A DNA stretch of 64,000 nt. It comes from Rhizobium sp. ASV20 (GTDB taxonomy: Bacteria > Pseudomonadota > Alphaproteobacteria > Rhizobiales > Rhizobiaceae). The stretch spans positions 1 through 64,000 of the forward strand of contig NZ_JAELTU010000021.1 of NCBI RefSeq assembly GCF_016429015.1, in the 5' to 3' direction. The notes under the pieces were generated by a model. The model worked only from the letters and a program-made list of their open reading frames with translations, was not told the DNA's origin and made no database searches. Position 1 is the first letter of the stretch; each line of letters opens with the position of its first letter. The translations under genes and the position numbers were made by a program. Positions 1 to 64,000 of this stretch are shown here, in pieces.

Positions 1-2
1 TC

Positions 3-170
3 CTCGATCCGATTGCCAACCTCTCTCATATCCCGCGACACGACGTCCTATCCATCGATCATCGCCGGCTACGGACAGGCGTGATGGACCCATGGCATCA
101 GATCGCACGCCGTCGTCCCGCCTCAATGGACGCGCTAATCTCCGCTCTTGTCTTCGTCGCGTTGGTTTGA
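3..170 (+). CDS. Possible 3' end of an unrecognised gene (5' end outside window)
   Basis: The third forward frame is open from the window edge to a TGA at 168-170, giving about 55 residues that begin LDPIANLSHIPRHD and end ALISALVFVALV. I do not recognise the family. The frame would be convergent with the LysR gene that follows. The only support is that the frame stays open and its third codon positions are moderately GC-rich, so it may be noise. Confidence 0.25.
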   Translation, partial: LDPIANLSHIPRHDVLSIDHRRLRTGVMDPWHQIARRRPASMDALISALVFVALV

Positions 171-264
171 CGGTGCGCAAGCCTGATATCGGCCATTCGC
201 AGCGTGGCTGCGTCATCTCGATTGCGACAGCGGGTCGATATGACTTCAGCCGGTGCGAAATTCG

Positions 265-1191
265 CTATGCGTTGATCATGCAGCGACGGAACTGTCGTAG
301 TTGCGACTTCATGTTGTCGTCGGCCCAGAACAGTGACAGCTGGTGCCGGCCTAGTTCCGGCAGCGATGGTTTCAGCACCAGATCGGGCGGTAGCAGTGCG
401 GTATCGGCCGAAAGCAGGCAAGCGCCGATGCCAGCAGACGTCAGCGCCATTTGCGACTGGATATTGGTGACTTCGGTCTCAACGATACGGGGCTCGATTC
501 CAAGGGAGCGCAGACAGCCGAGTTGGTGATCGTAATGAGCGCGATGATAGTCGCGTGGCACGAGCACGATATCGAGTGCAGCGATATGTTCCGGCAAAAG
601 GGCCGGCAGTCCGGCGAAGGGATGTGATTTCTGCAGGCAAAACAAAAGTGGCGCCTCCCAGGCGACAAGGCTTGCCATGCGGGGGGCAAGGCGCACCGGA
701 GTGGGCATGGTCATGAAGCCTGCATCGAGTTCACCGTCATTCAGGAGCTGGCTCATGTCCTCGGCCGATACCTCGATCAGGCGCGGCATATTGCCTGCCG
801 CAGTCGCGATGAACCGGCGGAGCGTCGCCGAGATGACAGGATACGTCGTATAATTGGGGATGCCTATGGAAAGCGCTTCGCCATGATGGTGTGATGAGAT
901 TTCGGAAACAGCGTCACCAAGCTGCTTCATGATGCGTCGCAATCGGCTTTGCAGCTCTCGCCCATCTGTGGTCAGTACAAAACGCCTTGTGGTGCGATCG
1001 ATCAGCTTGACGCCAAGTTCGTCCTCCAGCTGGGAAATCTGTTGGGAGAGTGTTGGCTGGCTGATGGCAAGCGCCGCTGCAGCCCGGGTGAAACCGCCGT
1101 GGCGCTCCAATTCCATGAAATAGATCAATTGCCGCAGACTGAGCCGTCTCAGGCGCTGCAGCATGGCGGGAGTAATCATCGGACTAGTCAC
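265..1191 (-). CDS. LysR-family transcriptional regulator
   Basis: 308 residues, the normal LysR length. An N-terminal winged helix-turn-helix lies at about residues 14-73 (LRQLIYFMELERHGGFTRAA, then SQPTLSQQISQLEDELGVKL). A periplasmic-binding-protein-like effector domain of about 200 residues follows. The gene is divergent from the metallo-hydrolase/ABC transporter operon with only about 53 bp between starts, the usual arrangement for a LysR protein controlling its neighbour. It therefore probably responds to the transported compound or a breakdown product, and probably represses itself. The ligand cannot be read from sequence. Confidence 0.93.
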   Translation of the reverse strand: MTSPMITPAMLQRLRRLSLRQLIYFMELERHGGFTRAAAALAISQPTLSQQISQLEDELGVKLIDRTTRRFVLTTDGRELQSRLRRIMKQLGDAVSEISSHHHGEALSIGIPNYTTYPVISATLRRFIATAAGNMPRLIEVSAEDMSQLLNDGELDAGFMTMPTPVRLAPRMASLVAWEAPLLFCLQKSHPFAGLPALLPEHIAALDIVLVPRDYHRAHYDHQLGCLRSLGIEPRIVETEVTNIQSQMALTSAGIGACLLSADTALLPPDLVLKPSLPELGRHQLSLFWADDNMKSQLRQFRRCMINA

Positions 1192-1244
1192 TTTGTGTCT
1201 CCGGCGAAGGCGCCTGATTTATAGAGAACATCTATGAAGCGGGT

Positions 1245-2162
1245 GTGAAAACGATCGAACTGTCACGATGCGGTTATCGTAGCCCCATAGAGGCCGCCTG
1301 CGTAACAGAGGATGCAAGCTTGACTGCGACAAACAGATCATTGACGGTGTTGGGCTCGTCGGGAGGGTTCCCGATCGCGGGCTTCGCCTGCTCAGGCTAT
1401 CTTGCTCGCGTGGCAGGGCAGAGCCTGCTGCTCGATTGCGGACCTGGCATTGCATGTGCGCTGATCGGCACCGATGCGAAGGCCGGCATCGACGGCATAG
1501 CCATCAGTCATCTGCATCCAGACCATGTGCTCGATCTCATCCCGCTCGGTTACGCGCTGATGACGGAATGGCTGACGGAGGGTCGTACCTTGCGTGTGCC
1601 GCTCTATGTGCCGTCGGGTGGCCTGGAATTCTTGCAGAGGTTTTCTGATCTCTTCGACCATCGCAACTGGCGTTTCGAAGAAGAAGGGGGGAGTGCCGGA
1701 TACCGGGCACTTGGCGCGGCTCTCGCGCGCGGCCATGACTGGCTGCTGACGGTTTTTGATGTGCATGAGTATGAGCCTGGTGAGGATATCGCCTTTGGCG
1801 CGACGACCATCGCGACCCTTCCGGTCGATCACCGCGTTCCGACGGCGGCGATGCGCGTCGCGCTCGAAGGAGTGGATTTCGTCTATTCCGCCGACACTCG
1901 CTTTCTGCCAGCACTTGGCCAATTTGCCGCCGGCACGGACCTCTTCCTCATCGACGCGCATTTTTCAGGCCCGAAAGCTCCAGGCGGCCTGCATATGACG
2001 CCGGCAGATGCCGGACGACTGGCGGCGATCGCCAACGCAAAGAGACTGGTCCTGTGCCATCTCGGCGCGCCGCAAGATGGCGCCTCGGCACGGCAGGCAG
2101 CGGCCGCTCATTTCGACGGCGAAATCCACGTGGCATTCGACACGCGGGAGTACCGGCTATGA
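1245..2162 (+). CDS. Metallo-beta-lactamase-fold hydrolase (RNase Z/PhnP-like)
   Basis: 305 residues from a GTG start. The metal-binding motif SHLHPDH (HxHxDH) lies at about residue 89, with later metal ligands in PVDHRVP, SADTRF and LCHLG. The fold is known for hydrolysing phosphodiesters or other small substrates on a di-metal centre. It is the first gene of the operon and its TGA overlaps the next gene's ATG by 4 bp (ATGA), so it is translationally coupled to the permease. With HAD and HD hydrolases at the operon end, a phosphodiesterase role is a reasonable inference. A TTG at 1320, with AGAGG upstream, is an alternative start that would place the beta-lactamase core at the N-terminus. 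Confidence 0.82.
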   Translation: MKTIELSRCGYRSPIEAACVTEDASLTATNRSLTVLGSSGGFPIAGFACSGYLARVAGQSLLLDCGPGIACALIGTDAKAGIDGIAISHLHPDHVLDLIPLGYALMTEWLTEGRTLRVPLYVPSGGLEFLQRFSDLFDHRNWRFEEEGGSAGYRALGAALARGHDWLLTVFDVHEYEPGEDIAFGATTIATLPVDHRVPTAAMRVALEGVDFVYSADTRFLPALGQFAAGTDLFLIDAHFSGPKAPGGLHMTPADAGRLAAIANAKRLVLCHLGAPQDGASARQAAAAHFDGEIHVAFDTREYRL

Positions 2163-3082
2163 CGCAGTCAAACGCCCATCCTCTGACGCCGATCGCCGCG
2201 CCGGCGCCTGGTATCGGCGAACGCGCCGCACCCTTTGTGCTGGTAGGGCCGATGCTGGCGCTGCTATTCGCTTTCACCATTCTGCCCTGCCTGTTGACGC
2301 TCATCCTGGCCTTCTTCGAAACGGATATTCTTGCCGGCACCATCAGGTTCGTCGGCTCTTCGAATTTCACCAAGGCCTTTGCGCGGGGCGATCTGGTCAA
2401 CAGCATCGGCGTTACGCTGCTCTACATGGCATTGACCGTGCCCACTTCAATGATCTTCGGTCTGCTGGTTGCGCTCGGCATCAACAGTCTTGGACATGGT
2501 CGAGTATTCTGGCGTGCTGTCTACTTTCTGCCCGTCGCGGCAACACTGGTCGCCATGTCGATCGTCTGGCGCTGGATGTTCGTTGGCCGTCGCGGCGTGA
2601 TCGACCACATGCTCGGGCCTATGACCGGCATTACCGACTGGCTGAATTCGCCGGCGCTCGCACTGCCTGCTGTGGCTGTCGTCGGCAACTGGCAGCAGAT
2701 CGGGTTCATCGCCATTCTCTATCTCGCCGCGCTGGCTGCGGTTCCGCGCCATCAGCTGGAGGCGGCGCGTGTCGACGGCGCCAATGGCTGGCATCGCTTC
2801 TGGCATGTCACCTGGCCAGCCATTGGTCCCACAACCGTTTTTGCCGGTATCATCACATCGGTCAACGCCATGCGTGTTTTCGACAGCGTCTCGACCATGA
2901 CCGGTGGAGGCCCTTCACGTCATTCGCAAACGCTGGCGCATCTTATGTGGGAACGCGGCATATACTTCTTCGATATTGGCGGCGGCTCCGTCGTCACCCT
3001 GGTGCTGGTGGCGCTGGCGCTGATCGCCACCTTCCTCCAGCGCGTCTTGACGGCTCGGCTCGAAAAGGCAGGTTCCCGATGA
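2159..3082 (+). CDS. ABC sugar/glycerol-phosphate-type permease (UgpA/MalF-like)
   Basis: 307 residues with about six hydrophobic segments. The EAA loop (EAARVDGANGWHRFWHVTWP, about residues 202-221) docks to the ATPase and marks a CUT1-type importer. This is the first of two inner-membrane permease subunits. It overlaps both neighbours by 4 bp (ATGA), showing tight translational coupling. I set the start at the ATG inside the previous stop codon; a longer frame extends upstream but overlaps the hydrolase gene. Substrate specificity lies largely in the binding protein, so the solute cannot be stated from this gene. Confidence 0.93.
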   Translation: MTQSNAHPLTPIAAPAPGIGERAAPFVLVGPMLALLFAFTILPCLLTLILAFFETDILAGTIRFVGSSNFTKAFARGDLVNSIGVTLLYMALTVPTSMIFGLLVALGINSLGHGRVFWRAVYFLPVAATLVAMSIVWRWMFVGRRGVIDHMLGPMTGITDWLNSPALALPAVAVVGNWQQIGFIAILYLAALAAVPRHQLEAARVDGANGWHRFWHVTWPAIGPTTVFAGIITSVNAMRVFDSVSTMTGGGPSRHSQTLAHLMWERGIYFFDIGGGSVVTLVLVALALIATFLQRVLTARLEKAGSR

Positions 3083-3924
3083 TCCTTACCTCCTCTCGCA
3101 GCCGCTATTTCGTGCAACAGGGCACCATTCATCTGGCCCTTGCCGTTGGCGCCGTGTTCATGCTGCTGCCGTTCTGGCTGATGCTGCGCACATCCTTCAC
3201 GCCGCCCGACGATATTTTCCGCGGCAACCTGCTCGCCCTGCCTGCTTTTACACTGGAAAATTATGTGCGCGTCTTCGAGGACGTACCGATCCTGCGCTAC
3301 TATTTCAACGGTATCATCGTGGTTGTCGCGATCTTTATCGGGCAGGTCGCCGTCTGCGTGCCCGCGGCCTATGCATTGTCCCGGCTTCGGTTCGCGGGGC
3401 AGGCTCTAAGCCTCTGGCTGGTGCTCGCAGCCATGATGGTGCCCTATCAGGTCACGGCTATTCCGGTCTATGTGCTGCTGTCGCAGTTTGGCCTGGTCAA
3501 CAGCTACGGCGCGCTCATCCTGCCCTTCCTCAGTTCTGCATTCAGCGTCTTCCTGCTGCGGCAGTTCTTCCTGTCGATCCCGCAATCGGTGTTCGAATCG
3601 GCGAGGCTCGACGGTGCATCGCCCTTCCGCATCCTTTGGCACATCCTCTTTCCAATGGCACGGCCAGCGATCACGACGTTCGGCATTTTCAGCTTCGTGT
3701 CGCATTGGAACGACTACTTCTGGCCGTCTTTCGTGCTGCGCAATGACACTGCTGCAACCGTGCCCTTCGGCATCGTCCGTTTCCTCGATCAAGAGCTCGG
3801 ATCGGAATACGGGCCGCAGATGGCGGCCGCCACTCTTACCGTTCTTCCCTTGCTGGTCGGCTTCCTGCTGGCGCAGCGGCAATTCATTGCCGGCATGTCG
3901 ATGACGTCCGGCCAGGTTGACTGA
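3079..3924 (+). CDS. ABC sugar/glycerol-phosphate-type permease (UgpE/MalG-like)
   Basis: 281 residues with about six membrane segments. The second EAA-type loop is ESARLDGASPFRILWHILFP at about residues 173-192. It is the partner of the preceding permease, with which it shares a 4-bp overlap. The open frame extends far upstream (to 2008), but that portion lies inside the previous two genes in another frame and has no membrane character, so the ATG at 3079 is the real start. About 30 bp separate it from the binding-protein gene. Confidence 0.93.
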   Translation: MILTSSRSRYFVQQGTIHLALAVGAVFMLLPFWLMLRTSFTPPDDIFRGNLLALPAFTLENYVRVFEDVPILRYYFNGIIVVVAIFIGQVAVCVPAAYALSRLRFAGQALSLWLVLAAMMVPYQVTAIPVYVLLSQFGLVNSYGALILPFLSSAFSVFLLRQFFLSIPQSVFESARLDGASPFRILWHILFPMARPAITTFGIFSFVSHWNDYFWPSFVLRNDTAATVPFGIVRFLDQELGSEYGPQMAAATLTVLPLLVGFLLAQRQFIAGMSMTSGQVD

Positions 3925-3953
3925 AGATCCTTTTTCACTCTGGAGTTTTATCA

Positions 3954-5213
3954 ATGATCCGCCTGATCTCGGCCACTGCCATCGCCACCATTTCACTCGC
4001 ACTTATTCCGGCATTCCCCGCCGTGGCTTCAGACCTTCGCTTCGTCTCGGGTCAGGAGAAGCAGAACGGTGCGGTGCTGAAGCAGATTTTCGAAACCTAT
4101 AACGGCACAAAGCCGTCCTCTGCAGTAAAGCTTGAGCTCGACAACAAGTCAGACCTCGACACGACCCAGAAGGTGCTTGCGGATATCGTTGCTGGGACGA
4201 CGCCTGACGCGGTGCGTGTCACGGGAGCGGTGCTGCGCCCCTACGTCGATTCCGGCCGTGCACAGCCGCTCGACGATTGCCTGGCGTCAGCGCCGGATCT
4301 TGCCGCACAGCTGGACAAGGGGTTGCTCGACGATTTCCGTGTCAACGGCAAACTGTACGCCATGCCGTGGTATGTCACTTTGCCCGCATTGTTTATCAAC
4401 ATCGATGCTTTCAAGGCAGCCGGTCTCGATCCGGCAAAGCCGCCAAGAAATTGGACGGAACTGGAAGCGGCTGCGGCCAAACTCAGCGACAAGGCCAACA
4501 ACAAATTCGGCGTGTTGATGTATATGCCCAACACCTACATGTTTGAGGGCCAGCTCGCCTCAGCGGGCGGCGCCATGATCGGTGCGGACGGCAAGTCTGC
4601 TGTTGGCGGCAAACCCGGCGTCGATGTGATGGACTATATGCGCGGCCTGGTCGAGAAAGGCTATATGCCGGCCGTTTCGCCCGGCACCTTCTGGGGAGAG
4701 GCGGGCCGCATGTTTCAGGCCGGCGAGGTGGCGATGTTGCTGAGCTCTTCCTCCGGCTATACCAGCCTGGTTTCTAAGGCTTCGTTCAAAGTGGCGCTGG
4801 CGCCGATGCCGGCAAAGGATGGAGCTGCAGCCGTGACCATGGCGTCGGGCAACGGCTTCGTCATGCTGGCGACCGACCCGGGTCGCAAGGAGGCGACCTG
4901 CAAGGCGTTGTTGTCGCTTGTCAGGCCCGAAAGCGTGGCACTGACCGTAAAGGCGACGGCATCCTCGCCTGTCAACATGACCGCAGCCGGAAAACCGGAG
5001 TTGCTTGGCGATTTCTACAGTCAAAACCCTGAGCTCAAGGTCATCAACACGCAGAAGAGCCGGAATTGGTACACCCTGCCGGGCAAGGCCAATAACGAGT
5101 TTCAATCCAACTTCGGCGACATCCAATACGAAATCCTGACGGGTGCGACCGCTGCAAAGGACGGCATGAAGCGCCTATCGGGTATCATGGACGATCTTAA
5201 CGGCGCGAAGTGA
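3954..5213 (+). CDS. ABC transporter solute-binding protein (extracellular family 1, UgpB-like)
   Basis: 419 residues. A signal peptide spans residues 1-25 (hydrophobic core ATAIATISLALIPAF, cleavage near AVAS). Length and overall layout fit family 1 binding proteins of CUT1 importers, including regions such as LPALFINIDAFKAAGLDP and PRNWTELEAAAAKL. A GGAG lies about 10 bp before the ATG. It should bind the solute in the periplasm and deliver it to the two permeases. Lying between permeases and ATPase, it completes a full importer. UgpB-like is a family-level call; glycerol phosphate is not proven as the substrate. Confidence 0.92.
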   Translation: MIRLISATAIATISLALIPAFPAVASDLRFVSGQEKQNGAVLKQIFETYNGTKPSSAVKLELDNKSDLDTTQKVLADIVAGTTPDAVRVTGAVLRPYVDSGRAQPLDDCLASAPDLAAQLDKGLLDDFRVNGKLYAMPWYVTLPALFINIDAFKAAGLDPAKPPRNWTELEAAAAKLSDKANNKFGVLMYMPNTYMFEGQLASAGGAMIGADGKSAVGGKPGVDVMDYMRGLVEKGYMPAVSPGTFWGEAGRMFQAGEVAMLLSSSSGYTSLVSKASFKVALAPMPAKDGAAAVTMASGNGFVMLATDPGRKEATCKALLSLVRPESVALTVKATASSPVNMTAAGKPELLGDFYSQNPELKVINTQKSRNWYTLPGKANNEFQSNFGDIQYEILTGATAAKDGMKRLSGIMDDLNGAK

Positions 5214-5223
5214 GAACACGTTC

Positions 5224-6327
5224 ATGACCATTGCCATGACAGCGAGGGCAACAACTGCCCTTGCGCCGCAGGCCGTTACCGTCCATGGCCTGACGAAAGC
5301 CTGGGCAGGCGCCCAGCGCCCGGTCTTCGACCGCCTTGATGTCAATTGTCCGGCAGGTGGCGTCACCGTGATCGTTGGCCCTTCCGGCTGCGGCAAGACC
5401 ACGTTGCTACGCTGCCTGTGCGGGCTTGAAACGGCGACCTCCGGCACCATTCGTTTCGGCGAGCGCGATGTTACCCATATCGATCCGCAGCGCCGCGGGG
5501 TGGCGATGGTCTTTCAAAACTATGCGCTTTATCCCGCCAAGACGGTGTTCGAGAATATCGCCTTCCCGCTGCGAATGGCCGGCGTCACGCGGGTAGAAAT
5601 CGAGAAACGTGTGCTCGCGGCCGCACAGCTTGCCCGCATAGACGCGCTGCTGGAACGTCTCCCGGCGCAGCTTTCCGGCGGCCAGCGTCAACGCGTCGGC
5701 ATCGCCCGCGCCATCGTGCGCGGACCGGGCGTGCTTCTGATGGATGAGCCACTGTCCAATCTCGACACGAAATTGCGCATCGAGATGCGCGCCGAGCTTG
5801 CAGCCTTGCAACGGGAAATTGGTGCCACGACCATCTATGTCACACATGACCAGACGGAGGCGCTTGCGCTTGCCGACCATCTGGTCGTGATGCGTGATGG
5901 GCATATCGAGCAACAGGGCAGGCCGGAAGCGATCTTTTTGCAGCCAGCCAACAGCTTCGTCGCCGATTTCCTCGGCTCCATGAACCTGGCGCCGGTCGAG
6001 ATCGCGGAAAACGGCGTGAATATTGGCGGCGACCAAGCGATCCACCTGCCGAGGCCCACGGATCTGCCAGGAAAGTTCATCCTCGGTTTTCGTGCCGAGG
6101 ATGTCACGCTTGGCGTGCGGGGCGAGGGGCTGCGCCTCACGGCCTTTGTTCGGCGCTCCGAATTGATGGGCGTCGAACGGCTCATCCATCTGGACTGCGG
6201 CAGCTGGCGCTTTCGCGCGCGTCTTGCCGAGGCGTTGGAACCCGGCAGTACGGTGGAGCTTTTCGTTGCCGCCGAGCGCCTTCACTATTTCGACACCGAT
6301 GGTCGCCGCATGGAGATTGGGAATTGA
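5224..6327 (+). CDS. ABC transporter ATPase (UgpC/MalK family)
   Basis: 367 residues. Walker A is GPSGCGKTT (about residue 57), the signature is LSGGQRQRVGIARAI (about 150), Walker B is VLLMDEPLSNLD, and the switch histidine is in IYVTHDQTEA. The C-terminal roughly 110 residues form the TOBE regulatory domain of MalK/UgpC-type subunits. A minor oddity is KTVFENIAF in place of the commoner MTVYENIAF after the Q-loop (VFQNYALYP). The gene is 10 bp after the binding-protein gene and overlaps the HAD gene by 4 bp. It energises the importer from the cytoplasmic face. Confidence 0.95.
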   Translation: MTIAMTARATTALAPQAVTVHGLTKAWAGAQRPVFDRLDVNCPAGGVTVIVGPSGCGKTTLLRCLCGLETATSGTIRFGERDVTHIDPQRRGVAMVFQNYALYPAKTVFENIAFPLRMAGVTRVEIEKRVLAAAQLARIDALLERLPAQLSGGQRQRVGIARAIVRGPGVLLMDEPLSNLDTKLRIEMRAELAALQREIGATTIYVTHDQTEALALADHLVVMRDGHIEQQGRPEAIFLQPANSFVADFLGSMNLAPVEIAENGVNIGGDQAIHLPRPTDLPGKFILGFRAEDVTLGVRGEGLRLTAFVRRSELMGVERLIHLDCGSWRFRARLAEALEPGSTVELFVAAERLHYFDTDGRRMEIGN

Positions 6328-6971
6328 TAGACAAGCACGTTATCTGGGACTGGAATGGCACCCTTCTCGACGACTTTACGATCACCGCGCGGATCACCAT
6401 CGACGCGCTTGGCGATCTCGGCTGCCCGGGAGTAACGGAGGACGATATCCGCCATCACTATCAGCGGCCACTCGCCAGGTATTTCGACGCTCTCCTCGGT
6501 CGCACAGCCTTGTCTCACGAATTGAAGCATCTCGGCGACAGCTATGTCACGCGTTACGATGCCGCGATGCGTGCCCAGCCATTGGCCATCGACGCCATTC
6601 ACGCGCTTGAGGCCATCGCCCCTTTTGCCAGCCAGTCATTGCTGTCGATGGCGCCGCATCCGCAGATCGAAACGCTGATCGCACATCACCATCTCGGCGG
6701 GCATTTCAGCCTCATCCAGGGCTTTGCCGGCACTGGACATCCCTCGAAACGTGAAAGCCTCATCGCTCACTGTGAGGCGCTCGGCGTTGCGACCGGCCGC
6801 TGCTGGATGATCGGTGACACTGTCGACGATTTCGATGCAGCAAGCCCGCTTGGTATCCGCACCGTTCTGGTGACTACGGGCATGCAGGCGCGCGCGGCAC
6901 TGATGGCGACCGGCGCACCCGTCGTCGACACATTGACCGACGCTTCCCGATTGATCCTCGAAAGCAGATAG
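6324..6971 (+). CDS. HAD-superfamily hydrolase (phosphoglycolate-phosphatase-like)
   Basis: 215 residues. HAD motif I is DWNGTLLDD at about residues 9-17 (nucleophile Asp in DxNGT form), motif II lies around SLLSMAPH, and motif IV around MIGDTVDDFDAA. The cap insertion fits the Gph-like class. The start is a TTG overlapping the ATPase stop by 4 bp (TTGA), an uncommon start but the only one that fits the coupling and places motif I near the N-terminus. Members of this class are mostly small-molecule phosphatases. Coupling to an importer suggests removal of phosphate from the imported compound; this is inference. Confidence 0.87.
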   Translation: MIDKHVIWDWNGTLLDDFTITARITIDALGDLGCPGVTEDDIRHHYQRPLARYFDALLGRTALSHELKHLGDSYVTRYDAAMRAQPLAIDAIHALEAIAPFASQSLLSMAPHPQIETLIAHHHLGGHFSLIQGFAGTGHPSKRESLIAHCEALGVATGRCWMIGDTVDDFDAASPLGIRTVLVTTGMQARAALMATGAPVVDTLTDASRLILESR

Positions 6972-6977
6972 AAACAG

Positions 6978-7649
6978 ATGGAAATGCCGCATAAAGACTT
7001 GATCGCCAGGCTCGAAGCCGAATTCATGGCCCATGACGATGGCAGTGATGCAAGCCATGACATCAATCATGCCCGACGAGTGATGCGCGTCGCGCTGCAG
7101 ATTGCGGCCACCGAAGGCGGCGGCGACGAAGGCATCATCATCGCTGCAGCCTATCTGCATGATTGGGTGAACCTGCCGAAGAACGACCCCAACCGGTCAC
7201 GCGCCTCCGAGCGTTCGGCCGAGGCCGCAAGGCCGATCCTGGCTTCGCTCGGCTTTGCGCCGGACCGGATCGAGGCCACCTGTCACGCCATTCTGACGCA
7301 CAGCTTCTCAGCCAATATTCCGCCGCGGACGCTGGAGGCGCGGGCACTTCAGGATGCAGACCGGCTGGAGGCCTTGGGGGCTATCGGCCTGGCACGGGTT
7401 TTCTCGATTGCCGGCCAGCTTGGCTCTTCGCTGTTTGACGGAGAGGATCCATTTGCCGAGAGCCGCCCGTTGGACGATCGCCGTTTTGCGGTCGACCATT
7501 TTGAGGTCAAGCTCTTGCGTCTGCCTGAAACCATGAAGACGGCGGCTGGCCGCGACATGGCCGAGGAACGTGCCGAGGTGATGCGGAGTTTCCTGCGCAG
7601 CTTGGCGTCTGAGCTCGGGAGTGACACGCGATGGGAAAAAGCGCGGTAA
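6978..7649 (+). CDS. HD-domain phosphohydrolase (YedJ-like)
   Basis: 223 residues with the HD signature: a first His in HDINHARRV (about residue 28), the HD pair in AAYLHDW (about 59), His in ILTHSFS and Asp in LQDADRLEALGA. These are the four metal-binding positions of the HD superfamily and match the small single-domain YedJ-like type. It is the last gene of the operon, 6 bp after the HAD gene. Substrates are unknown for most such proteins; a nucleotide or phosphate ester is the general expectation. Confidence 0.87.
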   Translation: MEMPHKDLIARLEAEFMAHDDGSDASHDINHARRVMRVALQIAATEGGGDEGIIIAAAYLHDWVNLPKNDPNRSRASERSAEAARPILASLGFAPDRIEATCHAILTHSFSANIPPRTLEARALQDADRLEALGAIGLARVFSIAGQLGSSLFDGEDPFAESRPLDDRRFAVDHFEVKLLRLPETMKTAAGRDMAEERAEVMRSFLRSLASELGSDTRWEKAR

Positions 7650-7785
7650 TGGCGTGCGCTCCCGATCCCGGCAACACGTGCGAATACTTCCGTTATCACT
7701 CGACAACGTGATAGCTCCGCTTAAGGGAGCGGAAGATGGCGCCGGCTTGTCCGCGAAGAACGTCAAAGATCGCGATATCAAGCTC

Positions 7786-8160
7786 CTATTTGGAGCAGGT
7801 CCAACTGACGATATGGCAGCCGCGATCGTTTTCCCGGCAATTTGCAAGAGCAGTATACTGAGCCTCGTCGCGCCTCCCGCTCCAGCCATAGCCAAATCCC
7901 CTCCTGTCTCCGACCGCAAGAGCTCCACAGGCATTGCGGAAATATACAACGACACGGCAATCATCTGCATAGGAGGAGCAGTTGGAAAGCGCCTCGTCCT
8001 CGGCATCAGCTCGAGTCGAAAAGTTGTGGGACGAGCCGTAAGATCCTGTGCCTCGTGAGTAGGCTAGAGCGCCGAATTCCGCAGCAGAGGCAACGCCTGC
8101 AGCCATGGTCAATACCAGTGTCGCGGTCATTGCAGTCAATTTCAAAGGTGTCATGTTCAT
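7786..8160 (-). CDS. Secreted DUF4189 protein
   Basis: 124 residues. A signal peptide spans residues 1-26 (core LTAMTATLVLTMAAGVA, AxA site at ASA-AE). The mature part has the DUF4189 pattern of regularly spaced cysteines (NCSSYADDCRV, RNACGALAV, NCRENDRGCHIVSWTC), likely forming disulfides in the periplasm. Function is unknown; the family is often a small repeated module in secreted proteins. A second ATG at 8154 sits better behind the AGGA ribosome site and may be the true start. The gene is convergent with the preceding operon, 136 bp away. Confidence 0.8.
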   Translation of the reverse strand: MNMTPLKLTAMTATLVLTMAAGVASAAEFGALAYSRGTGSYGSSHNFSTRADAEDEALSNCSSYADDCRVVVYFRNACGALAVGDRRGFGYGWSGRRDEAQYTALANCRENDRGCHIVSWTCSK

Positions 8161-8575
8161 ATCCTAACGGGGCTGGAAAGGAGGTTGCTAAAGTTAACAG
8201 GGAGGCATCTCTGTCGGAAGGCGGCTCATAGAAGGTCGATTGCGGATTTGTCTCTCCGCCCGCACGTAGCTCAAATAACGCGCGGTCTCATATCAGGCTT
8301 GGCTTCACCATCACTATCCAGCTCCTGGATAGTGTCTGTCGCATCATGATCATGCGCAAAGGCGATGTCTTCGCTGCCATCCCCCCTTCAAGACCACCTC
8401 GACGACCAGCTCACAGCCCTTGGGCGAACGATCTTCTACGGCTAAGGCGCAATGGGCAAGGGTTATAGGCCAAATCCGGCGCGTGCGCGGCTCTCGCAAG
8501 CCCTGTCCCATCCAGCAACCTGCTTCGTTTGATGGTGAATGTGCAACTTGCATTTCTCAAGTCGTCCAAAGGGTC
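8161..8575. other. Intergenic, no convincing gene
   Basis: About 415 bp between the DUF4189 start and the TM2 gene end. The open frames here are short, resemble no family and lack good ribosome sites. It presumably holds the DUF4189 promoter. I see no clear repeat or terminator. Confidence 0.5.
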
Positions 8576-8842
8576 TCACGTCCAGGATTTGAGTTTCCGG
8601 CCGGATTTGTCTGTGAAGGCCCCAACGATAATCACTATGAGGTCGACCAGTGTCCACAACCCCAAACAACCGAGTGTCAGGAGATGAAGAATGCCGGTTC
8701 CGATCTTGCCGACATAGAATCGATGCAGGCCGAAAATGCCGAACAAGAAACATAGAAGGAATGTTGGTAGGATTTTTTTTTCTGACTCGATCAGAGCTTC
8801 CGATTGGCTTGTCACAACTTGCTCCTTGCTTTCATCGAACAC
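8576..8842 (-). CDS. TM2-domain membrane protein
   Basis: 88 residues. The TM2 domain covers about residues 25-80: a first membrane helix (ILPTFLLCFLFGIFGLHRFY), a short loop (VGKIGTGILHL) and a second helix (LGLWTLVDLIVIIVGAF). The GxxGxHRFYxGK pattern and the (W)xxxD pair in the second helix are diagnostic. Function is unknown. It lies alone in a gene-poor stretch. Both N- and C-termini are short and hydrophilic, so it is probably just a two-helix inner-membrane protein. Confidence 0.83.
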   Translation of the reverse strand: MFDESKEQVVTSQSEALIESEKKILPTFLLCFLFGIFGLHRFYVGKIGTGILHLLTLGCLGLWTLVDLIVIIVGAFTDKSGRKLKSWT

Positions 8843-10213
8843 AAGCGAAAAGGGCTCTTTTAAGAGGATGGCTTATGGCTTGGCGCATTGGGTGGTCGGA
8901 ATTGTCTGTTTGGTCGGTGCCGGGCACGTGGCTACGAGGCCCGCTGCAATAGCTTACTGGATCAGATCAAGGTCACCCATTATCGCATCAAACTTCGGCG
9001 TGTGGCCTTGTCGCCCTTAAGTCAGCCTCGATAGCTTGTTGCGAGAAACCTGTCGTCCAACGCGAGCGGCGACCTTATATCCTAGGCCCCTGCCGGATTG
9101 GAGCTGTCGAAGGTTATATCGGCTGTTGTTGACGCACGAAAGTCGATTCTCTACAATTGGATTGAAAGCTCATTGAGCAACATGCAGGCTTTGTTGATGA
9201 ACGTCTTTATAAGTTCCCCTGCAGCAAATTCGAGGTTAATGGGACGACAACTCCGATCGCAGCCTAAGTCCTTCCGCCAGTGGATCTGACTTAGGTACCT
9301 GCGTCGAGTGCCTGATTGCCGCAATCATATGAATTGGACGGATTCTCTAAGGATATATCGTCCGAACTTGTAGTGCTCTTTGCCATGGGAGAGGCTGACG
9401 ACAGCGTAATCGTGATTATCGCGGGAATGATCAGCATCTCATCTTGTCTCCGGATCGCCGTTGTCCGAGTAATATATTCCTTTGGATTGGGTCTGGGCCT
9501 AGTGTGTAGGTCGGTGCCCACATCGCGTCAACGGACTATTTTTGGGTGCATTTTTACGCTTGGTCGTAAAGACGTCGCTTGCGCAAGCAAGTTTCAGTGG
9601 TGGGCGGCGCTGAACTTAATCAGTGCGTGTATGCGACGCGCGGGATCATTGTGGCATCTCGCAGAGCGGTCGATATGATCGTGGCCGCTAAGCAAGAAAA
9701 AGACCTGTAGCAAGCTGACATAATGTTCGCAGCGCTCGATGTATCAAACGCGTCGATGGTCTTGCTGACGTCGTGAAGGATGCATGAGAGAGAGGAGAGA
9801 GTTGGCATTCTTCCATTCGAGCTGGAATGGGATATATGGCTCGAAAGGAAAAGGTGTCTGCCGCGGCCTTATTCCGAGATCTTGATATAAATCATGAGAT
9901 TGAAGCCGATGAACGTACGGAAGGCTATCGATCTTCATCACGAAGTAACCGGTTTGTTGATTTGCTTGATGGCTCAAACCCGTTTTGTGTTTCGTTGTGG
10001 CTTGATGGCATAGTCGAGCCGTAGAGCCTTTCACGGTGTTAGACACGTCCGGCCCGGGTGGTGCAAAATTGAAATCCGGGTCAAGACCTCGTGAAACTCA
10101 GCGCAGAGGGCCTGAAAAGGCTTTCCACATGCGACTTGTGATATGCTGGCCGCTGGTTCGGTTCGCTTCAAGAGCAGACAACAAACCCGTGATCAGGTGA
10201 CGCTTTCGGTCGA
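8843..10213. other. Long gene-poor region (about 1.37 kb)
   Basis: No reading frame here looks like a known family, has a good start signal or shows steady codon preference. The base composition is visibly less GC-rich than the flanking operons. The longest forward frame (about 120 codons from 9316) and one of 65 codons from 9827 have no recognisable domain, and I do not call them. The composition fits decayed or imported DNA, but no transposase remnant is identifiable. Confidence 0.5.
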
Positions 10214-10777
10214 TCAAATCTCGTCGCGTCGTAAGGCTGGATAGGTTACGGTGCCATCGGGTTCCACCATGGCGCCAGGCGTCATGCGCGCAGGCTCGAT
10301 TCGATTTGCGCCCGTGATGTGGAACACCGTCTCGCCGCGAGCGAGGAGATAGTCGGCGATGATGCGGCGATGACATCGCCACCAGACGGCCTCCGCACAC
10401 ATGATGGCTGACCGCTGTTTGTGCCCTCCCTTAAGCAAATGCTGGAAGCCTTCCTGAAATTGAGCAGTCAGCGCGTAGTCGGCGTAGTTGTGGAAGCTCG
10501 CATTCGTCCACAGGCCGTTCGTTGTCGCTGGGAATGCTTTGGCGCCGCGGCGAAGGCCGCCGAGAGCTGCAATATGCTCGTAAGAAATCTGCATCTCCGT
10601 CAAAGTGGCCGACAGCGCATTCATATTGAACTGCGGATTGGCTCGAGACATCGGAATTTTCCGAACATCGACGAGGCGCTTCACCTCCGCCTCTCGCAAG
10701 AGCTCCACGAAAGCCGCAAGGCTGCGGTTGGAGTGGCCGATTGTGAAAAATGGCAATTGCATCGCAGCGTGCATCAT
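10214..10777 (-). CDS. DUF488 family protein
   Basis: 187 residues. N-terminal FFTIGHSNRSLAAFVELL and LVDVRKIPMSRANPQFN are the DUF488 hallmarks (TIGHS and DVR motifs). Later AIMCAEAVWWRCHRRIIADYL carries the conserved cysteine and CHR-type motif (normally C.E....CHR). The biochemical role is unknown. Its ATG overlaps the stop of the upstream DUF2945 gene (ATGA), so the two are translationally coupled. Confidence 0.88.
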   Translation of the reverse strand: MMHAAMQLPFFTIGHSNRSLAAFVELLREAEVKRLVDVRKIPMSRANPQFNMNALSATLTEMQISYEHIAALGGLRRGAKAFPATTNGLWTNASFHNYADYALTAQFQEGFQHLLKGGHKQRSAIMCAEAVWWRCHRRIIADYLLARGETVFHITGANRIEPARMTPGAMVEPDGTVTYPALRRDEI

Positions 10778-10983
10778 GCGTAGTCGAGGGCGTCGCCTTT
10801 ATGGGCGGCGACGTGATCGGTCTTGTCGCTCTTGATTTCGTATTGCGGCTCATCCTTGCTGGCGCGATGTGTGTGTCCCTTGTAGTCGAAGTCGTTGGTA
10901 TGGATGGCGATGATCGTCCCCGACACCCGACCGGCTTCGGAATTCCAACTGACATGATCGCCAATCGCAAATCGTTTCGTCAT
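10774..10983 (-). CDS. DUF2945 (hypervirulence-associated Tudor-like) small protein
   Basis: 69 residues starting MTKRFAIGDHVSWNSEAG, with GTIIAIHTNDFDYKGHTHRA and SKDEPQYEIKSDKTDHVAAH, the typical small SH3/Tudor-like DUF2945 pattern. The start is fixed by a strong AGGAGG ribosome site ending 8 bp before the ATG at 10983; an upstream ATG in the same frame lacks such a site. It overlaps the DUF488 gene by 4 bp. The domain is named from a fungal study and its bacterial function is not established. Confidence 0.83.
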   Translation of the reverse strand: MTKRFAIGDHVSWNSEAGRVSGTIIAIHTNDFDYKGHTHRASKDEPQYEIKSDKTDHVAAHKGDALDYA

Positions 10984-10999
10984 TTTCCTGACCTCCTGT

Positions 11000-11533
11000 T
11001 CAAACAAGAACAAATGTCGATGATGCAGTCGCACTGGCGCGTGATTGGCTAAGGGGTGGCAATTTGAACGTGTAAAATGCGCCATCTCGACCTTTCGGCT
11101 TGCGCGAAGGACCGTCGCGAGACACTCCGACTTTGGCGTGGCGCATTGGGCGCGTCGCTATTGTTTGGCCAGTTTCAGTTGGCAGGGCCACCGTCCTGTG
11201 GAGGATATTCGGCTTTCGCGTCTCGACGACCGCTTGGTGAAAATTCGGATCAAAGCCTAGCCCGAATGGATTGAGCTTGTTGACGCCATATCTTTCTCGC
11301 GAACGCAATAATTGCTTTTCGGTCTCGGTAAGAGCCCTCAAACGGCGTTCCTGTGACGCCGCCTTTTCTGCGTCGAACTGATGCAGCCGATCGGGTGGGT
11401 TCAACGCGTCTCGAGGCTCCGCGTCGGATCCTCCATCTTGAGTGATATGCTGTTCGGGTGATCCAGTCGGAGAATGAAAGTCCTTCGAGGTCGTGCCTGG
11501 ATTCGAATTGCTTTGCTTCTTGTCGTTGCGCAT
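11000..11533 (-). pseudogene. Degenerate GrpE-like reading frame
   Basis: 177 residues. The middle carries a clear GrpE signature: ETEKQLLRSRERYGVNKLNP followed by FGLGFDPNFHQAVVE matches the junction between the long helices and the beta domain of rhizobial GrpE (ERHGVKK...KFDPNFHQAMFE). After that, TVALPTETG and RHAKVGVSRDGP only vaguely recall the normal beta domain, and the tail runs into the next gene's ribosome site. The roughly 100-residue coiled coil that dimerises GrpE and contacts DnaK is missing. This is most likely a truncated, decaying paralogue. It sits 16 bp upstream of DUF2945 on the same strand. A TTG at 11536 is an alternative start. Confidence 0.62.
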
Positions 11534-11787
11534 CAAACCATCCTGTCACCAGTTCTCGCTGGCCTTGAAAGTCGCCGCGAACGCCTCCGGTGCTTATCTC
11601 GCTTATGGTATCACGCCGAGCCGACAAGCAAAGTGGATCCGCCTTGTGCCTTGAAAAATCAGGTCGACCACCAGCAGAGACCCGAGGAGCCACACGCTGG
11701 TGAGCGGCCAACCAAGTTGCTATTGCTGATTCCGAGATATTCCAATTTGATGGTCATCTTGCGAAGACCGTCACACCGAAGATAAAG

Positions 11788-11955
11788 ATGGAGCTCGAGT
11801 CCGGGAGAGTTCAGCTATCTGCTATCTTTGCGCGTAGCGACAAGCTCTATGTCTTCGATTGCGGCCTTCGTTACTTTACTTTTGACAGCCAAGCATGGGG
11901 CCAGCGCGACATACCGACGGAGCTGTCGGAGCGGTCGTTTAAAGCGGGTAAATAG
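11788..11955 (+). CDS. Possible small protein, unrecognised
   Basis: 55 residues beginning MELESGRVQLSAIFARSDKL and including LYVFDCGLRYFTFDSQAWGQ. The composition is protein-like (aromatic-rich, balanced charges). The frame is open a further 28 codons upstream with no usual start codon, so it could be a fragment. There is no strong ribosome site and the family is unknown. The surrounding 11534-12162 stretch holds nothing else I can support. Confidence 0.25.
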   Translation: MELESGRVQLSAIFARSDKLYVFDCGLRYFTFDSQAWGQRDIPTELSERSFKAGK

Positions 11956-12162
11956 AGGCGATGCCCCTTGACATGGATGAGCTGATGGTTCGTGGAATAG
12001 GAATGTTGCATTCACCGTCTCCGCTTCTGGAGAACAGATCAATTGTGATCCAGGCATTCCGCGTGACCACGTCACAATCCACAAGTGGCAAAAGAAATCA
12101 CTTCCGCAGAGCGGGTTAGCGGGTATACCCAGAGTGCAGGCAACAAACCCCGGAGCGCCGTT

Positions 12163-12420
12163 GTGACAGAACCACTTTTCCATTTTCAGACTCGCTGGAA
12201 AGAAGAGCTCGTCGTCACGGGAAGTGGAGGCTCTTTCGTTCTCGAGCTGCCGATGGGCGTTTTGTCCGCCTGTCTTCCGAGCGAAGATGAATGGATGGAA
12301 CGTGCGCCAGAATGGGCCCGGGGTCTCTGGCCGGAATTGAGGCGTGAGCTGGAGGCGTGGTGCCAGGCGCATAAGGCCGATCTCTACATCATCGCGACGG
12401 CTAGCGTTTATCCGCTTTGA
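12163..12420 (+). CDS. Conserved-looking hypothetical protein
   Basis: 85 residues from a GTG start preceded by GGAG at 7 bp. Further upstream the frame continues to a GTG at 12085 without a ribosome site, so the shorter form is preferred. The sequence (FHFQTRWKEELVVTGSGGSF, then VLELPMGVLSACLPSEDEW) is well-formed and resembles small hypothetical proteins I recall from rhizobia, with no assigned function. It has no membrane segment or signal peptide. A minus-strand frame of 203 codons over the same region looks like a shadow. Confidence 0.55.
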   Translation: MTEPLFHFQTRWKEELVVTGSGGSFVLELPMGVLSACLPSEDEWMERAPEWARGLWPELRRELEAWCQAHKADLYIIATASVYPL

Positions 12421-12460
12421 TAGCAACTCAGCCTGAGATCGTCTGCGGAAAGGCTATCGG

Positions 12461-12796
12461 TCACGTCAGCAAGGGCATCAGATCCACCCCGTCGCCGGGA
12501 AAGATGGTGATATGCGGGTGATCTTCGAACAGGCGTGCTGCTGCTGCGCTCTGAGCTTCCACCACCACGTAGCCGCAGAGTGAGTTCACGGCATTGACGA
12601 TCCCGTCCTTGGTCATACGTGTCGTCCTGCCCACCATTCCGCCACGATCAAGGATGGACGATGCGTTCCTTTCCTCCCATGCCGCCCATTCTTTGATGCC
12701 GATGGCGTCTACTGCATCCTGCTCGGCTTTTGGCAAGCTGCGAAACGCCACCAGGTCCTCGGGTTGCATGGTGTAAACGGCAAGAAAGCGGGGCAT
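12461..12796 (-). CDS. YCII/DGPF-like small protein
   Basis: 111 residues starting MPRFLAVYTMQPEDL, with ISSL-like beta segments and a C-terminal HITIFPGDGVDLMPLL resembling the end of YCII-related ferredoxin-like domains (often HPHI.....IEV.P). The start is decided by GGAGG at 12806-12810: the ATG at 12805 abuts it with no spacing, while the ATG at 12796 sits 9 bp away. Function is unknown; homologues are often paired with ECF sigma factors, none of which is present here. Confidence 0.72.
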   Translation of the reverse strand: MPRFLAVYTMQPEDLVAFRSLPKAEQDAVDAIGIKEWAAWEERNASSILDRGGMVGRTTRMTKDGIVNAVNSLCGYVVVEAQSAAAARLFEDHPHITIFPGDGVDLMPLLT

Positions 12797-13761
12797 CGGT
12801 ACCATCCTCCGTATCTCATGAAGGTTGCCAACTTACACCTTCGCTTCGGAAAGCACACTCCAATAGCTGGTGAAGATTTATTTCTGCTGGCTCAGCGACC
12901 AACCTGTCGGCTCGCGCCGCATGGCATCATCGGATCGACTGACCAACAGCCGCGGATGTGTCGTTGGCGGTCATCGAAATCCGGGGCATCCCCGACGGTA
13001 TTGGCCGATCATCCACCTGACAGCAACATGTTCTCCATGCAACCTCGATATTGTCGGTACAATAGTGATCGCGCATAAAAAGGTCACTTAGCTACTTACT
13101 CGCGCCAATAGTTTTTAAAAAAGGCAATATCATGACAGGAACCCTATACCAAAGTATCGGTTGCCTACATTCGTTTGTGAATTAGATCATGGGGTGTTCC
13201 GGATACTCGTGGTTTGGATATCCGCTCATATTCGATGCACTTCCATGTAGTTTATGACATGAATCGGACACGATGAGGCTAAACTACGATATTTGAGTTC
13301 ACCAATCTAATTCAACAATTGAGTACATAGGTGCAATTATGATGCTATTTATGAAGCATGTATATTGTTATGATAAAACCTATCATATGCGCGATATTAT
13401 CGGCATAAAGAATATTGATCTTTTTCGAAGCGTGTCGAAATGCAAATCTTTGTCGCATGCAATGTCATACCAGGAACAATATGAAGATGTTTCGGTAGAA
13501 AAATCATAAATCTCAAAGCGATAGAGATACCAGGAAGTTAGGTATCGATCACACTGCGAGACAAGGACTAATCATCGAACGAACGCATATCGACCGGGAG
13601 CTCATCTCATCCGGCGACGACAACCTGCGCGCCTAAAAGTGATGCCGGTGGTCGCAATGGCAACTTTCGAGCAGGCTCCCAATGCAGGCAATACTGCCCA
13701 GCTCGTCGTTTTTTCATGTGGTTGCGCAGGCTTGGAGCCTTCAGCCGACCAGGAGAGGACA
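12797..13761. other. AT-rich intergenic region before the glycosyltransferase
   Basis: About 960 bp with no supported gene. From about 13080 to 13560 it is strikingly AT-rich compared with its surroundings. It contains inverted repeats ATGATA-5-TATCAT (13370-13386) and TTTCGA-6-TCGAAA (13423-13440), plausible operators. It also has a GGAAC at 13138 with GGTT 16 bp later, close to an EcfG promoter but with one mismatch. This probably holds the promoter and long leader of the glycosyltransferase gene, or imported DNA. Confidence 0.45.
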
Positions 13762-14826
13762 ATGAAAGATCAGATATCTGACACCTCCCTCACATCTCTA
13801 GCGCGGGACGCCCTGGCCGCGAGCGCGAGGCTGGAGCCCAGTCGTGGGAAATTCGACCACGATCCGATATCCGTGGCGGCGAAACTGGATGCTGCACATG
13901 GCGGCGCGAGCGCGCTGCCCGACCCAGATCTCATCAACATCGCATTCGGTCTGGATATAGCCTACCTGCCCCATGCAGGCGTTGTCGTTGCTTCGATAAT
14001 TGCGAACGCACAAGGGGCAAGATTCCAATTTCTGATCCTACATGACGGCATGGGCGAAAAGGACCGTACGGAGTTTGAACTCTGCGGGCCGGGCCATACG
14101 TTTGTCTGGTTGGAAATCAACGAACCGGCCGTACTTGGCATGCCGGGAAAGCGGCATATCAGTCGCGCCGGATATTTTCGTCTCATGATCGATGAACTCG
14201 CTCCGGCCACCGTCGACAGGATCCTCTACCTTGACGCCGACCTTGTCGTCAAAGCCGACATCCGTGAACTCTACCACGCGGATCTTGACGCCTTTGCGAT
14301 TGGTGCGGTCACCGATGTCGGCATGGACGATCGTGCGTTTGCGGATCGCTTCGGCCTACCGCACGAGCACCTTGGCTATTTCAACTCCGGCATCCTCCTG
14401 CTCGACCTTGACAGAATTCGTCGTGACGGCGACTTCCAGAAAGTCATCGAGCTTTTGCAGGACCGCGAGGAGGACATGGAGTACGGCGATCAATGCGCAC
14501 TGAACGTCGTCTTCTGGCAACGTTGGCAGCGGCTCGATATTCTGTGGAACGTCCAGCGACGAATGCTGATGCCACAAGAAGAGAAGCCATGTTTCGCCAC
14601 GGCTGCCGAGATGAAGACAGGCAGGCGACCCAAGATCATTCATTTCACCGAACACAACAAACCCTGGTCGATAGATGGCTGGCACCCGTTGATATCGACC
14701 TATTACGACTACCTCAGAAAAACCCCATACAATGACTATGTCCGAGAAATCGCGAAAGTTACTTTCTTGAAAGAGCTGAGACGTCGGATCAAGACACGGC
14801 TGAACTGGTGGCGACTTCAACCTTGA
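13762..14826 (+). CDS. Family 8 glycosyltransferase (LgtC/GspA-like)
   Basis: 354 residues. The GT8 core lies at about residues 60-310: NIAFGLDIAYLPHAGVVVAS at the nucleotide-binding start, the metal-binding DxD in ILYLDADLVVKADI, then YFNSGILLLDLDRIR, QCALNVVFW and IIHFTEHNKPW. These match UDP-sugar-dependent retaining enzymes that extend lipopolysaccharide or other surface glycans. The start is the ATG at 13762, preceded by AGGAGAGG; a longer frame begins at 13639 without a site. It is followed after 90 bp by a flippase, which supports a surface polysaccharide role. The acceptor is unknown. Confidence 0.86.
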   Translation: MKDQISDTSLTSLARDALAASARLEPSRGKFDHDPISVAAKLDAAHGGASALPDPDLINIAFGLDIAYLPHAGVVVASIIANAQGARFQFLILHDGMGEKDRTEFELCGPGHTFVWLEINEPAVLGMPGKRHISRAGYFRLMIDELAPATVDRILYLDADLVVKADIRELYHADLDAFAIGAVTDVGMDDRAFADRFGLPHEHLGYFNSGILLLDLDRIRRDGDFQKVIELLQDREEDMEYGDQCALNVVFWQRWQRLDILWNVQRRMLMPQEEKPCFATAAEMKTGRRPKIIHFTEHNKPWSIDGWHPLISTYYDYLRKTPYNDYVREIAKVTFLKELRRRIKTRLNWWRLQP

Positions 14827-14916
14827 TGGAGATGGCAACTCTGCAAATCTGGTCACATCGTCCATCCGCGTGCCCGCAAGAGGCATGCCTCCCTGAACGC
14901 CAAAAAGGGAAGTGCC

Positions 14917-16368
14917 ATGCCCGATAGCTCAATCGCGTCAGCGCTGCGAAACGCGTTCGTTTGGAACACGATCAATGCAATATTCTCGCAGGCGGCAGGC
15001 TTCATCATCTTCCTCATTCTGGCGCACATGCTCAATCCGGCAATTTTCGGCGCGGTCGCCTTGTCGGCGGTCGTGGCCGACTTCGTTGCGATTGACGGAC
15101 GCTATGCCGGTATGGATGCAGTCCTGCAGAGAGGATCGTTTGACCGGAAAAGCCTCAATGCAGCATTTCTCGCTCTTTCGGTGATCGCAGCCCCAATCGC
15201 TGCTATTCTCTTTGTCGCCGGGCCGCTGCTCGCAAACTGGCAGAATGTGCCTCTGGTCGGTTACTACATGCCAATTTTTGGCGTACTGCTTCTCGCCACG
15301 CCCTGGCTTTCGGTGATGGACGCCCTGATCATGCGAGATCTGGGCTTCAAGACATTTGCGAAGCGAAACATGCTGTCGACCGTCATCGGCGGCATCGGCG
15401 GCATCGCAGTGGCTTTCTCACCGCTCGCAATCTGGGCGTTGCCGGTCCAGCGCGTGACCTCGACGCTTTTCGTATTGGTTTTTGAGTTCCTGCATACACG
15501 CTGGATTCCGGGGGTGAGGACGGACCGTGAAGCCAGACAAGATCTCTTTCGGAGGCTTATTCCGCTGTGGTTGATCGCCGCGATAAATCTATCAATGCAG
15601 CGCGCTACGGTCCTTGTCTTTGGTATCAGATTCGACAGTGCCACCGTCGGCCTGTTTCGTGCCGCCGATCGCATCAGCGAATCTGTGCAGAATCCGATCA
15701 TCAGCCCGCTTTTTGCCTTGTGGTTTCCGCTGATGAGCAAAGTTCGCGGCAATGATCGGGCGGAAGCAGACGTTTTCACCGCAATTATTCGAACCTCAGC
15801 CTTCGTCGCATTTCCCACCTTCGCGGGCCTGATCGTTGTTGCAGACGATATGACGAGTGCACTACTGCCACAGTCTTATGCAGGCGTCGCTCCGATATTG
15901 CGCGCGGTTGCGATCACATCGCTCATGATACCCATCGCGTGGTTTAATCCGATCGCGATGAATGCGCTTGGCATGAATAAGCGATCCTTGCACTATTCCG
16001 CGATTGTCGCCGTAACGTGCATCGGCGCGCTTGTAGCCATTCCCACTCGCTCGCCGCAACTGGCGGTCCTGATCATGGCCGCGCCGACACTATTCTTCGG
16101 CTTCTACGGAAACTTCGTTCTGCTTCGGCGGCTGCGAATATCGCCGTTGGCTCATTATCTAGGGTTGCTTCCCGCCGCTCTGGCTGCGGCGGCGATGGCA
16201 GCGATGACCGGCTATGTTCACGTGGCCTTTCTCGGTCATTTCATCCCAATTGAACGTCTGGGAATGACCATTGCCTTGGGCGTGGCCATTTACTTCGGGT
16301 TGCTTGCAACGTTTAGCCGGCGGTGGATGGCAGAGCGTATTCATTTGCTGGTGGGGCGAAGCGCCTGA
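14917..16368 (+). CDS. Polysaccharide/oligosaccharide flippase (Wzx/MurJ-like, MOP superfamily)
   Basis: 483 residues with about 12-14 membrane helices, including GFIIFLILAHMLNPAIFGAV near the N-terminus, a pattern typical of Wzx and RfbX proteins. It should move lipid-linked glycan units across the inner membrane. It follows the GT8 gene on the same strand, and GGGAAG lies before the ATG. No polymerase or further transferases are nearby, so it is probably part of a small accessory surface-glycan unit rather than a full exopolysaccharide locus. Confidence 0.85.
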   Translation: MPDSSIASALRNAFVWNTINAIFSQAAGFIIFLILAHMLNPAIFGAVALSAVVADFVAIDGRYAGMDAVLQRGSFDRKSLNAAFLALSVIAAPIAAILFVAGPLLANWQNVPLVGYYMPIFGVLLLATPWLSVMDALIMRDLGFKTFAKRNMLSTVIGGIGGIAVAFSPLAIWALPVQRVTSTLFVLVFEFLHTRWIPGVRTDREARQDLFRRLIPLWLIAAINLSMQRATVLVFGIRFDSATVGLFRAADRISESVQNPIISPLFALWFPLMSKVRGNDRAEADVFTAIIRTSAFVAFPTFAGLIVVADDMTSALLPQSYAGVAPILRAVAITSLMIPIAWFNPIAMNALGMNKRSLHYSAIVAVTCIGALVAIPTRSPQLAVLIMAAPTLFFGFYGNFVLLRRLRISPLAHYLGLLPAALAAAAMAAMTGYVHVAFLGHFIPIERLGMTIALGVAIYFGLLATFSRRWMAERIHLLVGRSA

Positions 16369-16416
16369 CTGCCATACGTGAAGTCGGGGGATCGACGTGG
16401 GGCGTCCGGGCGCGCG

Positions 16417-16617
16417 CTAGGGATTCGCCGCTGTCAAACAAACAAGCGTTGATTTGGTTGGCCGACCCGTATTGCAGACAGCGACGACGTCGGTGCGCAA
16501 GCCGCCGGTGACGCAGGATGCACAATGGTTGAACCGGATGACGAGATCGGTGGATTCGATGGTTGCGGCTTGTCTCTTGTCAACGGAACCATTTCCGACG
16601 ATTGCGACATGTCTCAT
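16417..16617 (-). pseudogene. Truncated 'urease operon accessory'/GT29-like protein fragment
   Basis: 66 residues, MRHVAIVGNGSVDKRQAATI followed by LVIRFNHCAS and LRTDVVAVCNTGRP. This matches my memory of the N-terminus of a rhizobial family labelled urease operon accessory protein and related to family 29 glycosyltransferases. The full proteins are about 200 residues or more; here the frame stops soon after the CNTGRP motif and I find no continuation in other frames. It is therefore a fragment, convergent with the flippase. The family identity is from memory and only moderately sure. Confidence 0.5.
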
Positions 16618-17284
16618 GCGAGTAGAACATCCAGAGCGGAGTGAAAACTGTGCGGGTACGGCCAGTCAAGGCTCCCCACCCGCAAGTTAAAATGATTGCG
16701 GGAGACGAGCGGGCCTGGCTGAGCGCCCTCGTCCTTTGCCTCTTGATGTTGCAGGCTCAAATTGCGTTTGTATTTCAAATCCCGTCAAAATAGTTTATTT
16801 CGTAACAAGCGGCAGTTGTCGGAGGAATGGCGATAGCGCCCCGTTGCCCGCGCAAGACACGGAGATACGCCCAGGCAATCTCTCAGGCGCATCCCAGATG
16901 CGTGATAGGCCGAAATCTTTCGCACGCTCCGACCGGATCCCTCGTGTCGACCGCCGATCATCTCGTGGATCACCAAGCAATCTTGCGCCGTACCGGTGCA
17001 AACGGCGCTGGTGCGCCCGTTAGCGCAACGACATCGCCGGCCTTCGCGGCGATATTCCTCGCAGCCCAATTATTCGATGCTCTATCCATTCGGTCCGACT
17101 GTGGATAAGATAGCCCGATAAATGAAACTCGCGCACTGATGCGTCGGATCGGGGAAATCGACTGTCTCGGCGTCCGGCTCGCTGAGTGGACGCCCTGCGC
17201 ACGTATGCCGCCTACCAATTGCGAGCCGATAGCGAAGCTCTGCGAGATCTTGATTGCGGCGCGAAAACTCGAGCGCTGATATTT
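16618..17284. other. Intergenic, no convincing gene
   Basis: About 670 bp between the glycan-related fragment and the LacI gene. Several overlapping frames of 60-95 codons exist on both strands, none with a recognisable domain or good start. An inverted repeat CCCGCAA-10-TTGCGGG lies at 16679-16702. Nothing else is supported. Confidence 0.45.
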
Positions 17285-18373
17285 TCATTGAGCTTGCGGC
17301 CTTGTCGTGGATGCCGCGCCTACCGAAGCCCGCGAAATGACCTCAGTCTGAAGGACTATCCGCCGGGCTGATGTCACTGACCCGTCCAATCGTTCGATTA
17401 GCAATTTCGCGACGGCCTCCCCAAGACGATAGACGGGCTGGCTGACGACCGTCACCGGCGGAGACGTGACTGCGGTCCAGTCGGCATCGTGGAACGATAT
17501 CAAGGACAAGTCGTCCGGGATTGAAAGACCCATCATCCGCGCGATCTTGAAGACCTCCAGGCCAATGAGGCTATCGGAAGCGATGATCGCTGTTGGACGA
17601 TCCTGTGCCTTCAGCATTTGCGCCGATATCTGACGTGCTCGCTCAGGTGTGGAGGCGCCCATGGTGACCCACTGCTCCATGGGTGGAAGGCCAGCTTTTC
17701 GACAGACGTCCAGGTAGCCTTCAACTCGCCTGCGCACAGACCCCGTGTTGATGTCGCTCAATTGCCGGAAGTGGTGGTCGCTTGTGTCGCACGCCGTCAG
17801 ATAGGCGATGTGGCGATGCCCAAGATCAATCAACTGACGGGTGATACCTTCTGCGGCATGGCGATCGTCGACGATTGCCGTGTCGACGTCGAAGTCGTCA
17901 ATGCCGCGGTCAAGGAGAGCGAGAGGCCGTCCGGAGCGCGCAACGTCGCGAAGATGCTCCACATCGCTTTCCTTTGCTGGCGAAACAATCAGCCCGTCGA
18001 CGCGCTTTGCCAGCAGTGTTTTCACCGCGGCCTTCTCTGCCGAGACGTCTTCTCCCGAGTTGGTAAGGATCACCGTGAAACCCGCATGCCTTGCGACGTC
18101 AGTGATGCCTCGAACAGCAAGACTAAAAAACGGGTTTTCGATATCACCCACCACGACCCCAATGGTTCCGGAGCGACCGGTCGTCATGCTGCGAGCCAGT
18201 TCGTTCGGTCGGTAGTCCAAGGTACGGGCAGCCGCGGTTACGGCCTCTCGTACTCGGTCGCTGACAGTTCCGTATCCGCCTAAAACCCGCGCTGCGGTTG
18301 CTTTCGAGACTCCGGCCTCTCGAGCGACGTCGGCAACGGTTGCAGAGGTTTTCGGGCGCGTCGTTGGGTCCAT
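17285..18373 (-). CDS. LacI-family transcriptional repressor
   Basis: 362 residues. The helix-turn-helix is at about residues 11-34 (ATVADVAREAGVSKATAARV) with the hinge helix RPNELARSMTTGRSG at about 56-70. A periplasmic-binding-protein-like ligand domain follows (GTIGVVVGDIENPFFSLAVR). The frame continues 46 codons upstream over the operator region, but LacI proteins start just before the helix-turn-helix, so the ATG at 18373 is used. It is divergent from the amino-acid-type transporter and oxidoreductase operon and is very likely its repressor, with the transported compound or a product as inducer. Confidence 0.92.
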   Translation of the reverse strand: MDPTTRPKTSATVADVAREAGVSKATAARVLGGYGTVSDRVREAVTAAARTLDYRPNELARSMTTGRSGTIGVVVGDIENPFFSLAVRGITDVARHAGFTVILTNSGEDVSAEKAAVKTLLAKRVDGLIVSPAKESDVEHLRDVARSGRPLALLDRGIDDFDVDTAIVDDRHAAEGITRQLIDLGHRHIAYLTACDTSDHHFRQLSDINTGSVRRRVEGYLDVCRKAGLPPMEQWVTMGASTPERARQISAQMLKAQDRPTAIIASDSLIGLEVFKIARMMGLSIPDDLSLISFHDADWTAVTSPPVTVVSQPVYRLGEAVAKLLIERLDGSVTSARRIVLQTEVISRASVGAASTTRPQAQ

Positions 18374-18439
18374 GAATGCAGCTTTACAAGAGATATTGAC
18401 GAGTTGCAAATGCGAAGATATCAATTGATAAAACCAAAA

Positions 18440-18473
18440 GAGACCGGTCTCAATCAATAAAGAGACCGGTCTC
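18440..18473. promoter_or_regulatory. Twin palindromic operators for the LacI regulator
   Basis: Two exact copies of the 12-bp perfect palindrome GAGACCGGTCTC lie at 18440-18451 and 18462-18473. Their centres are 22 bp apart (two helical turns), in the gap between the divergent lacI-type and binding-protein genes. A central CG is typical of LacI-family operators. The spacing would put two repressor dimers on the same DNA face. Confidence 0.8.
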
Positions 18474-18598
18474 GTGAAATAACTGCGCTTGACACTAGCA
18501 TGCGACTGCATGGGCCGGACGGCCGCTTAGGCGACCGTCCGGATGGGACCCCTGCGACTGAAAAATCGCGAACGAAACCGCCAGAGGAGAATGAAGAA

Positions 18599-19432
18599 AT
18601 GAATTTACCCAGCCTGATTGGTTCCAAGCTCAACCGAATTCGCGCTGCATTGATCGGCGTCGCGATCGGCCTCGCGACAGGCGTTGTCCCTGCTCCCGCG
18701 GCCGAGAATCCATATAACCTCATTGATCCGAGCGTTATCAGCGTCGGGACGATGGGCGATTCCAAGCCTTACACCTTCACCACCGCAGACGGTAAGTTTA
18801 CCGGCTTTGATATCGAGCTTTTCCTGAACGTTGCCTCGCGCATGGGTTTTCCGAGCGACAAGGTCACGTTTACCGGCCAAGAGTTCTCGGCACTGTTGCC
18901 ATCGGTAGCCAATCAGCGATTTGATGTCGCCGTCGCCGCAATTGGAACGACCGAGGCACGTAAGAAGACAGTCGATTTCTCGGATGGCTATCTCGCCGGC
19001 TATCTTTCGGTTCTGACCTCGGACACGTCTATCAAGGACGCGAATGGCCTCAAGGGCAAGCGTCTGGGCGTTGTTCAAGGCACGCTCCAGGAGGTTTATG
19101 CCACCAAGAATTTCGCAGGCACGGATCTCGTCAAGTTCCCCGACAATAATTCGGCCGTCGCGGCATTGAACAACGGCACTATCGACGCGCATTTCCTCGA
19201 CTATGAAGCCGCGAAACAATATGGCGAGCGATACAAGTCTCTGAAAATCGCGGTCAACATACCCTCGTTTGACGCACCTGCGGGTTTCGTGGTCCACAAG
19301 GGCAACGACGCCTTGCGACTGGCGCTGAACAAGGCACTGCACGAAGCCATGCAGGACGGTACCTGGAAGACGCTTTATGAGAAGTGGTTCCCCGGTTCGC
19401 CGATGCCCGATCAATATCTTCCCAAGAAGTGA
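18599..19432 (+). CDS. ABC transporter substrate-binding protein, family 3 (amino-acid type)
   Basis: 277 residues. The signal peptide covers about residues 1-32 ([18 protein letters not shown], AxA at APAA). The mature part is a family 3 solute-binding domain: [39 protein letters not shown], and [12 protein letters not shown]. The class usually binds polar amino acids or opines. The ATG at 18599 has AGAGGAGA about 9 bp upstream; the nearby ATG at 18591 is out of frame. It is the first gene after the twin operators and is separated from the permease-ATPase by a hairpin-containing gap. Confidence 0.92.
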
Positions 19433-19438
19433 GGCAAC

Positions 19439-19466
19439 GCCGCCGCCCGGCGTGCCGGACGGCGGC
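19439..19466 (+). promoter_or_regulatory. Intercistronic hairpin after binding-protein gene
   Basis: GCCGCCG (19439-19445) pairs with CGGCGGC (19460-19466). Inside, CCGG pairs with CCGG around a 4-nt loop, with one mismatch between the stems. No T-run follows, so it is not a full terminator. Such hairpins after binding-protein genes commonly stabilise the upstream mRNA, giving more binding protein than permease. Confidence 0.6.
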
Positions 19467-19499
19467 AATTCACCGCCTGAGAGTTTCAAGGGGAATTGA

Positions 19500-21029
19500 A
19501 TGGATTGGCTTGAAAACCTCCGTCGCAGCTTTCTTGACTGGGATGCGATGGCCGAAGTCCTACCGAGCATGATCACGGTCGGATTGAAAAATACACTGAT
19601 CCTGGCAGCGGCTTCCACCGTGCTCGGCGTCATCATCGGGATGATACTGGCCGTGATGGGCATCTCGCAGTCCCGCTGGCTGCGTCTGCCGGCGCGTATT
19701 TATACCGACATCTTTCGCGGCTTGCCGGCGATCGTGACAATTCTCATCATTGGCCAAGGTTTTGCGCGCATTGGTCGCGAACTATTCGGTCCATCGCCTT
19801 TTCCCCTCGGGATCATCGCGCTCAGCTTGATCGCCGGAGCCTATATCGGCGAAATCTTTCGATCCGGCATTCAGAGCGTCGAGCGAGGCCAGCTGGAAGC
19901 CTGCCGGGCGCTCAGCATGAGCTACGGGCAGGGGATGCGGCTGATCATCATCCCGCAGGGCGTCCGGCGCGTCCTTCCAGCGCTCGTCAATCAATTCATC
20001 GGCAACGTCAAGGATTCGAGCCTTGTCTATTTCCTTGGCCTTCTGGCATCCGAGCGCGAAATCTTCCGCGTCGGCCAGGATCAGGCCGTCGTCACCGGAA
20101 ACCTGTCGCCGCTCCTGCTTGCTGGCATTTTCTATCTGGTGATCACCGTTCCGCTGACGCACCTCGTCAACTTCATCGATGCTCGCCTGCGCCTCGGCCG
20201 TCAGGGCCGTAGCAGCGGTACGACAAGCGGTCTTGTCGAGGTCGGCGAACTCGCCGCCGCATCGATTGATCCGGCAACCGGTGAGACTAAGGCTGCGCGC
20301 TTCAAGGGAGGCGCGGTAAGAATCCGCGATCTCAGCATGGCCTATGGCGATCTCGAGGTGCTGAAAGGGATTGACCTCGACATCGGACGCGGCACGGTGA
20401 CCTGCATCATCGGTCCTTCCGGCTCGGGCAAGTCGACATTGCTGCGTTGCCTCAACCGTCTCGTGGAGCCGAAGCGGGGCGACATCGCACTCGACGGCGA
20501 AAGCATTCTGTTGATGAAGCCGGAGAACCTGCGACGTCGCGTCGGCATGGTGTTCCAGCACTTCAACCTGTTTCCAGATCATACCGCGCTTGAAAACGTC
20601 ATGCTTTCGCTGACGAAGATCAAGAAGATGCCAAAGCGCGAAGCTCGCCGTATCGCCGAGGCCCGCCTGGCGGAGGTGGGGCTTGCCGGGCGCCAGGATC
20701 ATCGCCCTGCAGGCCTCTCCGGCGGCCAGCAGCAGCGCGTCGCCATCGCCCGCGCTCTCGCCATGGATCCGGAAGTCGTCCTCTTCGACGAAGTGACAAG
20801 CGCGCTCGATCCGGAGCTGGTCAAGGGCGTACTTGATCTGATGGCCAATCTCGGGCGCCAGGGCATGACCATGGCGGTCGTAACCCACGAGATGGGCTTT
20901 GCCCGCAAGGTTGCCGACCAGGTCATCTTCATGGATGAAGGTCGCATCGTCGAGGCCGGCCCGCCGGATCAGATTTTCGACAATCCGCAAAGTGATCGGC
21001 TGAAGCGCTTCCTCGCGGAAGTCCTGTGA
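19500..21029 (+). CDS. Fused amino-acid ABC permease-ATPase
   Basis: 509 residues in one frame. Residues 1-235 form a HisM/ArtQ-type permease ([32 protein letters not shown], and the EAA-like region [20 protein letters not shown]). After a linker of about 35 residues, an ATPase domain spans about 270-509: Walker [11 protein letters not shown]-loop [10 protein letters not shown], signature [15 protein letters not shown], Walker [14 protein letters not shown]. Permease-ATPase fusions of this kind are known in rhizobia. One polypeptide per half-transporter would homodimerise. The stop overlaps a possible GTG of the next gene (GTGA). Confidence 0.92.
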
Positions 21030-21046
21030 TCGGAGAGACCCGCGAC

Positions 21047-22054
21047 ATGACACCAACAATTAGATGGGGTGTGCTTGGCTGCGCCGGGATCGCCATCGAT
21101 GCGGTGATACCCGCGATCCAGTCGAGCAGGCTCGGCCGGGTTGCGGCCATCGCCTCCCGCGACATCAAGAAGGCACGGCATACCGCAGCCGCCTTTGATA
21201 TCCCCACGGCCTATGGAAGCTATGAGGAACTGCTTGCAGATCCGAACATCGATGCGATCTATAATCCGTTGCCGAACCACCTCCATGTGCCGCTGACACG
21301 TCAAGCCCTGGAACAGGGCAAGCCGGTTCTCTGTGAAAAGCCGATCGCGCTGAATGCACAGGAAGCCGAGGAACTCTCGGCGGCCGCGAAAAGAACCGGT
21401 TTGCCCGTCGCCGAAGCCTTCATGGTCCGCCACCATCCGCAGTGGACGATGGCAAGCTCGCTCGCCGAGACAGGACATATCGGCGATGTCCGGGCAATTC
21501 AGGCGATATTTTCCTATTATCTGGAAGACCCGAACAACGTGCGCAATCAGGCGTCGATCGGCGGCGGTGCGTTGCTCGACGTCGGCTGCTACGCGGTCAA
21601 CATCGCCCGTTTGCTGTTTGCTGCGGAGCCTTTAAGAGCAATCGCCGCGATTGAACGCGACCCGGCCTTTGAGACCGACCGGCTGACCAGCGGTCTCATG
21701 GAGTTTCCCGGTGGCCGACAACTGATCTTTACGTGTGCGACGCAGCTTGTGTTGACGCAGAAGGTCACCGTTCTCGGCACGCGGGGCCGCATGGAGCTTG
21801 AGATCCCATTCAACGCGCCGCCAGACGAGCAAACGACCATCGTGATCGACAACGGCGAAGATCTTGCAGGCAACGGGCGCCGGGAGATTGTCATCGACGC
21901 GGTCGACCAATATCGCGAGCAGGCCGATGCCTTCGCTGCGACCATTCTGACCGGTGTGCCGCTCGTTACAGACCTCAACGATGCGATTGCCAACATGAAG
22001 GCGCTCGACGCTCTCTTTCGCTCAACGACGACGGGACGCTGGGAAGCTCCCTGA
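21047..22054 (+). CDS. Gfo/Idh/MocA-family NAD(P)-dependent oxidoreductase
   Basis: 335 residues from the ATG at 21047, which has GGAGAG 9 bp upstream. A GTG at 21026 in the same frame overlaps the previous stop and is possible but less well supported. The N-terminal Rossmann fold starts WGVLGCAGIAIDAVIPAIQ and contains the family EKP motif in VLCEKPIALN (catalytic Lys). The C-terminal half is the GFO/IDH/MocA alpha/beta domain. Relatives oxidise sugars, inositols or sugar-amine compounds. Context with an amino-acid-type importer and a DAO oxidoreductase suggests a catabolic role. Confidence 0.9.
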   Translation: MTPTIRWGVLGCAGIAIDAVIPAIQSSRLGRVAAIASRDIKKARHTAAAFDIPTAYGSYEELLADPNIDAIYNPLPNHLHVPLTRQALEQGKPVLCEKPIALNAQEAEELSAAAKRTGLPVAEAFMVRHHPQWTMASSLAETGHIGDVRAIQAIFSYYLEDPNNVRNQASIGGGALLDVGCYAVNIARLLFAAEPLRAIAAIERDPAFETDRLTSGLMEFPGGRQLIFTCATQLVLTQKVTVLGTRGRMELEIPFNAPPDEQTTIVIDNGEDLAGNGRREIVIDAVDQYREQADAFAATILTGVPLVTDLNDAIANMKALDALFRSTTTGRWEAP

Positions 22055-22088
22055 ACGATCATCTAAGACAAGTTGGAAAGGCACGTTC

Positions 22089-23222
22089 ATGAACGACAAC
22101 ATCATCACCTCAGCCGCTATCCTCGGTGCAGGCATTTTCGGGGTTTCGACTGGCCTGCAACTCGCCCGGCGTGGTGTCAAGGTCACGATTATCAACGATG
22201 GCCCGCCCGCCAATGGCGCCTCGGGCCGGTCATTGTCCTGGCTTAACTCGGCACGCATGCGTTCGAACCCCTATCATCTCCTGCGCGTCGCAGGCATTGA
22301 TCGGTATCGGACGCTGGCGGCACGCCACCCCGGTGTGGAATGGCTGCGCTTCGACGGAGGACTGACCTGGGACGCAGAGGGTGAGGCCAACGATATCGCG
22401 CGCGTCTTCGACTACGAGGTTGCGATCGGCTATGACGCACAGCATGTCGAAGCTCGCAAGGTTGCTGCCACGACGCCAGGCGTAGATACCGCTGCCATTA
22501 CCTCGTCCGGAGCGATTTTCAATCCAGGTGAGGGATGGGTCGATCTGCCTTTGCTCATCGGCCATCTGCTGCAGGAATTTACCGAACTCGGCGGGCAGAT
22601 GGTCACGGATGAGGGCAAGGGCAGGGTTCTTGTTGAAGGCGGTCGCGCCGTCGGGATCGAGACAGCCAAGGGCAAGCGCTACGAGGCCGATGCCGTGCTC
22701 CTCGCCACTGGCCCTCAAGTGCCGAAAATGGCGGCCGAGGCCGGTCAGACGATCGGGGACGACACGCCGATCGCACTTCTGGTGCAGACGAAACCTCTCG
22801 GCCATCCTCTGGCCGCCGTGCTGAACACGCCGCGCGTCGCCGTTCGCCCCGCGCCAGGGGGGGGCTTGTCAATCGATGCCGACTGGGCAGCCGATCAGGG
22901 CGTGACGATCGGGCCGGACGGGACATATGACGTCGACCACTCGGTGGTCGAGGCACTGCTGAACGAGGCCTCGAAAGTGCTGGATGGCAATCCGAAGATC
23001 GAAGTCGCTTCGATCGGTGTTGGCGGAAAGCCGATTCCGGGCGACGGCGAGCCAGTTCTTGGTGCCCTGAAAGCGATCCCGCGCTATTATGTAGCCTTCA
23101 GCCACAGTGGCGCGACACTTGGCCTGATTGTTGGTGAGTTGCTTGCCTACGAGATCGCAACAGGTGCAGAACATCCGATGCTTGCGACCTTCCGCCCCGA
23201 ACGTTTTACTCAGGGCCGCTGA
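22089..23222 (+). CDS. FAD-dependent oxidoreductase (DAO family)
   Basis: 377 residues. The FAD-binding Rossmann motif is AAILGAGIFGVSTGLQLARR at residues 9-28 (GxGxxG), with NGASGRSLSWLN following, as in DadA/glycine-oxidase type enzymes. A C-terminal PIPGDGEPVLGAL and FSHSGATLGLIVGELLA close the FAD site. These enzymes oxidise amines or N-substituted amino acids. It lies 34 bp after the Gfo/Idh/MocA gene and is last in the LacI-controlled operon. Together the two enzymes could split an opine-like or glycated amino acid; the substrate is inferred only. Confidence 0.88.
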   Translation: MNDNIITSAAILGAGIFGVSTGLQLARRGVKVTIINDGPPANGASGRSLSWLNSARMRSNPYHLLRVAGIDRYRTLAARHPGVEWLRFDGGLTWDAEGEANDIARVFDYEVAIGYDAQHVEARKVAATTPGVDTAAITSSGAIFNPGEGWVDLPLLIGHLLQEFTELGGQMVTDEGKGRVLVEGGRAVGIETAKGKRYEADAVLLATGPQVPKMAAEAGQTIGDDTPIALLVQTKPLGHPLAAVLNTPRVAVRPAPGGGLSIDADWAADQGVTIGPDGTYDVDHSVVEALLNEASKVLDGNPKIEVASIGVGGKPIPGDGEPVLGALKAIPRYYVAFSHSGATLGLIVGELLAYEIATGAEHPMLATFRPERFTQGR

Positions 23223-23637
23223 TCGACTTCACGATCGCACGCGGGATCGGCTCGGCGGGGTTCGATTTCTGTGCGGCGAGCTGCCAACAGCGCGCCGCAT
23301 TTGCGGGGTTGCCGGGCAGGAAAGGCTTAGGCCACGACGTCAACTGGCAGAGCTTTAGGGTCGACAAGGGCAATCGCGTCACCTTTGCAGGACCCGGTAG
23401 CGTGAAGGACGTTCCCGCGGGGAGTTCGCGACCAACGCGACTTGTGGCAAGAGTTTTCGCGCAATCTGATTGCGTCCGTTTGCCTCAAGGATGCGGACCA
23501 TCTCCGCCTCATCGGGCGTCCTCGGCCCTTTGAAACCGCCTGTACGGAATTTGCGACTGGCTTGCTGCCTGCGCACTCTCGCGAAGCCGGGCGCCACTAA
23601 GCGACGCCCAGGTATTCGCGCATGGCTGGCTTGCGAG
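23223..23637. other. Intergenic between convergent genes
   Basis: About 415 bp. Short frames on both strands show no recognisable domain. The flanking genes are convergent, so a terminator is expected, but I see no clear stem plus T-run. Confidence 0.45.
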
Positions 23638-24039
23638 TCACTTGGCCCAGCGGCCCTCATATTTGAATTCACGAGCAGTCTTGAGTTGCTCTTTCGTGGC
23701 GGACATCGTCGCCGACCACTTCTTGTCGCCTTCATTGTAGGTGACTTTGACGGCGCCAGGAGAGACGATCACGTATCGCTCGCCCATGCCGAGAAATCCG
23801 CCGACCGAAACGATGTATCCGCTGAGCTGGCCACTGGAGATGATCAGATCCTTGATCTCGCCGATAGTCTCCTTGTCGCCATTCTGGATGTTCAGGCCCA
23901 CGAGATTGTAGCTCAAGACATCGGTCGGTTTGGCACTGAGAAATGTGTCGGCGATCGTCGTTGTAGCGGTGGCGGCCTGCGCGCTCGCAGCCGATGCAAG
24001 CGCTGCAGTTGTGGCCAGGGCAATAAACAAACGGCGCAT
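23638..24039 (-). CDS. Secreted PRC-barrel protein
   Basis: 133 residues. A signal peptide covers residues 1-22 (MRRLFIALATTAALASAASA). A PRC-barrel follows: LVGLNIQNGDKETIGEIKDL, then GYIVSVGGFLGMGERYVIVS. AGGAGA sits 6 bp before the ATG. Periplasmic PRC-barrel proteins are common in rhizobia, often stress-induced, with unknown binding partners. It is monocistronic and lies next to the stress-type signalling island, but I saw no EcfG-type promoter upstream. Confidence 0.82.
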   Translation of the reverse strand: MRRLFIALATTAALASAASAQAATATTTIADTFLSAKPTDVLSYNLVGLNIQNGDKETIGEIKDLIISSGQLSGYIVSVGGFLGMGERYVIVSPGAVKVTYNEGDKKWSATMSATKEQLKTAREFKYEGRWAK

Positions 24040-24211
24040 ATATATTCTCCTAAATAACTGATTATATGGAGTAAATCCACACTTTGATAATGAGCGAGCG
24101 GCCGAAAGGTTTCATTGTCTCTGGGATTTTTTCGCGAATTCTTATTCTCGACGCGATGGACATTAAGAGACGCTGGGTTCCCGCTGGGTCTGCAGCGGTG
24201 AGCTGCAGGCG

Positions 24212-26317
24212 CTACCGGCGAGGCATCATTTCGCTGATCTTGGCAGCGAGAGCCTCCACTGCGAAAGGCTTGCTGATCATGTCCATGTTGGTTCCGAGGA
24301 AACCCGCCTTGGTCGCGGCATTCTCGGCATAACCGGTCACGAACAGAATCGGCAGCGTTGGCCTGTGTTGCCGCGCGATTTCCGCGAGCTGCCGGCCGTT
24401 CATGCCGGGAAGCCCAACATCCGAGACCATAAGATCGATTGTGCGCATACCCGAAAGAAGCGGGATCGCGACGTCCGCATCGCCAGCCTCGATCGCGTGA
24501 TAGCGCAGGTCTGACAGGACTTCGCAGACAAGGAGCCGTACCGCTTCGTCATCTTCCACGACAAGTACGGTCTGCCCGCGCCCTTCCGGGACACTGTCCG
24601 CCAGTTCCACCTGTTCTATTGCGGCCTTTCCCTCCGCCGCCGGCAGATAGAGGCGGATCAATGTGCCCTGGCCGGGCTTGCTACGTATACTGACCGTGCC
24701 GCCCGACTGCTGGGCAAATCCGTATATCATCGACAATCCGAGGCCGGTACCTTGTCCGATCGGCTTCGTCGTGAAGAAGGGCTCAAACACCTTTTCGAGC
24801 ACTTCCGGCGGCATTCCAACTCCCGTGTCGAGCACATGAAGAACGACATAGGGGCCAGGCTGGAGCCGCAGATCATTATGCGCCTCAACGGTCTCACGCG
24901 ACGCTCCGATCGTCAGCTTTCCGCCGTCGGGCATTGCATCCCTCGCATTGATCGCGAGGTTGAGAAGAGCACTTTCGAGCTGGTTGGCGTCGGCAACGAC
25001 ACTACCGACGTCGCCATCCACCCGGGTGTCGACGATAATGGATTCCGGCAAGGTCCGTTCCAAGAGCTCCCTTGTCGCCTCCAACTGTAAGCGCACCTCC
25101 ATCGGCTTTGCGTCCAGGGTCTGCCGGCGTGAAAAGGCAAGGAGGCGGGCGATGAGCGCCGCCGCTCTGTGCGCCGCCTCCGTCGCAGCGTCCATGAACC
25201 GGTCGACATCTGCAACATTACCACTTGCGATGCGCCGCTTCGCGAGATTGATACCGCCGATGATCCCGGTCAGCATGTTGTTGAAGTCGTGGGCAATGCC
25301 ACCTGTTAGTTGTCCCACCGCTTCCATCTTTTGCGCCTGTCGCAGGGCTTCCTCGGCTCGTGTCCGCGCGGCCATTTCCTCCTCCAGCTCGACGGTTCGC
25401 CGGGCGACGCGCTCTTCGAGGGTTCGATTGAGATCGTCCAGCGCTTGCCGTTCCAATCGCAATGCGGCTTCGGACTCCGCGAGCGCCTTTTCTGTTCCTT
25501 TTCGCTGGCTGATGTCGGTTACCGTACCGATGAAGCGGATCGGCCTCCCATCGCTGAAGACGGACCCACCTTTTGCGGCGATCCAGCGCTCGACGCCGTC
25601 CGTGATGCCGACCGTTCGGTACTCGATTTCGACGCTCCCGGTCCCGCCGGGCTGAAGAGCCGCACGGACGGCTTGGTCCGATCGTTCGCGATCGTCGGGA
25701 TGCAGCCCGGCCAGAAAGCTGCCGTCATAGGTGATGTCCGCATCGACAGGCAGTCCAAACATCGTCTTACATCGTTCGTCCCATTCGAGACGACCGGTGA
25801 GGGGATCGAAATCCCAGATACCGATTCCGCCCGTCGTCGTCGCCAGTCGAAGCCGCGTCTCACTCTCGTCCAGGTCAACGAGCCGATCGCGCATTTGAAA
25901 TTGCTTCTCACGCAGCCGCATCGCGGAGGCAATCGCACTGAAGAGCGAAGCCTTACCTAACGGTCGCTCCAGGACGACGCTATTGCTGGCCAGATCAAAA
26001 AGGGCAAGCTTTGAGAGGTGCTCGTTCGGGGTCCGCCCGAACCTTTGCGCCGCAAGCAGGACAAATGGCACATCGGACCAGGACGGCTGTGCAACGAGCG
26101 CGGCCTTCAGGATCGCGACATCCCTTGCGAGCGCCTCTTCGGTCAAGAGGATCGCACCGACGGTCTCGTCTATCCGGCCGGCAATCGCCACGATGTCGGG
26201 GCATATGATGGCCTCATATCCCTCGGCACGCAGAAGCTTCGCGATACTGTCAGCATCCCGACCGAAGGGCGCACTGATCAGTATCCGATGCCCTTCGCTT
26301 TCCCTGTCAACTGTCAC
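24212..26317 (-). CDS. Hybrid sensor histidine kinase with degenerate N-terminal receiver
   Basis: 701 residues, GTG start. Domains in order: a receiver-like segment (about 1-135, HRILISAPFGRDADSIAKLL) that lacks the phospho-acceptor Asp (AILLTEE at that place); a PAS domain (about 150-275, ending FIGTVTDISQRK); a coiled coil (280-330); HisKA with His in GGIAHDFNNMLTG (about 342); HATPase with DTGVGMPPEV and GTGLGLSMIYG; and a C-terminal receiver (about 580-698) with Asp in LMVSDVGLPGMNG and Lys in ISKPFAV. It is soluble. The start overlaps the kaiC-like gene by 11 bp, so the two are co-transcribed and likely partners. Confidence 0.92.
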   Translation of the reverse strand: MTVDRESEGHRILISAPFGRDADSIAKLLRAEGYEAIICPDIVAIAGRIDETVGAILLTEEALARDVAILKAALVAQPSWSDVPFVLLAAQRFGRTPNEHLSKLALFDLASNSVVLERPLGKASLFSAIASAMRLREKQFQMRDRLVDLDESETRLRLATTTGGIGIWDFDPLTGRLEWDERCKTMFGLPVDADITYDGSFLAGLHPDDRERSDQAVRAALQPGGTGSVEIEYRTVGITDGVERWIAAKGGSVFSDGRPIRFIGTVTDISQRKGTEKALAESEAALRLERQALDDLNRTLEERVARRTVELEEEMAARTRAEEALRQAQKMEAVGQLTGGIAHDFNNMLTGIIGGINLAKRRIASGNVADVDRFMDAATEAAHRAAALIARLLAFSRRQTLDAKPMEVRLQLEATRELLERTLPESIIVDTRVDGDVGSVVADANQLESALLNLAINARDAMPDGGKLTIGASRETVEAHNDLRLQPGPYVVLHVLDTGVGMPPEVLEKVFEPFFTTKPIGQGTGLGLSMIYGFAQQSGGTVSIRSKPGQGTLIRLYLPAAEGKAAIEQVELADSVPEGRGQTVLVVEDDEAVRLLVCEVLSDLRYHAIEAGDADVAIPLLSGMRTIDLMVSDVGLPGMNGRQLAEIARQHRPTLPILFVTGYAENAATKAGFLGTNMDMISKPFAVEALAAKISEMMPRR

Positions 26318-27800
26318 TACGGCGATCTTCCATCAGAGGCCCCTTCTCTCCGAGATATTCCGGTGTCCCCATGAGAATGCCTCTGAAGTGGGTGAGCGGT
26401 TCGCCGACGCGCACACCGCCGCTATCAATGCGCAACTCGCGGATCGTGTCCTCATGCGCCCCACCGCGGTTCTTCAAAACCGAGATGGCCTTGCGCACGC
26501 GTCCACCGGCCTCGAAGAAGCGCATCAGAACGACAGTGTCGGCGATGTAGGAGATGTTGAGGTTCGAGGCCATCGATCCGACCAGGCCGGTCTGGGGATT
26601 AATCAGAAAGGTAACGACACCCTTCTGGCTGAGGTAGGACAAAAGCTCGTGCATCTGAAGGATAAGATGCTGCTCCTGCGGCATGGCCGCCATATAACCA
26701 TTGAGACTGTCGATGACGATCATCTTGGCGCCGCGAACTTCGACTTCATGCCGAACCTTCGCGGTGAATTCTCCCGGCGAGATCTCGGCGGGATCATTCT
26801 GCTCTATGACGAGGACTCCACTGTCAATATGCGGTCCAAGATCGAGACTGAATTGGCGAGCGCGGGTAAGCAGTGTCCCGATGCGCTCATCGAACTCGTA
26901 AATCGTGCAGGGTTCTCCCCGCTCGCAGGCGGCAAAGACATATTGCAGCGCGATCGTCGTCTTGCCGCATCCCGCCGGCCCCGTGAGGAGCGTATTCGTT
27001 CCACGCCGCGGCCCACCGCTCAGCAGGTCATCAAGTTCGGCGACGCCGCTTGCTATCGCGTCACCGGAGAAGCTGGAATGGTAGGACGATGCGATGAGCC
27101 GCGGATAGATCTCCAATCCGCCGGTGCGGATGGTAAAATCATGATAGCTTGCTATGAAATCGACGCCGCGCAGCTTTTGCACCTGCAGGCGCCGACGGGC
27201 GGCACCGAAATCGAGTGTCAGGCGCTCAAGCGTTATAACGCCGTGGCAGAGGCTATGAAGATGCGCGTCACGCTCGTCCGCGCTGCCGGTCATGTCATCG
27301 ATCAGGATCACAGTCGTGTCGCGTCCGGAGAAGAACTGCTTCAGGGCCAGCACCTGACGACGATAGCGCAGCGGATCCTGGGCGAGCAGGCGCATTTCGG
27401 ACAGGCTGTCGAACACGACGCGCTTAGGCTTGACCCTCTCGACTTCCTCCTGGATCAGGCGAATGGTCTCACCGAGTTCAAGCTCCCAGGGATGAAGGAT
27501 GCTCTGTTCGCGCCCGTCACCGAATATCTCGGAGGCCGAGTTGAACTCGAAGACATCGAATTCGTCGACATCCCATCCATGGGAGGAGGCAACGGCGGTC
27601 AGTTCCTCCTTCGTTTCCGACAGCGTGATATAAAGCGCCCTGTCGCCCCGGCGCGCGCCTTCCAGTAGAAACTGCAGCGCAAGTGTGGTCTTACCCGAGC
27701 CCGGCGCGCCCTCGACGAGATACAGTCGTCTTGGCGGAAAGCCACCCTTCAGAATAAAATCGAGACCCTCATTCCCGGATGAAATTGTCGTCGGCACCAT
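26307..27800 (-). CDS. kaiC: KaiC-like tandem RecA-fold ATPase
   Basis: 497 residues, close to the usual KaiC length, with two KaiC domains. CI has Walker A GAPGSGKTT at 31-39 and SETKEE at the catalytic Glu position. CII has Walker A GPAGCGKTT near 274-282 and ends in a segment like cyanobacterial KaiC (ISYIADTVVLM, KAISVLKNRGGAHEDTIREL). At the position of the cyanobacterial Ser431-Thr432 phosphosites this protein has Ser417-Tyr418. No kaiA or kaiB is in the window. Outside cyanobacteria such proteins act in timing or stress signalling rather than a proven clock. It is the first gene of an operon with a hybrid kinase and has an EcfG-like promoter upstream. Confidence 0.9.
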   Translation of the reverse strand: MVPTTISSGNEGLDFILKGGFPPRRLYLVEGAPGSGKTTLALQFLLEGARRGDRALYITLSETKEELTAVASSHGWDVDEFDVFEFNSASEIFGDGREQSILHPWELELGETIRLIQEEVERVKPKRVVFDSLSEMRLLAQDPLRYRRQVLALKQFFSGRDTTVILIDDMTGSADERDAHLHSLCHGVITLERLTLDFGAARRRLQVQKLRGVDFIASYHDFTIRTGGLEIYPRLIASSYHSSFSGDAIASGVAELDDLLSGGPRRGTNTLLTGPAGCGKTTIALQYVFAACERGEPCTIYEFDERIGTLLTRARQFSLDLGPHIDSGVLVIEQNDPAEISPGEFTAKVRHEVEVRGAKMIVIDSLNGYMAAMPQEQHLILQMHELLSYLSQKGVVTFLINPQTGLVGSMASNLNISYIADTVVLMRFFEAGGRVRKAISVLKNRGGAHEDTIRELRIDSGGVRVGEPLTHFRGILMGTPEYLGEKGPLMEDRRSDS

Positions 27801-27931
27801 TCTATCCTAATTTTGTCCGGCGGTTACATGTCACTTCAACAAGATAAACACATTGTCCTGCTTTGCAGGCTTGAAGCAGGCGTGGGCGCTCACCTCACTT
27901 GCTGTTGTATGAAGCGAGCGACGGTCGAGAT

Positions 27932-27957
27932 AACGCCGCTGGGCGGCTATCGGTTCC
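27932..27957 (-). promoter_or_regulatory. EcfG-type general stress promoter upstream of kaiC
   Basis: On the minus strand GGAAC (27957-27953) is followed after 17 bp by CGTT (27935-27932), an exact match to the known alphaproteobacterial EcfG consensus GGAAC-N16/17-CGTT. The -10 element is about 130 bp before the kaiC ATG. The rest of 27801-28158 holds no gene I can support. Confidence 0.72.
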
Positions 27958-28158
27958 AACATAATCCCTGTCGGGTAACGCCGTGGCCGATGCCCTATGT
28001 CGATTTCTCAACGCAGGCGACGAGACACCCGGCGATTTTTTCTAGAAGGCTGATCGCAATTCTCGTCGGACGCCGCACGGTAGTGGCAAACGCCGCGACC
28101 TCGCCTTGCCGATACGAGGCTCCCCGGGCCAATACTTTGGCGGCTTGCAAGTCTTCGC

Positions 28159-28183
28159 GGAACCGCTTCTTGCGGTTCCCGTT
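28159..28183 (+). promoter_or_regulatory. EcfG-type general stress promoter upstream of DUF982 gene
   Basis: GGAAC (28159-28163), 16 bp, CGTT (28180-28183), an exact consensus match ending 52 bp before the DUF982 ATG. The -35 lies inside an inverted repeat (GGAACCGC-5-GCGGTTCC, 28159-28179), which could also be a protein-binding site. Confidence 0.75.
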
Positions 28184-28235
28184 TTGTGGTTGACGGAATT
28201 GCTAGATGACGTCGCCAACAGGAAAGGCAAGTGCA

Positions 28236-28526
28236 ATGAATCCTCCCCGCCAAGCTCATCCCGTGCGTCCGCTTTACGTCGATAGGGACGGCATCGGCCA
28301 ATATAGGAGCGCATATACGGTCGATGATCTTGCCGCGCTCCTGCTGAACGACGGCTGGCCTCATTCAAAGCGAGCATCGATCCAGTTTCATCGCGCAGTC
28401 GCGGCCTTGATCGATGCGTTGGAGAGCCGATGCGATGCAGAGACTGCCAGGCGAGAATTCGTCGCTGCAGCTCATGCCAATGGCCTCCATATCTTGCCTG
28501 ACGACGCCACAAAGCCCGCGCGTTGA
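28236..28526 (+). CDS. DUF982 family protein
   Basis: 96 residues from the ATG at 28236; an ATG at 28206 in frame is possible. The pattern VYDxx...YTVDDLAALLLNDGWP (here RSAYTVDDLAALLLNDGWPH), an AVAALIDALES helix and ARREFVAAAHANGLHI at the end are the DUF982 hallmarks. The family is almost confined to rhizobia and relatives, occurs in many copies per genome, and has no known biochemical function. A consensus EcfG promoter 52 bp upstream suggests induction in the general stress response. It lies between the kaiC operon and the regulator-kinase operon. Confidence 0.82.
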   Translation: MNPPRQAHPVRPLYVDRDGIGQYRSAYTVDDLAALLLNDGWPHSKRASIQFHRAVAALIDALESRCDAETARREFVAAAHANGLHILPDDATKPAR

Positions 28527-28542
28527 AACGGTCGCCGGCTCC

Positions 28543-28560
28543 GGACGCTCTAGAGCGTCC
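28543..28560. repeat. Perfect 18-bp palindrome
   Basis: GGACGCTCTAGAGCGTCC is its own reverse complement and lies 17 bp after the DUF982 stop. The CTCTAGAG core resembles short intergenic palindromes I recall as common in Rhizobiales genomes. It may act as a weak transcript-end hairpin; no T-run follows. Confidence 0.55.
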
Positions 28561-28590
28561 CAAATAAGATCGTGTCGGATGGGAGCGCAT

Positions 28591-28617
28591 AAAAAACGGC
28601 CCGGTTTGGACGGGCCG
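28591..28617 (-). terminator. Intrinsic terminator oriented on the minus strand
   Basis: Read on the minus strand, CGGCCCG pairs with CGGGCCG around a 7-nt loop and is followed directly by TTTTTT. This is a textbook rho-independent terminator. No protein-coding gene on the minus strand runs into it from the right, so it may end a small RNA. On the plus strand it has an A-run before and no T-run after, so it would not efficiently end the DUF982 transcript. Confidence 0.7.
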
Positions 28618-28689
28618 AAGACTCCTCACGCCTCCACAGAAGGCGATGAGCAAATCTGCTGAGGTTGAGACACGAATGTGACCGACCGG

Positions 28690-28713
28690 CGTCATGGCCA
28701 AGTGGCCATGACG
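28690..28713. repeat. Near-perfect inverted repeat with 11-bp arms
   Basis: CGTCATGGCCA (28690-28700), 2 bp, TGGCCATGACG (28703-28713). The very short centre fits a dimeric-regulator operator or a cruciform better than an RNA hairpin. It lies between the minus-strand terminator and the EcfG-type promoter. The rest of 28527-29056 contains no supported gene and forms a leader of about 245 nt for the response-regulator mRNA. Confidence 0.55.
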
Positions 28714-28781
28714 TCTGGTTGTCGTCAACGGCAATTTTCTCTCAAGCTGAGGCTGGCTGGCAAAGGCTGACAAAGACGGGC

Positions 28782-28806
28782 GGAACCATTCTAACTCCAG
28801 AGCGTT
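28782..28806 (+). promoter_or_regulatory. EcfG-type general stress promoter upstream of regulator-kinase operon
   Basis: GGAAC (28782-28786), 16 bp, CGTT (28803-28806), an exact consensus match on the plus strand. It would start transcription near 28813, about 245 nt before the response-regulator ATG. Confidence 0.68.
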
Positions 28807-29056
28807 ATTAAGCGGTTTCACCGTGGGCAATTGCATTGCCGCACCGGCACACACCGTCTTTGAAAGTGGAAAGGAACGGAAGTCGCTTCGCGCACGTCGG
28901 ATCTTCCTCTGCAGCGACGGTAAATGGAACGAACACGCCGCGATTTGATCGATTTTGGCAAGTCGCCGGATCGCATGCCTTTCCGGTCTGGCGCAATTGC
29001 GAGGGGGAAACGAGCAGCTGGATCCGGACGGAAGACGCAAGGAGAGTAAGCCTTCA

Positions 29057-29476
29057 ATGATGGACAATGGCGCCGGTGCCGGGGGGAGAGGAATGAGCTT
29101 GGACGGTCTTAGAGTATTTCTTGCCGAGGACGAGAGCCTTATCGCCATGTCGATCGAGGACATGCTTGCAGATCTCGGCTGTAACGTGGTGGTGGCGGCT
29201 GACAATATCGGCGACGCGGTTGACAAGGCGGGGGCCGCTGGTTTCGACTGCGCCATACTGGATGTAAATTTACGCGGCAAGGAAGTCTTTCCGGTCGCCG
29301 AGATCCTCTCGCAACAGGGAATTCCTTTCATCTTTTCGAGTGGCTATGGCCGCTCGATGCTTCCTGATCAATTCCGCACGCGACCGACGGTGTCGAAACC
29401 CTTCGATATGAAGGATCTGTCGGCTGCCCTTGAAGAGGCGCTCAACCCGGTGTCAACCGGAACGCTGGGCAACTGA
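29057..29476 (+). CDS. Single-domain response regulator (FATGUY-like)
   Basis: 139 residues from the ATG at 29057, preceded by AAGGAGAG. It is only a receiver domain: acidic pocket in FLAEDESLIAMSI, phospho-acceptor Asp in CAILDVNLRGKEV, and Lys in TVSKPFDM. The segment IPFIFSSGYG resembles the PFxFATGYG signature of FATGUY single-domain regulators, some of which feed the general stress response in other alphaproteobacteria. There is no output domain, so it must act by protein contact or phosphate relay. Its stop is 3 bp before the big hybrid kinase, its likely partner. An EcfG-type promoter lies upstream. Confidence 0.85.
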   Translation: MMDNGAGAGGRGMSLDGLRVFLAEDESLIAMSIEDMLADLGCNVVVAADNIGDAVDKAGAAGFDCAILDVNLRGKEVFPVAEILSQQGIPFIFSSGYGRSMLPDQFRTRPTVSKPFDMKDLSAALEEALNPVSTGTLGN

Positions 29477-29479
29477 CCA

Positions 29480-32400
29480 ATGCGCGACGGAGTTGATGTA
29501 GACGATAAAACGACCAGGTCGAATGGGGTGACGGAACATCGGACCGCGCCGGTCGGACCCAATTTTCTAGCGGGTGGCGGTGAAATGGGTGCACTCATCC
29601 GCGCGCATGACTGGACGACCAGTCCGCTCGGATCGCCCGAGACATGGCCGCAGAGCCTGAAGACCGCTGTCCGCATCATGCTCACCTCACGCCAGCCGAT
29701 CTGGATCGGTTGGGGCAAGCAGCTGATCTATCTCTACAATGATCCATATCGATCGATCATTGGCGGAAAGCATCCCTGGGCGCTGGCAAGGCCGACCGAA
29801 GAAGTCTGGCGCGAGATCTGGGGCAATATCGAGCCGATGCTCACGACGGCGATGGGAGGCGTCGAGGGTACCTATGTCGAGGAACAGCTCCTGATCATGG
29901 AGCGGCATGGCTATGCCGAAGAAACCTATTACACTTTTTCCTATAGTCCTATTCCCGACGACGATGGCACGCCCGGCGGCATTATCTGCGCCAACACGGA
30001 CGATACGCAGCGCGTCATTGGTGAACGCCAGTTAAAGTCGCTTCGAGAACTTGCCGCTCACACCGCAAGCGCCCGAACATGGGAGGAGGCATGCGAGAGC
30101 AGCGTTCATTCTCTCGCCGCCAATAGGCACGACCTTACCTTTGTTTTGCTCTATATGGTCCCGCCAGGCGGGGACCAGGCCACGCTGGTTGCCGCCTCCG
30201 GGGTGACAATCGGCAAGCAGGAAGCGCCGGCCTCGCATGCGATTGAAAAGTCCGGTCCTTGGCCGCTTGGCGCTGTCCTGCTCAAGCACAATCCGGTTCT
30301 GGTCGCAGATGTCGCCGAAATCTTCCGGGAAACGGCGCCGTTTGGCCATTGGGACCGTCCAACGACGAATGCGGTCGCCCTTGCCGTGTCTCCCTCGGGA
30401 GAGTCGGGCCGATCCGGCGTCTTGATCGTCGGTCTCAATCCTTATCGCATGTTCGACGACAGCTATAGTGGCTTCCTCGAACTGGCTGCGGGTCAGATCG
30501 GCGCCGCAATCGCCAATGCGGACGCCTATGAAGAAGAGCGCCGGCGCGCCGAAGCTCTGGCAGAGCTCGATCGTGCGAAGACGGCCTTCTTTTCGAATGT
30601 CAGTCATGAGTTTCGCACTCCTCTCACCCTCATGCTTGGCCCCCTTGAGGACATGCTGGCGGGACATGGTTCGACGGCGGATATGAGACAGCAGGCCGAG
30701 CTGGCACATCGCAACGGCACCCGGCTATTGCGGCTCGTCAACAGCCTGCTCGATTTCTCGCGGATCGAGTCAGGTCGCGTGCGTGCCGTCTACCAGCCAA
30801 CTGATCTGGCCGCTTACTGCGCCGAGATTGCCTCCAGTTTCCGATCGGCGATTGAGCGAACGGGGATGACGCTTACGCTCCACTGCAATACCTTGCGTGA
30901 GGCCGTTCTCGTCGACCGAGAGATGTGGGAGACAATCCTCCTCAATCTTCTCTCAAACGCATTCAAGTTCACCCTCACCGGCGAGATTACCGTATCGGTC
31001 GAAACATCCCGCAACGGGCAATCTGCCATCATAGCCGTGCGCGATACGGGGATCGGTATCCCTGAAGACGAGATGCCGAAGCTCTTCGAGCGCTTCCATC
31101 GGGTCGCGGGCGCACGCGGCCGCAGTTTCGAGGGTAGCGGCATCGGCTTGGCGCTCGTGCAGGAGCTTGTAAAGCTGCACGGTGGGCAAATCCGCGCGCA
31201 AAGCATTCCCGGCGCCGGCACGATGTTCGAAGTCTCGCTGCCATTTGGTCACGCCCACCTGCCACGGGAGCAGATCGCCTTCGACGCGAACAGTCCGCCG
31301 GAGGTGCGCAAGGCTCCGGAATTTGTCGAGGAAGCCCTGCGTTGGCTGCCTGGTGCCACTGCCGAGATCGACATGCAAACCGAGCCTGTAAGCGCGGGTC
31401 TCGCAACTCTCGTCAGCCAACGTGAAAGCCGGCAGACACACGGCAAACGCGTCCTGCTTGCCGATGACAATACCGACATGCTGGCCTATGTCTCGCGTCT
31501 CCTCAAGGCCCAAGGCTATTCTGTCGATGTCGCGACCGATGGGGAGACCGCGCTCGTGATGGCCCAGGCAGCGCCGCCCGATTTGATCCTGTCGGATGTC
31601 ATGATGCCGGGGCTGGACGGCTTCGGACTTCTAAAACGCGTTCGCGCAGAACCGGTGCTTGCGCAAATCCCCGTACTCATTCTGTCAGCCAGAGCAGGCG
31701 AGGAGGCGAAAGTCGAGGGACTTGAAGCCGGCGCCGACGATTATCTGATCAAGCCGTTCTCCGCCCGCGAACTCTTGGCCCGTGTGCATTCCAACATTCA
31801 GATGGCGGAGATCAGGCGCGAGGCAAGTCGAGCCGTTCATCGAAGCGAGCAACGCTATCTGATGACGCAGGACCGGCTGTCGCTCGCACTCTCCACGGGT
31901 CGCGTTGCAATATTCGAATGGGCGGTCGACAGTGACCGCCTGGCCATACGAGGTCCCCTCGTCGAGGTGTTCGGTGTTCCGGAGGCTGACGCGGAGGCGG
32001 GCTTACCGCTCGATGCCTTTCTCGGCAAGATCGATCCGCGCGACCTCGAACAGGTACTTTCGCTGCTTGGCCAAAGCGTGGAGACGGGTGCGCCATATGA
32101 GGCGGAGTATCGCGTGCTTGGCTCCGGGCAGGAGCGCGTCGTTGTGGCGCGCGGCAGGGTCGAAATGGACGTCGAAGGTCACAAGCGAGTTGTGGGCGTC
32201 GTCATCGATATCAGCGAGGAAAAAGCCGCTCACGCCGCATTGAAGGAACAAAGCAGGGCTCTTTCGATCGTCAATCGCGCCGCGATCGCCATTTCGGGGG
32301 ACCTTGACCAGACGAGGCTGGTCCAGGCAATCACGGATGCCGCCGTGGAACTTGTGGGCGCCGAATTCGGCGCCTTCTTCTACAATGTGATCGATGAGCG

Positions 32401-34030
32401 AGGCGAGAGGTACACGCTCTATACGCTGTCGGGCGCGCCGCAGGATTCATTTGCCAGTTTCCCGATGCCCAGAAATACCGAGGTATTCGGTCCAACCTTT
32501 ACAGGCACGGCGGTTGTTCGCTCGGCCGATATCACCAAAGATCCGCGCTACGGACGAGCCGCGCCGCATTATGGAATGCCAAAAGGTCATCTGCCCGTCA
32601 GAAGTTATCTGGCCGCCCCGGTAAAGGCACGAAACGGTGAAGTGTTGGGCGGTTTGTTTTTCGGACATTCGCAGCCTGACATGTTCGATCAGATGGCGGA
32701 GGAGGGCGTTGTGGGGCTGGCGAGCCAGGCGGCCATCGCCATCGACAATGCCCGCCTGTTCCAATCAGCCGAGCGCGAGCTGGCTCAAAGGCGATTGGCA
32801 GAGGAGGAGCTTCATGCCCTCAACCTCAATCTTGAGGCACGCGTCGCCGACGAAATGGCCAGACGTGCATCGGTCGAAGATGCGTTGAGACAGGCGCAGA
32901 AGATGGAGGCGGTTGGCCAATTGACGGGCGGTGTGGCCCACGACTTCAACAACCTGCTAACGGTCATTATCGGCGGTCTCGATACGATCAAAAGGAGTAA
33001 GCCAGGCGACCATGCGCGAGTTTCCCGCGCCGCCGACATGGCTTTGCAGGGCGCGCAACGGGCCGCAAACCTCACCGGCCGTCTTCTCGCATTCTCAAGG
33101 CGCCAGCCTTTGGCTCCAAAACCCGTTGAGCTTAACGGGCTGGTACGCGAGATGACCGAGCTTCTGCACAGGACACTCGGCGAACAGGTCGAACTTGAGG
33201 GCGTGCTTGCGCCGCGTCTTTGGACGGTCGAGGTCGACCAGAACCAGTTGGAAAGCGCGATCCTCAACCTTGCGGTGAACGCCCGCGATGCGATGCAGGA
33301 TGGCGGCAAGCTGACGATTGAAACCGCGAATACGGCGCTTGACGAAAGCTACGCCGCGATCGATGCTGAGGTCATCCCCGGTCAATATGTCATGATCGCG
33401 ATCAGCGACACAGGGGCAGGCATGGCCAAGGACGTCCTTGCGCGCGCCTTTGAACCTTTCTTTACGACGAAGGAGATTGGCCGTGGTACCGGCCTTGGCC
33501 TCAGCATGGTCTATGGCTTCGTCAAACAATCCGGTGGCCATGTGACAATTTACAGTGAGGAGGGTCAGGGTACGACGGCCAAGCTCTACTTCCCACGCTA
33601 TATTGGCTCGTCGGAGGTTCAATTGGGTGACGAAACACCCACGATCCCCACGGGCAGCGAGGGTGAAGTCATTCTCGTCGTAGAAGATAATCATGAGGTG
33701 CGGACCTATAGCACAATGGTCCTCTCGGAACTTGGTTATGTTGTTCTCGAGGCACCAGAGGCTGAGGCTGCACTGACAATCCTGCGCACCGACCAGCGCA
33801 TCGATCTTCTGTTTACCGACGTCGTGCTGCCGGGTCGCACCGGACGAATGCTGGCAGATGCCGCCATGGAGGTGCGGCCGGGGTTGAAAGTGTTGTTCAC
33901 GACGGGCTATTCCCGCAACGCAATCGTCCACCAAGGGCGTCTGGATGCCGGGGTCCAGCTCATTACCAAGCCCTTTACCTTCGAACAGCTTGCTGCTCGA
34001 GTAAGGGACGTTCTCGATTCTGCGCGCTGA
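29480..34030 (+). CDS. Giant double hybrid histidine kinase (two kinase modules, two receivers)
   Basis: 1,516 residues without membrane helices. In order: PAS-like input (about 35-165), GAF-like segment (190-350), HisKA with His in NVSHEFRTPLT (about 375), HATPase (480-590, DTGIGIPEDE, GSGIGLALVQE), receiver 1 (about 655-770, Asp in LILSDVMMPGLDG, Lys in YLIKPFS), PAS (805-915), GAF (930-1095), second HisKA (GGVAHDFNNLLT, about 1152), second HATPase (GRGTGLGLSMVYG), and receiver 2 (about 1395-1512, Asp in LLFTDVVLPGRTG, Lys in ITKPFTF). All catalytic motifs appear intact. It shares an operon with the single-domain regulator. Its second half resembles the kinase beside kaiC, which suggests duplication and fusion. 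Confidence 0.92.
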   Translation: MRDGVDVDDKTTRSNGVTEHRTAPVGPNFLAGGGEMGALIRAHDWTTSPLGSPETWPQSLKTAVRIMLTSRQPIWIGWGKQLIYLYNDPYRSIIGGKHPWALARPTEEVWREIWGNIEPMLTTAMGGVEGTYVEEQLLIMERHGYAEETYYTFSYSPIPDDDGTPGGIICANTDDTQRVIGERQLKSLRELAAHTASARTWEEACESSVHSLAANRHDLTFVLLYMVPPGGDQATLVAASGVTIGKQEAPASHAIEKSGPWPLGAVLLKHNPVLVADVAEIFRETAPFGHWDRPTTNAVALAVSPSGESGRSGVLIVGLNPYRMFDDSYSGFLELAAGQIGAAIANADAYEEERRRAEALAELDRAKTAFFSNVSHEFRTPLTLMLGPLEDMLAGHGSTADMRQQAELAHRNGTRLLRLVNSLLDFSRIESGRVRAVYQPTDLAAYCAEIASSFRSAIERTGMTLTLHCNTLREAVLVDREMWETILLNLLSNAFKFTLTGEITVSVETSRNGQSAIIAVRDTGIGIPEDEMPKLFERFHRVAGARGRSFEGSGIGLALVQELVKLHGGQIRAQSIPGAGTMFEVSLPFGHAHLPREQIAFDANSPPEVRKAPEFVEEALRWLPGATAEIDMQTEPVSAGLATLVSQRESRQTHGKRVLLADDNTDMLAYVSRLLKAQGYSVDVATDGETALVMAQAAPPDLILSDVMMPGLDGFGLLKRVRAEPVLAQIPVLILSARAGEEAKVEGLEAGADDYLIKPFSARELLARVHSNIQMAEIRREASRAVHRSEQRYLMTQDRLSLALSTGRVAIFEWAVDSDRLAIRGPLVEVFGVPEADAEAGLPLDAFLGKIDPRDLEQVLSLLGQSVETGAPYEAEYRVLGSGQERVVVARGRVEMDVEGHKRVVGVVIDISEEKAAHAALKEQSRALSIVNRAAIAISGDLDQTRLVQAITDAAVELVGAEFGAFFYNVIDERGERYTLYTLSGAPQDSFASFPMPRNTEVFGPTFTGTAVVRSADITKDPRYGRAAPHYGMPKGHLPVRSYLAAPVKARNGEVLGGLFFGHSQPDMFDQMAEEGVVGLASQAAIAIDNARLFQSAERELAQRRLAEEELHALNLNLEARVADEMARRASVEDALRQAQKMEAVGQLTGGVAHDFNNLLTVIIGGLDTIKRSKPGDHARVSRAADMALQGAQRAANLTGRLLAFSRRQPLAPKPVELNGLVREMTELLHRTLGEQVELEGVLAPRLWTVEVDQNQLESAILNLAVNARDAMQDGGKLTIETANTALDESYAAIDAEVIPGQYVMIAISDTGAGMAKDVLARAFEPFFTTKEIGRGTGLGLSMVYGFVKQSGGHVTIYSEEGQGTTAKLYFPRYIGSSEVQLGDETPTIPTGSEGEVILVVEDNHEVRTYSTMVLSELGYVVLEAPEAEAALTILRTDQRIDLLFTDVVLPGRTGRMLADAAMEVRPGLKVLFTTGYSRNAIVHQGRLDAGVQLITKPFTFEQLAARVRDVLDSAR

Positions 34031-34134
34031 CGGTCTCGGGGATGACTGGCGGCGAGACGCTCGGCTGCGGCGGAAACATGCGTCTTGGGTTGAGGTCCAA
34101 ATTCCCGTGCATCCGTCCGCGTCCGATGCGATCG

Positions 34135-35220
34135 CTACTGCGACAACGCCGCTCCGCCTAGCTTGAAAGGAGCTGAAACGACGGCACCGACGCCGTTCAG
34201 CACGAGCGCTCCCGTGCCGGCGACGGGATTGGTCCGTCCCTGGCTGCGCAGTTGCGGATAGACAGCGGCCAGAGCAGCAAACCTGTCGTGATTGGATCCA
34301 CTCATCGAAGGAAGACTGGAGATGTCGATGATCATCAGATTGTCGCGGGCGGCCAGCTGCCGCGTCCGGGGATCGTTGATGTCGAGAGCTCCTGCAGTCG
34401 CTGCAGAGCCTGCGAGCCTTCTCGATAAGGCGAGTGCGAGGTCGTCCTTGGCTGCGAGTATGACAATAGGCCTGCGCAAGCGGTCGGTCATGGCGAGTTG
34501 TCTGCCGAGAAGGTCGATGTCGATATCAGGGGCCGCCAGGATGAGCTCATCTATCCGCGATAGGGTGTCGTTCTGCTTCGTCAGCGACAACTGCCTGATC
34601 GTCTCCACGGCGAGCCATGCACCCATACTGTGGGCTAGGATATCTGTTCGGACTCCACCCCTTGCGAGATCGCTAAGGACGGACGCGAAATCGTCACGGG
34701 AAAATGCCGCCGCGTCTCGGTCGGCGATATATCCGGTCAAAGAAGCTTGCGAGGGCCAATCGAACAGAATTGGCGCGCCATCGAGCGCTGCGTCGGACGA
34801 CATTTGTGCCAGCCTGAACAGCGCTTCCTGATAGCTGTAATTATATCCGTGGACGAAAACACCCGCAGGTTTGTCCCGATTGTTTCGCCGGGCCAGTATA
34901 ACGAACTCGTCCCGCGTCAAACTGCGGTTTCCGACGACCGCAAATGTGTTTGCCGGGTCTGGCTTACCGTTCGGCCATTCGATTTGAGGCGGCTTATGGT
35001 GAGGCGGGATCGAGACGATGACCTCGGCATATCGAAGGCGCTCGGATCGGCCCGACGTGAATGCGCCCTCGACTTCATGTCCGGGCGTTCGGTTCGTCGC
35101 AACCAGGATGGAGACGGTCCTTGTTCCTGTTTGTGGCTTGACCAGGGCAAGGACCTGCGATCCGGGCCGGGCGCAAGCCGCGAGTAGTACCAGCAGGAAG
35201 AGGGCCAAAATCTGACGCAA
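34135..35220 (-). CDS. Lipoprotein alpha/beta-hydrolase (DUF900 family)
   Basis: 361 residues, TTG start with GAGG about 6 bp upstream. The N-terminus is a lipoprotein signal (MRQILALFLLVLLAAC, lipobox LLAAC). A DUF900 hydrolase core follows: VFVHGYNYSYQEALFRLAQM, ILFDWPSQAS, and the nucleophile elbow ILAHSMGAW (Ser). The catalytic Asp is possibly in ILAAPDIDIDLL, with His in SGSNHDRF near the end. The protein is expected at the outer or inner membrane facing the periplasm, with lipase/esterase-type chemistry. It is divergent from the Wza-like gene, and its 3' end is convergent with the giant kinase. Confidence 0.87.
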   Translation of the reverse strand: MRQILALFLLVLLAACARPGSQVLALVKPQTGTRTVSILVATNRTPGHEVEGAFTSGRSERLRYAEVIVSIPPHHKPPQIEWPNGKPDPANTFAVVGNRSLTRDEFVILARRNNRDKPAGVFVHGYNYSYQEALFRLAQMSSDAALDGAPILFDWPSQASLTGYIADRDAAAFSRDDFASVLSDLARGGVRTDILAHSMGAWLAVETIRQLSLTKQNDTLSRIDELILAAPDIDIDLLGRQLAMTDRLRRPIVILAAKDDLALALSRRLAGSAATAGALDINDPRTRQLAARDNLMIIDISSLPSMSGSNHDRFAALAAVYPQLRSQGRTNPVAGTGALVLNGVGAVVSAPFKLGGAALSQ

Positions 35221-35689
35221 GACAAACCTCGATATCGATAGCTGACGGACAACTTAGGGAGTTTAGCGGTCTTGTGAATGGAGCTTTGGAACGCTGGAAG
35301 TAAATTCGGCGCCATGTGACGAGGATGTCACGGCTGCATATGGAACGGCGCGCGCCGCAATTTATGGCCGTGTTTCGACCGCCAAGCACACGGTCACGCC
35401 GGGCTTACAGCTTTCCGCGGCGACCTGCACCTTCAACTCGCGTGGATCGATGGTCCTGACCATCGCCCAATCTGCAAACGGGAATCCCGGATCTTGGGTC
35501 GAGATGAGCATCAATCGCACCGGTTCCCGGTGGCGTCTCCACGGGTCAGCGACGCCGATCGGTTGCTATTTGGACACAATGGTAAACAACCGAGTTGTCA
35601 TAATTCATTATTTGTTAGGTTCGCATATTGCCTGACGCCTTATGGTTGATATTTCTGCCTTGCTTGTAACATGCGAAGGAGATTCCGGA
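35221..35689. other. Divergent promoter region, no gene
   Basis: About 470 bp between two divergent lipoprotein genes. The part from 35560 to 35640 is AT-rich and probably carries the promoter of the Wza-like gene. No reading frame here is convincing, and no EcfG-type site is present. Confidence 0.5.
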
Positions 35690-36832
35690 ATGCGGAAATG
35701 GGCGGTGGTTTTACCCTTGGTTGTCATCAGTGCCTGTGCCAGGCCGTCAGACGGACCAAGCGCCCTCAATATTCGCAATGCCACGATGCCAGACACGCAG
35801 CGAAAGATCCCGGTCGTTCCGCTCTCCCAGGCTCCAATGGGCGCGCAGGTTGCGGTGCCATCCTACCTGCCGACCGATCAGGGGCTTGCTCGCTTCCGCT
35901 CAGGCGGCTTTTCGGATGCACGGCTGCGTCCCGGCGACGTGTTCGACGTCACCGTGCTCGACACGGGCGAGGATGGATTGCTGTCCGCCACACAAAGCAA
36001 GTCGCTCAATCTCGGCCGCTTTACCGTCGACTCGCGTGGTTTTGTGACCATGCCCTACGTCGGCAAGCAGCGTGTCATTGATTCCAGCCCGGAGGCTCTG
36101 CAATCCCAGATTGTCACGGCGCTCAAAGGTTCATCCGTCAACCCTCAGGCCGTCGTGACGGTCGTTGACAAGCCGTCCAGTGCGGTTACGGTCGATGGCA
36201 AGGTGCGCTCCGCTGGCCGTTTCCCGTTGACGGCCCGCAAGGAGCGAGTGCTCGATGTCATTGCTCTTGCCGGCGGTGCATCGTCTTCACCGGGTAATAC
36301 GACGGTGACGCTGACCCGTGGATCGCAAAGGGGGACGGCGCCCTTGGATCGTATCCAGCAAGACGACAGGCAGAATATTCGTCTCCTGCCGGGTGACCAG
36401 GTATTCGTCAACGGCGCTTCCCAGAGTTTTACCGCCCTCGGTGCGTTCAAGAGTGTTGGCGAATTCCCGCTCGAACCCGGCCAAACCACGTTGGCGCAGG
36501 CGCTAGCCCGCGCAGGCGGCCTGCTTGACGATCGAGCAGACTCCCGCAATTTCTATCTTTTCCGGAACCAGAAAGCCTATTCGCAGGTTGCGCCAATGAC
36601 TGCCAAGGGGGGCAGCGTTCCGACCATCGTTTCGGTCAGGCCCATTATCTACAGCGTCAATCTGAAGGAAGTCTCCAACTTCGTGCTGATGCAGCAGTTC
36701 AAGATGCAGGATGGGGATACGATTTACGCCAGTAACGCAGACATGGTCGATGCCGCCAAGTTGTTGACCGTCTATCAAAAGAGCGTGCCGACCGCAGCGG
36801 CACCGCAGCCAGGAAGCTCGGTCGCAAACTGA
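35690..36832 (+). CDS. Polysaccharide export lipoprotein (Wza/GumB-like, SLBB)
   Basis: 380 residues. The start at 35690 is set by GAAGGAGA upstream and by the lipoprotein signal MRKWAVVLPLVVISAC (lipobox VISAC). The Poly_export domain (about 75-190, LRPGDVFDVTVLDTGEDG, GFVTMPYVGKQRV) is followed by two SLBB-like beta-grasp segments (VTVDGKVRSAGRFPLTARK; TALGAFKSVGEFPLEPGQ). Wza relatives form an outer-membrane pore for glycans. No other export genes are adjacent. It ends 19 bp from the convergent tagE kinase gene at the edge of a T6SS locus lacking tssJ. Confidence 0.88.
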   Translation: MRKWAVVLPLVVISACARPSDGPSALNIRNATMPDTQRKIPVVPLSQAPMGAQVAVPSYLPTDQGLARFRSGGFSDARLRPGDVFDVTVLDTGEDGLLSATQSKSLNLGRFTVDSRGFVTMPYVGKQRVIDSSPEALQSQIVTALKGSSVNPQAVVTVVDKPSSAVTVDGKVRSAGRFPLTARKERVLDVIALAGGASSSPGNTTVTLTRGSQRGTAPLDRIQQDDRQNIRLLPGDQVFVNGASQSFTALGAFKSVGEFPLEPGQTTLAQALARAGGLLDDRADSRNFYLFRNQKAYSQVAPMTAKGGSVPTIVSVRPIIYSVNLKEVSNFVLMQQFKMQDGDTIYASNADMVDAAKLLTVYQKSVPTAAAPQPGSSVAN

Positions 36833-36851
36833 TTTGAATAGGAGCGAGGCT

Positions 36852-37751
36852 TTACTCGATCAAGGCAAGCGCGGCCACCGCACTCGGCGGCCTCTGACAA
36901 GGGTCGGGTGCACTGAGCCGTTGCGCGAGGAAGTCGAGCGGCTCGATCGCGTCATCATCGCTGCTGCAATGCTCGACAAGCATCTTCAGGACACGTCCGG
37001 CTGCGTAGAGATCAGCGCTGAATTGCATGGTCGCATCGGCGGAAACCTCCGGTGCGATAAACCCTGGCGTCCCCGCCTTGGCGATATCGAGATCATTGGG
37101 TCGGATTGTGCAAGGCACCATCGTACCAAAATCGGCGATCTTCAGCTGCGCATCATCGTCGAGCAATAGGTTGGCCGGCGAAATATCGCCGTGGACATAG
37201 CCGGCATCATGGATCGCGCCCAGGCCGAGGAGCAGGGATTTGGCGATGGCCCTAACATTCGTCGCCGCAACAGAACCCTCGGCCAGCCGCTGCGCCAGGG
37301 ATGGTCCAACCCATTCCATGATGATCGCCGGGCGCCCGTCGGATAATCGGATGGCACACTGGGTCACGACAAGATTGCCGTTTGACACCGTCATGCCTAT
37401 GCGGGCTTCTCGTAGCAAAAGCGCTCTTGCTGTTGCCGCATTGGTCCGGTCGCGCACAATTGTTTTCATGGCGTGGAGAGTTCCGAGATCACGATGACGC
37501 AGTCGGCTGATTTCCGTCCGCTCAGTGTGGTGCACCACCGCTTCAACGAGAAAGGTGTTCCCAAGGAAGTCTGCGTCGTCGCTCGGCCAACGCGATAATC
37601 GCCGATCCAGCGCGTCACGCAGTTGATCGATCAGGAGATCGCGGACCTCAGCCGGTCGTTCCGTCTCGCCGTCGCGGACAAGAAGATCGAGCAGCTCGGC
37701 AAATCGGCATGCGATCCTCCTCATATCCTCCGTGCTTGGACTTCTGTTCAT
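36852..37751 (-). CDS. tagE: T6SS-associated Ser/Thr protein kinase TagE/PpkA
   Basis: 299 residues. Kinase landmarks: ATP-binding Lys in LHAMKTIV (about 95), catalytic loop HGDISPANLLLDD (about 187, Gly in place of the usual Arg of HRD), DFG in KIADFGTM (about 205), and the activation-segment end GTPGFIAPEV. It is shorter than many PpkA proteins and has no membrane segment or periplasmic sensor. In imp-type T6SS this kinase phosphorylates components such as TssL or Fha to switch on assembly; the target here is inferred. It is the last gene of the leftward operon and overlaps tagF-pppA by 4 bp. Confidence 0.9.
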   Translation of the reverse strand: MNRSPSTEDMRRIACRFAELLDLLVRDGETERPAEVRDLLIDQLRDALDRRLSRWPSDDADFLGNTFLVEAVVHHTERTEISRLRHRDLGTLHAMKTIVRDRTNAATARALLLREARIGMTVSNGNLVVTQCAIRLSDGRPAIIMEWVGPSLAQRLAEGSVAATNVRAIAKSLLLGLGAIHDAGYVHGDISPANLLLDDDAQLKIADFGTMVPCTIRPNDLDIAKAGTPGFIAPEVSADATMQFSADLYAAGRVLKMLVEHCSSDDDAIEPLDFLAQRLSAPDPCQRPPSAVAALALIE

Positions 37752-39115
37752 GATATGCCGACGACGATGACGCTGACATTGTCACGGCAGTTGGCGATGA
37801 GGGCTTCCTGGATCAGTGCCTCGGCCGTCTGTTCAAGCGCCGTCTCGATCACGACCTCGGCAACCATGCGATCGGTCAGGATACGCGAGAGGGGACCGCT
37901 GGCAAGCAGAAGGCGGTCACCAGGCTGTAGCTGTTCACGAACAGTGTCCACGGCAAAGTGTTCCTTCAACCCCAACCCTCGTCCGAGCCTCCTGCGAAGA
38001 CCGATGTCGAGATGGTCCTGGGTCAACATCCGCATCATGCCTTCGCGCAAAAGATAACTGCGGGCATCTCCAGCCCAAATGGCTGCAAATTCGCCATCCA
38101 ACAGCGCCGCTGCAATGACGCTGGCCGCAGGTGCCTCCTTCTCCGGATTCGCGTTCTTGGCGCGCAGGATTGCGTGAGCATGGCTAAGCTTGCTCTTAAT
38201 GTCCTGCACCAATGCCTGAAGCGTCTCACGCCGAGGAATGGCGGCGAGGATCCCTGTTGTTATCCGGCTGGCTTCGATGGCATCGATACCGTCTCCGACA
38301 CCATCGGCAATTGCGAAGATCTGCGCTGCGTTGTTCACAAGCACGCAATCGGCGTTCAAGGAGAACCGTGTGCCTGGATGACTCGCCTGGCTGTGCGAAA
38401 TCGTCCACGTCGGGCGGTCTAGCGCTGCCGTTCGCCTCGTCTCGATCGCAGCAGTCGCTACGGGGCGCAAGGGCGGCTCCGCGGTTGCGGGCGTGTCGAG
38501 GGCGTCTCTCGTAACAAGCTTCACGAAATCATCTGGCATTGGGGCTGCCATGGTACGGAAGCCGCTGCCGCGTCGCGTGCCAGGATTGATGCGCCACCAG
38601 AGTGAGGCCGGACTGTCGTCAGTGGACACCGCCATACGCTTGTCAACGAATGGCGGCCGAAGCCGTTTGATACCTTCGATGAAATGTTGCATGTCGAAAT
38701 CGGTCTTGTGCGAGGTTTCCGCCAAGGCTTCAGCGGCCTGAAACCAGCCGTCATCTTCACAAAGATCGCGCAATTCTCCGGAGAAGTGCTGCAATTGGAC
38801 GGCGATAATCAAGGGGAAGCTTCGCCCGACGCGATCGCGGCTGGGAAGAAGAACGCCTGCTATGGTAGATGGAGCCCAAATTCCTTTGCCGACGACAAAA
38901 CGCCAGGCCTTCGTTGCATGAAACAAGCGACGCCAGTCCGATCCCAACCGAGCCTCAAGCGCGATCAGGCCATTTTGGACCCACCGGTCGAGTTCGCTTT
39001 TAAGACGCGAGCCGAGTGCCGACGAGATGAAATCACCATGGGTCGGCAACTTTCCGAAAAAGCCGATTGGATCGGCTTGCATCGATGATTGCGTACGGGC
39101 GAGCGGTTCGTTCAT
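37748..39115 (-). CDS. tagF: Fused TagF-PppA: T6SS repressor and PP2C phosphatase
   Basis: 455 residues. The N-terminal TagF/ImpM domain (about 15-220: GFFGKLPTHGDFISSAL, RVGRSFPLIIAV, SPASLWWRINPG) is fused to a PP2C phosphatase (about 235-455: FAIADGVGDGIDA, AAIWAGDARSYLL, RDNVSVIVV, carrying the metal-binding Asps). The frame runs 109 codons further upstream but over tssM, so the ATG at 39115, 10 bp after the tssM stop, is used. PppA reverses TagE phosphorylation and TagF blocks assembly post-translationally. This fusion is known from Agrobacterium-type systems. Confidence 0.92.
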   Translation of the reverse strand: MNEPLARTQSSMQADPIGFFGKLPTHGDFISSALGSRLKSELDRWVQNGLIALEARLGSDWRRLFHATKAWRFVVGKGIWAPSTIAGVLLPSRDRVGRSFPLIIAVQLQHFSGELRDLCEDDGWFQAAEALAETSHKTDFDMQHFIEGIKRLRPPFVDKRMAVSTDDSPASLWWRINPGTRRGSGFRTMAAPMPDDFVKLVTRDALDTPATAEPPLRPVATAAIETRRTAALDRPTWTISHSQASHPGTRFSLNADCVLVNNAAQIFAIADGVGDGIDAIEASRITTGILAAIPRRETLQALVQDIKSKLSHAHAILRAKNANPEKEAPAASVIAAALLDGEFAAIWAGDARSYLLREGMMRMLTQDHLDIGLRRRLGRGLGLKEHFAVDTVREQLQPGDRLLLASGPLSRILTDRMVAEVVIETALEQTAEALIQEALIANCRDNVSVIVVGIS

Positions 39116-39125
39116 CGCGGGACCG

Positions 39126-42100
39126 TCAGAATTGCGCCGGACAGCTGAAGTCGGACAATGCCGGAAGCCGGAAGGGGTTGAGCACAGATCCGAACTGTAC
39201 GTCGAATTCCGCTGTCTGACCCTTGTCTTCGAATTTGGCGCGGAAAAGATCGGGGGCCTGAACCGTGACCTGGGCAGCATCGAACAAGCGGAAGGGTGAC
39301 CAGTCTCCACTTTGCGTGATGGCCGGCTGCAGGTCTCCGGGGAAAAATCTGACCTTTGATTGGTTCTCGGCGCCAGCCGGCGGCCAGGCGATGGATTTCG
39401 GCACGACCTGGCCATGATTGTAAAGAACGTGCTCGCCGACAATATCGACCATCACCGCATTGGCGGTATCCGACAAGGAGACTGGCTTGATATTGATCGC
39501 TATCGCCGGCTTTTCGCTTCCTGCGGGGAAGAAGGCATGCTCGATCTTGCTGGCATTTTCGAACTGCGCGATTGCCTGGCTCGGAATGCTGTCGCCACCG
39601 AAGGTCCCACGCCAACCCCAGGGCTGGGCACTGGTATCGACAAATGCTTCCAGGCGATTCTTGAAAAAGCTTTGAAACAGCCCCTGCGGTCCGAACAGAC
39701 GGACGAAGTCCGCCATGGCTATATCCTGACGGGAGGACCGATCGAACGGGTATCGTCCAGTGACGATGCGAGCACATAGATCGGCGCCTTCGCTTGCCCA
39801 GAGATCATTGACATGAACGCGCGCAGCCTTGACCGCCAGTGAGCCAATATCGGTCGCGACCGCAACCATCCATGCGTCTGCCGGGGCCGGGAGCCCACGC
39901 GCCTGCTGCACAAGATCCTGGTTGGCGTTGGCAAGTTGACCGCCGGCGTCAAAAACGCGGGCGACATCTGCCGTCGAGTTTGCAGCGCGAGAGAGCTGGC
40001 CGTAGATGTTCTGCAGGATTGGTTGCAGGCTCTGGATCTGCGACCGCGGCTTTCCGCTGCCATCGCTTGCCTGACCGTCTTGAGATACTGCCGGTGTGTT
40101 GGCGGTATTCGCCTCGAGTGCGGCCCGCAACGAACCATAGGGATCCGGCGCATTCGCAGCGCTTGCCGTAAGAGCCGACGTCACAGCGTCCGGAGCATCG
40201 CCAAGCGACGCCACGTCGCCACCCGCCACCGGCCGCAGATCCGTCGCTGCTGCAATGGACTTCAGCATGATTTCAACGGGGTTCGGACCTGTAGCAAGGA
40301 TACGTGTTGTTTCTGTTGCGTCGGCAAGGTTGCTCGACGGACGTATCTGGAGGTCTGCGAGGAGTGTGGTCCATCTTTGCTGGAATGCGTCGAAATAGAG
40401 CTGAAGCACCGCCTGGGAAATTGCATCAGTGGTCATTGTCTGCGAGGGGGCGCTGCCATCACCGCGCACCCATTGCTCCTTGAGCGCCTCTGTCGCGGCA
40501 GCGGCAACCATCGGAAGGACCACATCGCGATAACCTCTACCAGTGTAGATTCCTGGAATGCCATCGCGCAGGCTCGCCTTGGATTTGCGCTGGAAGATCT
40601 GGGAGCCGAGCGGGCCCAATGCGTCCGCAGGAAGCCAGGGAGCAAGCTGGCGAGCCTGTCGGGAGTGGGTCACGATATCATAGGCGCGCGCCGCCAGGCT
40701 TTGGTTGTGGATCGCGTCCCGAGCCTTGGCGATCAGATTGGTGTCGAGCTCGATTGCCGGCAGGCTGCCGCGGGCCATCGCGTCGACATGGGTGAGAAGT
40801 GCCTTGCGCGCCGCAGAGCGTCCTTCGCCAGGATAGAGCGCTGCAAATAAATCCTCAGATTGCTGCGAGACGAAATCCCTGTCGATCGGCCCCAGGCCGC
40901 CGAGCATTCCGTAGAGTTTCAAGGCGTCGAACGTCCGTGGCACATCCGATGTCTGTCCGAGCTCTTTGTGGAGCGCAACCAGCATGCGCGGAAGCAAAAG
41001 CGTGTTCAAGGCTCGCCGATAGGCGACGCGCTGACGACTGGCGATCTTGTCTTCCTGGTCGAGGCCGAAACTGATCGGCCAGACGCGCGCCTCGTCAAAG
41101 CCCCCGGTGACGGCGCGCAGGCTATCGAGTGCCGGGAGCACACGCAGGAAATCGGCGTCGGCGACATCTCGCACCGGAATGCCTGCCACCAGCTTTTCGT
41201 AAGTGTCGATACGCCGCTCGGCTGCTGCGATCGCACGTGAATTCTGCAGGTAGCTCATTGTCCAGCCGGTAAAGACAATGGCGAGGGCGAGAGTGGCTGC
41301 ACCATAGGCAATTCGTCTGATCATGGCTTGCCGGCCTGACAGGCGCCTATCGCGAGCAACCAGTGAGGCTTCGCCAAAGATCACTTCCTTGAAGAGACGC
41401 GACAGGAAATAGCTGCGACGCGCGCGCGGGGTATCGATCTCCCGACTTTGTGTTCCGGACGCGAAATAGACGCCGCGCACCAGTGGGGCCTCGACAAGAC
41501 TGGAGGATGAGCAAAGCTCTGTCAGCAGCTCCTGCAGGCGTTCGCCCAATGATGCAAGTTCGGCCGGGAAGCGGAACATGCGGCCGCGAACCTCGACGTT
41601 CGGCTCCTGCTGCAGGCGCTCGATCAGCATGGCATCGACCCGCTGTTGCAGGAGCGCAAACTCCTCCATGAAGCGTTCGGGCAGACGCTGCCCCTTGTAG
41701 CTTTCTTCGAGATCGAATGTCGTGCCCCAGACCTGCTCGCGATCAGTCTTGCCCAGGCCATCGAAGAATTCGACAAAGCCGGTCAGAAGATCGGCCTTTG
41801 TCAGGACGATGTAAACGGGGACGCGTGCATGCAGGAATTCGTCAAGCTCGGCAAGGCGCTTGCGAATGGAGCGCACCTCTTCGAGCTGTGCCTCGTGCTC
41901 GCGACCCAGAAGGTCTCCAATCGAGAGCGTGACGAGGGCGCCATTGATCGGTTGCGAGCGGCGATATTTCCGCAAAAGTCCGAGGAAGCCCTCCCACCCG
42001 GCCTTTGCCGCGCCATTCAGGTCATCCTGCGTTGTGTAGCGGCCGGCAGTGTCGATGAGGATTGCCTCGTCCGCGAACCACCAATTGCAGTTGCGCGTGC

Positions 42101-42611
42101 CGCCGGCTCCCTGGACGGAGCTGCTTCCCATGGCATCGCCAAGCGGGAACTTCAACCCGGAATTGGTGAGAGCCGTCGTCTTTCCTGATCCTGGCGCGCC
42201 GAAAATGACATACCAGGGGAGCTCATAGATGTAACCGAAGCGCTTCTTGCTGATCCGGCGCAGCAGCAGCAAGGCTTCCTTCAAGCGGCCATGGATTTCA
42301 CCCACTTCCGCCTGCTGGCTGGCCGCGTCATCGGCAAGGCCTTCCAGGAGTGCTGCGTCGCGTCTTCGGGCGCGCAGTGTCGAGATCAGAAGGTAGGCCA
42401 GCCAGATTGCTATGACCGCCCCGATCGCCATCATGCGGACGCTGGCGCTGGTCAGCGGCCTGAAGCTGCCATAACCGGCCATCGAGCCATAGAACCAGAT
42501 GACCACGCAGATTGCCACGACCCAGATCAGTGATAGGAAACGCTGCCCCAGAAGGCCGGCATAGGCCGAGACATAGGACCGAAGCGTATAAAACGCGCCA
42601 AGCGGGTTCAT
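39126..42611 (-). CDS. tssM: T6SS inner-membrane anchor TssM (IcmF)
   Basis: 1,161 residues, full length. Two membrane helices lie near the N-terminus (about 25-42 and 58-78) and one near 435-455 (AYGAATLALAIVFTGWTMSY). A cytoplasmic nucleotide-binding domain lies between, with Walker A GAPGSGKTT at 138-146 and Walker B in AILIDTAGRYTT. A long periplasmic part ends in the IcmF C-terminal domain. With TssL it forms the envelope-spanning complex. Walker A is intact, as in Agrobacterium, so ATP binding is likely functional. It overlaps tssL by 4 bp. Confidence 0.96.
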   Translation of the reverse strand: MNPLGAFYTLRSYVSAYAGLLGQRFLSLIWVVAICVVIWFYGSMAGYGSFRPLTSASVRMMAIGAVIAIWLAYLLISTLRARRRDAALLEGLADDAASQQAEVGEIHGRLKEALLLLRRISKKRFGYIYELPWYVIFGAPGSGKTTALTNSGLKFPLGDAMGSSSVQGAGGTRNCNWWFADEAILIDTAGRYTTQDDLNGAAKAGWEGFLGLLRKYRRSQPINGALVTLSIGDLLGREHEAQLEEVRSIRKRLAELDEFLHARVPVYIVLTKADLLTGFVEFFDGLGKTDREQVWGTTFDLEESYKGQRLPERFMEEFALLQQRVDAMLIERLQQEPNVEVRGRMFRFPAELASLGERLQELLTELCSSSSLVEAPLVRGVYFASGTQSREIDTPRARRSYFLSRLFKEVIFGEASLVARDRRLSGRQAMIRRIAYGAATLALAIVFTGWTMSYLQNSRAIAAAERRIDTYEKLVAGIPVRDVADADFLRVLPALDSLRAVTGGFDEARVWPISFGLDQEDKIASRQRVAYRRALNTLLLPRMLVALHKELGQTSDVPRTFDALKLYGMLGGLGPIDRDFVSQQSEDLFAALYPGEGRSAARKALLTHVDAMARGSLPAIELDTNLIAKARDAIHNQSLAARAYDIVTHSRQARQLAPWLPADALGPLGSQIFQRKSKASLRDGIPGIYTGRGYRDVVLPMVAAAATEALKEQWVRGDGSAPSQTMTTDAISQAVLQLYFDAFQQRWTTLLADLQIRPSSNLADATETTRILATGPNPVEIMLKSIAAATDLRPVAGGDVASLGDAPDAVTSALTASAANAPDPYGSLRAALEANTANTPAVSQDGQASDGSGKPRSQIQSLQPILQNIYGQLSRAANSTADVARVFDAGGQLANANQDLVQQARGLPAPADAWMVAVATDIGSLAVKAARVHVNDLWASEGADLCARIVTGRYPFDRSSRQDIAMADFVRLFGPQGLFQSFFKNRLEAFVDTSAQPWGWRGTFGGDSIPSQAIAQFENASKIEHAFFPAGSEKPAIAINIKPVSLSDTANAVMVDIVGEHVLYNHGQVVPKSIAWPPAGAENQSKVRFFPGDLQPAITQSGDWSPFRLFDAAQVTVQAPDLFRAKFEDKGQTAEFDVQFGSVLNPFRLPALSDFSCPAQF

Positions 42612-44140
42612 CGGGCTCCCCCTGTCGTCGTGTCGGATTTCGCCGGCGGGCTGCCGACCTGAGCCGGGGGTGTCGCCTGCGGATTAAGCGCGGCATCATC
42701 GAGGTGCTGTGTCGGGTCAGTCAGAACCAGGATCTCGGTTCGGCGATTTGCCTCGCGTCCCTCCTGAGTGTCGTTACTTGCGAGCGGATCGCTGTCGGCG
42801 CGTCCCTCGGTCAGGATGGCATCCTTGCCGGTATAGGCGGCAAGGATATCGCCGACGGCGCGGGCACGCGCCTCCGAAAGGTGCCAGTTTGACGGAAATT
42901 GTGCGGTGCGGATCGGCACATTGTCGGTATAGCCAACGACAACGGCACGGAATTTTTCCGAAGCCAATGCCCCACCGATGCGCTGGAGGAGATCGCGAAA
43001 CTTCGCGCTGACTTCGGCGCTTCCCGTGTCGAAGAGGCCGGAATTGTTGATGCGGACCAACAGTCGTCCATTCGAATTCGAAAGCGTGACCAGTTTGCGG
43101 TCGACCTCCGGCTGCAGGAAGGCGAGCAGGTTGTCGAGGGGGGTGGGCTCCGGCTTGATCGCTGGTAGCGGTGCCTCCAGCTGTTTTTTCGCCGGCGGAG
43201 GTGCCTGAGCGACGATTTCCCTAGGCTTTGGCGTGTCGATCAGAACACTCGGCGTATCGCGCGGCGGCAGGTTGGCAAGGCGATCGAAAGTCACGTCCGA
43301 TGCATTGTTGAGCGAGAGCGTGAAGAACATGTAGCCAAGGGCAAACAGAAGCGCGAGCATGGACAGGATCGTCCAAAGTGCAACCGCCGTGCGCAACGGC
43401 TTGTGGCGCGCGGAAACACCGCGCCAATGCGGCGACAACTCGCGCTCGAAGACACCGTATTGGCCGAGCAGGGTCTTGTAGAGACCCTCGCGGATCCGTC
43501 CGAGTTCCAGCGATCCGCGCGGCGAAACGCGTGTGCGGCCTTCGAAGGCCAGTGACAGGCAAAGATAGATGAGAAGCAGCAGATCCTTGTTGGCACCCGG
43601 GCTCTGCTGGAAATGATCGAGGAGATCGAAGACCCGATCGCCACCGGTGACATCCATATGAAAGGTCGAGACCAGGCCCGAGCGCGCCCAGCCGGCCCGC
43701 ACCCCCCAATATTTGCTCAGAACCACGTCATCGACAGTTGCACAGATGACATAATGCGCTGCGCGCGCCCGCTCCAGACTGATCCTGGCACTTGCAAGAT
43801 CACGTTCATAGCGCCCGACCGCCTCGATCGTCACCCGTCTGAGCTCGGCGATGTCGGGCTGTTCTTCGGTATTGCGCAAACTATGGGCGAGATTGAGCAG
43901 CGGCGCTGCCGAGCGGATGATCGTTGGAACGTCGTCACCGCCGAAACGAAAGCCGCGGATGAGTGTATCGACGGACCAGCCACCGCTCGTCTCTCCAGTC
44001 TCGCGATCCGGCGGCCGGTCCAGCTCCGCGTCCAGAATATCGGCCATCTTGCGCGCGGTGTCGTTCTTGCGCGCGCCGTCTTCGGTCAGTTCGATGATCG
44101 TTGGCAGCTCGTGCCAGGGTGTCGAGCGGGGTGTGTTCAT
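42608..44140 (-). CDS. tssL: T6SS inner-membrane protein TssL with C-terminal OmpA-like domain
   Basis: 510 residues. The cytoplasmic DotU/TssL domain covers about 70-245 (AAPLLNLAHSLRNTEEQ, DVVLSKYWG, GGDRVFDLLDHFQQSP). One membrane helix is at about 252-275 (ALWTILSMLALLFALGYMFF). A proline-rich linker follows, then an OmpA-like peptidoglycan-binding domain (about 350-480: GLFDTGSAEVSAKF, VVVGYTDNVPI, LSEARARAVGDIL, GREANRRTEIL). This extended TssL can bind the cell wall itself, which matters because no TagL or TssJ is present. In related systems TssL is a substrate of the TagE kinase. It overlaps tssK and tssM by 4 bp each. Confidence 0.95.
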   Translation of the reverse strand: MNTPRSTPWHELPTIIELTEDGARKNDTARKMADILDAELDRPPDRETGETSGGWSVDTLIRGFRFGGDDVPTIIRSAAPLLNLAHSLRNTEEQPDIAELRRVTIEAVGRYERDLASARISLERARAAHYVICATVDDVVLSKYWGVRAGWARSGLVSTFHMDVTGGDRVFDLLDHFQQSPGANKDLLLLIYLCLSLAFEGRTRVSPRGSLELGRIREGLYKTLLGQYGVFERELSPHWRGVSARHKPLRTAVALWTILSMLALLFALGYMFFTLSLNNASDVTFDRLANLPPRDTPSVLIDTPKPREIVAQAPPPAKKQLEAPLPAIKPEPTPLDNLLAFLQPEVDRKLVTLSNSNGRLLVRINNSGLFDTGSAEVSAKFRDLLQRIGGALASEKFRAVVVGYTDNVPIRTAQFPSNWHLSEARARAVGDILAAYTGKDAILTEGRADSDPLASNDTQEGREANRRTEILVLTDPTQHLDDAALNPQATPPAQVGSPPAKSDTTTGGAR

Positions 44141-45477
44141 TCTCTAAGCGCCCACAGTTCCATCTCCAGGCCGGGGAAGTCGCCCGCAAGATGCAGCGCA
44201 ATCGCGCCGGAGGTATCAAGCTGTTTCCAAAGAGGATTTTTTGTATCGAGCTCGAAATAAATCGTGCCGGATCGGTAGGGCAGCTGCCGCGGTAGGACAG
44301 GCAGCGGCCTGACGGGGATGCCCGGCAATGCGACATTAACAAGCTCTGCGATGCGCTCCACGGGGCCGATTTTGATCTGGGCAGGCAGCTTTCGGCGCAC
44401 ATCCTCGGCCGACATCTCCGCGCGGACGGCAAGCACGAAGCCCGCGTCCTTGAGAAGCGAGCGATCATTGATCGTACCGACACGAACATCGTGGCGCCGC
44501 TCGACGAGTTCTATCGCGACGGCCGCTTGCTCAAGAACCGCCGATAGAGACGCGCGAAGATCATTAAACACAGCCGCAAAAGTCGCCTTCAGATCATCGT
44601 GGCGATAGGGCGGAAAGTCGCTGGCACGTTTGCGGTCGGTCGTGAAGGTCGCAAGCTCGCCGGCGAGCTGGATGCATTCTTCGTAGAACGTCATCGGATG
44701 CAGGCGCGAAGCATTTGCAGCGATATGGCGCAGCATGGGGTCGGCGCGATTGAGGATATGCAGCAGAAAATAATCCCCCACTTCCGCGGTGCCGCGTACC
44801 GTGGGGTCGCCGATGCGTTCGGCGATCGCCTCGGCCCGGTGGCGGACGATGCCGAGCAATTCGGTGATGAGTTCGTTCAGCCGCGCTTCGGCGGCGCAAT
44901 TCAGCGAAGGGGCGATGTAGTCCGGATCGAGAATGACCGACCGGTCGGAACGAACCTCAATGATGCGCGCAAGGCCAATCAGATCGTAGCCGGAGAGTTC
45001 GTCGCCGGTCTTCAGGTAACGCAGGCTTAAGCGGCCGACATCAATCGGCGCCATGAAGTCGGTCTCCAGGTTCGCGTCCGGCGCCTCATATTGAGAGGCG
45101 GTGATACGAACACTGTTGCGCATGGCGCTGCCGTTCATGGCGACGTCGGCTCTGCCGGGCTGACGTGTCGGCAATGCCAGATAGATGATGGCGTTCTTCG
45201 TTGAATCGTCAAGCTCCAGTGGAGGCGGCAGATCCGCATCGATCGGCGCTTCAAACGGCGTGCCGTCGGGCAGTATGCCGCGCAGATTCGACAGCGCGAA
45301 TTGGCCGATCGCAAGCGCGCTGCGATCCATGCCGATCTCTGCAATACCCCAGGGGTAGGGTGCCAGCCCCCGCGCAGTCGTTCGGACCAGCCGCTCTGTC
45401 CAGCGGTCGGCCTGCTGAAAATGCTGCACGCGAAGGAACATGCCCTCGCTCCAAGCCACGCGATTTTCGTTCTTCAT
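44137..45477 (-). CDS. tssK: T6SS baseplate protein TssK
   Basis: 446 residues, normal for TssK. The N-terminal WSEGMFLRVQHFQQADRW is the family signature (W.eGmfL.PqHfq). Further conserved parts are IIYLALPT, GRLSLRYLKTGDELSGYDLI and LPGIPVRPLPVLPRQLPY. TssK trimers link the TssE/F/G wedge to the membrane complex. It overlaps fha upstream and tssL downstream by 4 bp each. Confidence 0.95.
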   Translation of the reverse strand: MKNENRVAWSEGMFLRVQHFQQADRWTERLVRTTARGLAPYPWGIAEIGMDRSALAIGQFALSNLRGILPDGTPFEAPIDADLPPPLELDDSTKNAIIYLALPTRQPGRADVAMNGSAMRNSVRITASQYEAPDANLETDFMAPIDVGRLSLRYLKTGDELSGYDLIGLARIIEVRSDRSVILDPDYIAPSLNCAAEARLNELITELLGIVRHRAEAIAERIGDPTVRGTAEVGDYFLLHILNRADPMLRHIAANASRLHPMTFYEECIQLAGELATFTTDRKRASDFPPYRHDDLKATFAAVFNDLRASLSAVLEQAAVAIELVERRHDVRVGTINDRSLLKDAGFVLAVRAEMSAEDVRRKLPAQIKIGPVERIAELVNVALPGIPVRPLPVLPRQLPYRSGTIYFELDTKNPLWKQLDTSGAIALHLAGDFPGLEMELWALRE

Positions 45478-46667
45478 CGGGTGTTGCCCGTCCTCTTTGC
45501 CAAACTGGTGGTATCGTCGTCGTCGCGGCCGTCGGCCGCGGCGTTGAATGCCTCCGCGAGCAGATCGCGGACAGAAATGCTTTTGCCGTCCCTTTCGAAC
45601 TGCGCGCGGTAGGCCTTCCAGTAATCGCGGTTACCGCGCCAAAGCGCCTTGCGTTGGGACGCGTCGACGTGCGCTTCGACCATGCGGGGTTCGAACATCC
45701 GGTTGGCCTCGCGAACAAGGCCTTCAAGGCCGGCATTCAGCGTGGCTTGCCTCGAAATCAGCGATCGGAGACGGTCGGCGAGTTGCTCCGTCCGTTCGCG
45801 GCTGAACAGCGAAGCGGATGAGTGACGCCGGTTGTCTTCAATTCCGAAAACGGAAGCTTCGTCGTCAAGTGTCTGCTCCAATGCCGAGACGAGTGCTTCA
45901 AGCTGTCGCAGCGGATCGAATTGCAGCGCAAGACTCGTATCTTCCGCGCCTTGATCCGCATCATCGGCAGCCCGCATGTCATTGCCCGGCATGATCGATT
46001 TCGCAGCCTCGGTGACCTGCGATCCGGAACTGCGGGCAACGGCGACGGACATATGTGTCGCTGCGCCATGTTCCAGTTGGCTGCCCAGCTCGAATTCTGA
46101 GTTCCAGTCGTCCGGAAGGACCGGCTTGATGCCGTTGACATCGGGCGGCCCATTCCAGCCGATATCGATGTTCTGGCTTGGGGATCTGCTGTTTTTGGTG
46201 GCTTGCGGCAGCCCGCCGAGCCAGTCGTCGCCGTTGCGTTCACCCAACACGCCGGTCGCGGTGCTGCCGCCGGGCGCAATGTCGGCGAGGATCGACGAGA
46301 TCGTCATGGTCTCATCGCCGAGACGCAAGTCGTCTGCCGGGTCATCGATATCCCGGTCGGCCTCCCCGGTGATGACGACGTTGAAGGCGATAGTGCCGAA
46401 CGCGATCTTGGATTTATCTGCAAGCCTTGCCGTTTCGCCTTCCAGAATGGTTATACCGTCCACGCGGGTGCCATTGGCACTCTGGTCGCGTAGGAGGAAG
46501 CCGGCACGATCGCGTTCGATCACGCAATGAACCTTTGAGATCGACCGCTGTTGATCGTTAACGTGCCAGTCGCAATCCGGCGAGCGCCCAAGCGTGCGCC
46601 TGCCACGCTCGAAGAACCATCCCCTGCTGGAGCCTTCCCCAGATGTTTGCCGCAGTTCAAGCCGCAT
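45474..46667 (-). CDS. fha: FHA-domain protein of the T6SS (ImpI/Fha)
   Basis: 397 residues from the ATG at 46667, which overlaps tssG by 11 bp; the frame's earlier ATG at 46799 lies deep in tssG. The FHA domain is at about 15-95: RTLGRSPDCDWHVND, SISKVHCVIERD, DQSANGTRVDG (the Arg, Ser and His of the phosphothreonine pocket). A low-complexity acidic linker and a C-terminal conserved block follow (MFEPRMVEAHVDASQRKALW). It reads phosphorylation by TagE and helps recruit secretion-ready complexes. Position and family agree with impI. Confidence 0.93.
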   Translation of the reverse strand: MRLELRQTSGEGSSRGWFFERGRRTLGRSPDCDWHVNDQQRSISKVHCVIERDRAGFLLRDQSANGTRVDGITILEGETARLADKSKIAFGTIAFNVVITGEADRDIDDPADDLRLGDETMTISSILADIAPGGSTATGVLGERNGDDWLGGLPQATKNSRSPSQNIDIGWNGPPDVNGIKPVLPDDWNSEFELGSQLEHGAATHMSVAVARSSGSQVTEAAKSIMPGNDMRAADDADQGAEDTSLALQFDPLRQLEALVSALEQTLDDEASVFGIEDNRRHSSASLFSRERTEQLADRLRSLISRQATLNAGLEGLVREANRMFEPRMVEAHVDASQRKALWRGNRDYWKAYRAQFERDGKSISVRDLLAEAFNAAADGRDDDDTTSLAKRTGNTR

Positions 46668-47682
46668 GGAGGCCTCCCGGATCGGACTGGCCCTGCGCCT
46701 TACGCGGCTCGGCGATGATGGCGTCGCCGCTGTCGCAATCCGCCGCGGCAACGCGTGCCCAGCTGTTCCATCCAAGTCTTGGCGGATCACCGGTTTCACC
46801 GAGCTGGCAGAAGGGGATATGCTCTTTCTTCAGAACCACTTGGATGTCGAAATCGAGCGACGGATCGACATAAAGCCGCGTCAGGGCAAACAGCGCATCG
46901 ATATTGGCGTTGCCGGGGGAAAGAGACCGGTAATCCTCATAGTCGACTGGCCCGACAACGACGCGGAAGCCGCCGCCGAAATCATGGACTGCGGCACCCG
47001 CCGTTGAGTTGATGCCGAGCTGCACGCCTTGCGGCTGCCCCATGCGGCTGCGCTCGCTCTCGGGAATGGTAAGCCATCTGCCCCTGAACAGTTCGATCGC
47101 AACCGGCAGACCGCTGAACTCCTGCAGCATGGCCTGCAGGTTGACCGCATTGCGGGTCTTCGCCGCAAAGAAGCCGGAAAACCGGAGGATCAGCTCGTCG
47201 TCAGGGCGAGCTCTTTCCTTTAACCGCGCCGTACCAAAGCCGGCCAGCGAGAACAGCACCTTGATGAAGGTGTTGCCGTTCCTGTCCGGGCTCCATCGCA
47301 GCCGTCGGGCAAGGCGATATTTCTCGCTTGCGTCGACGAAGAGCTCGGCGAGGCGGCTTGTGAAGAGATCAAAGAAGCTGGAGAGACCCTGCGCCCGATT
47401 GCGCTGTTCGCGGATGACCAGCTCGTTGTAGCTCGGCGGCATTGCGCCGAGCGGGCCGAGCAGGCCAGCCATGCTGGCCGTGACCGATCCTGTTCCGTCC
47501 TTCCTCGTGAAGTGGCTGACGGCGAGCGGAGCCGGCGAAACGCCGACAGGCGAGGACACCGTCAGATGATCGTCGGCTGCATGCTGAGCAACGCGAAATG
47601 CCGTCGACGGTTCGAAGCGACCGGGGTCACGTTCGAGCAGGGCTGCAAGCATGTCGCTATCACTTGGCCGGAACTGGTCCAT
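46657..47682 (-). CDS. tssG: T6SS baseplate protein TssG
   Basis: 341 residues. Family features: RFEPSTAFRVAQHA near the N-terminus (F.......F..), GLLGPLGAMPPSYNELVI, FFDLFTSRLAELFVDASEKY and the long C-terminal half with RLYVDPSLDFDIQVVLKK. It forms the baseplate wedge with TssE and TssF. It starts 19 bp after tssF and ends inside fha by 11 bp. Confidence 0.94.
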   Translation of the reverse strand: MDQFRPSDSDMLAALLERDPGRFEPSTAFRVAQHAADDHLTVSSPVGVSPAPLAVSHFTRKDGTGSVTASMAGLLGPLGAMPPSYNELVIREQRNRAQGLSSFFDLFTSRLAELFVDASEKYRLARRLRWSPDRNGNTFIKVLFSLAGFGTARLKERARPDDELILRFSGFFAAKTRNAVNLQAMLQEFSGLPVAIELFRGRWLTIPESERSRMGQPQGVQLGINSTAGAAVHDFGGGFRVVVGPVDYEDYRSLSPGNANIDALFALTRLYVDPSLDFDIQVVLKKEHIPFCQLGETGDPPRLGWNSWARVAAADCDSGDAIIAEPRKAQGQSDPGGLHAA

Positions 47683-47701
47683 CGGCGTCGCTCAGCCTTT
47701 A

Positions 47702-49483
47702 TTATAACAACGGCCGTTCGGCGGCGCGGGCCGGCCAGACGGCGATGGGTTTCGATTGCCCCTTCATCGAGATGGAGAGGCGGGTGAAACTGTTGATCGA
47801 GGTGTAAAGCCCGAAGAAACGATCAAGAACGCTGGCGAAAAGATAGGCTGTGGGTCTGTCGATTGAGGCCGGATCGAATTCCAGGCTTATCTCCGTGCCG
47901 GTTACCATGCCGCCATTGCCAAGCCGGGCCATCGAACTCTTGGCCTCGACCCGAACGAGGGCATCTGCAAGCTGCCTGGTCTCACGACTGTCCCTGAACG
48001 CATAAAGTGCCAATATGTCCTTCAGCGCGGCACCATCATTGTCGAAGATGGACAGATGATTGAGCTGAAGATGCGACATCAGCCGCCAATTGCGCTCCTG
48101 CTGTTCATTCATCCGAACCGAGGAGGTTGGCGCCATCAAGGCTTCGACTGTCCCGACCGCCTCGCTGCCGGATGCCAGTTGCAGATAGGGATGCCCGCCG
48201 CCAAACGGGAGCTGCTCGGGCAAGTCACGATTGAGGCACAGGGCGTCGATGCTGGCGATCTTGTCGACGGGACCGCTGGCGCGCCGCGCACGATCGACGA
48301 AGGTGACGTCCATGTCCGATGTGCGGTCGTCTGTATCGAAACGGCGGGCGCATTGCCAAAATACGGAGGAGGCTCCCCCCTTCAAACTGCGACCGAAAAA
48401 GGGCTGAGCCAACTCCTCATCCCCGCCGCGCCCCGAGACGACCACTTTCTCGATCGCGTAGATCTCGCGTGTCTTTTGTCGACGGGCATCCGGTAATACG
48501 CGATATTCGGTTCGCGTGCCGTCGAGCGCAATCGGCTCGCAGGTCTGACGAAAGAGGTTGACGATCGGACAGGCATTCAAAACGAAGTCACGAGCTGAAA
48601 TGCTTCGCTCCAACTTGGCATTGGTTTCATCGAGATATACGAAGATCTCGAGCGTTTCGCCGCGCCAGGCCCTTAGTCCAACGATATCGATGAAGAGGAA
48701 CTTCTGCGGCAGAGCGAAGAATTCCGTCAGCAATCGGTAGCCGGCAAAGCTTGAGTTTGGATAAGGCAGGATCGCCTCATCTGGCTCGAACCCGACCGGG
48801 CGCAGCGCGCTTTTCGGCAGCATCAGCGGCATGCGATCGTCCGCATGATGAGCAAGCGCAACGCCAAGCGTGTGATTGACGAGAAGCTCGTGCACGGCAA
48901 CGGCCTGCTGCCAGGAGGAGCCAATGTGAAGCCGCAACTTGTCCAAGCCCATCTCGCTGAACGGCGTGTTGGTGTCGCGCGCCCGGATCGACAGACGCAG
49001 GCAACCGGCGGCACCGGCGTGGGGAGATGGCGGCGCACTGATTGGATGACCGGCCAGGGAAGCCGAAACGATCTCGATCGGCGCCACCTGGGTATCCTGG
49101 GTCGTGCGGAAACGGCAGCTCTCGCCGCCGATCGGCTCTGCGAAGATTTCGGTGTGACGTGGCACCGTCTGGACGGATGCCAGCGTGCCGCTCGGCGCAA
49201 AGCGCACGATGCTCATCGATGGCAGCGGCGCCAGATAGTGCGGATAGAGCGTTTCCAGCAACCCGTCCGTCAGCTCCGGAAATTCATCGTCGAGCTTCTG
49301 GCGCACGCGGGCCGCCGAATAGGCAAAGCTCTGGATGAGGCGCTCGACATGCGGATCATCGGCGACCTCGCCCGTGACGCGTAGACGGCCGGCGATTTTT
49401 GGAAATGCGTCGGCAAAACGCGCCGCACGCCGGCGGATGGCAGCCAGTTCGTCATTATACCGCTGCAAAAAGCCGTCAGCCAT
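47702..49483 (-). CDS. tssF: T6SS baseplate protein TssF
   Basis: 593 residues from the ATG at 49483; the frame's earlier ATG lies in tssE. The N-terminal FLQRYNDELAAIRRRAARFA and AGRLRVTGEVADDPHVERLI, then DEFPELTDGLLETLYPHYLA are diagnostic of TssF/VasA. Together with TssG and TssE it builds the wedges around the VgrG spike. It overlaps tssE by 8 bp. Confidence 0.95.
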   Translation of the reverse strand: MADGFLQRYNDELAAIRRRAARFADAFPKIAGRLRVTGEVADDPHVERLIQSFAYSAARVRQKLDDEFPELTDGLLETLYPHYLAPLPSMSIVRFAPSGTLASVQTVPRHTEIFAEPIGGESCRFRTTQDTQVAPIEIVSASLAGHPISAPPSPHAGAAGCLRLSIRARDTNTPFSEMGLDKLRLHIGSSWQQAVAVHELLVNHTLGVALAHHADDRMPLMLPKSALRPVGFEPDEAILPYPNSSFAGYRLLTEFFALPQKFLFIDIVGLRAWRGETLEIFVYLDETNAKLERSISARDFVLNACPIVNLFRQTCEPIALDGTRTEYRVLPDARRQKTREIYAIEKVVVSGRGGDEELAQPFFGRSLKGGASSVFWQCARRFDTDDRTSDMDVTFVDRARRASGPVDKIASIDALCLNRDLPEQLPFGGGHPYLQLASGSEAVGTVEALMAPTSSVRMNEQQERNWRLMSHLQLNHLSIFDNDGAALKDILALYAFRDSRETRQLADALVRVEAKSSMARLGNGGMVTGTEISLEFDPASIDRPTAYLFASVLDRFFGLYTSINSFTRLSISMKGQSKPIAVWPARAAERPLL

Positions 49484-49985
49484 TGTTGGCCTCCACCAGG
49501 AAGCGCTGGGTCGAGGGATCGATCGTCGATTCAAAGCTGATCGGCGGCATGCCCTCATGCACGCGGAAGGTTGCGTGGATGCGCATCCGCAGGGCGCGCT
49601 CTCCGTTTCCGCGGCTTTTGAGAATGTTGACCTGAACGTCGGAAAGTCGCGTTTCGAACAACGCGATGCGCCGCTCGATCAAACGGGCGAGACGGCTCTT
49701 TGCTTCATCGGTGACAAGGTTGGCCGAGACCATGCCATCGACGCCGAAAGATACCAATGCATCGCCCAATTCGTCGTAGATCGAGGGTGGCGCGGTCGGG
49801 CGGCGGCGCGTATTGAGCAGCGCCTCAAGGTCGCGGCGAATGCATTCGCGCAGTTCGCGCAGCTGTTCGGCCTGTGTCAGCGGCGGATCCTGCAGGCGAT
49901 CGGGGTTCTCGTCAATCAGTCGATCGATGATCGACCTGGCGACGATCCTTTCCCTCGGCCTGTAGCGCTCCAGCGGATCAACCAT
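49476..49985 (-). CDS. tssE: T6SS baseplate protein TssE (gp25-like)
   Basis: 169 residues from the ATG at 49985; the frame extends 73 codons further upstream into tagJ, which is not plausible. The gp25-like core includes ECIRRDLEALLNTRR (the conserved E-R-D-L-E-x-L-L-N-T stretch), YDELGDALVSFGVDGMVSA and the sheath-initiation region. It overlaps tagJ by 8 bp and tssF by 8 bp. Confidence 0.95.
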   Translation of the reverse strand: MVDPLERYRPRERIVARSIIDRLIDENPDRLQDPPLTQAEQLRELRECIRRDLEALLNTRRRPTAPPSIYDELGDALVSFGVDGMVSANLVTDEAKSRLARLIERRIALFETRLSDVQVNILKSRGNGERALRMRIHATFRVHEGMPPISFESTIDPSTQRFLVEANNG

Positions 49986-50802
49986 GGGCGGCGCGCCTCG
50001 TCTCGCCGGCGCCCGAGGCGACTGCGAGGGATTGCAAGTCATGGAAGGAAACCAGGTCGTCGCCCGCAAGGAAGCACTTCTGGCCGCGGCCGGTCGTAAT
50101 GCCCGTCGCTTCGTCGACCCATTCGCTTTCGCGGCCAAGCAACAGCTTGGCACCTGTCGAGCCGTGATAGATCGCAGGCAGGAGTACCGGCGCGCTTGCG
50201 CCATCCACGAGTTCGAGCTCGGCCCTGCGAAAGGCGAGATCGCGGGGGCGTGCTATCGGCTCAACGCGAACCGCTGCAATCCTGGAAAAGTCGACCCACA
50301 AATAGGAGCCGCCACTCATGATGACCTCGAGAGCGTGCGGAATGCGATCATCAAGATCGCGAAGATCTGAAACGAGCTTGCCATTCCAGCTCATCGACTG
50401 CTCGCCCCTGATCTCGTCGAGAGACTGTAGTGCCGCGGCCGTATGTGCGGAGTGGTCGCGGTGTGCGATCGCCAGTTTCAGGGCCGCCTGATCGAGGATT
50501 GTCGGTCCGTTCGGGAAATCCGGTGCGGCCGCCGCGTCAAACCAGGCCGAACGCGCTGCCATCGCGCGCAGCTGATTGCGCAGCATGGCGAAGCCCATCA
50601 TATCTTCCGGCGCAAACGTCGTCGCAAGATTGCATTGCGCATCGGCACGAGCGTAATCGCCGGCGAGGATCAAGAGATCAATGAGGACATGCCTGCCGTC
50701 CTTGTCGGTCGGCGCCGCCTTGACATGCGCCTTCGCCTGCTCAATCGCATCATCGAGCGCATTCTCGCCGAGGGCTTCTGCGATCTTCGAGGAAAGTGTC
50801 AT
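49978..50802 (-). CDS. tagJ: TagJ (ImpE), T6SS accessory protein
   Basis: 274 residues. ImpE features: an N-terminal helical TPR-like part (KAAPTDKDGRHVLIDLLILA, YARADAQCNLATTFAPEDM) and a C-terminal domain with GGSYLWVDFSRIAAVRVEPI, RPRDLAFRRAELEL and LPAIYHGS. TagJ binds the sheath protein TssB in systems that have it and may help ClpV act on the sheath. It overlaps tssC2 by 4 bp and tssE by 8 bp. Confidence 0.93.
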   Translation of the reverse strand: MTLSSKIAEALGENALDDAIEQAKAHVKAAPTDKDGRHVLIDLLILAGDYARADAQCNLATTFAPEDMMGFAMLRNQLRAMAARSAWFDAAAAPDFPNGPTILDQAALKLAIAHRDHSAHTAAALQSLDEIRGEQSMSWNGKLVSDLRDLDDRIPHALEVIMSGGSYLWVDFSRIAAVRVEPIARPRDLAFRRAELELVDGASAPVLLPAIYHGSTGAKLLLGRESEWVDEATGITTGRGQKCFLAGDDLVSFHDLQSLAVASGAGETRRAAHG

Positions 50803-52202
50803 GCAGACATCCTTTGTGGCGTTGTGGGGGAGCCGGAGAATGCATAGGTCGCATTCGCCGTCTCGGCGATGAGATGAAAACTTGTCGATACGTCATCGAG
50901 CTGGAAGTGCGGCTGCAGCCTTACAGTGCAGGCGAAGATGCCGGGCCTGCCGGGGATTTCATCGACGCTGATGCCGGCCGAGCGTAGCGGATAGCGCGTT
51001 CTGAGCGAGAGGTCGGCGTCGTCATTGCCGAGCGTATAGCCCGACAGCCAACCATTCAGCTTGCGTTCGATGGAGATCGTGTCAGCAAGCTTGCCGATCT
51101 CGTCGCGCATGATGACCTTGAGATAATGCGAGAAGCGCGAGGCGCACAGCACATATTGCAGCATTGCGGCGATACGGGCATTTTGGCGCGCGTGTTCGCT
51201 CGAATAGTGGGGGGGAGCATGCAGCGACTGATTGGAGTTGAAGATCGCGGAGGAGGAGAGGTAGGTCGTTGCGATCGGCACGATGCCGAGTTCGCAAAGC
51301 TGCTGCTCCTGGCCGCTGGTCAGCCGTATTTCGACAGGTGCCTGCTCCGACAGTCCGTTGCTCTCGATGGAGAGATCATAAGGCGCAAGCTCCTCGGCAC
51401 TGAGCAGGCCGCCGTCGATTGCATCCTGCGTCACGCCCCGGATATCCGCGAACCAACCGGTCTCGATGAAGTTTCGAATGACAACCATGGCGAAAGCAAA
51501 CGCGCCGTTGCCCCAGAGCAAGGTGCTTCCGTCCGCGGCGATGCTCTCTCGAAATGGGAACAGATCGTCCCGGTCCCGGGAGAATGCCTCATAGGGCGAA
51601 CGCATCAATATCCGAGGAGCAACCAGTCCCAGAAATCGCGAATCCTCGCGGGATCGCAGGCCGTTCCAGCGAATGCGGTTTGGATCATAGGCGAGCGACG
51701 AGAAATCCTGCACGCGGGAAAGCTCGGCGAAATCCTGCAATCCGATTGCCTGGGGTGCGGCAGCTGCCACGAAGGGACAGAAGGCGGCCGCCGACGCCAT
51801 GCCGATCTGTGCCAGTGCCCCGACGGTGTCGCCGCCGGCCGGATCCTGCGGTGACAGCTGGTAGTCCCCGATCAGAAGACCGAAAGGCTCGCCGCCGGGC
51901 ATGCCGAACTCGCGGCTATAGACCAGCTCAAAGAGATGGCTCTGATCGAATTCCGTCGTCCGCTCGAGACTGCGCGTCAATTGCGGCCAGCTGACGCTGA
52001 GGATCTTGACCTTCACCTCTTCCGATCGGCCGGTGTGGCGCATCAGCATGGCAAGGCCACGCCAGCGCGCTTCCATCGCCTGGAAGTCGGGATGGTGCAA
52101 AATCACGTTGACCTGCTTGTTCAGCGCATCGTCTATCATGGCGATCGCGCGATGCACCTGACGCGGCCAGGCAGCTCTCGGTTCCATCATTGTCGCGGTC
52201 AT
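50799..52202 (-). CDS. tssC2: Second TssC-like sheath protein
   Basis: 467 residues from the ATG at 52202 (an ATG at 52190 is also possible; neither has a strong ribosome site). The TssC pattern is clear: NVILHHPDFQAMEARWRGL, EFDQSHLFELVYSREFGMPG, GGEPFGLLIGDY, ASRFSHYLKVIMRDEIGKL and the C-terminal RLQPHFQLDDVSTSF. It is clearly diverged from the first TssC. Two adjacent tssC genes are the normal arrangement of imp-type loci in rhizobia, where both copies matter. A hairpin lies in the 47-bp gap before it. Confidence 0.93.
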   Translation of the reverse strand: MTATMMEPRAAWPRQVHRAIAMIDDALNKQVNVILHHPDFQAMEARWRGLAMLMRHTGRSEEVKVKILSVSWPQLTRSLERTTEFDQSHLFELVYSREFGMPGGEPFGLLIGDYQLSPQDPAGGDTVGALAQIGMASAAAFCPFVAAAAPQAIGLQDFAELSRVQDFSSLAYDPNRIRWNGLRSREDSRFLGLVAPRILMRSPYEAFSRDRDDLFPFRESIAADGSTLLWGNGAFAFAMVVIRNFIETGWFADIRGVTQDAIDGGLLSAEELAPYDLSIESNGLSEQAPVEIRLTSGQEQQLCELGIVPIATTYLSSSAIFNSNQSLHAPPHYSSEHARQNARIAAMLQYVLCASRFSHYLKVIMRDEIGKLADTISIERKLNGWLSGYTLGNDDADLSLRTRYPLRSAGISVDEIPGRPGIFACTVRLQPHFQLDDVSTSFHLIAETANATYAFSGSPTTPQRMSA

Positions 52203-52218
52203 GGGGATGATCGAAGGC

Positions 52219-52241
52219 GCGCGGCGGGATGTCCGCCGCGC
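52219..52241 (-). promoter_or_regulatory. Hairpin between tssC1 and tssC2
   Basis: GCGCGGCGG (52219-52227) and CCGCCGCGC (52233-52241) form a 9-bp GC-only stem with a 5-nt loop in the 47-bp gap. No T-run follows on the minus strand, so it probably shields or attenuates the mRNA rather than terminating it. Confidence 0.6.
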
Positions 52242-52249
52242 CACCCCTC

Positions 52250-53728
52250 CTAGTTCTTGCTCGGGATGCGGGCGACCATTCTGAGCGACGTGGTCAACTC
52301 TTCCATCTGCAGCCACGGCCGCATCCAGGCAACGGCATTGTAGGAGCCCGGTTTGCCTGGTACTTCCTGGACGGTCACCTTGGCGTCGCGCAATGGATAC
52401 TTGGCCCGAGATTCTTCGCCAGCATCATCATTGGCGTTCACATAGTTGGCGATCCAGCGGTTCAACCAGTTTTCGCAATCCTGCGCTTCCATGAAGGAGC
52501 CGATCTTGTCGCGCCCCATGACCTTCAGATAATGCGCGAAACGTGAGGTGGCCATCATATAGGGCAGGCGGGCGGAAACCGCCGCGTTCGCCGTTGCTTC
52601 CGGCTTGTCGTAGACCTTCGGCTTATGGGTCGTCTGAGCGCCAAAGAATACGGCATAGTCGGTGTTCTTGTAGTGGCAGAGCGGCAAGAAGCCGAGCTTG
52701 CCGAGTTCGGCGTCGCGACGGTCGGTGATGCCAACTTCGGTCGGGCACTTGAGGTCGAGATCGCCATCGTCGCTCGAGAAGATGTGCATTGGCAGGTTCT
52801 CGACCTTGCCGCCATTTTCAGCGCCGCGAATGGCCGTGCACCAGCCACTTTGCGCAAAGGCATCCGTCAGCCTTGTTCCCATCACGTAGGATGCGTTCAT
52901 CCAGCAATAGGAGTCGTGACCGAGCTCTCCGGTCTTGGAATGCTCCGTTTCGTCGAAGGCAAACTCGTCGATAGGGTTGGTTTTCGGGCCGTAGGGCATG
53001 CGGGCGAGGACGCGCGGAAGCGCAAGCGTGACGAAGCGTGAGTCTTCGCTGTCGCGCAGGCTGCGCCACTTGGCGTATTCGACCGTTTCGAAGATCTTTT
53101 CAAGATCGCGCGGACGGGCAAGCTCTCGATAATCGTCGAAGCCGAACATACGCGGGCTCGCGGCTGAAATGAACGGTGCAAAGGCTGCAGCTGCAATCGA
53201 GGAGATGCCCTGTAAAGTCTGCACATCGTCGAAGGAGTTATCGAATTCATAGTCGCCGATGATGGCGCCCATTGGCTCGCCGCCCGGCGTGCCAAACTCG
53301 TCTTCATAGATCGATTTGAAGAGCCGTGATTGGTCGAATTCAACGGCCTTTGCCAAGTCCTTGGAAACGTCGCGCTTGGATGCGTTCAGCACGCGGATCT
53401 TCAGGTTGACGCTCGTCTCGCTGTTCTTGACCAAATATTGCAGGCCGCGCCAGCTACCTTCTAACTTGGCAAATTCCGGCGACTGCATGATCGCGGCGAG
53501 CTGGCGCGAAATCTTGCTGTCGAGTTCGGCGATTGCCTTGTTGAGAGTGACAGTCAGATTGCGATCATAGGTGACGGTGCCTTTGAGAGCCTGGTCTGTC
53601 AGGGTTTTCAACAGGTCCTGTGCCCGGTCCGGTGCGGTCTGGCGGGTTGCGGCGACGATCTGCGACAGCAGATTTTCCTCAGGCGCGAACCCCGCCTCTG
53701 TCGTCTTCAATTGGCTTTCAGCGCTCAT
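52250..53728 (-). CDS. tssC: T6SS contractile sheath large subunit TssC
   Basis: 492 residues, the usual TssC length. Landmarks: the N-terminal AIAELDSKISRQLAAIMQSP, FAKLEGSWRGLQYLV, EFDQSRLFKSIYEDEFGTPG, GGEPMGAIIGDYEF, RFAHYLKVMGRDKIGSFM, YPLRDAKVTVQEVPGKPG, and the C-terminal MRPWLQMEELTTSLRMVARI. With TssB it forms the contractile sheath. AAGGAT lies 6 bp before the ATG, and the gene starts 110 bp after tssB. Confidence 0.97.
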   Translation of the reverse strand: MSAESQLKTTEAGFAPEENLLSQIVAATRQTAPDRAQDLLKTLTDQALKGTVTYDRNLTVTLNKAIAELDSKISRQLAAIMQSPEFAKLEGSWRGLQYLVKNSETSVNLKIRVLNASKRDVSKDLAKAVEFDQSRLFKSIYEDEFGTPGGEPMGAIIGDYEFDNSFDDVQTLQGISSIAAAAFAPFISAASPRMFGFDDYRELARPRDLEKIFETVEYAKWRSLRDSEDSRFVTLALPRVLARMPYGPKTNPIDEFAFDETEHSKTGELGHDSYCWMNASYVMGTRLTDAFAQSGWCTAIRGAENGGKVENLPMHIFSSDDGDLDLKCPTEVGITDRRDAELGKLGFLPLCHYKNTDYAVFFGAQTTHKPKVYDKPEATANAAVSARLPYMMATSRFAHYLKVMGRDKIGSFMEAQDCENWLNRWIANYVNANDDAGEESRAKYPLRDAKVTVQEVPGKPGSYNAVAWMRPWLQMEELTTSLRMVARIPSKN

Positions 53729-53838
53729 TTTTCGATCCTTGCGGAAGATGCGGGCGACAGAGGCGAAGCTTGCAGCCTGCCTCTATCGACGGCTTGAAAC
53801 GGGACTGGGCGACCGCCTTTGCTGGCCGCCGATGACGA

Positions 53839-54351
53839 TCAGCTTGCGACGGGTTTTTCGGTAAGACCGAGTTCGGACACGAGCTTGGAGAGGTCGGCCT
53901 TGTTCTGCAGGACATCCTCGAGCAGTCGCTCAAGCTCTTCGGAACGATCGGCCTTGCTCATGAGGTCGCGCAGCTGGTTGCGGGCATCGAGCAGCGCCTT
54001 GAGTGCCGGCACCTGATTGACGACCGAGCCAGGCTCGAAATCCTGCATGCTCTCAAATTTCAGCGAGACCGGAAGCTGCGAGCCGTCGCCTTCCAGTGTA
54101 TTCTCGACCGACACGGTCAATCCTGGTGTCATACGACGCATGACGTCGTCGAAATTGTCGCGGTCGATCTGGACGAACTTGCGTTCGCCGAACGGCTTCA
54201 GCGGTTGGCTCGGATTGCCGGAGAAATCGCCAAGCACGCCGACGACAAAGGGCAATTCCTTGACAACCATCGCGCCTTCGGTCTCGACTTCGTACTTGAT
54301 GTGCACTCTCGGCTTGCGCACTCGCTCCAGTTTTTCATGAACACTCGCCAT
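53839..54351 (-). CDS. tssB: T6SS contractile sheath small subunit TssB
   Basis: 170 residues. Family signatures: [53 protein letters not shown] and the C-terminal helical region [27 protein letters not shown] lies 7 bp before the ATG. It partners TssC; TagJ and ClpV act on the assembled sheath. A gap of about 100 bp separates it from tssA. Confidence 0.96.
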
Positions 54352-54455
54352 AAAACGTCTCCTTCGATGCCAGCGGCAAATTCGCTTTTCACATGTGGCG
54401 CAACTCGATTTCGGAAAGGGTGAGTTGCAAAACTTCCCGGTGGTGGTTGTGTTTT

Positions 54456-55508
54456 TCAGCCACCTTTGTTCGATTTCGGTTGAATTCCTGCTGCTGTCAG
54501 GACTGCGTTGCGGGCCTGCTGTTCAGGCAGCAGCTCAGCCAAAAGTTCCGAGAAATCCATTCGACCGCGCCGGACCATCGTCTCGATCGACATCGAGATT
54601 GGGGAATGTGGTTCGGTGCGCCGAAAATAGCGCGCGACAGCAAGAAGCAATTCGAAGGCCTCTTCGCGAGAGCCAATTGCATCGGTGCTGACTGATTTTG
54701 GATGGCCATTTTGAGGCTGTTCGATCGCGGAGGCGTCCTGGAGAGCCTGTGTAGCAGCTTCGCCCGTCGCATGTTCGAGGCCGGCCACGGCGCGAAGCGC
54801 GAGTGCTGCCTCCTGCAAGACATTGTGGGTATTGGAGCTCGGCGGCGCCATCTGCCCGCAGCGCTCATTCAGAATGGTTACGAGCCGATCGAAAGCCGTA
54901 ATGCAACCAGTGACCGTCGCGAGATGTGCGGTCATTGCGGCAGTCCCCGCTTCCAGCGCTGCCTGGTTTAGCTCCTCACGGCGCTTTGTCTCGTTAGGGC
55001 GTTGCGAAAGTTGGAAATCCCAAAGCGAGAGCTGGCCGAATTTTTTCGTAGGAACAAGCGGCGAAAGCCTGATTGCCTGAATGATCGTGCCTTCGCCGCC
55101 GATCCCGTTGAGACCTGAAAGCGGCGCGAGGCGCTCCTCGATATCATCCGTTCCGACGGAGTGAAATTTCTCCCAGTGCTTGTCTAAAAGCGACGCTATT
55201 GCCTGGTAGACATCCCGCAACCCTTCAAAGCCACGAAGACGTAATTCCGCCTCTGCCAACCACGCTAATACTTCGAGGTCCTTACTATTTGAAGAAATAA
55301 TATGCAATCCTAGATTGCTAACATCTGACCAAAGTGGCGAAAGACTAATATTCTCACCCGGCGATATACCTCGTTCTGCAGCACGAGCCTGGTTTCTCGC
55401 ATCCTTTATTCTATAGTATATTTCAACCATAGAAGTATTGTTGCGGATATTTTCTCCGCAGGGAGCCTCTATCTCAAATGGAGTTTCTATGTCGCGAACG
55501 CTTAGCAG
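54456..55508 (-). CDS. tssA: T6SS protein TssA (ImpA), probable non-ATG start
   Basis: 350 residues if begun at a CTG at 55506-55508, or 324 if begun at the first ATG (55430). The ImpA N-terminal domain includes [17 protein letters not shown], the Trp-Leu-rich [20 protein letters not shown] and [12 protein letters not shown]. The hallmark PCGEN motif lies upstream of the ATG, in open frame at 55448-55463, so translation must begin earlier. No ATG, GTG or TTG exists there before the stop at 55524-55526. The CTG has GGAG 8 bp upstream, whereas the ATG has none. TssA coordinates sheath and tube assembly. Confidence 0.88.
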
Positions 55509-55731
55509 GGTATTAACTCCGCATCATGAACTACATTGGGCAGAGCGGGAATAGTTAGGTCGATATATTCAGTTGTCAACCGTGTCTATTCTGTAACGAA
55601 TTTATGACGATTCCAGTTTTGGCCGATCAGAAAAAAATTATGTTTCGGTCTGGACGCCTTGAATTGACCGCCCTAGTTGTTGCCGCGTTGTGAGGATGCA
55701 GCCGGGCGAACTCAAAGGAGGAAACTTCTGC
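55509..55731. promoter_or_regulatory. Divergent T6SS promoter region
   Basis: About 220 bp between tssA and clpV holds both T6SS promoters. It is AT-rich from 55555 to 55640. I find no EcfG-type pair, no clear sigma-54 pair and no convincing sigma-70 pair. The likely regulators (acid/ChvG-ChvI in Agrobacterium) cannot be confirmed from motifs here. The clpV ribosome site AGGAGG lies at 55716-55721. Confidence 0.6.
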
Positions 55732-58482
55732 GTGTCAAATATCGATCTCAACCGTCTGATCAGAACGCTTGAGCCCGAATTGCGGGTCGGTCTTGAAGCT
55801 GCGGCATCGCTCGCTGCACGTGACCGGCATACCAGTGTGGATGTCGCACATTGGATAGTATCGCTGTTGGCTGCGCCGGAAGTTTGCTCCGTTTTTGAAG
55901 AACTTAGCGTGTCACCTCAGATGCTTCGCGCCGAGCTTGAAAACGCCGTTGGCGAATTGCCGAGAGGTGATGGCAATGGGTTGGTGCTCTCCCAAAGCCT
56001 ACTGGGTCTGATGCGCGAGGCATGGCTTGTTGCCACGCTTCAATGTGGTCGCAATAGCATCTCGCTTGTCGACATTCTGACGGCGCTGACCGACGACCAG
56101 GGTCTGCGGATCATGGCGCGAGGTATCGCGCCTTCGCTCCGAAATCTTGATCGCAATGCTCTTGAGGCGCGGTTGAACACAACTCTTGCCGGCCCAAGCG
56201 ATGCTGCTTCATTGCCTCAGAGCTCCGACGCCGTCCTTCCGGCTGGCGAAAATGAGTTCTTGCGCCTCTATACCCGCGACATGACAGCGGATGCGCGCGC
56301 TGGTCGGATAGATCCGGTCATTGGACGTGACCGGGAACTGCGCCAGGTCATCGATATTTTGATGCGCCGCCGGCAGAACAATCCCATTCTTGTCGGCGAA
56401 GCTGGTGTTGGCAAGACGGCCGTCGCCGAAGCCCTTGCGCTTGAGATTGCTGAGGGCAGCGTGCCGGATGTGCTGAAACCGGTGCGGATTCTTCTTCTCG
56501 ACCTCAGTCTGCTGCAGGCCGGTGCGGGCGTGAAAGGTGAATTCGAGCGTCGCTTGCATGGGGTTGTGGCGGCCGTGCGAGCGTCGGTCGAGCCAATCAT
56601 CCTCTTCATCGATGAGGCGCATGGCCTGATCGGCGCAGGCGGGCAAACCGGACATGGCGATGCCGCCAACATTTTAAAGCCGGCGCTGGCGCGCGGCGAG
56701 TTGAGGACGATCGCAGCGACGACATGGAGCGAGTACAAGCGCTACATCGAAAAGGATGCCGCGCTGACGCGGCGCTTCCAGGCTGTGCAGGTGCTTGAAC
56801 CCGACGAGGAGACGGCAATTCGCATGTTGCGCGGTGTTGCCGAAAGCTTCAAGGCGCATCACAAGGTACGCATTCGCGACGAAGCACTGGTGGCTGCCGT
56901 TCGACTCTCTGCGCGCTATATCCCGGCGCGACATTTGCCCGACAAGGCAATCAGCCTCATCGATACCGCCGCCGCCGCTGTCTCCCTTGCCCGCCAGACC
57001 GTGCCCGAGGCGTTGAAGGGTTTGCGTAGCGAGAAGACGATGCTGGAGGTCGAGGCTGCGGCGCTCGCGCTCGAGCCGCCGACGCCCGATATTGTCGCAC
57101 GCCTTGCAATCATCGGGAATGAAACGTGCGAAGTGGCGACTGAGATCGACCGGCTGCAGGGCAAGCTCGACACAGAAATCCGGTTGTCCACCGAGGCGGA
57201 TCGCCTTGAAGCTGCGCTATCAGCGCCGGATGTCGTGCAAGCGCAAGAGGGGATGCATTCGCCTACGGGCAATGTCGCACGCTTTCCACCGACCGGGTCG
57301 TCCCTCGATGCCGCCCGTGCTGCCTTGATGCAAGCCGAACGTTGTCTTGCCGATGTTGCCGGCGAAACGCCTCTGGTCCCTCGCGTGGTGGACAAGGACG
57401 TGATCGCCGGGATCGTTGCGCGCTGGACCGGCATTCCGGTCGGCAAGCTGCTGACGGATCAGGTCGATACCGTCAAGCTGCTCGATGCGAGGCTCAAGGA
57501 ACGGGTGCTTGGGCAGGATGCGGCGATTGCGCGCATCGCGGCCGCGATGCGGTCGGCACGAGCTGGCCTGTCTGATCCGCGCCGTCCGCCCGCCGTCTTT
57601 CTGTTCGTCGGCATGTCGGGGACCGGCAAGACCGAGACCGCGCTGTCTCTAGCCGATCTTCTTTATGGTGGCAGCCAGTACCTGACGACAATCAACATGT
57701 CCGAGTTCAAGGAGGAGCATAAGGTCTCGCTGCTGCTCGGATCGCCGCCCGGCTATGTCGGTTACGGCGAGGGTGGCGTGCTAACCGAGGCGGTCCGTCG
57801 CCGACCCTATGGCGTTTTGCTGCTTGACGAGATCGATAAAGCGCATCCGGGCGTACAGGAGGTGTTCTATCAGGTCTTCGACAAGGGAACGCTGCGCGAC
57901 GGCGAGGGGCGCGATATCGACTTCAAGAACACGACGATCGTCATGACGGCCAATACCGGTTCCGAACTGCTGGCGGCTCTTGCTGCAGATCCTGAGACGA
58001 TGCCGGAAGGCGAAGCACTGGAAACCCTGCTGCTTCCCGAGTTGCAAAAACAGTTCAAGCCGGCCTTCGTTGGTCGGACTATTGTTCTTCCATTCATGCC
58101 GCTCGACGGCGAGACGCTGAGCGGTATTGTCGATATTCAGATCGGCCGTATTCGTGATCGCGTCGCAAGTTCCTACGCGACAGAGGTTTCATTGTCGCAG
58201 GAGGCGCGCGATGCGTTGGTTAGTCGCGCCACGGCGAGCGAAATGGGCGCGCGCGCCATCGAGACCATGATCGCGCGCGATCTGTTGCCCGAACTGTCGA
58301 CCTTCTTTCTCGACGCCGTTGCGGCGAAACGCAAGATTGCCGGCATCACCATTGATTTTGACGATCGTCGCTTCCTCATCGTGGAAAAGTCGGTCGACGA
58401 CAATGAATTCTCCGGCCTCGAACAGGATGGCACGGCGAATGAAGCAGCCCCGGACGAACACAGCGCCCGGATGCGGCATTAG
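55732..58482 (+). CDS. clpV: T6SS sheath-recycling AAA+ ATPase ClpV (TssH)
   Basis: 916 residues from a GTG at 55732 that has AGGAGG 10 bp upstream; an earlier GTG at 55690 lacks a site. The N-terminal Clp-N domain (about 1-150; start SNIDLNRLIRTLEPELR) binds TssC. AAA-1 has Walker A GEAGVGKTAVAEAL and Walker B IILFIDEAH. A shortened middle coil follows. AAA-2 has Walker A GMSGTGKTETALSLA and Walker B LLLDEIDKAHPGV. ClpV takes apart the contracted sheath with ATP. It is the first gene of the rightward operon and is followed by hcp after 61 bp. Confidence 0.96.
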   Translation: MSNIDLNRLIRTLEPELRVGLEAAASLAARDRHTSVDVAHWIVSLLAAPEVCSVFEELSVSPQMLRAELENAVGELPRGDGNGLVLSQSLLGLMREAWLVATLQCGRNSISLVDILTALTDDQGLRIMARGIAPSLRNLDRNALEARLNTTLAGPSDAASLPQSSDAVLPAGENEFLRLYTRDMTADARAGRIDPVIGRDRELRQVIDILMRRRQNNPILVGEAGVGKTAVAEALALEIAEGSVPDVLKPVRILLLDLSLLQAGAGVKGEFERRLHGVVAAVRASVEPIILFIDEAHGLIGAGGQTGHGDAANILKPALARGELRTIAATTWSEYKRYIEKDAALTRRFQAVQVLEPDEETAIRMLRGVAESFKAHHKVRIRDEALVAAVRLSARYIPARHLPDKAISLIDTAAAAVSLARQTVPEALKGLRSEKTMLEVEAAALALEPPTPDIVARLAIIGNETCEVATEIDRLQGKLDTEIRLSTEADRLEAALSAPDVVQAQEGMHSPTGNVARFPPTGSSLDAARAALMQAERCLADVAGETPLVPRVVDKDVIAGIVARWTGIPVGKLLTDQVDTVKLLDARLKERVLGQDAAIARIAAAMRSARAGLSDPRRPPAVFLFVGMSGTGKTETALSLADLLYGGSQYLTTINMSEFKEEHKVSLLLGSPPGYVGYGEGGVLTEAVRRRPYGVLLLDEIDKAHPGVQEVFYQVFDKGTLRDGEGRDIDFKNTTIVMTANTGSELLAALAADPETMPEGEALETLLLPELQKQFKPAFVGRTIVLPFMPLDGETLSGIVDIQIGRIRDRVASSYATEVSLSQEARDALVSRATASEMGARAIETMIARDLLPELSTFFLDAVAAKRKIAGITIDFDDRRFLIVEKSVDDNEFSGLEQDGTANEAAPDEHSARMRH

Positions 58483-58497
58483 ACGGAAAGGTAAACC

Positions 58498-58517
58498 CGC
58501 CTTGCAGCGACAAGGCG
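58498..58517 (+). promoter_or_regulatory. Hairpin between clpV and hcp
   Basis: CGCCTTG (58498-58504) and CAAGGCG (58511-58517) form a 7-bp stem with a 6-nt loop, 26 bp before the hcp ATG and followed by the ribosome site AGGAGAG. It would sit at the 5' side of hcp mRNA after processing. Confidence 0.55.
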
Positions 58518-58543
58518 TCAATCCCAACAGGAGAGTTGCGAGC

Positions 58544-59020
58544 ATGCCGATTTATCTGCAGATCGACGGAATTCAGGGCGATGCCACCCATGAACAGCAC
58601 AAGAAGTGGATGGACATTGAAGTCATCCACTGGAACGTTTCGCGCAACATGAAGACCTCTGCCGGTTCCGCAGCGAACCGCGAAGCTTCCGAGCCCACTG
58701 TTTCGGAAGTCATATTAACCAAGGTCAGCGATTCCTCGTCGACCAAGCTGTTCCAGGAAGCGTGCTCGGGCCGCACTGGCAAGCAGGCAGTCATTCACCT
58801 GGTCACGACCGGCAATCCGGGCGACACTTATATTGAATACACGCTCACCAACACGCTGATCGCCAGCTATTCAGTCGACTCCAATGGCGATCGTCCGGTC
58901 GAGACGATCAAGCTCAACTTCACCAAGATGGAAGTGAAGTACACGCCTTACGACGACTCGCAGGCTCCGCAGTCGCCGATGATCGCATCGTACGACCTGG
59001 CAACGACCAAGGCCGCCTGA
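58544..59020 (+). CDS. hcp: T6SS tube protein Hcp
   Basis: 158 residues from the ATG at 58544, preceded by CAGGAGAG; the upstream part of the frame overlaps clpV and is not Hcp-like. Family signatures: MPIYLQIDGIQGDATHEQHK, WMDIEVIHWNVSRNM, EVILTKVSDSSSTKLFQEAC, NTLIASYSVDSNGDRPVE and the C-terminal IKLNFTKMEVKYTPYD. Hcp hexamers stack into the secreted tube. It is flanked by hairpins on both sides, consistent with its need to be made in excess. Confidence 0.96.
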   Translation: MPIYLQIDGIQGDATHEQHKKWMDIEVIHWNVSRNMKTSAGSAANREASEPTVSEVILTKVSDSSSTKLFQEACSGRTGKQAVIHLVTTGNPGDTYIEYTLTNTLIASYSVDSNGDRPVETIKLNFTKMEVKYTPYDDSQAPQSPMIASYDLATTKAA

Positions 59021-59030
59021 GGATAACTCG

Positions 59031-59063
59031 GCTCCGGCGCGCCACGATCACGCGCGTCGGAGC
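59031..59063 (+). promoter_or_regulatory. Hairpin after hcp (partial terminator)
   Basis: GCTCCG-GCGCG pairs with CGCGC-(GT bulge)-CGGAGC around a 9-nt loop: 11 bp with a 2-nt bulge. Only three Ts follow after five bases (AGAGTTT). It probably attenuates read-through to vgrG and protects the hcp mRNA. Confidence 0.6.
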
Positions 59064-59135
59064 AGAGTTTGATGCCGGATCGCCGCTAAGGCGGTGGTTT
59101 TCACGTTTCTGACAACGTTTTTCATCGAGGTCGCC

Positions 59136-59684
59136 ATGGTAGATTTTTCTGTTTCATCGCCGGTGTTGAAAATGGAGCCGGTGAAGCAGACCGACCTTCC
59201 GCCGATTAGGCGCGCAGGGCGCGGTCCTTCCTATGATTACTTCTCGTGGCCAAGCGGCCCGCGCGAATATGCCGCCCGCAACCAAGCTGCGGGTGCTTTC
59301 GCATCTGGTCTCCGATCGGTTATGGAAAAAGCGAACGAGATGTCGTTGACGCACTGGCTAACGGTGTGGCTACGAGACAATGAGTCCCACATCATCCGGG
59401 AGATGGACATCAACCATCATTCGGCCTTCGTGGCTCAGTTCAACTATACGGTGACGGATGGCGAGGCGCGGACCTATATGGTTCGAGGTGCCTATTTCCT
59501 GGGAACGGTCGCATCGCGCGCCGACATCGGCAAGATCCTGACGCCTGAAGTGCTCTATGGTCCCAGCATTCGGGAAACCGTGCCGAACGGTACGTTGTAC
59601 CAGATCGCCTATCTCGTTGGTGGTCGCAGGCAGGCGGTAGGCAGTACCGGCAAGTCAGGTTCCACAAGCTCACTGGTAGGATAA
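59136..59684 (+). CDS. Unknown T6SS-associated protein between hcp and vgrG
   Basis: 182 residues from the ATG at 59136 with GAGG 5 bp upstream; a GTG at 59094 would add 14 residues. I do not recognise a family. It has no signal peptide or membrane helix, and an aromatic-rich middle (SYDYFSWPSGPREYAARNQA, SLTHWLTVWLRDNESHIIRE, MVRGAYFLGT). It ends 7 bp before vgrG, so it belongs to the same operon. In related loci this slot can hold an effector-immunity or spike-loading factor, but nothing in the sequence proves such a role. Confidence 0.72.
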   Translation: MVDFSVSSPVLKMEPVKQTDLPPIRRAGRGPSYDYFSWPSGPREYAARNQAAGAFASGLRSVMEKANEMSLTHWLTVWLRDNESHIIREMDINHHSAFVAQFNYTVTDGEARTYMVRGAYFLGTVASRADIGKILTPEVLYGPSIRETVPNGTLYQIAYLVGGRRQAVGSTGKSGSTSSLVG

Positions 59685-59691
59685 GACGCCG

Positions 59692-62106
59692 ATGAACGAC
59701 CAACCTTCGGTCAATGATTTCATCCAGGCGACGCGAAATCTTCGGGTCGCCTCACCGCTTGGCGCGGATCAGCTCCTGCCAGAGCGGGTAACGATCACCG
59801 AAGGTGTCTCGTCGCTGTTCGACATCCGGCTTTCCGTGCGTGCCAAGCGCGAGGTCATCAGGCCGGAGGAGTTAATCGGCCGGCTCGTCGATGTCTCACT
59901 GGAGGTTCAACAGGCGGAGGACGGGAGCGATGGCGTTCGACGGCCGTTCAACGGTCTCGTCACCTCCCTTCAGGAGGGGCCGCCAATCACGCGTGGCCTG
60001 CGTTCCTATTCGATGGTGCTGAAGCCGCAGATGTGGCTTCTGTCGCAACGTTCGGATTGCCGCATATGGATGGACAAGACCAGCATCGACATCGTCGAGA
60101 TGCTCTTTTCCGAACACGGGATTCCGGCTCCGGATGTTTCGGGTGTCGTGACGCCGCCACCGCCGCAGCACTATTCGGTGCAATGGAACGAAACGGATCT
60201 GGACTACCTCACCCGTCGTTTCGAGGAGGACGGACTCTTTTATTGGTTTTCCCATGACCAGGGCAGCCACCGGCTGCATGTTGCAGATGGTGCAAACTCC
60301 TGGGCAGGCCCCTCTCCCTCCGCCCAGGGCGAGGGCAGGGTGCGTCTTGCTCAGGGCTCGACGGACCGAAATCACATCAGTGAGTGGATGAAGCACTATG
60401 CCTATGTTCCCGGGCAGCGCGCCGGTGCCGACTGGAACTTCGAGACACCGCAGATGGTGCCAGGCACGACGACGCCCTCGCTGGTGCAGATGCCGGGTGC
60501 GATGAAGCGCGAGCTCTACGAATATCCGGCGCGTATTTCATCCGTGGCCGAAGCCGAGAGAGCGCAGAAGCTGCGCATGCAGGCAAGTGAAGCCGACCAT
60601 AATCGTGTCGTTGGCCAGTCATCATCGCGCATCCTCGAGGCCGGTCGTCGTTTCACGCCTTACGAAGTGGCCCATCCCGACCATGTCTATGAGGAGCATG
60701 TCATCATACGGGCGACCCACTCCGCCGTTGATCCATCCTACGAAACCAATATGGATCAGCCGGAATATACCAACGAATTCGAGGCTTTGCCGTCGCGCGT
60801 ATCGATGACGCCGCATCGCAACACCGAGCGGCCGCGCATTCGTGGCACGCAGGTTGCGATCGTTGCCGGTCCTGCTGGAGAGGAAATCCATCCGGACCGC
60901 TACGGCCGTATCAAACTCTGGTATCCCTGGGATCGCCGCGCCAAGAAGGATGGTTCGGATACCTGCTGGGTGCGCGTAGCCCAGAACTGGGCCGGCGGTA
61001 CATGGGGTGGCCAGATCATCCCGCGTATCGGCATGGAAGTCATGGTCGCCTTCATCGACGGCGATCCGGATCGCCCGCTGGTGACCGGCATGGTGCCGAA
61101 CCCCGCCAATGGCGTGCCATATAGCTTGCCGGCACACAAGACAAAGTCCGTCATTCGAAGCAACACCTACAAGGGCGACGGGACGGGCTTCAACGAATAT
61201 TCGACCGAGGATGCGACCGGGCGGGAAAATCAGTTCTTTCATGCTCAGAAAGACCAGACGATCAAGGTCAGGAACAATCAGACCAGCCGTGTCGATTCCA
61301 ACGCCCTTCATTCCGTCGGAGCAAACCAGTCGTTGGAAGTCGGCGCCAATATGAGCCATCAGGTGGGTGGCGGATTGAACATGGTGGTCGGCGGCATCGG
61401 CGGTATCGCCAATGCTATCGCGGGTGGTTTGCTGGCAAATCTTGCCGCCAAGAGCGCAGGAATGCTGGGTCAGGCGATGGGCATCGTATCTGCGGCAATG
61501 TCCAACAGTTCGTCAGGCGGTGACAAGACGGCGGATGCGGCCCTGGCTTCCGTTGGGGGGCAATCCGCAGGCGCCGGTGAGAATTCCAGCATGTCTGCAG
61601 TCTCCGATGCGAGCGGTCATGCCGCCTTGATGGCCGCCTCTGCGCTCGGAGCGATGGCTCCATCCATGGACAGCGTGCGCAGCGGCATCAACGACGCCAA
61701 GGTTGGTGATCTGCGCAGCGAAGGTGGAGCGTCGATGAATGCGGCAGGGGTTGACCTTGGATCACAGGTCGGGTCGATGATTGGCCAAGGCGTCTTCAAT
61801 ACGCTCGTCAGCCGGATGCAGAACACGAGTGTTGGTATTGCGCAAACGGAACAGGTCGGCGTTGCCAAGGTCGTCACGGTCGGCGAGGTCTACAATCAAT
61901 CGGTCGGCAACACCAAGAACGTCATGATCGGCAAGGAGTTGTTCATCGGCGTGGGTGGCGGTGTTGACAAAGACGGCAACGAACAGCCGCCAAAATCCAT
62001 CCTTATCATGAAGGATGATGGGACGATCCTGCTTAAGGGCGTGAAGGTCTATATCGAAGGTGAGAGCCACGTGCAGGTCACCTCCGCGATGATCGACCAT
62101 AATTGA
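59692..62106 (+). CDS. vgrG: T6SS spike protein VgrG with low-complexity insertion
   Basis: 804 residues. The N-terminal gp27-like domain (about 25-380) includes GLFYWFSHDQGSHRLHVADG and EYPARISSVAEAERA. A gp5 OB-fold follows (about 415-510: HPDRYGRIKLWYPWDRRAKK, CWVRVAQNWAGGTWGGQIIP, GDPDRPLVTGMVPN). The gp5 beta-prism repeats (SNALHSVGANQSLEVGAN; later SVGIAQTEQVGVAKVVTVG, SVGNTKNVMIGK) are interrupted at about 560-700 by an Ala/Gly/Ser/Met-rich stretch with hydrophobic glycine-spaced segments. There is no obvious C-terminal toxin domain. It trimerises and should pair with the DUF4150 PAAR-like tip. Confidence 0.94.
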   Translation: MNDQPSVNDFIQATRNLRVASPLGADQLLPERVTITEGVSSLFDIRLSVRAKREVIRPEELIGRLVDVSLEVQQAEDGSDGVRRPFNGLVTSLQEGPPITRGLRSYSMVLKPQMWLLSQRSDCRIWMDKTSIDIVEMLFSEHGIPAPDVSGVVTPPPPQHYSVQWNETDLDYLTRRFEEDGLFYWFSHDQGSHRLHVADGANSWAGPSPSAQGEGRVRLAQGSTDRNHISEWMKHYAYVPGQRAGADWNFETPQMVPGTTTPSLVQMPGAMKRELYEYPARISSVAEAERAQKLRMQASEADHNRVVGQSSSRILEAGRRFTPYEVAHPDHVYEEHVIIRATHSAVDPSYETNMDQPEYTNEFEALPSRVSMTPHRNTERPRIRGTQVAIVAGPAGEEIHPDRYGRIKLWYPWDRRAKKDGSDTCWVRVAQNWAGGTWGGQIIPRIGMEVMVAFIDGDPDRPLVTGMVPNPANGVPYSLPAHKTKSVIRSNTYKGDGTGFNEYSTEDATGRENQFFHAQKDQTIKVRNNQTSRVDSNALHSVGANQSLEVGANMSHQVGGGLNMVVGGIGGIANAIAGGLLANLAAKSAGMLGQAMGIVSAAMSNSSSGGDKTADAALASVGGQSAGAGENSSMSAVSDASGHAALMAASALGAMAPSMDSVRSGINDAKVGDLRSEGGASMNAAGVDLGSQVGSMIGQGVFNTLVSRMQNTSVGIAQTEQVGVAKVVTVGEVYNQSVGNTKNVMIGKELFIGVGGGVDKDGNEQPPKSILIMKDDGTILLKGVKVYIEGESHVQVTSAMIDHN

Positions 62107-62115
62107 GATCGAGCC

Positions 62116-63270
62116 ATGCCGGAACTGCACAACCTCACGCCCTATCCGAATTTTCGCTATTACAGCCGCGATAGCCAGGATCGTGAATTTGGCGTCGTTG
62201 TCGTCAAGGCAACCTACGAGTTCGATCCTTCGGGCCGATTGGTGACGGCCGAGGAACAGGCGCCGATGGTGTTTACGGACAAATGCCACGGCGCCGTCAA
62301 CCTGAGTTCGTTGTGGCATCCCTCCGATCTCGTGCCGCATAAGCCTGCAACCGATCTGATTATCAATGCCGTGGCTCGCACGCCGGACGGAAGGCCGCAG
62401 CCGACATGGGAATGCGGAATCGAAATCAACAGCACGGATGCAACCGTCTTTGTCAAAAAACTTCGTGTCACCGGCCCGCGCGAGTGGCGTCCGGTCTGGA
62501 AGCGCGCCTTAAATGCGGAGGAAGCGAAGAATTGGCCGCAATATCGAAAGCACTTCCGTCATTGGGAGCTTTCGGAGCCCGAACCGGTGTCGTCGTTGCC
62601 GCTGCATTATGAGTATGCCTATGGCGGCGAGGTTGCGTTGGGACGGGATGACGAAGGCAATCCGCGCTTCGACACCAGCCACTACAATCCGCTTGGCCGA
62701 GGCAAGATCGATCGGGACTGGACCGATCACACAGTCCCGGTTCCCGCGCCTCAGATCGAAAGCGTCGACGACCTAATCGCCGATCCCTATGCCGTTTACG
62801 TGGCTCAAGGTCTGGGTCCCATTCCGCCCGCCTGGCTCCCACGCCGCCCTCTGGGCGGGACCTATGATCAAAACTGGATCGACACCATCTGGCCAGCATG
62901 GCCAACTGATTATTCGTTTGCCTATCATAACTCTGCACATCCGGATCTGATCATCAGCCCCTATCTGGCCGGCGGAGAAGAGATTGTGCTGACAGGCCTT
63001 GCAGAAAGAGCGGAGCCGGTGCGCTTCCGTCTGCCGCGGGAGCAGCCATTTGTCGAGTTCACCGGTGAGCATAGCGAGCCGATACGCGCTTCAATGGCTC
63101 TCGATACCGTCTTCCTGGATATTGTCGGGCGGCATCAGCACGATTGGCGCGTCTTCCTCTCTTGGCGCGTCAACTTCCCACCTGACGTCTTTGACCGGGC
63201 AATCATTCAGCAGCAAATGTCGCCAGTCGGCACCAGTGCAACACGCCTTGCAGAGGAGGATGCCGCGTGA
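62116..63270 (+). CDS. DUF2169 T6SS adaptor/chaperone
   Basis: 384 residues. The DUF2169 pattern: VVVVKATYEFDPSGRLVTAE near the N-terminus, LRVTGPREWR, EPVSSLPLHYEYAYGG, HYNPLGRG, and YDQNWIDTIWPAWPTDYSFA. DUF2169 proteins sit between vgrG and PAAR or toxin genes and load the effector onto VgrG. It overlaps the DUF4150 gene by 4 bp (GTGA), supporting joint action. It is 9 bp after vgrG. Confidence 0.92.
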   Translation: MPELHNLTPYPNFRYYSRDSQDREFGVVVVKATYEFDPSGRLVTAEEQAPMVFTDKCHGAVNLSSLWHPSDLVPHKPATDLIINAVARTPDGRPQPTWECGIEINSTDATVFVKKLRVTGPREWRPVWKRALNAEEAKNWPQYRKHFRHWELSEPEPVSSLPLHYEYAYGGEVALGRDDEGNPRFDTSHYNPLGRGKIDRDWTDHTVPVPAPQIESVDDLIADPYAVYVAQGLGPIPPAWLPRRPLGGTYDQNWIDTIWPAWPTDYSFAYHNSAHPDLIISPYLAGGEEIVLTGLAERAEPVRFRLPREQPFVEFTGEHSEPIRASMALDTVFLDIVGRHQHDWRVFLSWRVNFPPDVFDRAIIQQQMSPVGTSATRLAEEDAA

Positions 63271-63854
63271 GCCTCGCGAACGTTTCAGCGCGGAAATGTG
63301 CGTCCAATGTCATCGTTTCCACATCCCCCGACGTCTGTTGGACACCGGTCGGTTCAAGCGTCGTTGCTGTCGCCTATTCGTCTGTGGCTTTTCTAGATAC
63401 CGCGATCCGCTATTCGACGTCTGTCCGCAACAATGGCAAGTTCGACTTCCAGCTCAACTCCCGTTGTGCGACATCAACAGGTCACGAGCCGGGCGTCAAG
63501 AAAGGTGTCACCGTTCCGGGCTATCTTGGGCCAGCTCACGTCGATGTAGCGTCTACGTTTGTCTTTTCCGAAGGCTGGGCGACATGTAGTCATCGGGATT
63601 CCGCATGGGTCAACAGACCAGATCCGGGGCCTGTTGAGCCAGAGAAATCTGAGGGCGATATTCCAATCTTGCTCGCGGGCAATGGCGGCACGCCGGGTAA
63701 CAATCAAGCCCAGAACAGCCAGTTCAGGGATGTGGTCAAGGCCCTGAGCCTGAACAAGAGGCAAGCTCGCATGCTTCATGACGAGATCTCTGGTCAGAAC
63801 CTTGGCTATCACGAGATCATGGAAATCGGCATTGATATGTTTGGAAAGAACTGA
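63267..63854 (+). CDS. DUF4150 PAAR-like spike-tip protein with short C-terminal extension
   Basis: 195 residues from a GTG with AGGAGG 7 bp upstream. The DUF4150 core (about 1-120) begins MSLANVSARKCASNVIVSTS, then PDVCWTPVGSSVVAVAYSSV and EPGVKKGVTVPGYLGPAHVD. It sharpens the VgrG tip. After a Pro/Glu/Gly linker the C-terminus (about 155-195) holds ALSLNKRQARMLHDEISGQN and LGYHEIMEIGIDMFG, a small charged module seen at the end of some DUF4150 and polymorphic-toxin proteins. Whether it is toxic, a docking tag or inert is unknown; it has no classic catalytic motif I can identify. Confidence 0.85.
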   Translation: MSLANVSARKCASNVIVSTSPDVCWTPVGSSVVAVAYSSVAFLDTAIRYSTSVRNNGKFDFQLNSRCATSTGHEPGVKKGVTVPGYLGPAHVDVASTFVFSEGWATCSHRDSAWVNRPDPGPVEPEKSEGDIPILLAGNGGTPGNNQAQNSQFRDVVKALSLNKRQARMLHDEISGQNLGYHEIMEIGIDMFGKN

Positions 63855-64000
63855 TGCTTGATCTGGATAAAGAAATTGGACTGCCTGCTCCGGCGGAAAT
63901 CAAGAACACCTTTGGCAGCATGCTGGTGGTGGACTTGTCCGGCTCGCGGGGCAGAGCCGAGCTACTTCTCGACAATTGCCGCTGGGTGGTCGTGATCGAC
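63854..64000 (+). CDS. Start of next T6SS operon gene (cut by window end)
   Basis: An ATG at 63854 shares one base with the DUF4150 stop (TGATG) and opens a frame to the window end, 49 residues, starting MLDLDKEIGLPAPAEIKNTF and containing GSMLVVDLSGSRGRAELLLD. I do not recognise it. Tight coupling to the PAAR-like gene suggests it is part of the effector delivery unit; the toxin and immunity genes may follow outside the window. Confidence 0.6.
   Translation, partial: MLDLDKEIGLPAPAEIKNTFGSMLVVDLSGSRGRAELLLDNCRWVVVID

Follow-up and report, generated by a model that had tools for sequence, protein, structure and literature searches.

A Rhizobium KaiC-family ATPase paired with a predicted pseudo-receiver kinase in an island with candidate EcfG promoters

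What signalling output a KaiC-family ATPase serves in Rhizobium sp. ASV20, and when it would be made, are the questions raised by a 64,000-nucleotide stretch of this strain's DNA (the window). To our knowledge, catalogues of KaiC homologues from non-photosynthetic bacteria give no general output route. The original prediction, drawn for positions 27801–34030, described three neighbouring units: kaiC with a hybrid kinase (HK1), a DUF982 gene, and a single-domain response regulator (RR) with a second large kinase (HK2). Each was said to lie behind an exact GGAAC-N16/17-CGTT promoter of the general stress sigma factor EcfG, and all three to form a time- or energy-sensing module of the stress response. 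Pfam and NCBIfam searches confirm the gene contents that it named (Table 1), with kaiC and HK1 themselves falling just outside that interval. HK1 begins at a GTG codon and overlaps the kaiC stop by 11 nt, HK2 carries PAS and GAF domains between its two modules with weak PAS/GAF matches ahead of them, and the true start of DUF982 is likely the ATG at 28236, behind AGGAAAGG.

Table 1. Features of the island, in positions of the window
Feature	Position	Strand	Description
HK1 hybrid kinase	24212..26317	-	N-terminal pseudo-receiver (~residues 10-155), PAS_3, HisKA, HATPase_c, C-terminal receiver
Pseudo-receiver adapter domain of HK1	25850..26317	-	predicted receiver fold, no Pfam family
KaiC-family ATPase, 497 aa	26307..27800	-	two RecA-type domains, both Walker A motifs intact
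Predicted EcfG promoter, kaiC-HK1	27932..27957	-	GGAAC-N17-CGTT, begins 157 nt before kaiC ATG
Predicted EcfG promoter, DUF982	28159..28183	+	GGAAC-N16-CGTT
DUF982 protein (PF06169)	28206..28526	+	Pfam/NCBIfam
Predicted EcfG promoter, RR-HK2	28782..28806	+	GGAAC-N16-CGTT, begins 275 nt before RR ATG
RR single-domain response regulator	29057..29476	+	phospho-Asp69, Asn at D+2, PFIFSSGY
HK2 kinase, 1,516 aa	29480..34030	+	two HisKA-HATPase-receiver modules; 3 nt after RR stop

The firmest observation at this locus, stronger than that of the promoters and absent from the original prediction, is the pairing of kaiC with one domain of its partner kinase. Of 95 kaiC loci, 94 have a next gene that opens with one shared ~145-residue domain, hereafter the adapter, and a direct search recovers it in the remaining locus as well (L238), giving 95/95; partner starts were taken from the longest open reading frame, a choice that favours overlaps. 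Searching in reverse with a profile of the domain across 299 genomes of the phylum returned 29 copies, 28 of them directly behind kaiC. Thirteen of these places were already in the kaiC set and 16 were new, 15 of the new ones behind kaiC; the sole exception is an adapter kinase (L277/L287) with no kaiC within ~5 kb. The kinase half of the 95 partners is of the HWE type in 26, HisKA in 66 and unassigned in 3 (a Pfam scan covered ten partners, all HWE), and the KaiC tree implies four or more changes of this type while the adapter persisted, suggesting that the adapter stays with KaiC and the kinase is exchanged. Judged by gene order across these relatives, KaiC and HK1 are a real, nearly obligate unit. 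Open-access full texts, supplements excluded, yielded no description of a pair of kaiC and a pseudo-receiver kinase.

No Pfam family covers the first ~145 residues of HK1 (best match E 0.014, below cut-off). An AlphaFold2 model of the adapter built from 83 sequences (pLDDT 92.1, pTM 0.87) shows the (beta-alpha)5 receiver fold, and Foldseek and VIA-align 2 place receiver domains on top (best Z 15.8, rmsd 2.4, 135 residues); at the level of sequence, the adapter profile matches receivers weakly (E 8e-5). The CikA pseudo-receiver is not among the 50 structural matches listed, which carries no weight either way. In HK1, Glu stands at the phospho-Asp position, Ala-Pro replaces the acidic pair and Arg replaces the receiver Lys, a pattern that recurs among 89 aligned adapters (Glu in 72 and Asp in 5 in the phospho-Asp column, Ala in 75 and Pro in 85 in the acidic-pair columns, Arg in all 89 in the Lys column). 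Asp21, Trp80 and Arg118 of the domain are invariant. A predicted receiver fold devoid of phospho-Asp, acidic pair and Lys identifies the domain as a putative pseudo-receiver, and the loss of normal phosphorylation chemistry argues for an adapter and not a phosphate acceptor.

The KaiC protein itself bears on whether this unit keeps time. Both of its RecA domains have an intact Walker A motif, and across the family the two Walker A lysines are kept in 94 of 95 KaiCs (the other row is truncated) and in 95 of 95. The Ser-Thr phosphosite pair of KaiABC-type proteins is lacking: Ser417-Tyr418 of the window KaiC align with the Synechococcus elongatus pair, which we take to be numbered Ser431-Thr432. 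The Ser431 column holds Ser or Thr in 95 of 95 KaiCs, the Thr432 column Tyr in 85, Phe in 9 and Ile in 1, and the CI Glu77 column Ser in 90. KaiB (PF07689) gave no match in the genome, which is a fragmented draft assembly. The lack of a KaiB match in this draft and the Ser-Tyr pair together make a circadian clock of the KaiABC type unlikely, and the time-sensing half of the original prediction is left without support; the energy-sensing half is possible. A Tyr at the second phosphosite is reported in some KaiC3 proteins (PMC5520375). Could KaiC still act as a timer, with phosphorylation or ATPase turnover timing the stress output in an hourglass- or clock-like manner? Its two domains with intact Walker A motifs and the invariant Ser/Thr at the first phosphosite would suit such a role, as would the reported control of temperature-dependent UV resistance by KaiC proteins of Methylobacterium extorquens (PMC8069551), but the same KaiB search and the changes in the Thr432 and Glu77 columns speak against it, and we regard a timer as very improbable.

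When the unit would be made is the subject of the promoter boxes. GGAAC-N16-CGTT is reported as the EcfG consensus in Rhizobium etli, and EcfG as confined to Alphaproteobacteria (PMC3892343), while N16 and N17 sites both appear in a table of EcfG sites from Sphingomonas melonis (PMC6599016). The exact pattern GGAACN{16,17}CGTT has three matches in the window, all within 0.9 kb (27.9–28.8 kb), and as predicted there is one for each of kaiC-HK1, DUF982 and RR-HK2, upstream of its unit and facing it. The count alone is weak evidence, with a mean of 0.99 matches in shuffled windows and three or more in 7 of 100 shuffles, and the whole assembly holds 147 matches of the true pattern against 226 of a reversed control; we therefore set raw pattern counting aside as uninformative. 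The tight cluster of three sites is rarer: at the density of matches in this genome, about 0.018 clusters of this kind would be expected. All three boxes face a gene start within 275 nt.

The factors that would read such promoters are present in the same assembly: NepR, together with PhyR and an RNA polymerase sigma factor that both score above curated cut-offs, the latter called EcfG because its gene is located after nepR. Exact GGAAC-N16/17-CGTT sites adjoin these NepR, PhyR and sigma factor genes. The source is a draft of 8.29 Mb in 1,068 contigs with 5.38% contamination, and it holds two phyR-nepR-ecfG copies that are 89% identical over 1.87 kb, so the assembly may mix two strains. A search for near-identical plasmids gave no record spanning 80% of the island; the best plasmid match is the kaiC-HK1 part on a plasmid of Rhizobium sp. 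BG4.

Relatives of each gene family provide a further test of the boxes. Exact sites occur within 400 nt upstream of 19 of 94 kaiC genes (18 of 93 without the window), whereas shuffles of the same stretches average 0.29 with a maximum of 3, and antisense sites occur at 3 of 94, one of them being the DUF982 site of the window. These 94 loci comprise the window, 39 family genomes, 46 order or class samples, 6 plasmid records and 2 HK2 loci; they were drawn from 41 of the 46 places of one search, all of a second, 25 new places from the 52 of a third (20 left out) and 6 of 222 plasmid records. Having been picked by similarity to the window KaiC, they cover that KaiC family, and one locus with the kaiC start cut off (L093) was dropped from the promoter counts. 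The enrichment is specific to spacer (N16 10, N17 9, N21 1 and none at the other nine spacers in the range 11 to 22), to position (of the 21 sense sites in the stretch from -1400 to +600, 17 fall within the last 200 nt before the start) and to the boxes themselves (19 for the true pair; 210 letter rearrangements, the true pair included, have a mean of 0.51, and the next best reaches 4). Five further kaiC genes carry GGAAC-N16-AGTT, a variant seen at N16 only, and nine kaiC genes from other proteobacterial classes have no exact site. Exact sites are no commoner with HWE partners (6 of 25) than with HisKA partners (13 of 66). Two loci have identical KaiCs (L239 and L141) and many rows are close relatives, so these kaiC loci are not independent.

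Conservation at orthologous loci, on which the original prediction could have foundered, largely fails for kaiC, even though the motif reappears in the family at large. No exact site lies upstream of 75 of the 94 kaiC genes. Only 2 of the 14 closest relatives carry one (L196 at -339 and L202 at -151), and it is absent from L063 and L197, at 83% and 79% identity. Rhizobium leguminosarum WSM1325, which has a kaiC-HK1 pair, is likewise without an exact site at kaiC. On the KaiC tree with all rows, the exact-site label forces at least ten changes and needs 15 on the tree as drawn; restricted to rows with exact or near sites, it needs five. As read from these upstream sequences, the kaiC site turns over quickly.

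The RR-HK2 site appears to be better kept than the kaiC site. Among 46 alphaproteobacterial loci, 19 have an exact site ahead of HK2 or of its regulator, as do both of two unclassified MAGs, against none of 31 others; alphaproteobacterial status was assigned from record titles (Fisher p = 8.7e-6; shuffle means 0.26 and 0.40; antisense sites at 3 of 46). The Fisher test treats these loci as more independent than they are, since Bradyrhizobium and Rhodopseudomonas together account for 12 of the 19 positives. The set holds 80 loci from named genomes, kept from 235 relatives, 79 of them with upstream sequence (L182, which has none, was dropped from the promoter count). Of the 11 HK2 loci that are at least 66% identical, an exact site is present in six (L116–L119, L123 and L125) and GGAAC-N16-AGTT in two (L120 and L124), while no site was found in three (L121, L126 and L181).

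For DUF982, with at most one, best-scoring locus per genome, exact sites lie within 400 nt of the domain in 9 of 29 loci and on the antisense strand in none, one locus with a short upstream region (L298) having been dropped. In the assembly studied here, at least 4 of 16 DUF982 copies, the window copy included, have an exact site. The family reaches 17 copies per Rhizobiaceae genome sampled, and the window member has one homologue at 49% identity in 199 family genomes, which is without an exact site. Its predicted structure has a pLDDT of 82.5, with 2kpq as the best structural match (E 0.16).

These comparisons bear on how the window boxes are to be read. That they are chance or vestigial, the genes using other promoters, would agree with the shuffle counts, with the genome-wide excess of the reversed pattern and with the lack of a kaiC site in most close relatives. 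The DUF982 box also overlaps a perfect 8-bp inverted repeat (GGAACCGC-TTCTT-GCGGTTCC, 28159–28179), and so may belong to another element; the inverted repeat occurs once in the assembly and was rejected as a repeated element. Against this reading stand the orientation of all three boxes towards nearby starts, their clustering beyond the genome's density and the presence of boxes far above chance elsewhere in each gene family, and we consider it improbable. Although the box count alone is weak, the family-wide enrichment (kaiC, HK2 and DUF982), which holds up under spacer, strand, position and taxon controls in a genome with NepR, PhyR and an EcfG-type sigma factor, makes EcfG-type control of kaiC-HK1, DUF982 and RR-HK2 through the predicted promoters highly probable, and this part of the original prediction stands.

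Whether the three units also act together is a separate matter. Just 3 of the 80 named HK2 loci have kaiC no more than 10 kb from the HK2-type kinase, and two of the three also have RR: Rhizobium leucaenae (L117) in the order RR-HK2-kaiC, Rhizobiales AFS022961 (L124) in the order kaiC-HK1-RR-HK2, and Rhodomicrobium (L141), where kaiC is 7.7 kb from the kinase start and no RR was found. In the window, kaiC and RR-HK2 are divergent. At E 1e-250, HK2 has matches in 4 of 199 family genomes, a count that includes the genome of the window. Among the loci surveyed, DUF982 beside kaiC or HK2 was found only in the window, as was the assembly of all three units. The module of the original prediction is partly supported, its KaiC-HK1 part being nearly obligate. 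It is a substantial, if lesser, possibility that three ordinary stress-regulon units, each driven by EcfG, came to adjoin and have no joint action: HK2 and DUF982 are rare neighbours of kaiC, DUF982 and HK2 genes often carry EcfG-type sites whatever their location, and further stress genes (cold shock, ferritin-like, catalase and HtpG) are found around kaiC on plasmids. The occurrence of RR-HK2 with kaiC in three different arrangements (the window, L124 and L117) hints instead at a functional tie.

The description of RR as FATGUY-like is fair, since it has Asn at D+2 (DVN) and Tyr at T+2 (SSGY), but its PFIFSSGY is a relaxed form of the strict motif PFXFATG(G/Y). An HK2-linked relative of RR (L145) has PFVFATGY. 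HK1 and HK2 are both HisKA hybrids and did not score as HWE/HisKA_2, the kinase class that mainly activates PhyR. Among the kaiC and HK2 neighbourhoods searched for EcfG, there was one clear match (L136, 47%) and four others at 25–30%; PhyR matches that covered the receiver part alone were left out of this search.

A stress-induced sensory island, in which a KaiC-kinase sensor sits beside a phosphorelay unit, is a reading to which we give even chances. EcfG would transcribe the three units from the predicted promoters, so that synthesis of the sensors would coincide with an active general stress response. KaiC, probably a ring like other KaiCs, would then dock on the N-terminal pseudo-receiver of HK1 and gate the kinase through its own nucleotide or phosphorylation state. 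Because the gene pair is nearly obligate and the fold is predicted to be that of a receiver, we think it somewhat probable that KaiC gates HK1 in this way. HK1 and HK2 may in turn pass phosphate through their receivers and RR, which could act as a shared hub or shuttle by analogy with MrrA and SdrG, modulating the stress response or related outputs. An output into the general stress response is doubtful in this strain because both kinases are HisKA; in relatives the adapter carries an HWE kinase, of the PhyR-activating class, which makes a KaiC–stress link plausible for the family and weaker for the HisKA version.

More tentatively, and at somewhat less than even chances, the proteobacterial KaiC family would be a non-clock sensor tied to histidine kinases through a pseudo-receiver, with an interchangeable kinase half, and in Alphaproteobacteria would repeatedly have come under EcfG control as an energy or history input to the general stress response. 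The nearly obligate kaiC–adapter pairing offers a concrete KaiC output that can be tested, with the EcfG-type promoters pointing to the conditions of its use. The DUF982 family, whose function is unknown, emerges as a candidate recurrent target of the general stress response.

Among known systems, the island shares with cyanobacterial KaiC and its output kinases SasA and CikA, the latter carrying a pseudo-receiver, a KaiC-family ATPase that, here by prediction, works with a histidine kinase. Unlike in that system, the pseudo-receiver here stands at the N-terminus of a protein encoded immediately after kaiC, KaiB was not found in the draft genome, Ser/Thr-Tyr replaces the Ser-Thr pair and CI Glu77 is replaced. 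Methylobacterium extorquens KaiC1 and KaiC2 are alphaproteobacterial KaiCs governing UV and temperature resistance (PMC8069551), with an output described via LabA, a comparison with the window KaiC made by description only. No report of kaiC as an EcfG or RpoE2 regulon member was found in open-access full texts, supplements excluded, and DUF982 is mentioned there in a domain table.

The three units have the same promoter consensus as the EcfG (RpoE2/SigT) regulon, whose reported members include an orphan hybrid kinase in S. melonis. Like RR-HK2, Sinorhizobium meliloti SMa0113/SMa0114, which we take to be the nearest known arrangement, Caulobacter MrrA and Sphingomonas SdrG join a kinase with a single-domain FATGUY-type regulator. 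Two-component pairs are reported regulon members in S. meliloti, where SMa0113/SMa0114 is described as a direct RpoE2 target (PMC6180224). RR shares the Asn at D+2 and Tyr at T+2 of MrrA, which is reported also to accept phosphate from one HisKA kinase (PMC5964349). It differs in having PFIFSSGY where the published FATGUY motif is PFXFATG(G/Y) (PMC5964349), and its partner is a 1,516-residue double HisKA hybrid, whereas Sma0114 is described as associated with an HWE kinase.

Predicted EcfG-type promoters, read from sequence matches to the motif of this alphaproteobacterial general stress sigma factor, are frequent at DUF982 genes of Rhizobiaceae, some of whose genomes hold DUF982 in high copy number. 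Such a site is present at 9 of 29 Rhizobiaceae DUF982 loci (set L288–L317) and at no fewer than four of the 16 copies in the source draft assembly, counting the copy in the window, with the others on contigs C214, C375 and C387. The same assembly (1,068 contigs, 5.38% contamination) has two phyR–nepR–ecfG loci, on C221 (L114) and C261 (L115), which share 89% identity over 1.87 kb; either there are two systems of this stress sigma factor, or the assembly mixes two strains.

Around kinases related to HK2, the island's double HisKA hybrid kinase, a receiver related to the island's response regulator, single-domain or other, lies 3′ of the kinase and not 5′ in 11 loci. Locus L277/L287 encodes a complete kinase of the type of HK1, the island's kaiC-linked hybrid kinase, including the N-terminal adapter domain, with no kaiC within about 5 kb; its genome also encodes a complete kaiC–HK1-type pair elsewhere. 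On large plasmids (L196, L198 and L199), kaiC–HK1 pairs are surrounded by genes for cold shock, ferritin-like and J-domain proteins, catalase and HtpG, and this setting suggests that these neighbourhoods are mobile stress islands.

Type VI secretion cluster beside the island, and loci with a downstream receiver
Feature	Window position	Details
Type VI secretion cluster	36852–62106	After the KaiC–kinase island; protein kinase, TagF, TssM/IcmF, TssL/DotU, TssF, TssC, ClpV-like ATPase, VgrG-like protein
Receiver downstream of HK2-type kinase		L134, L135, L136, L140, L145, L149, L159, L171, L183, L191, L192
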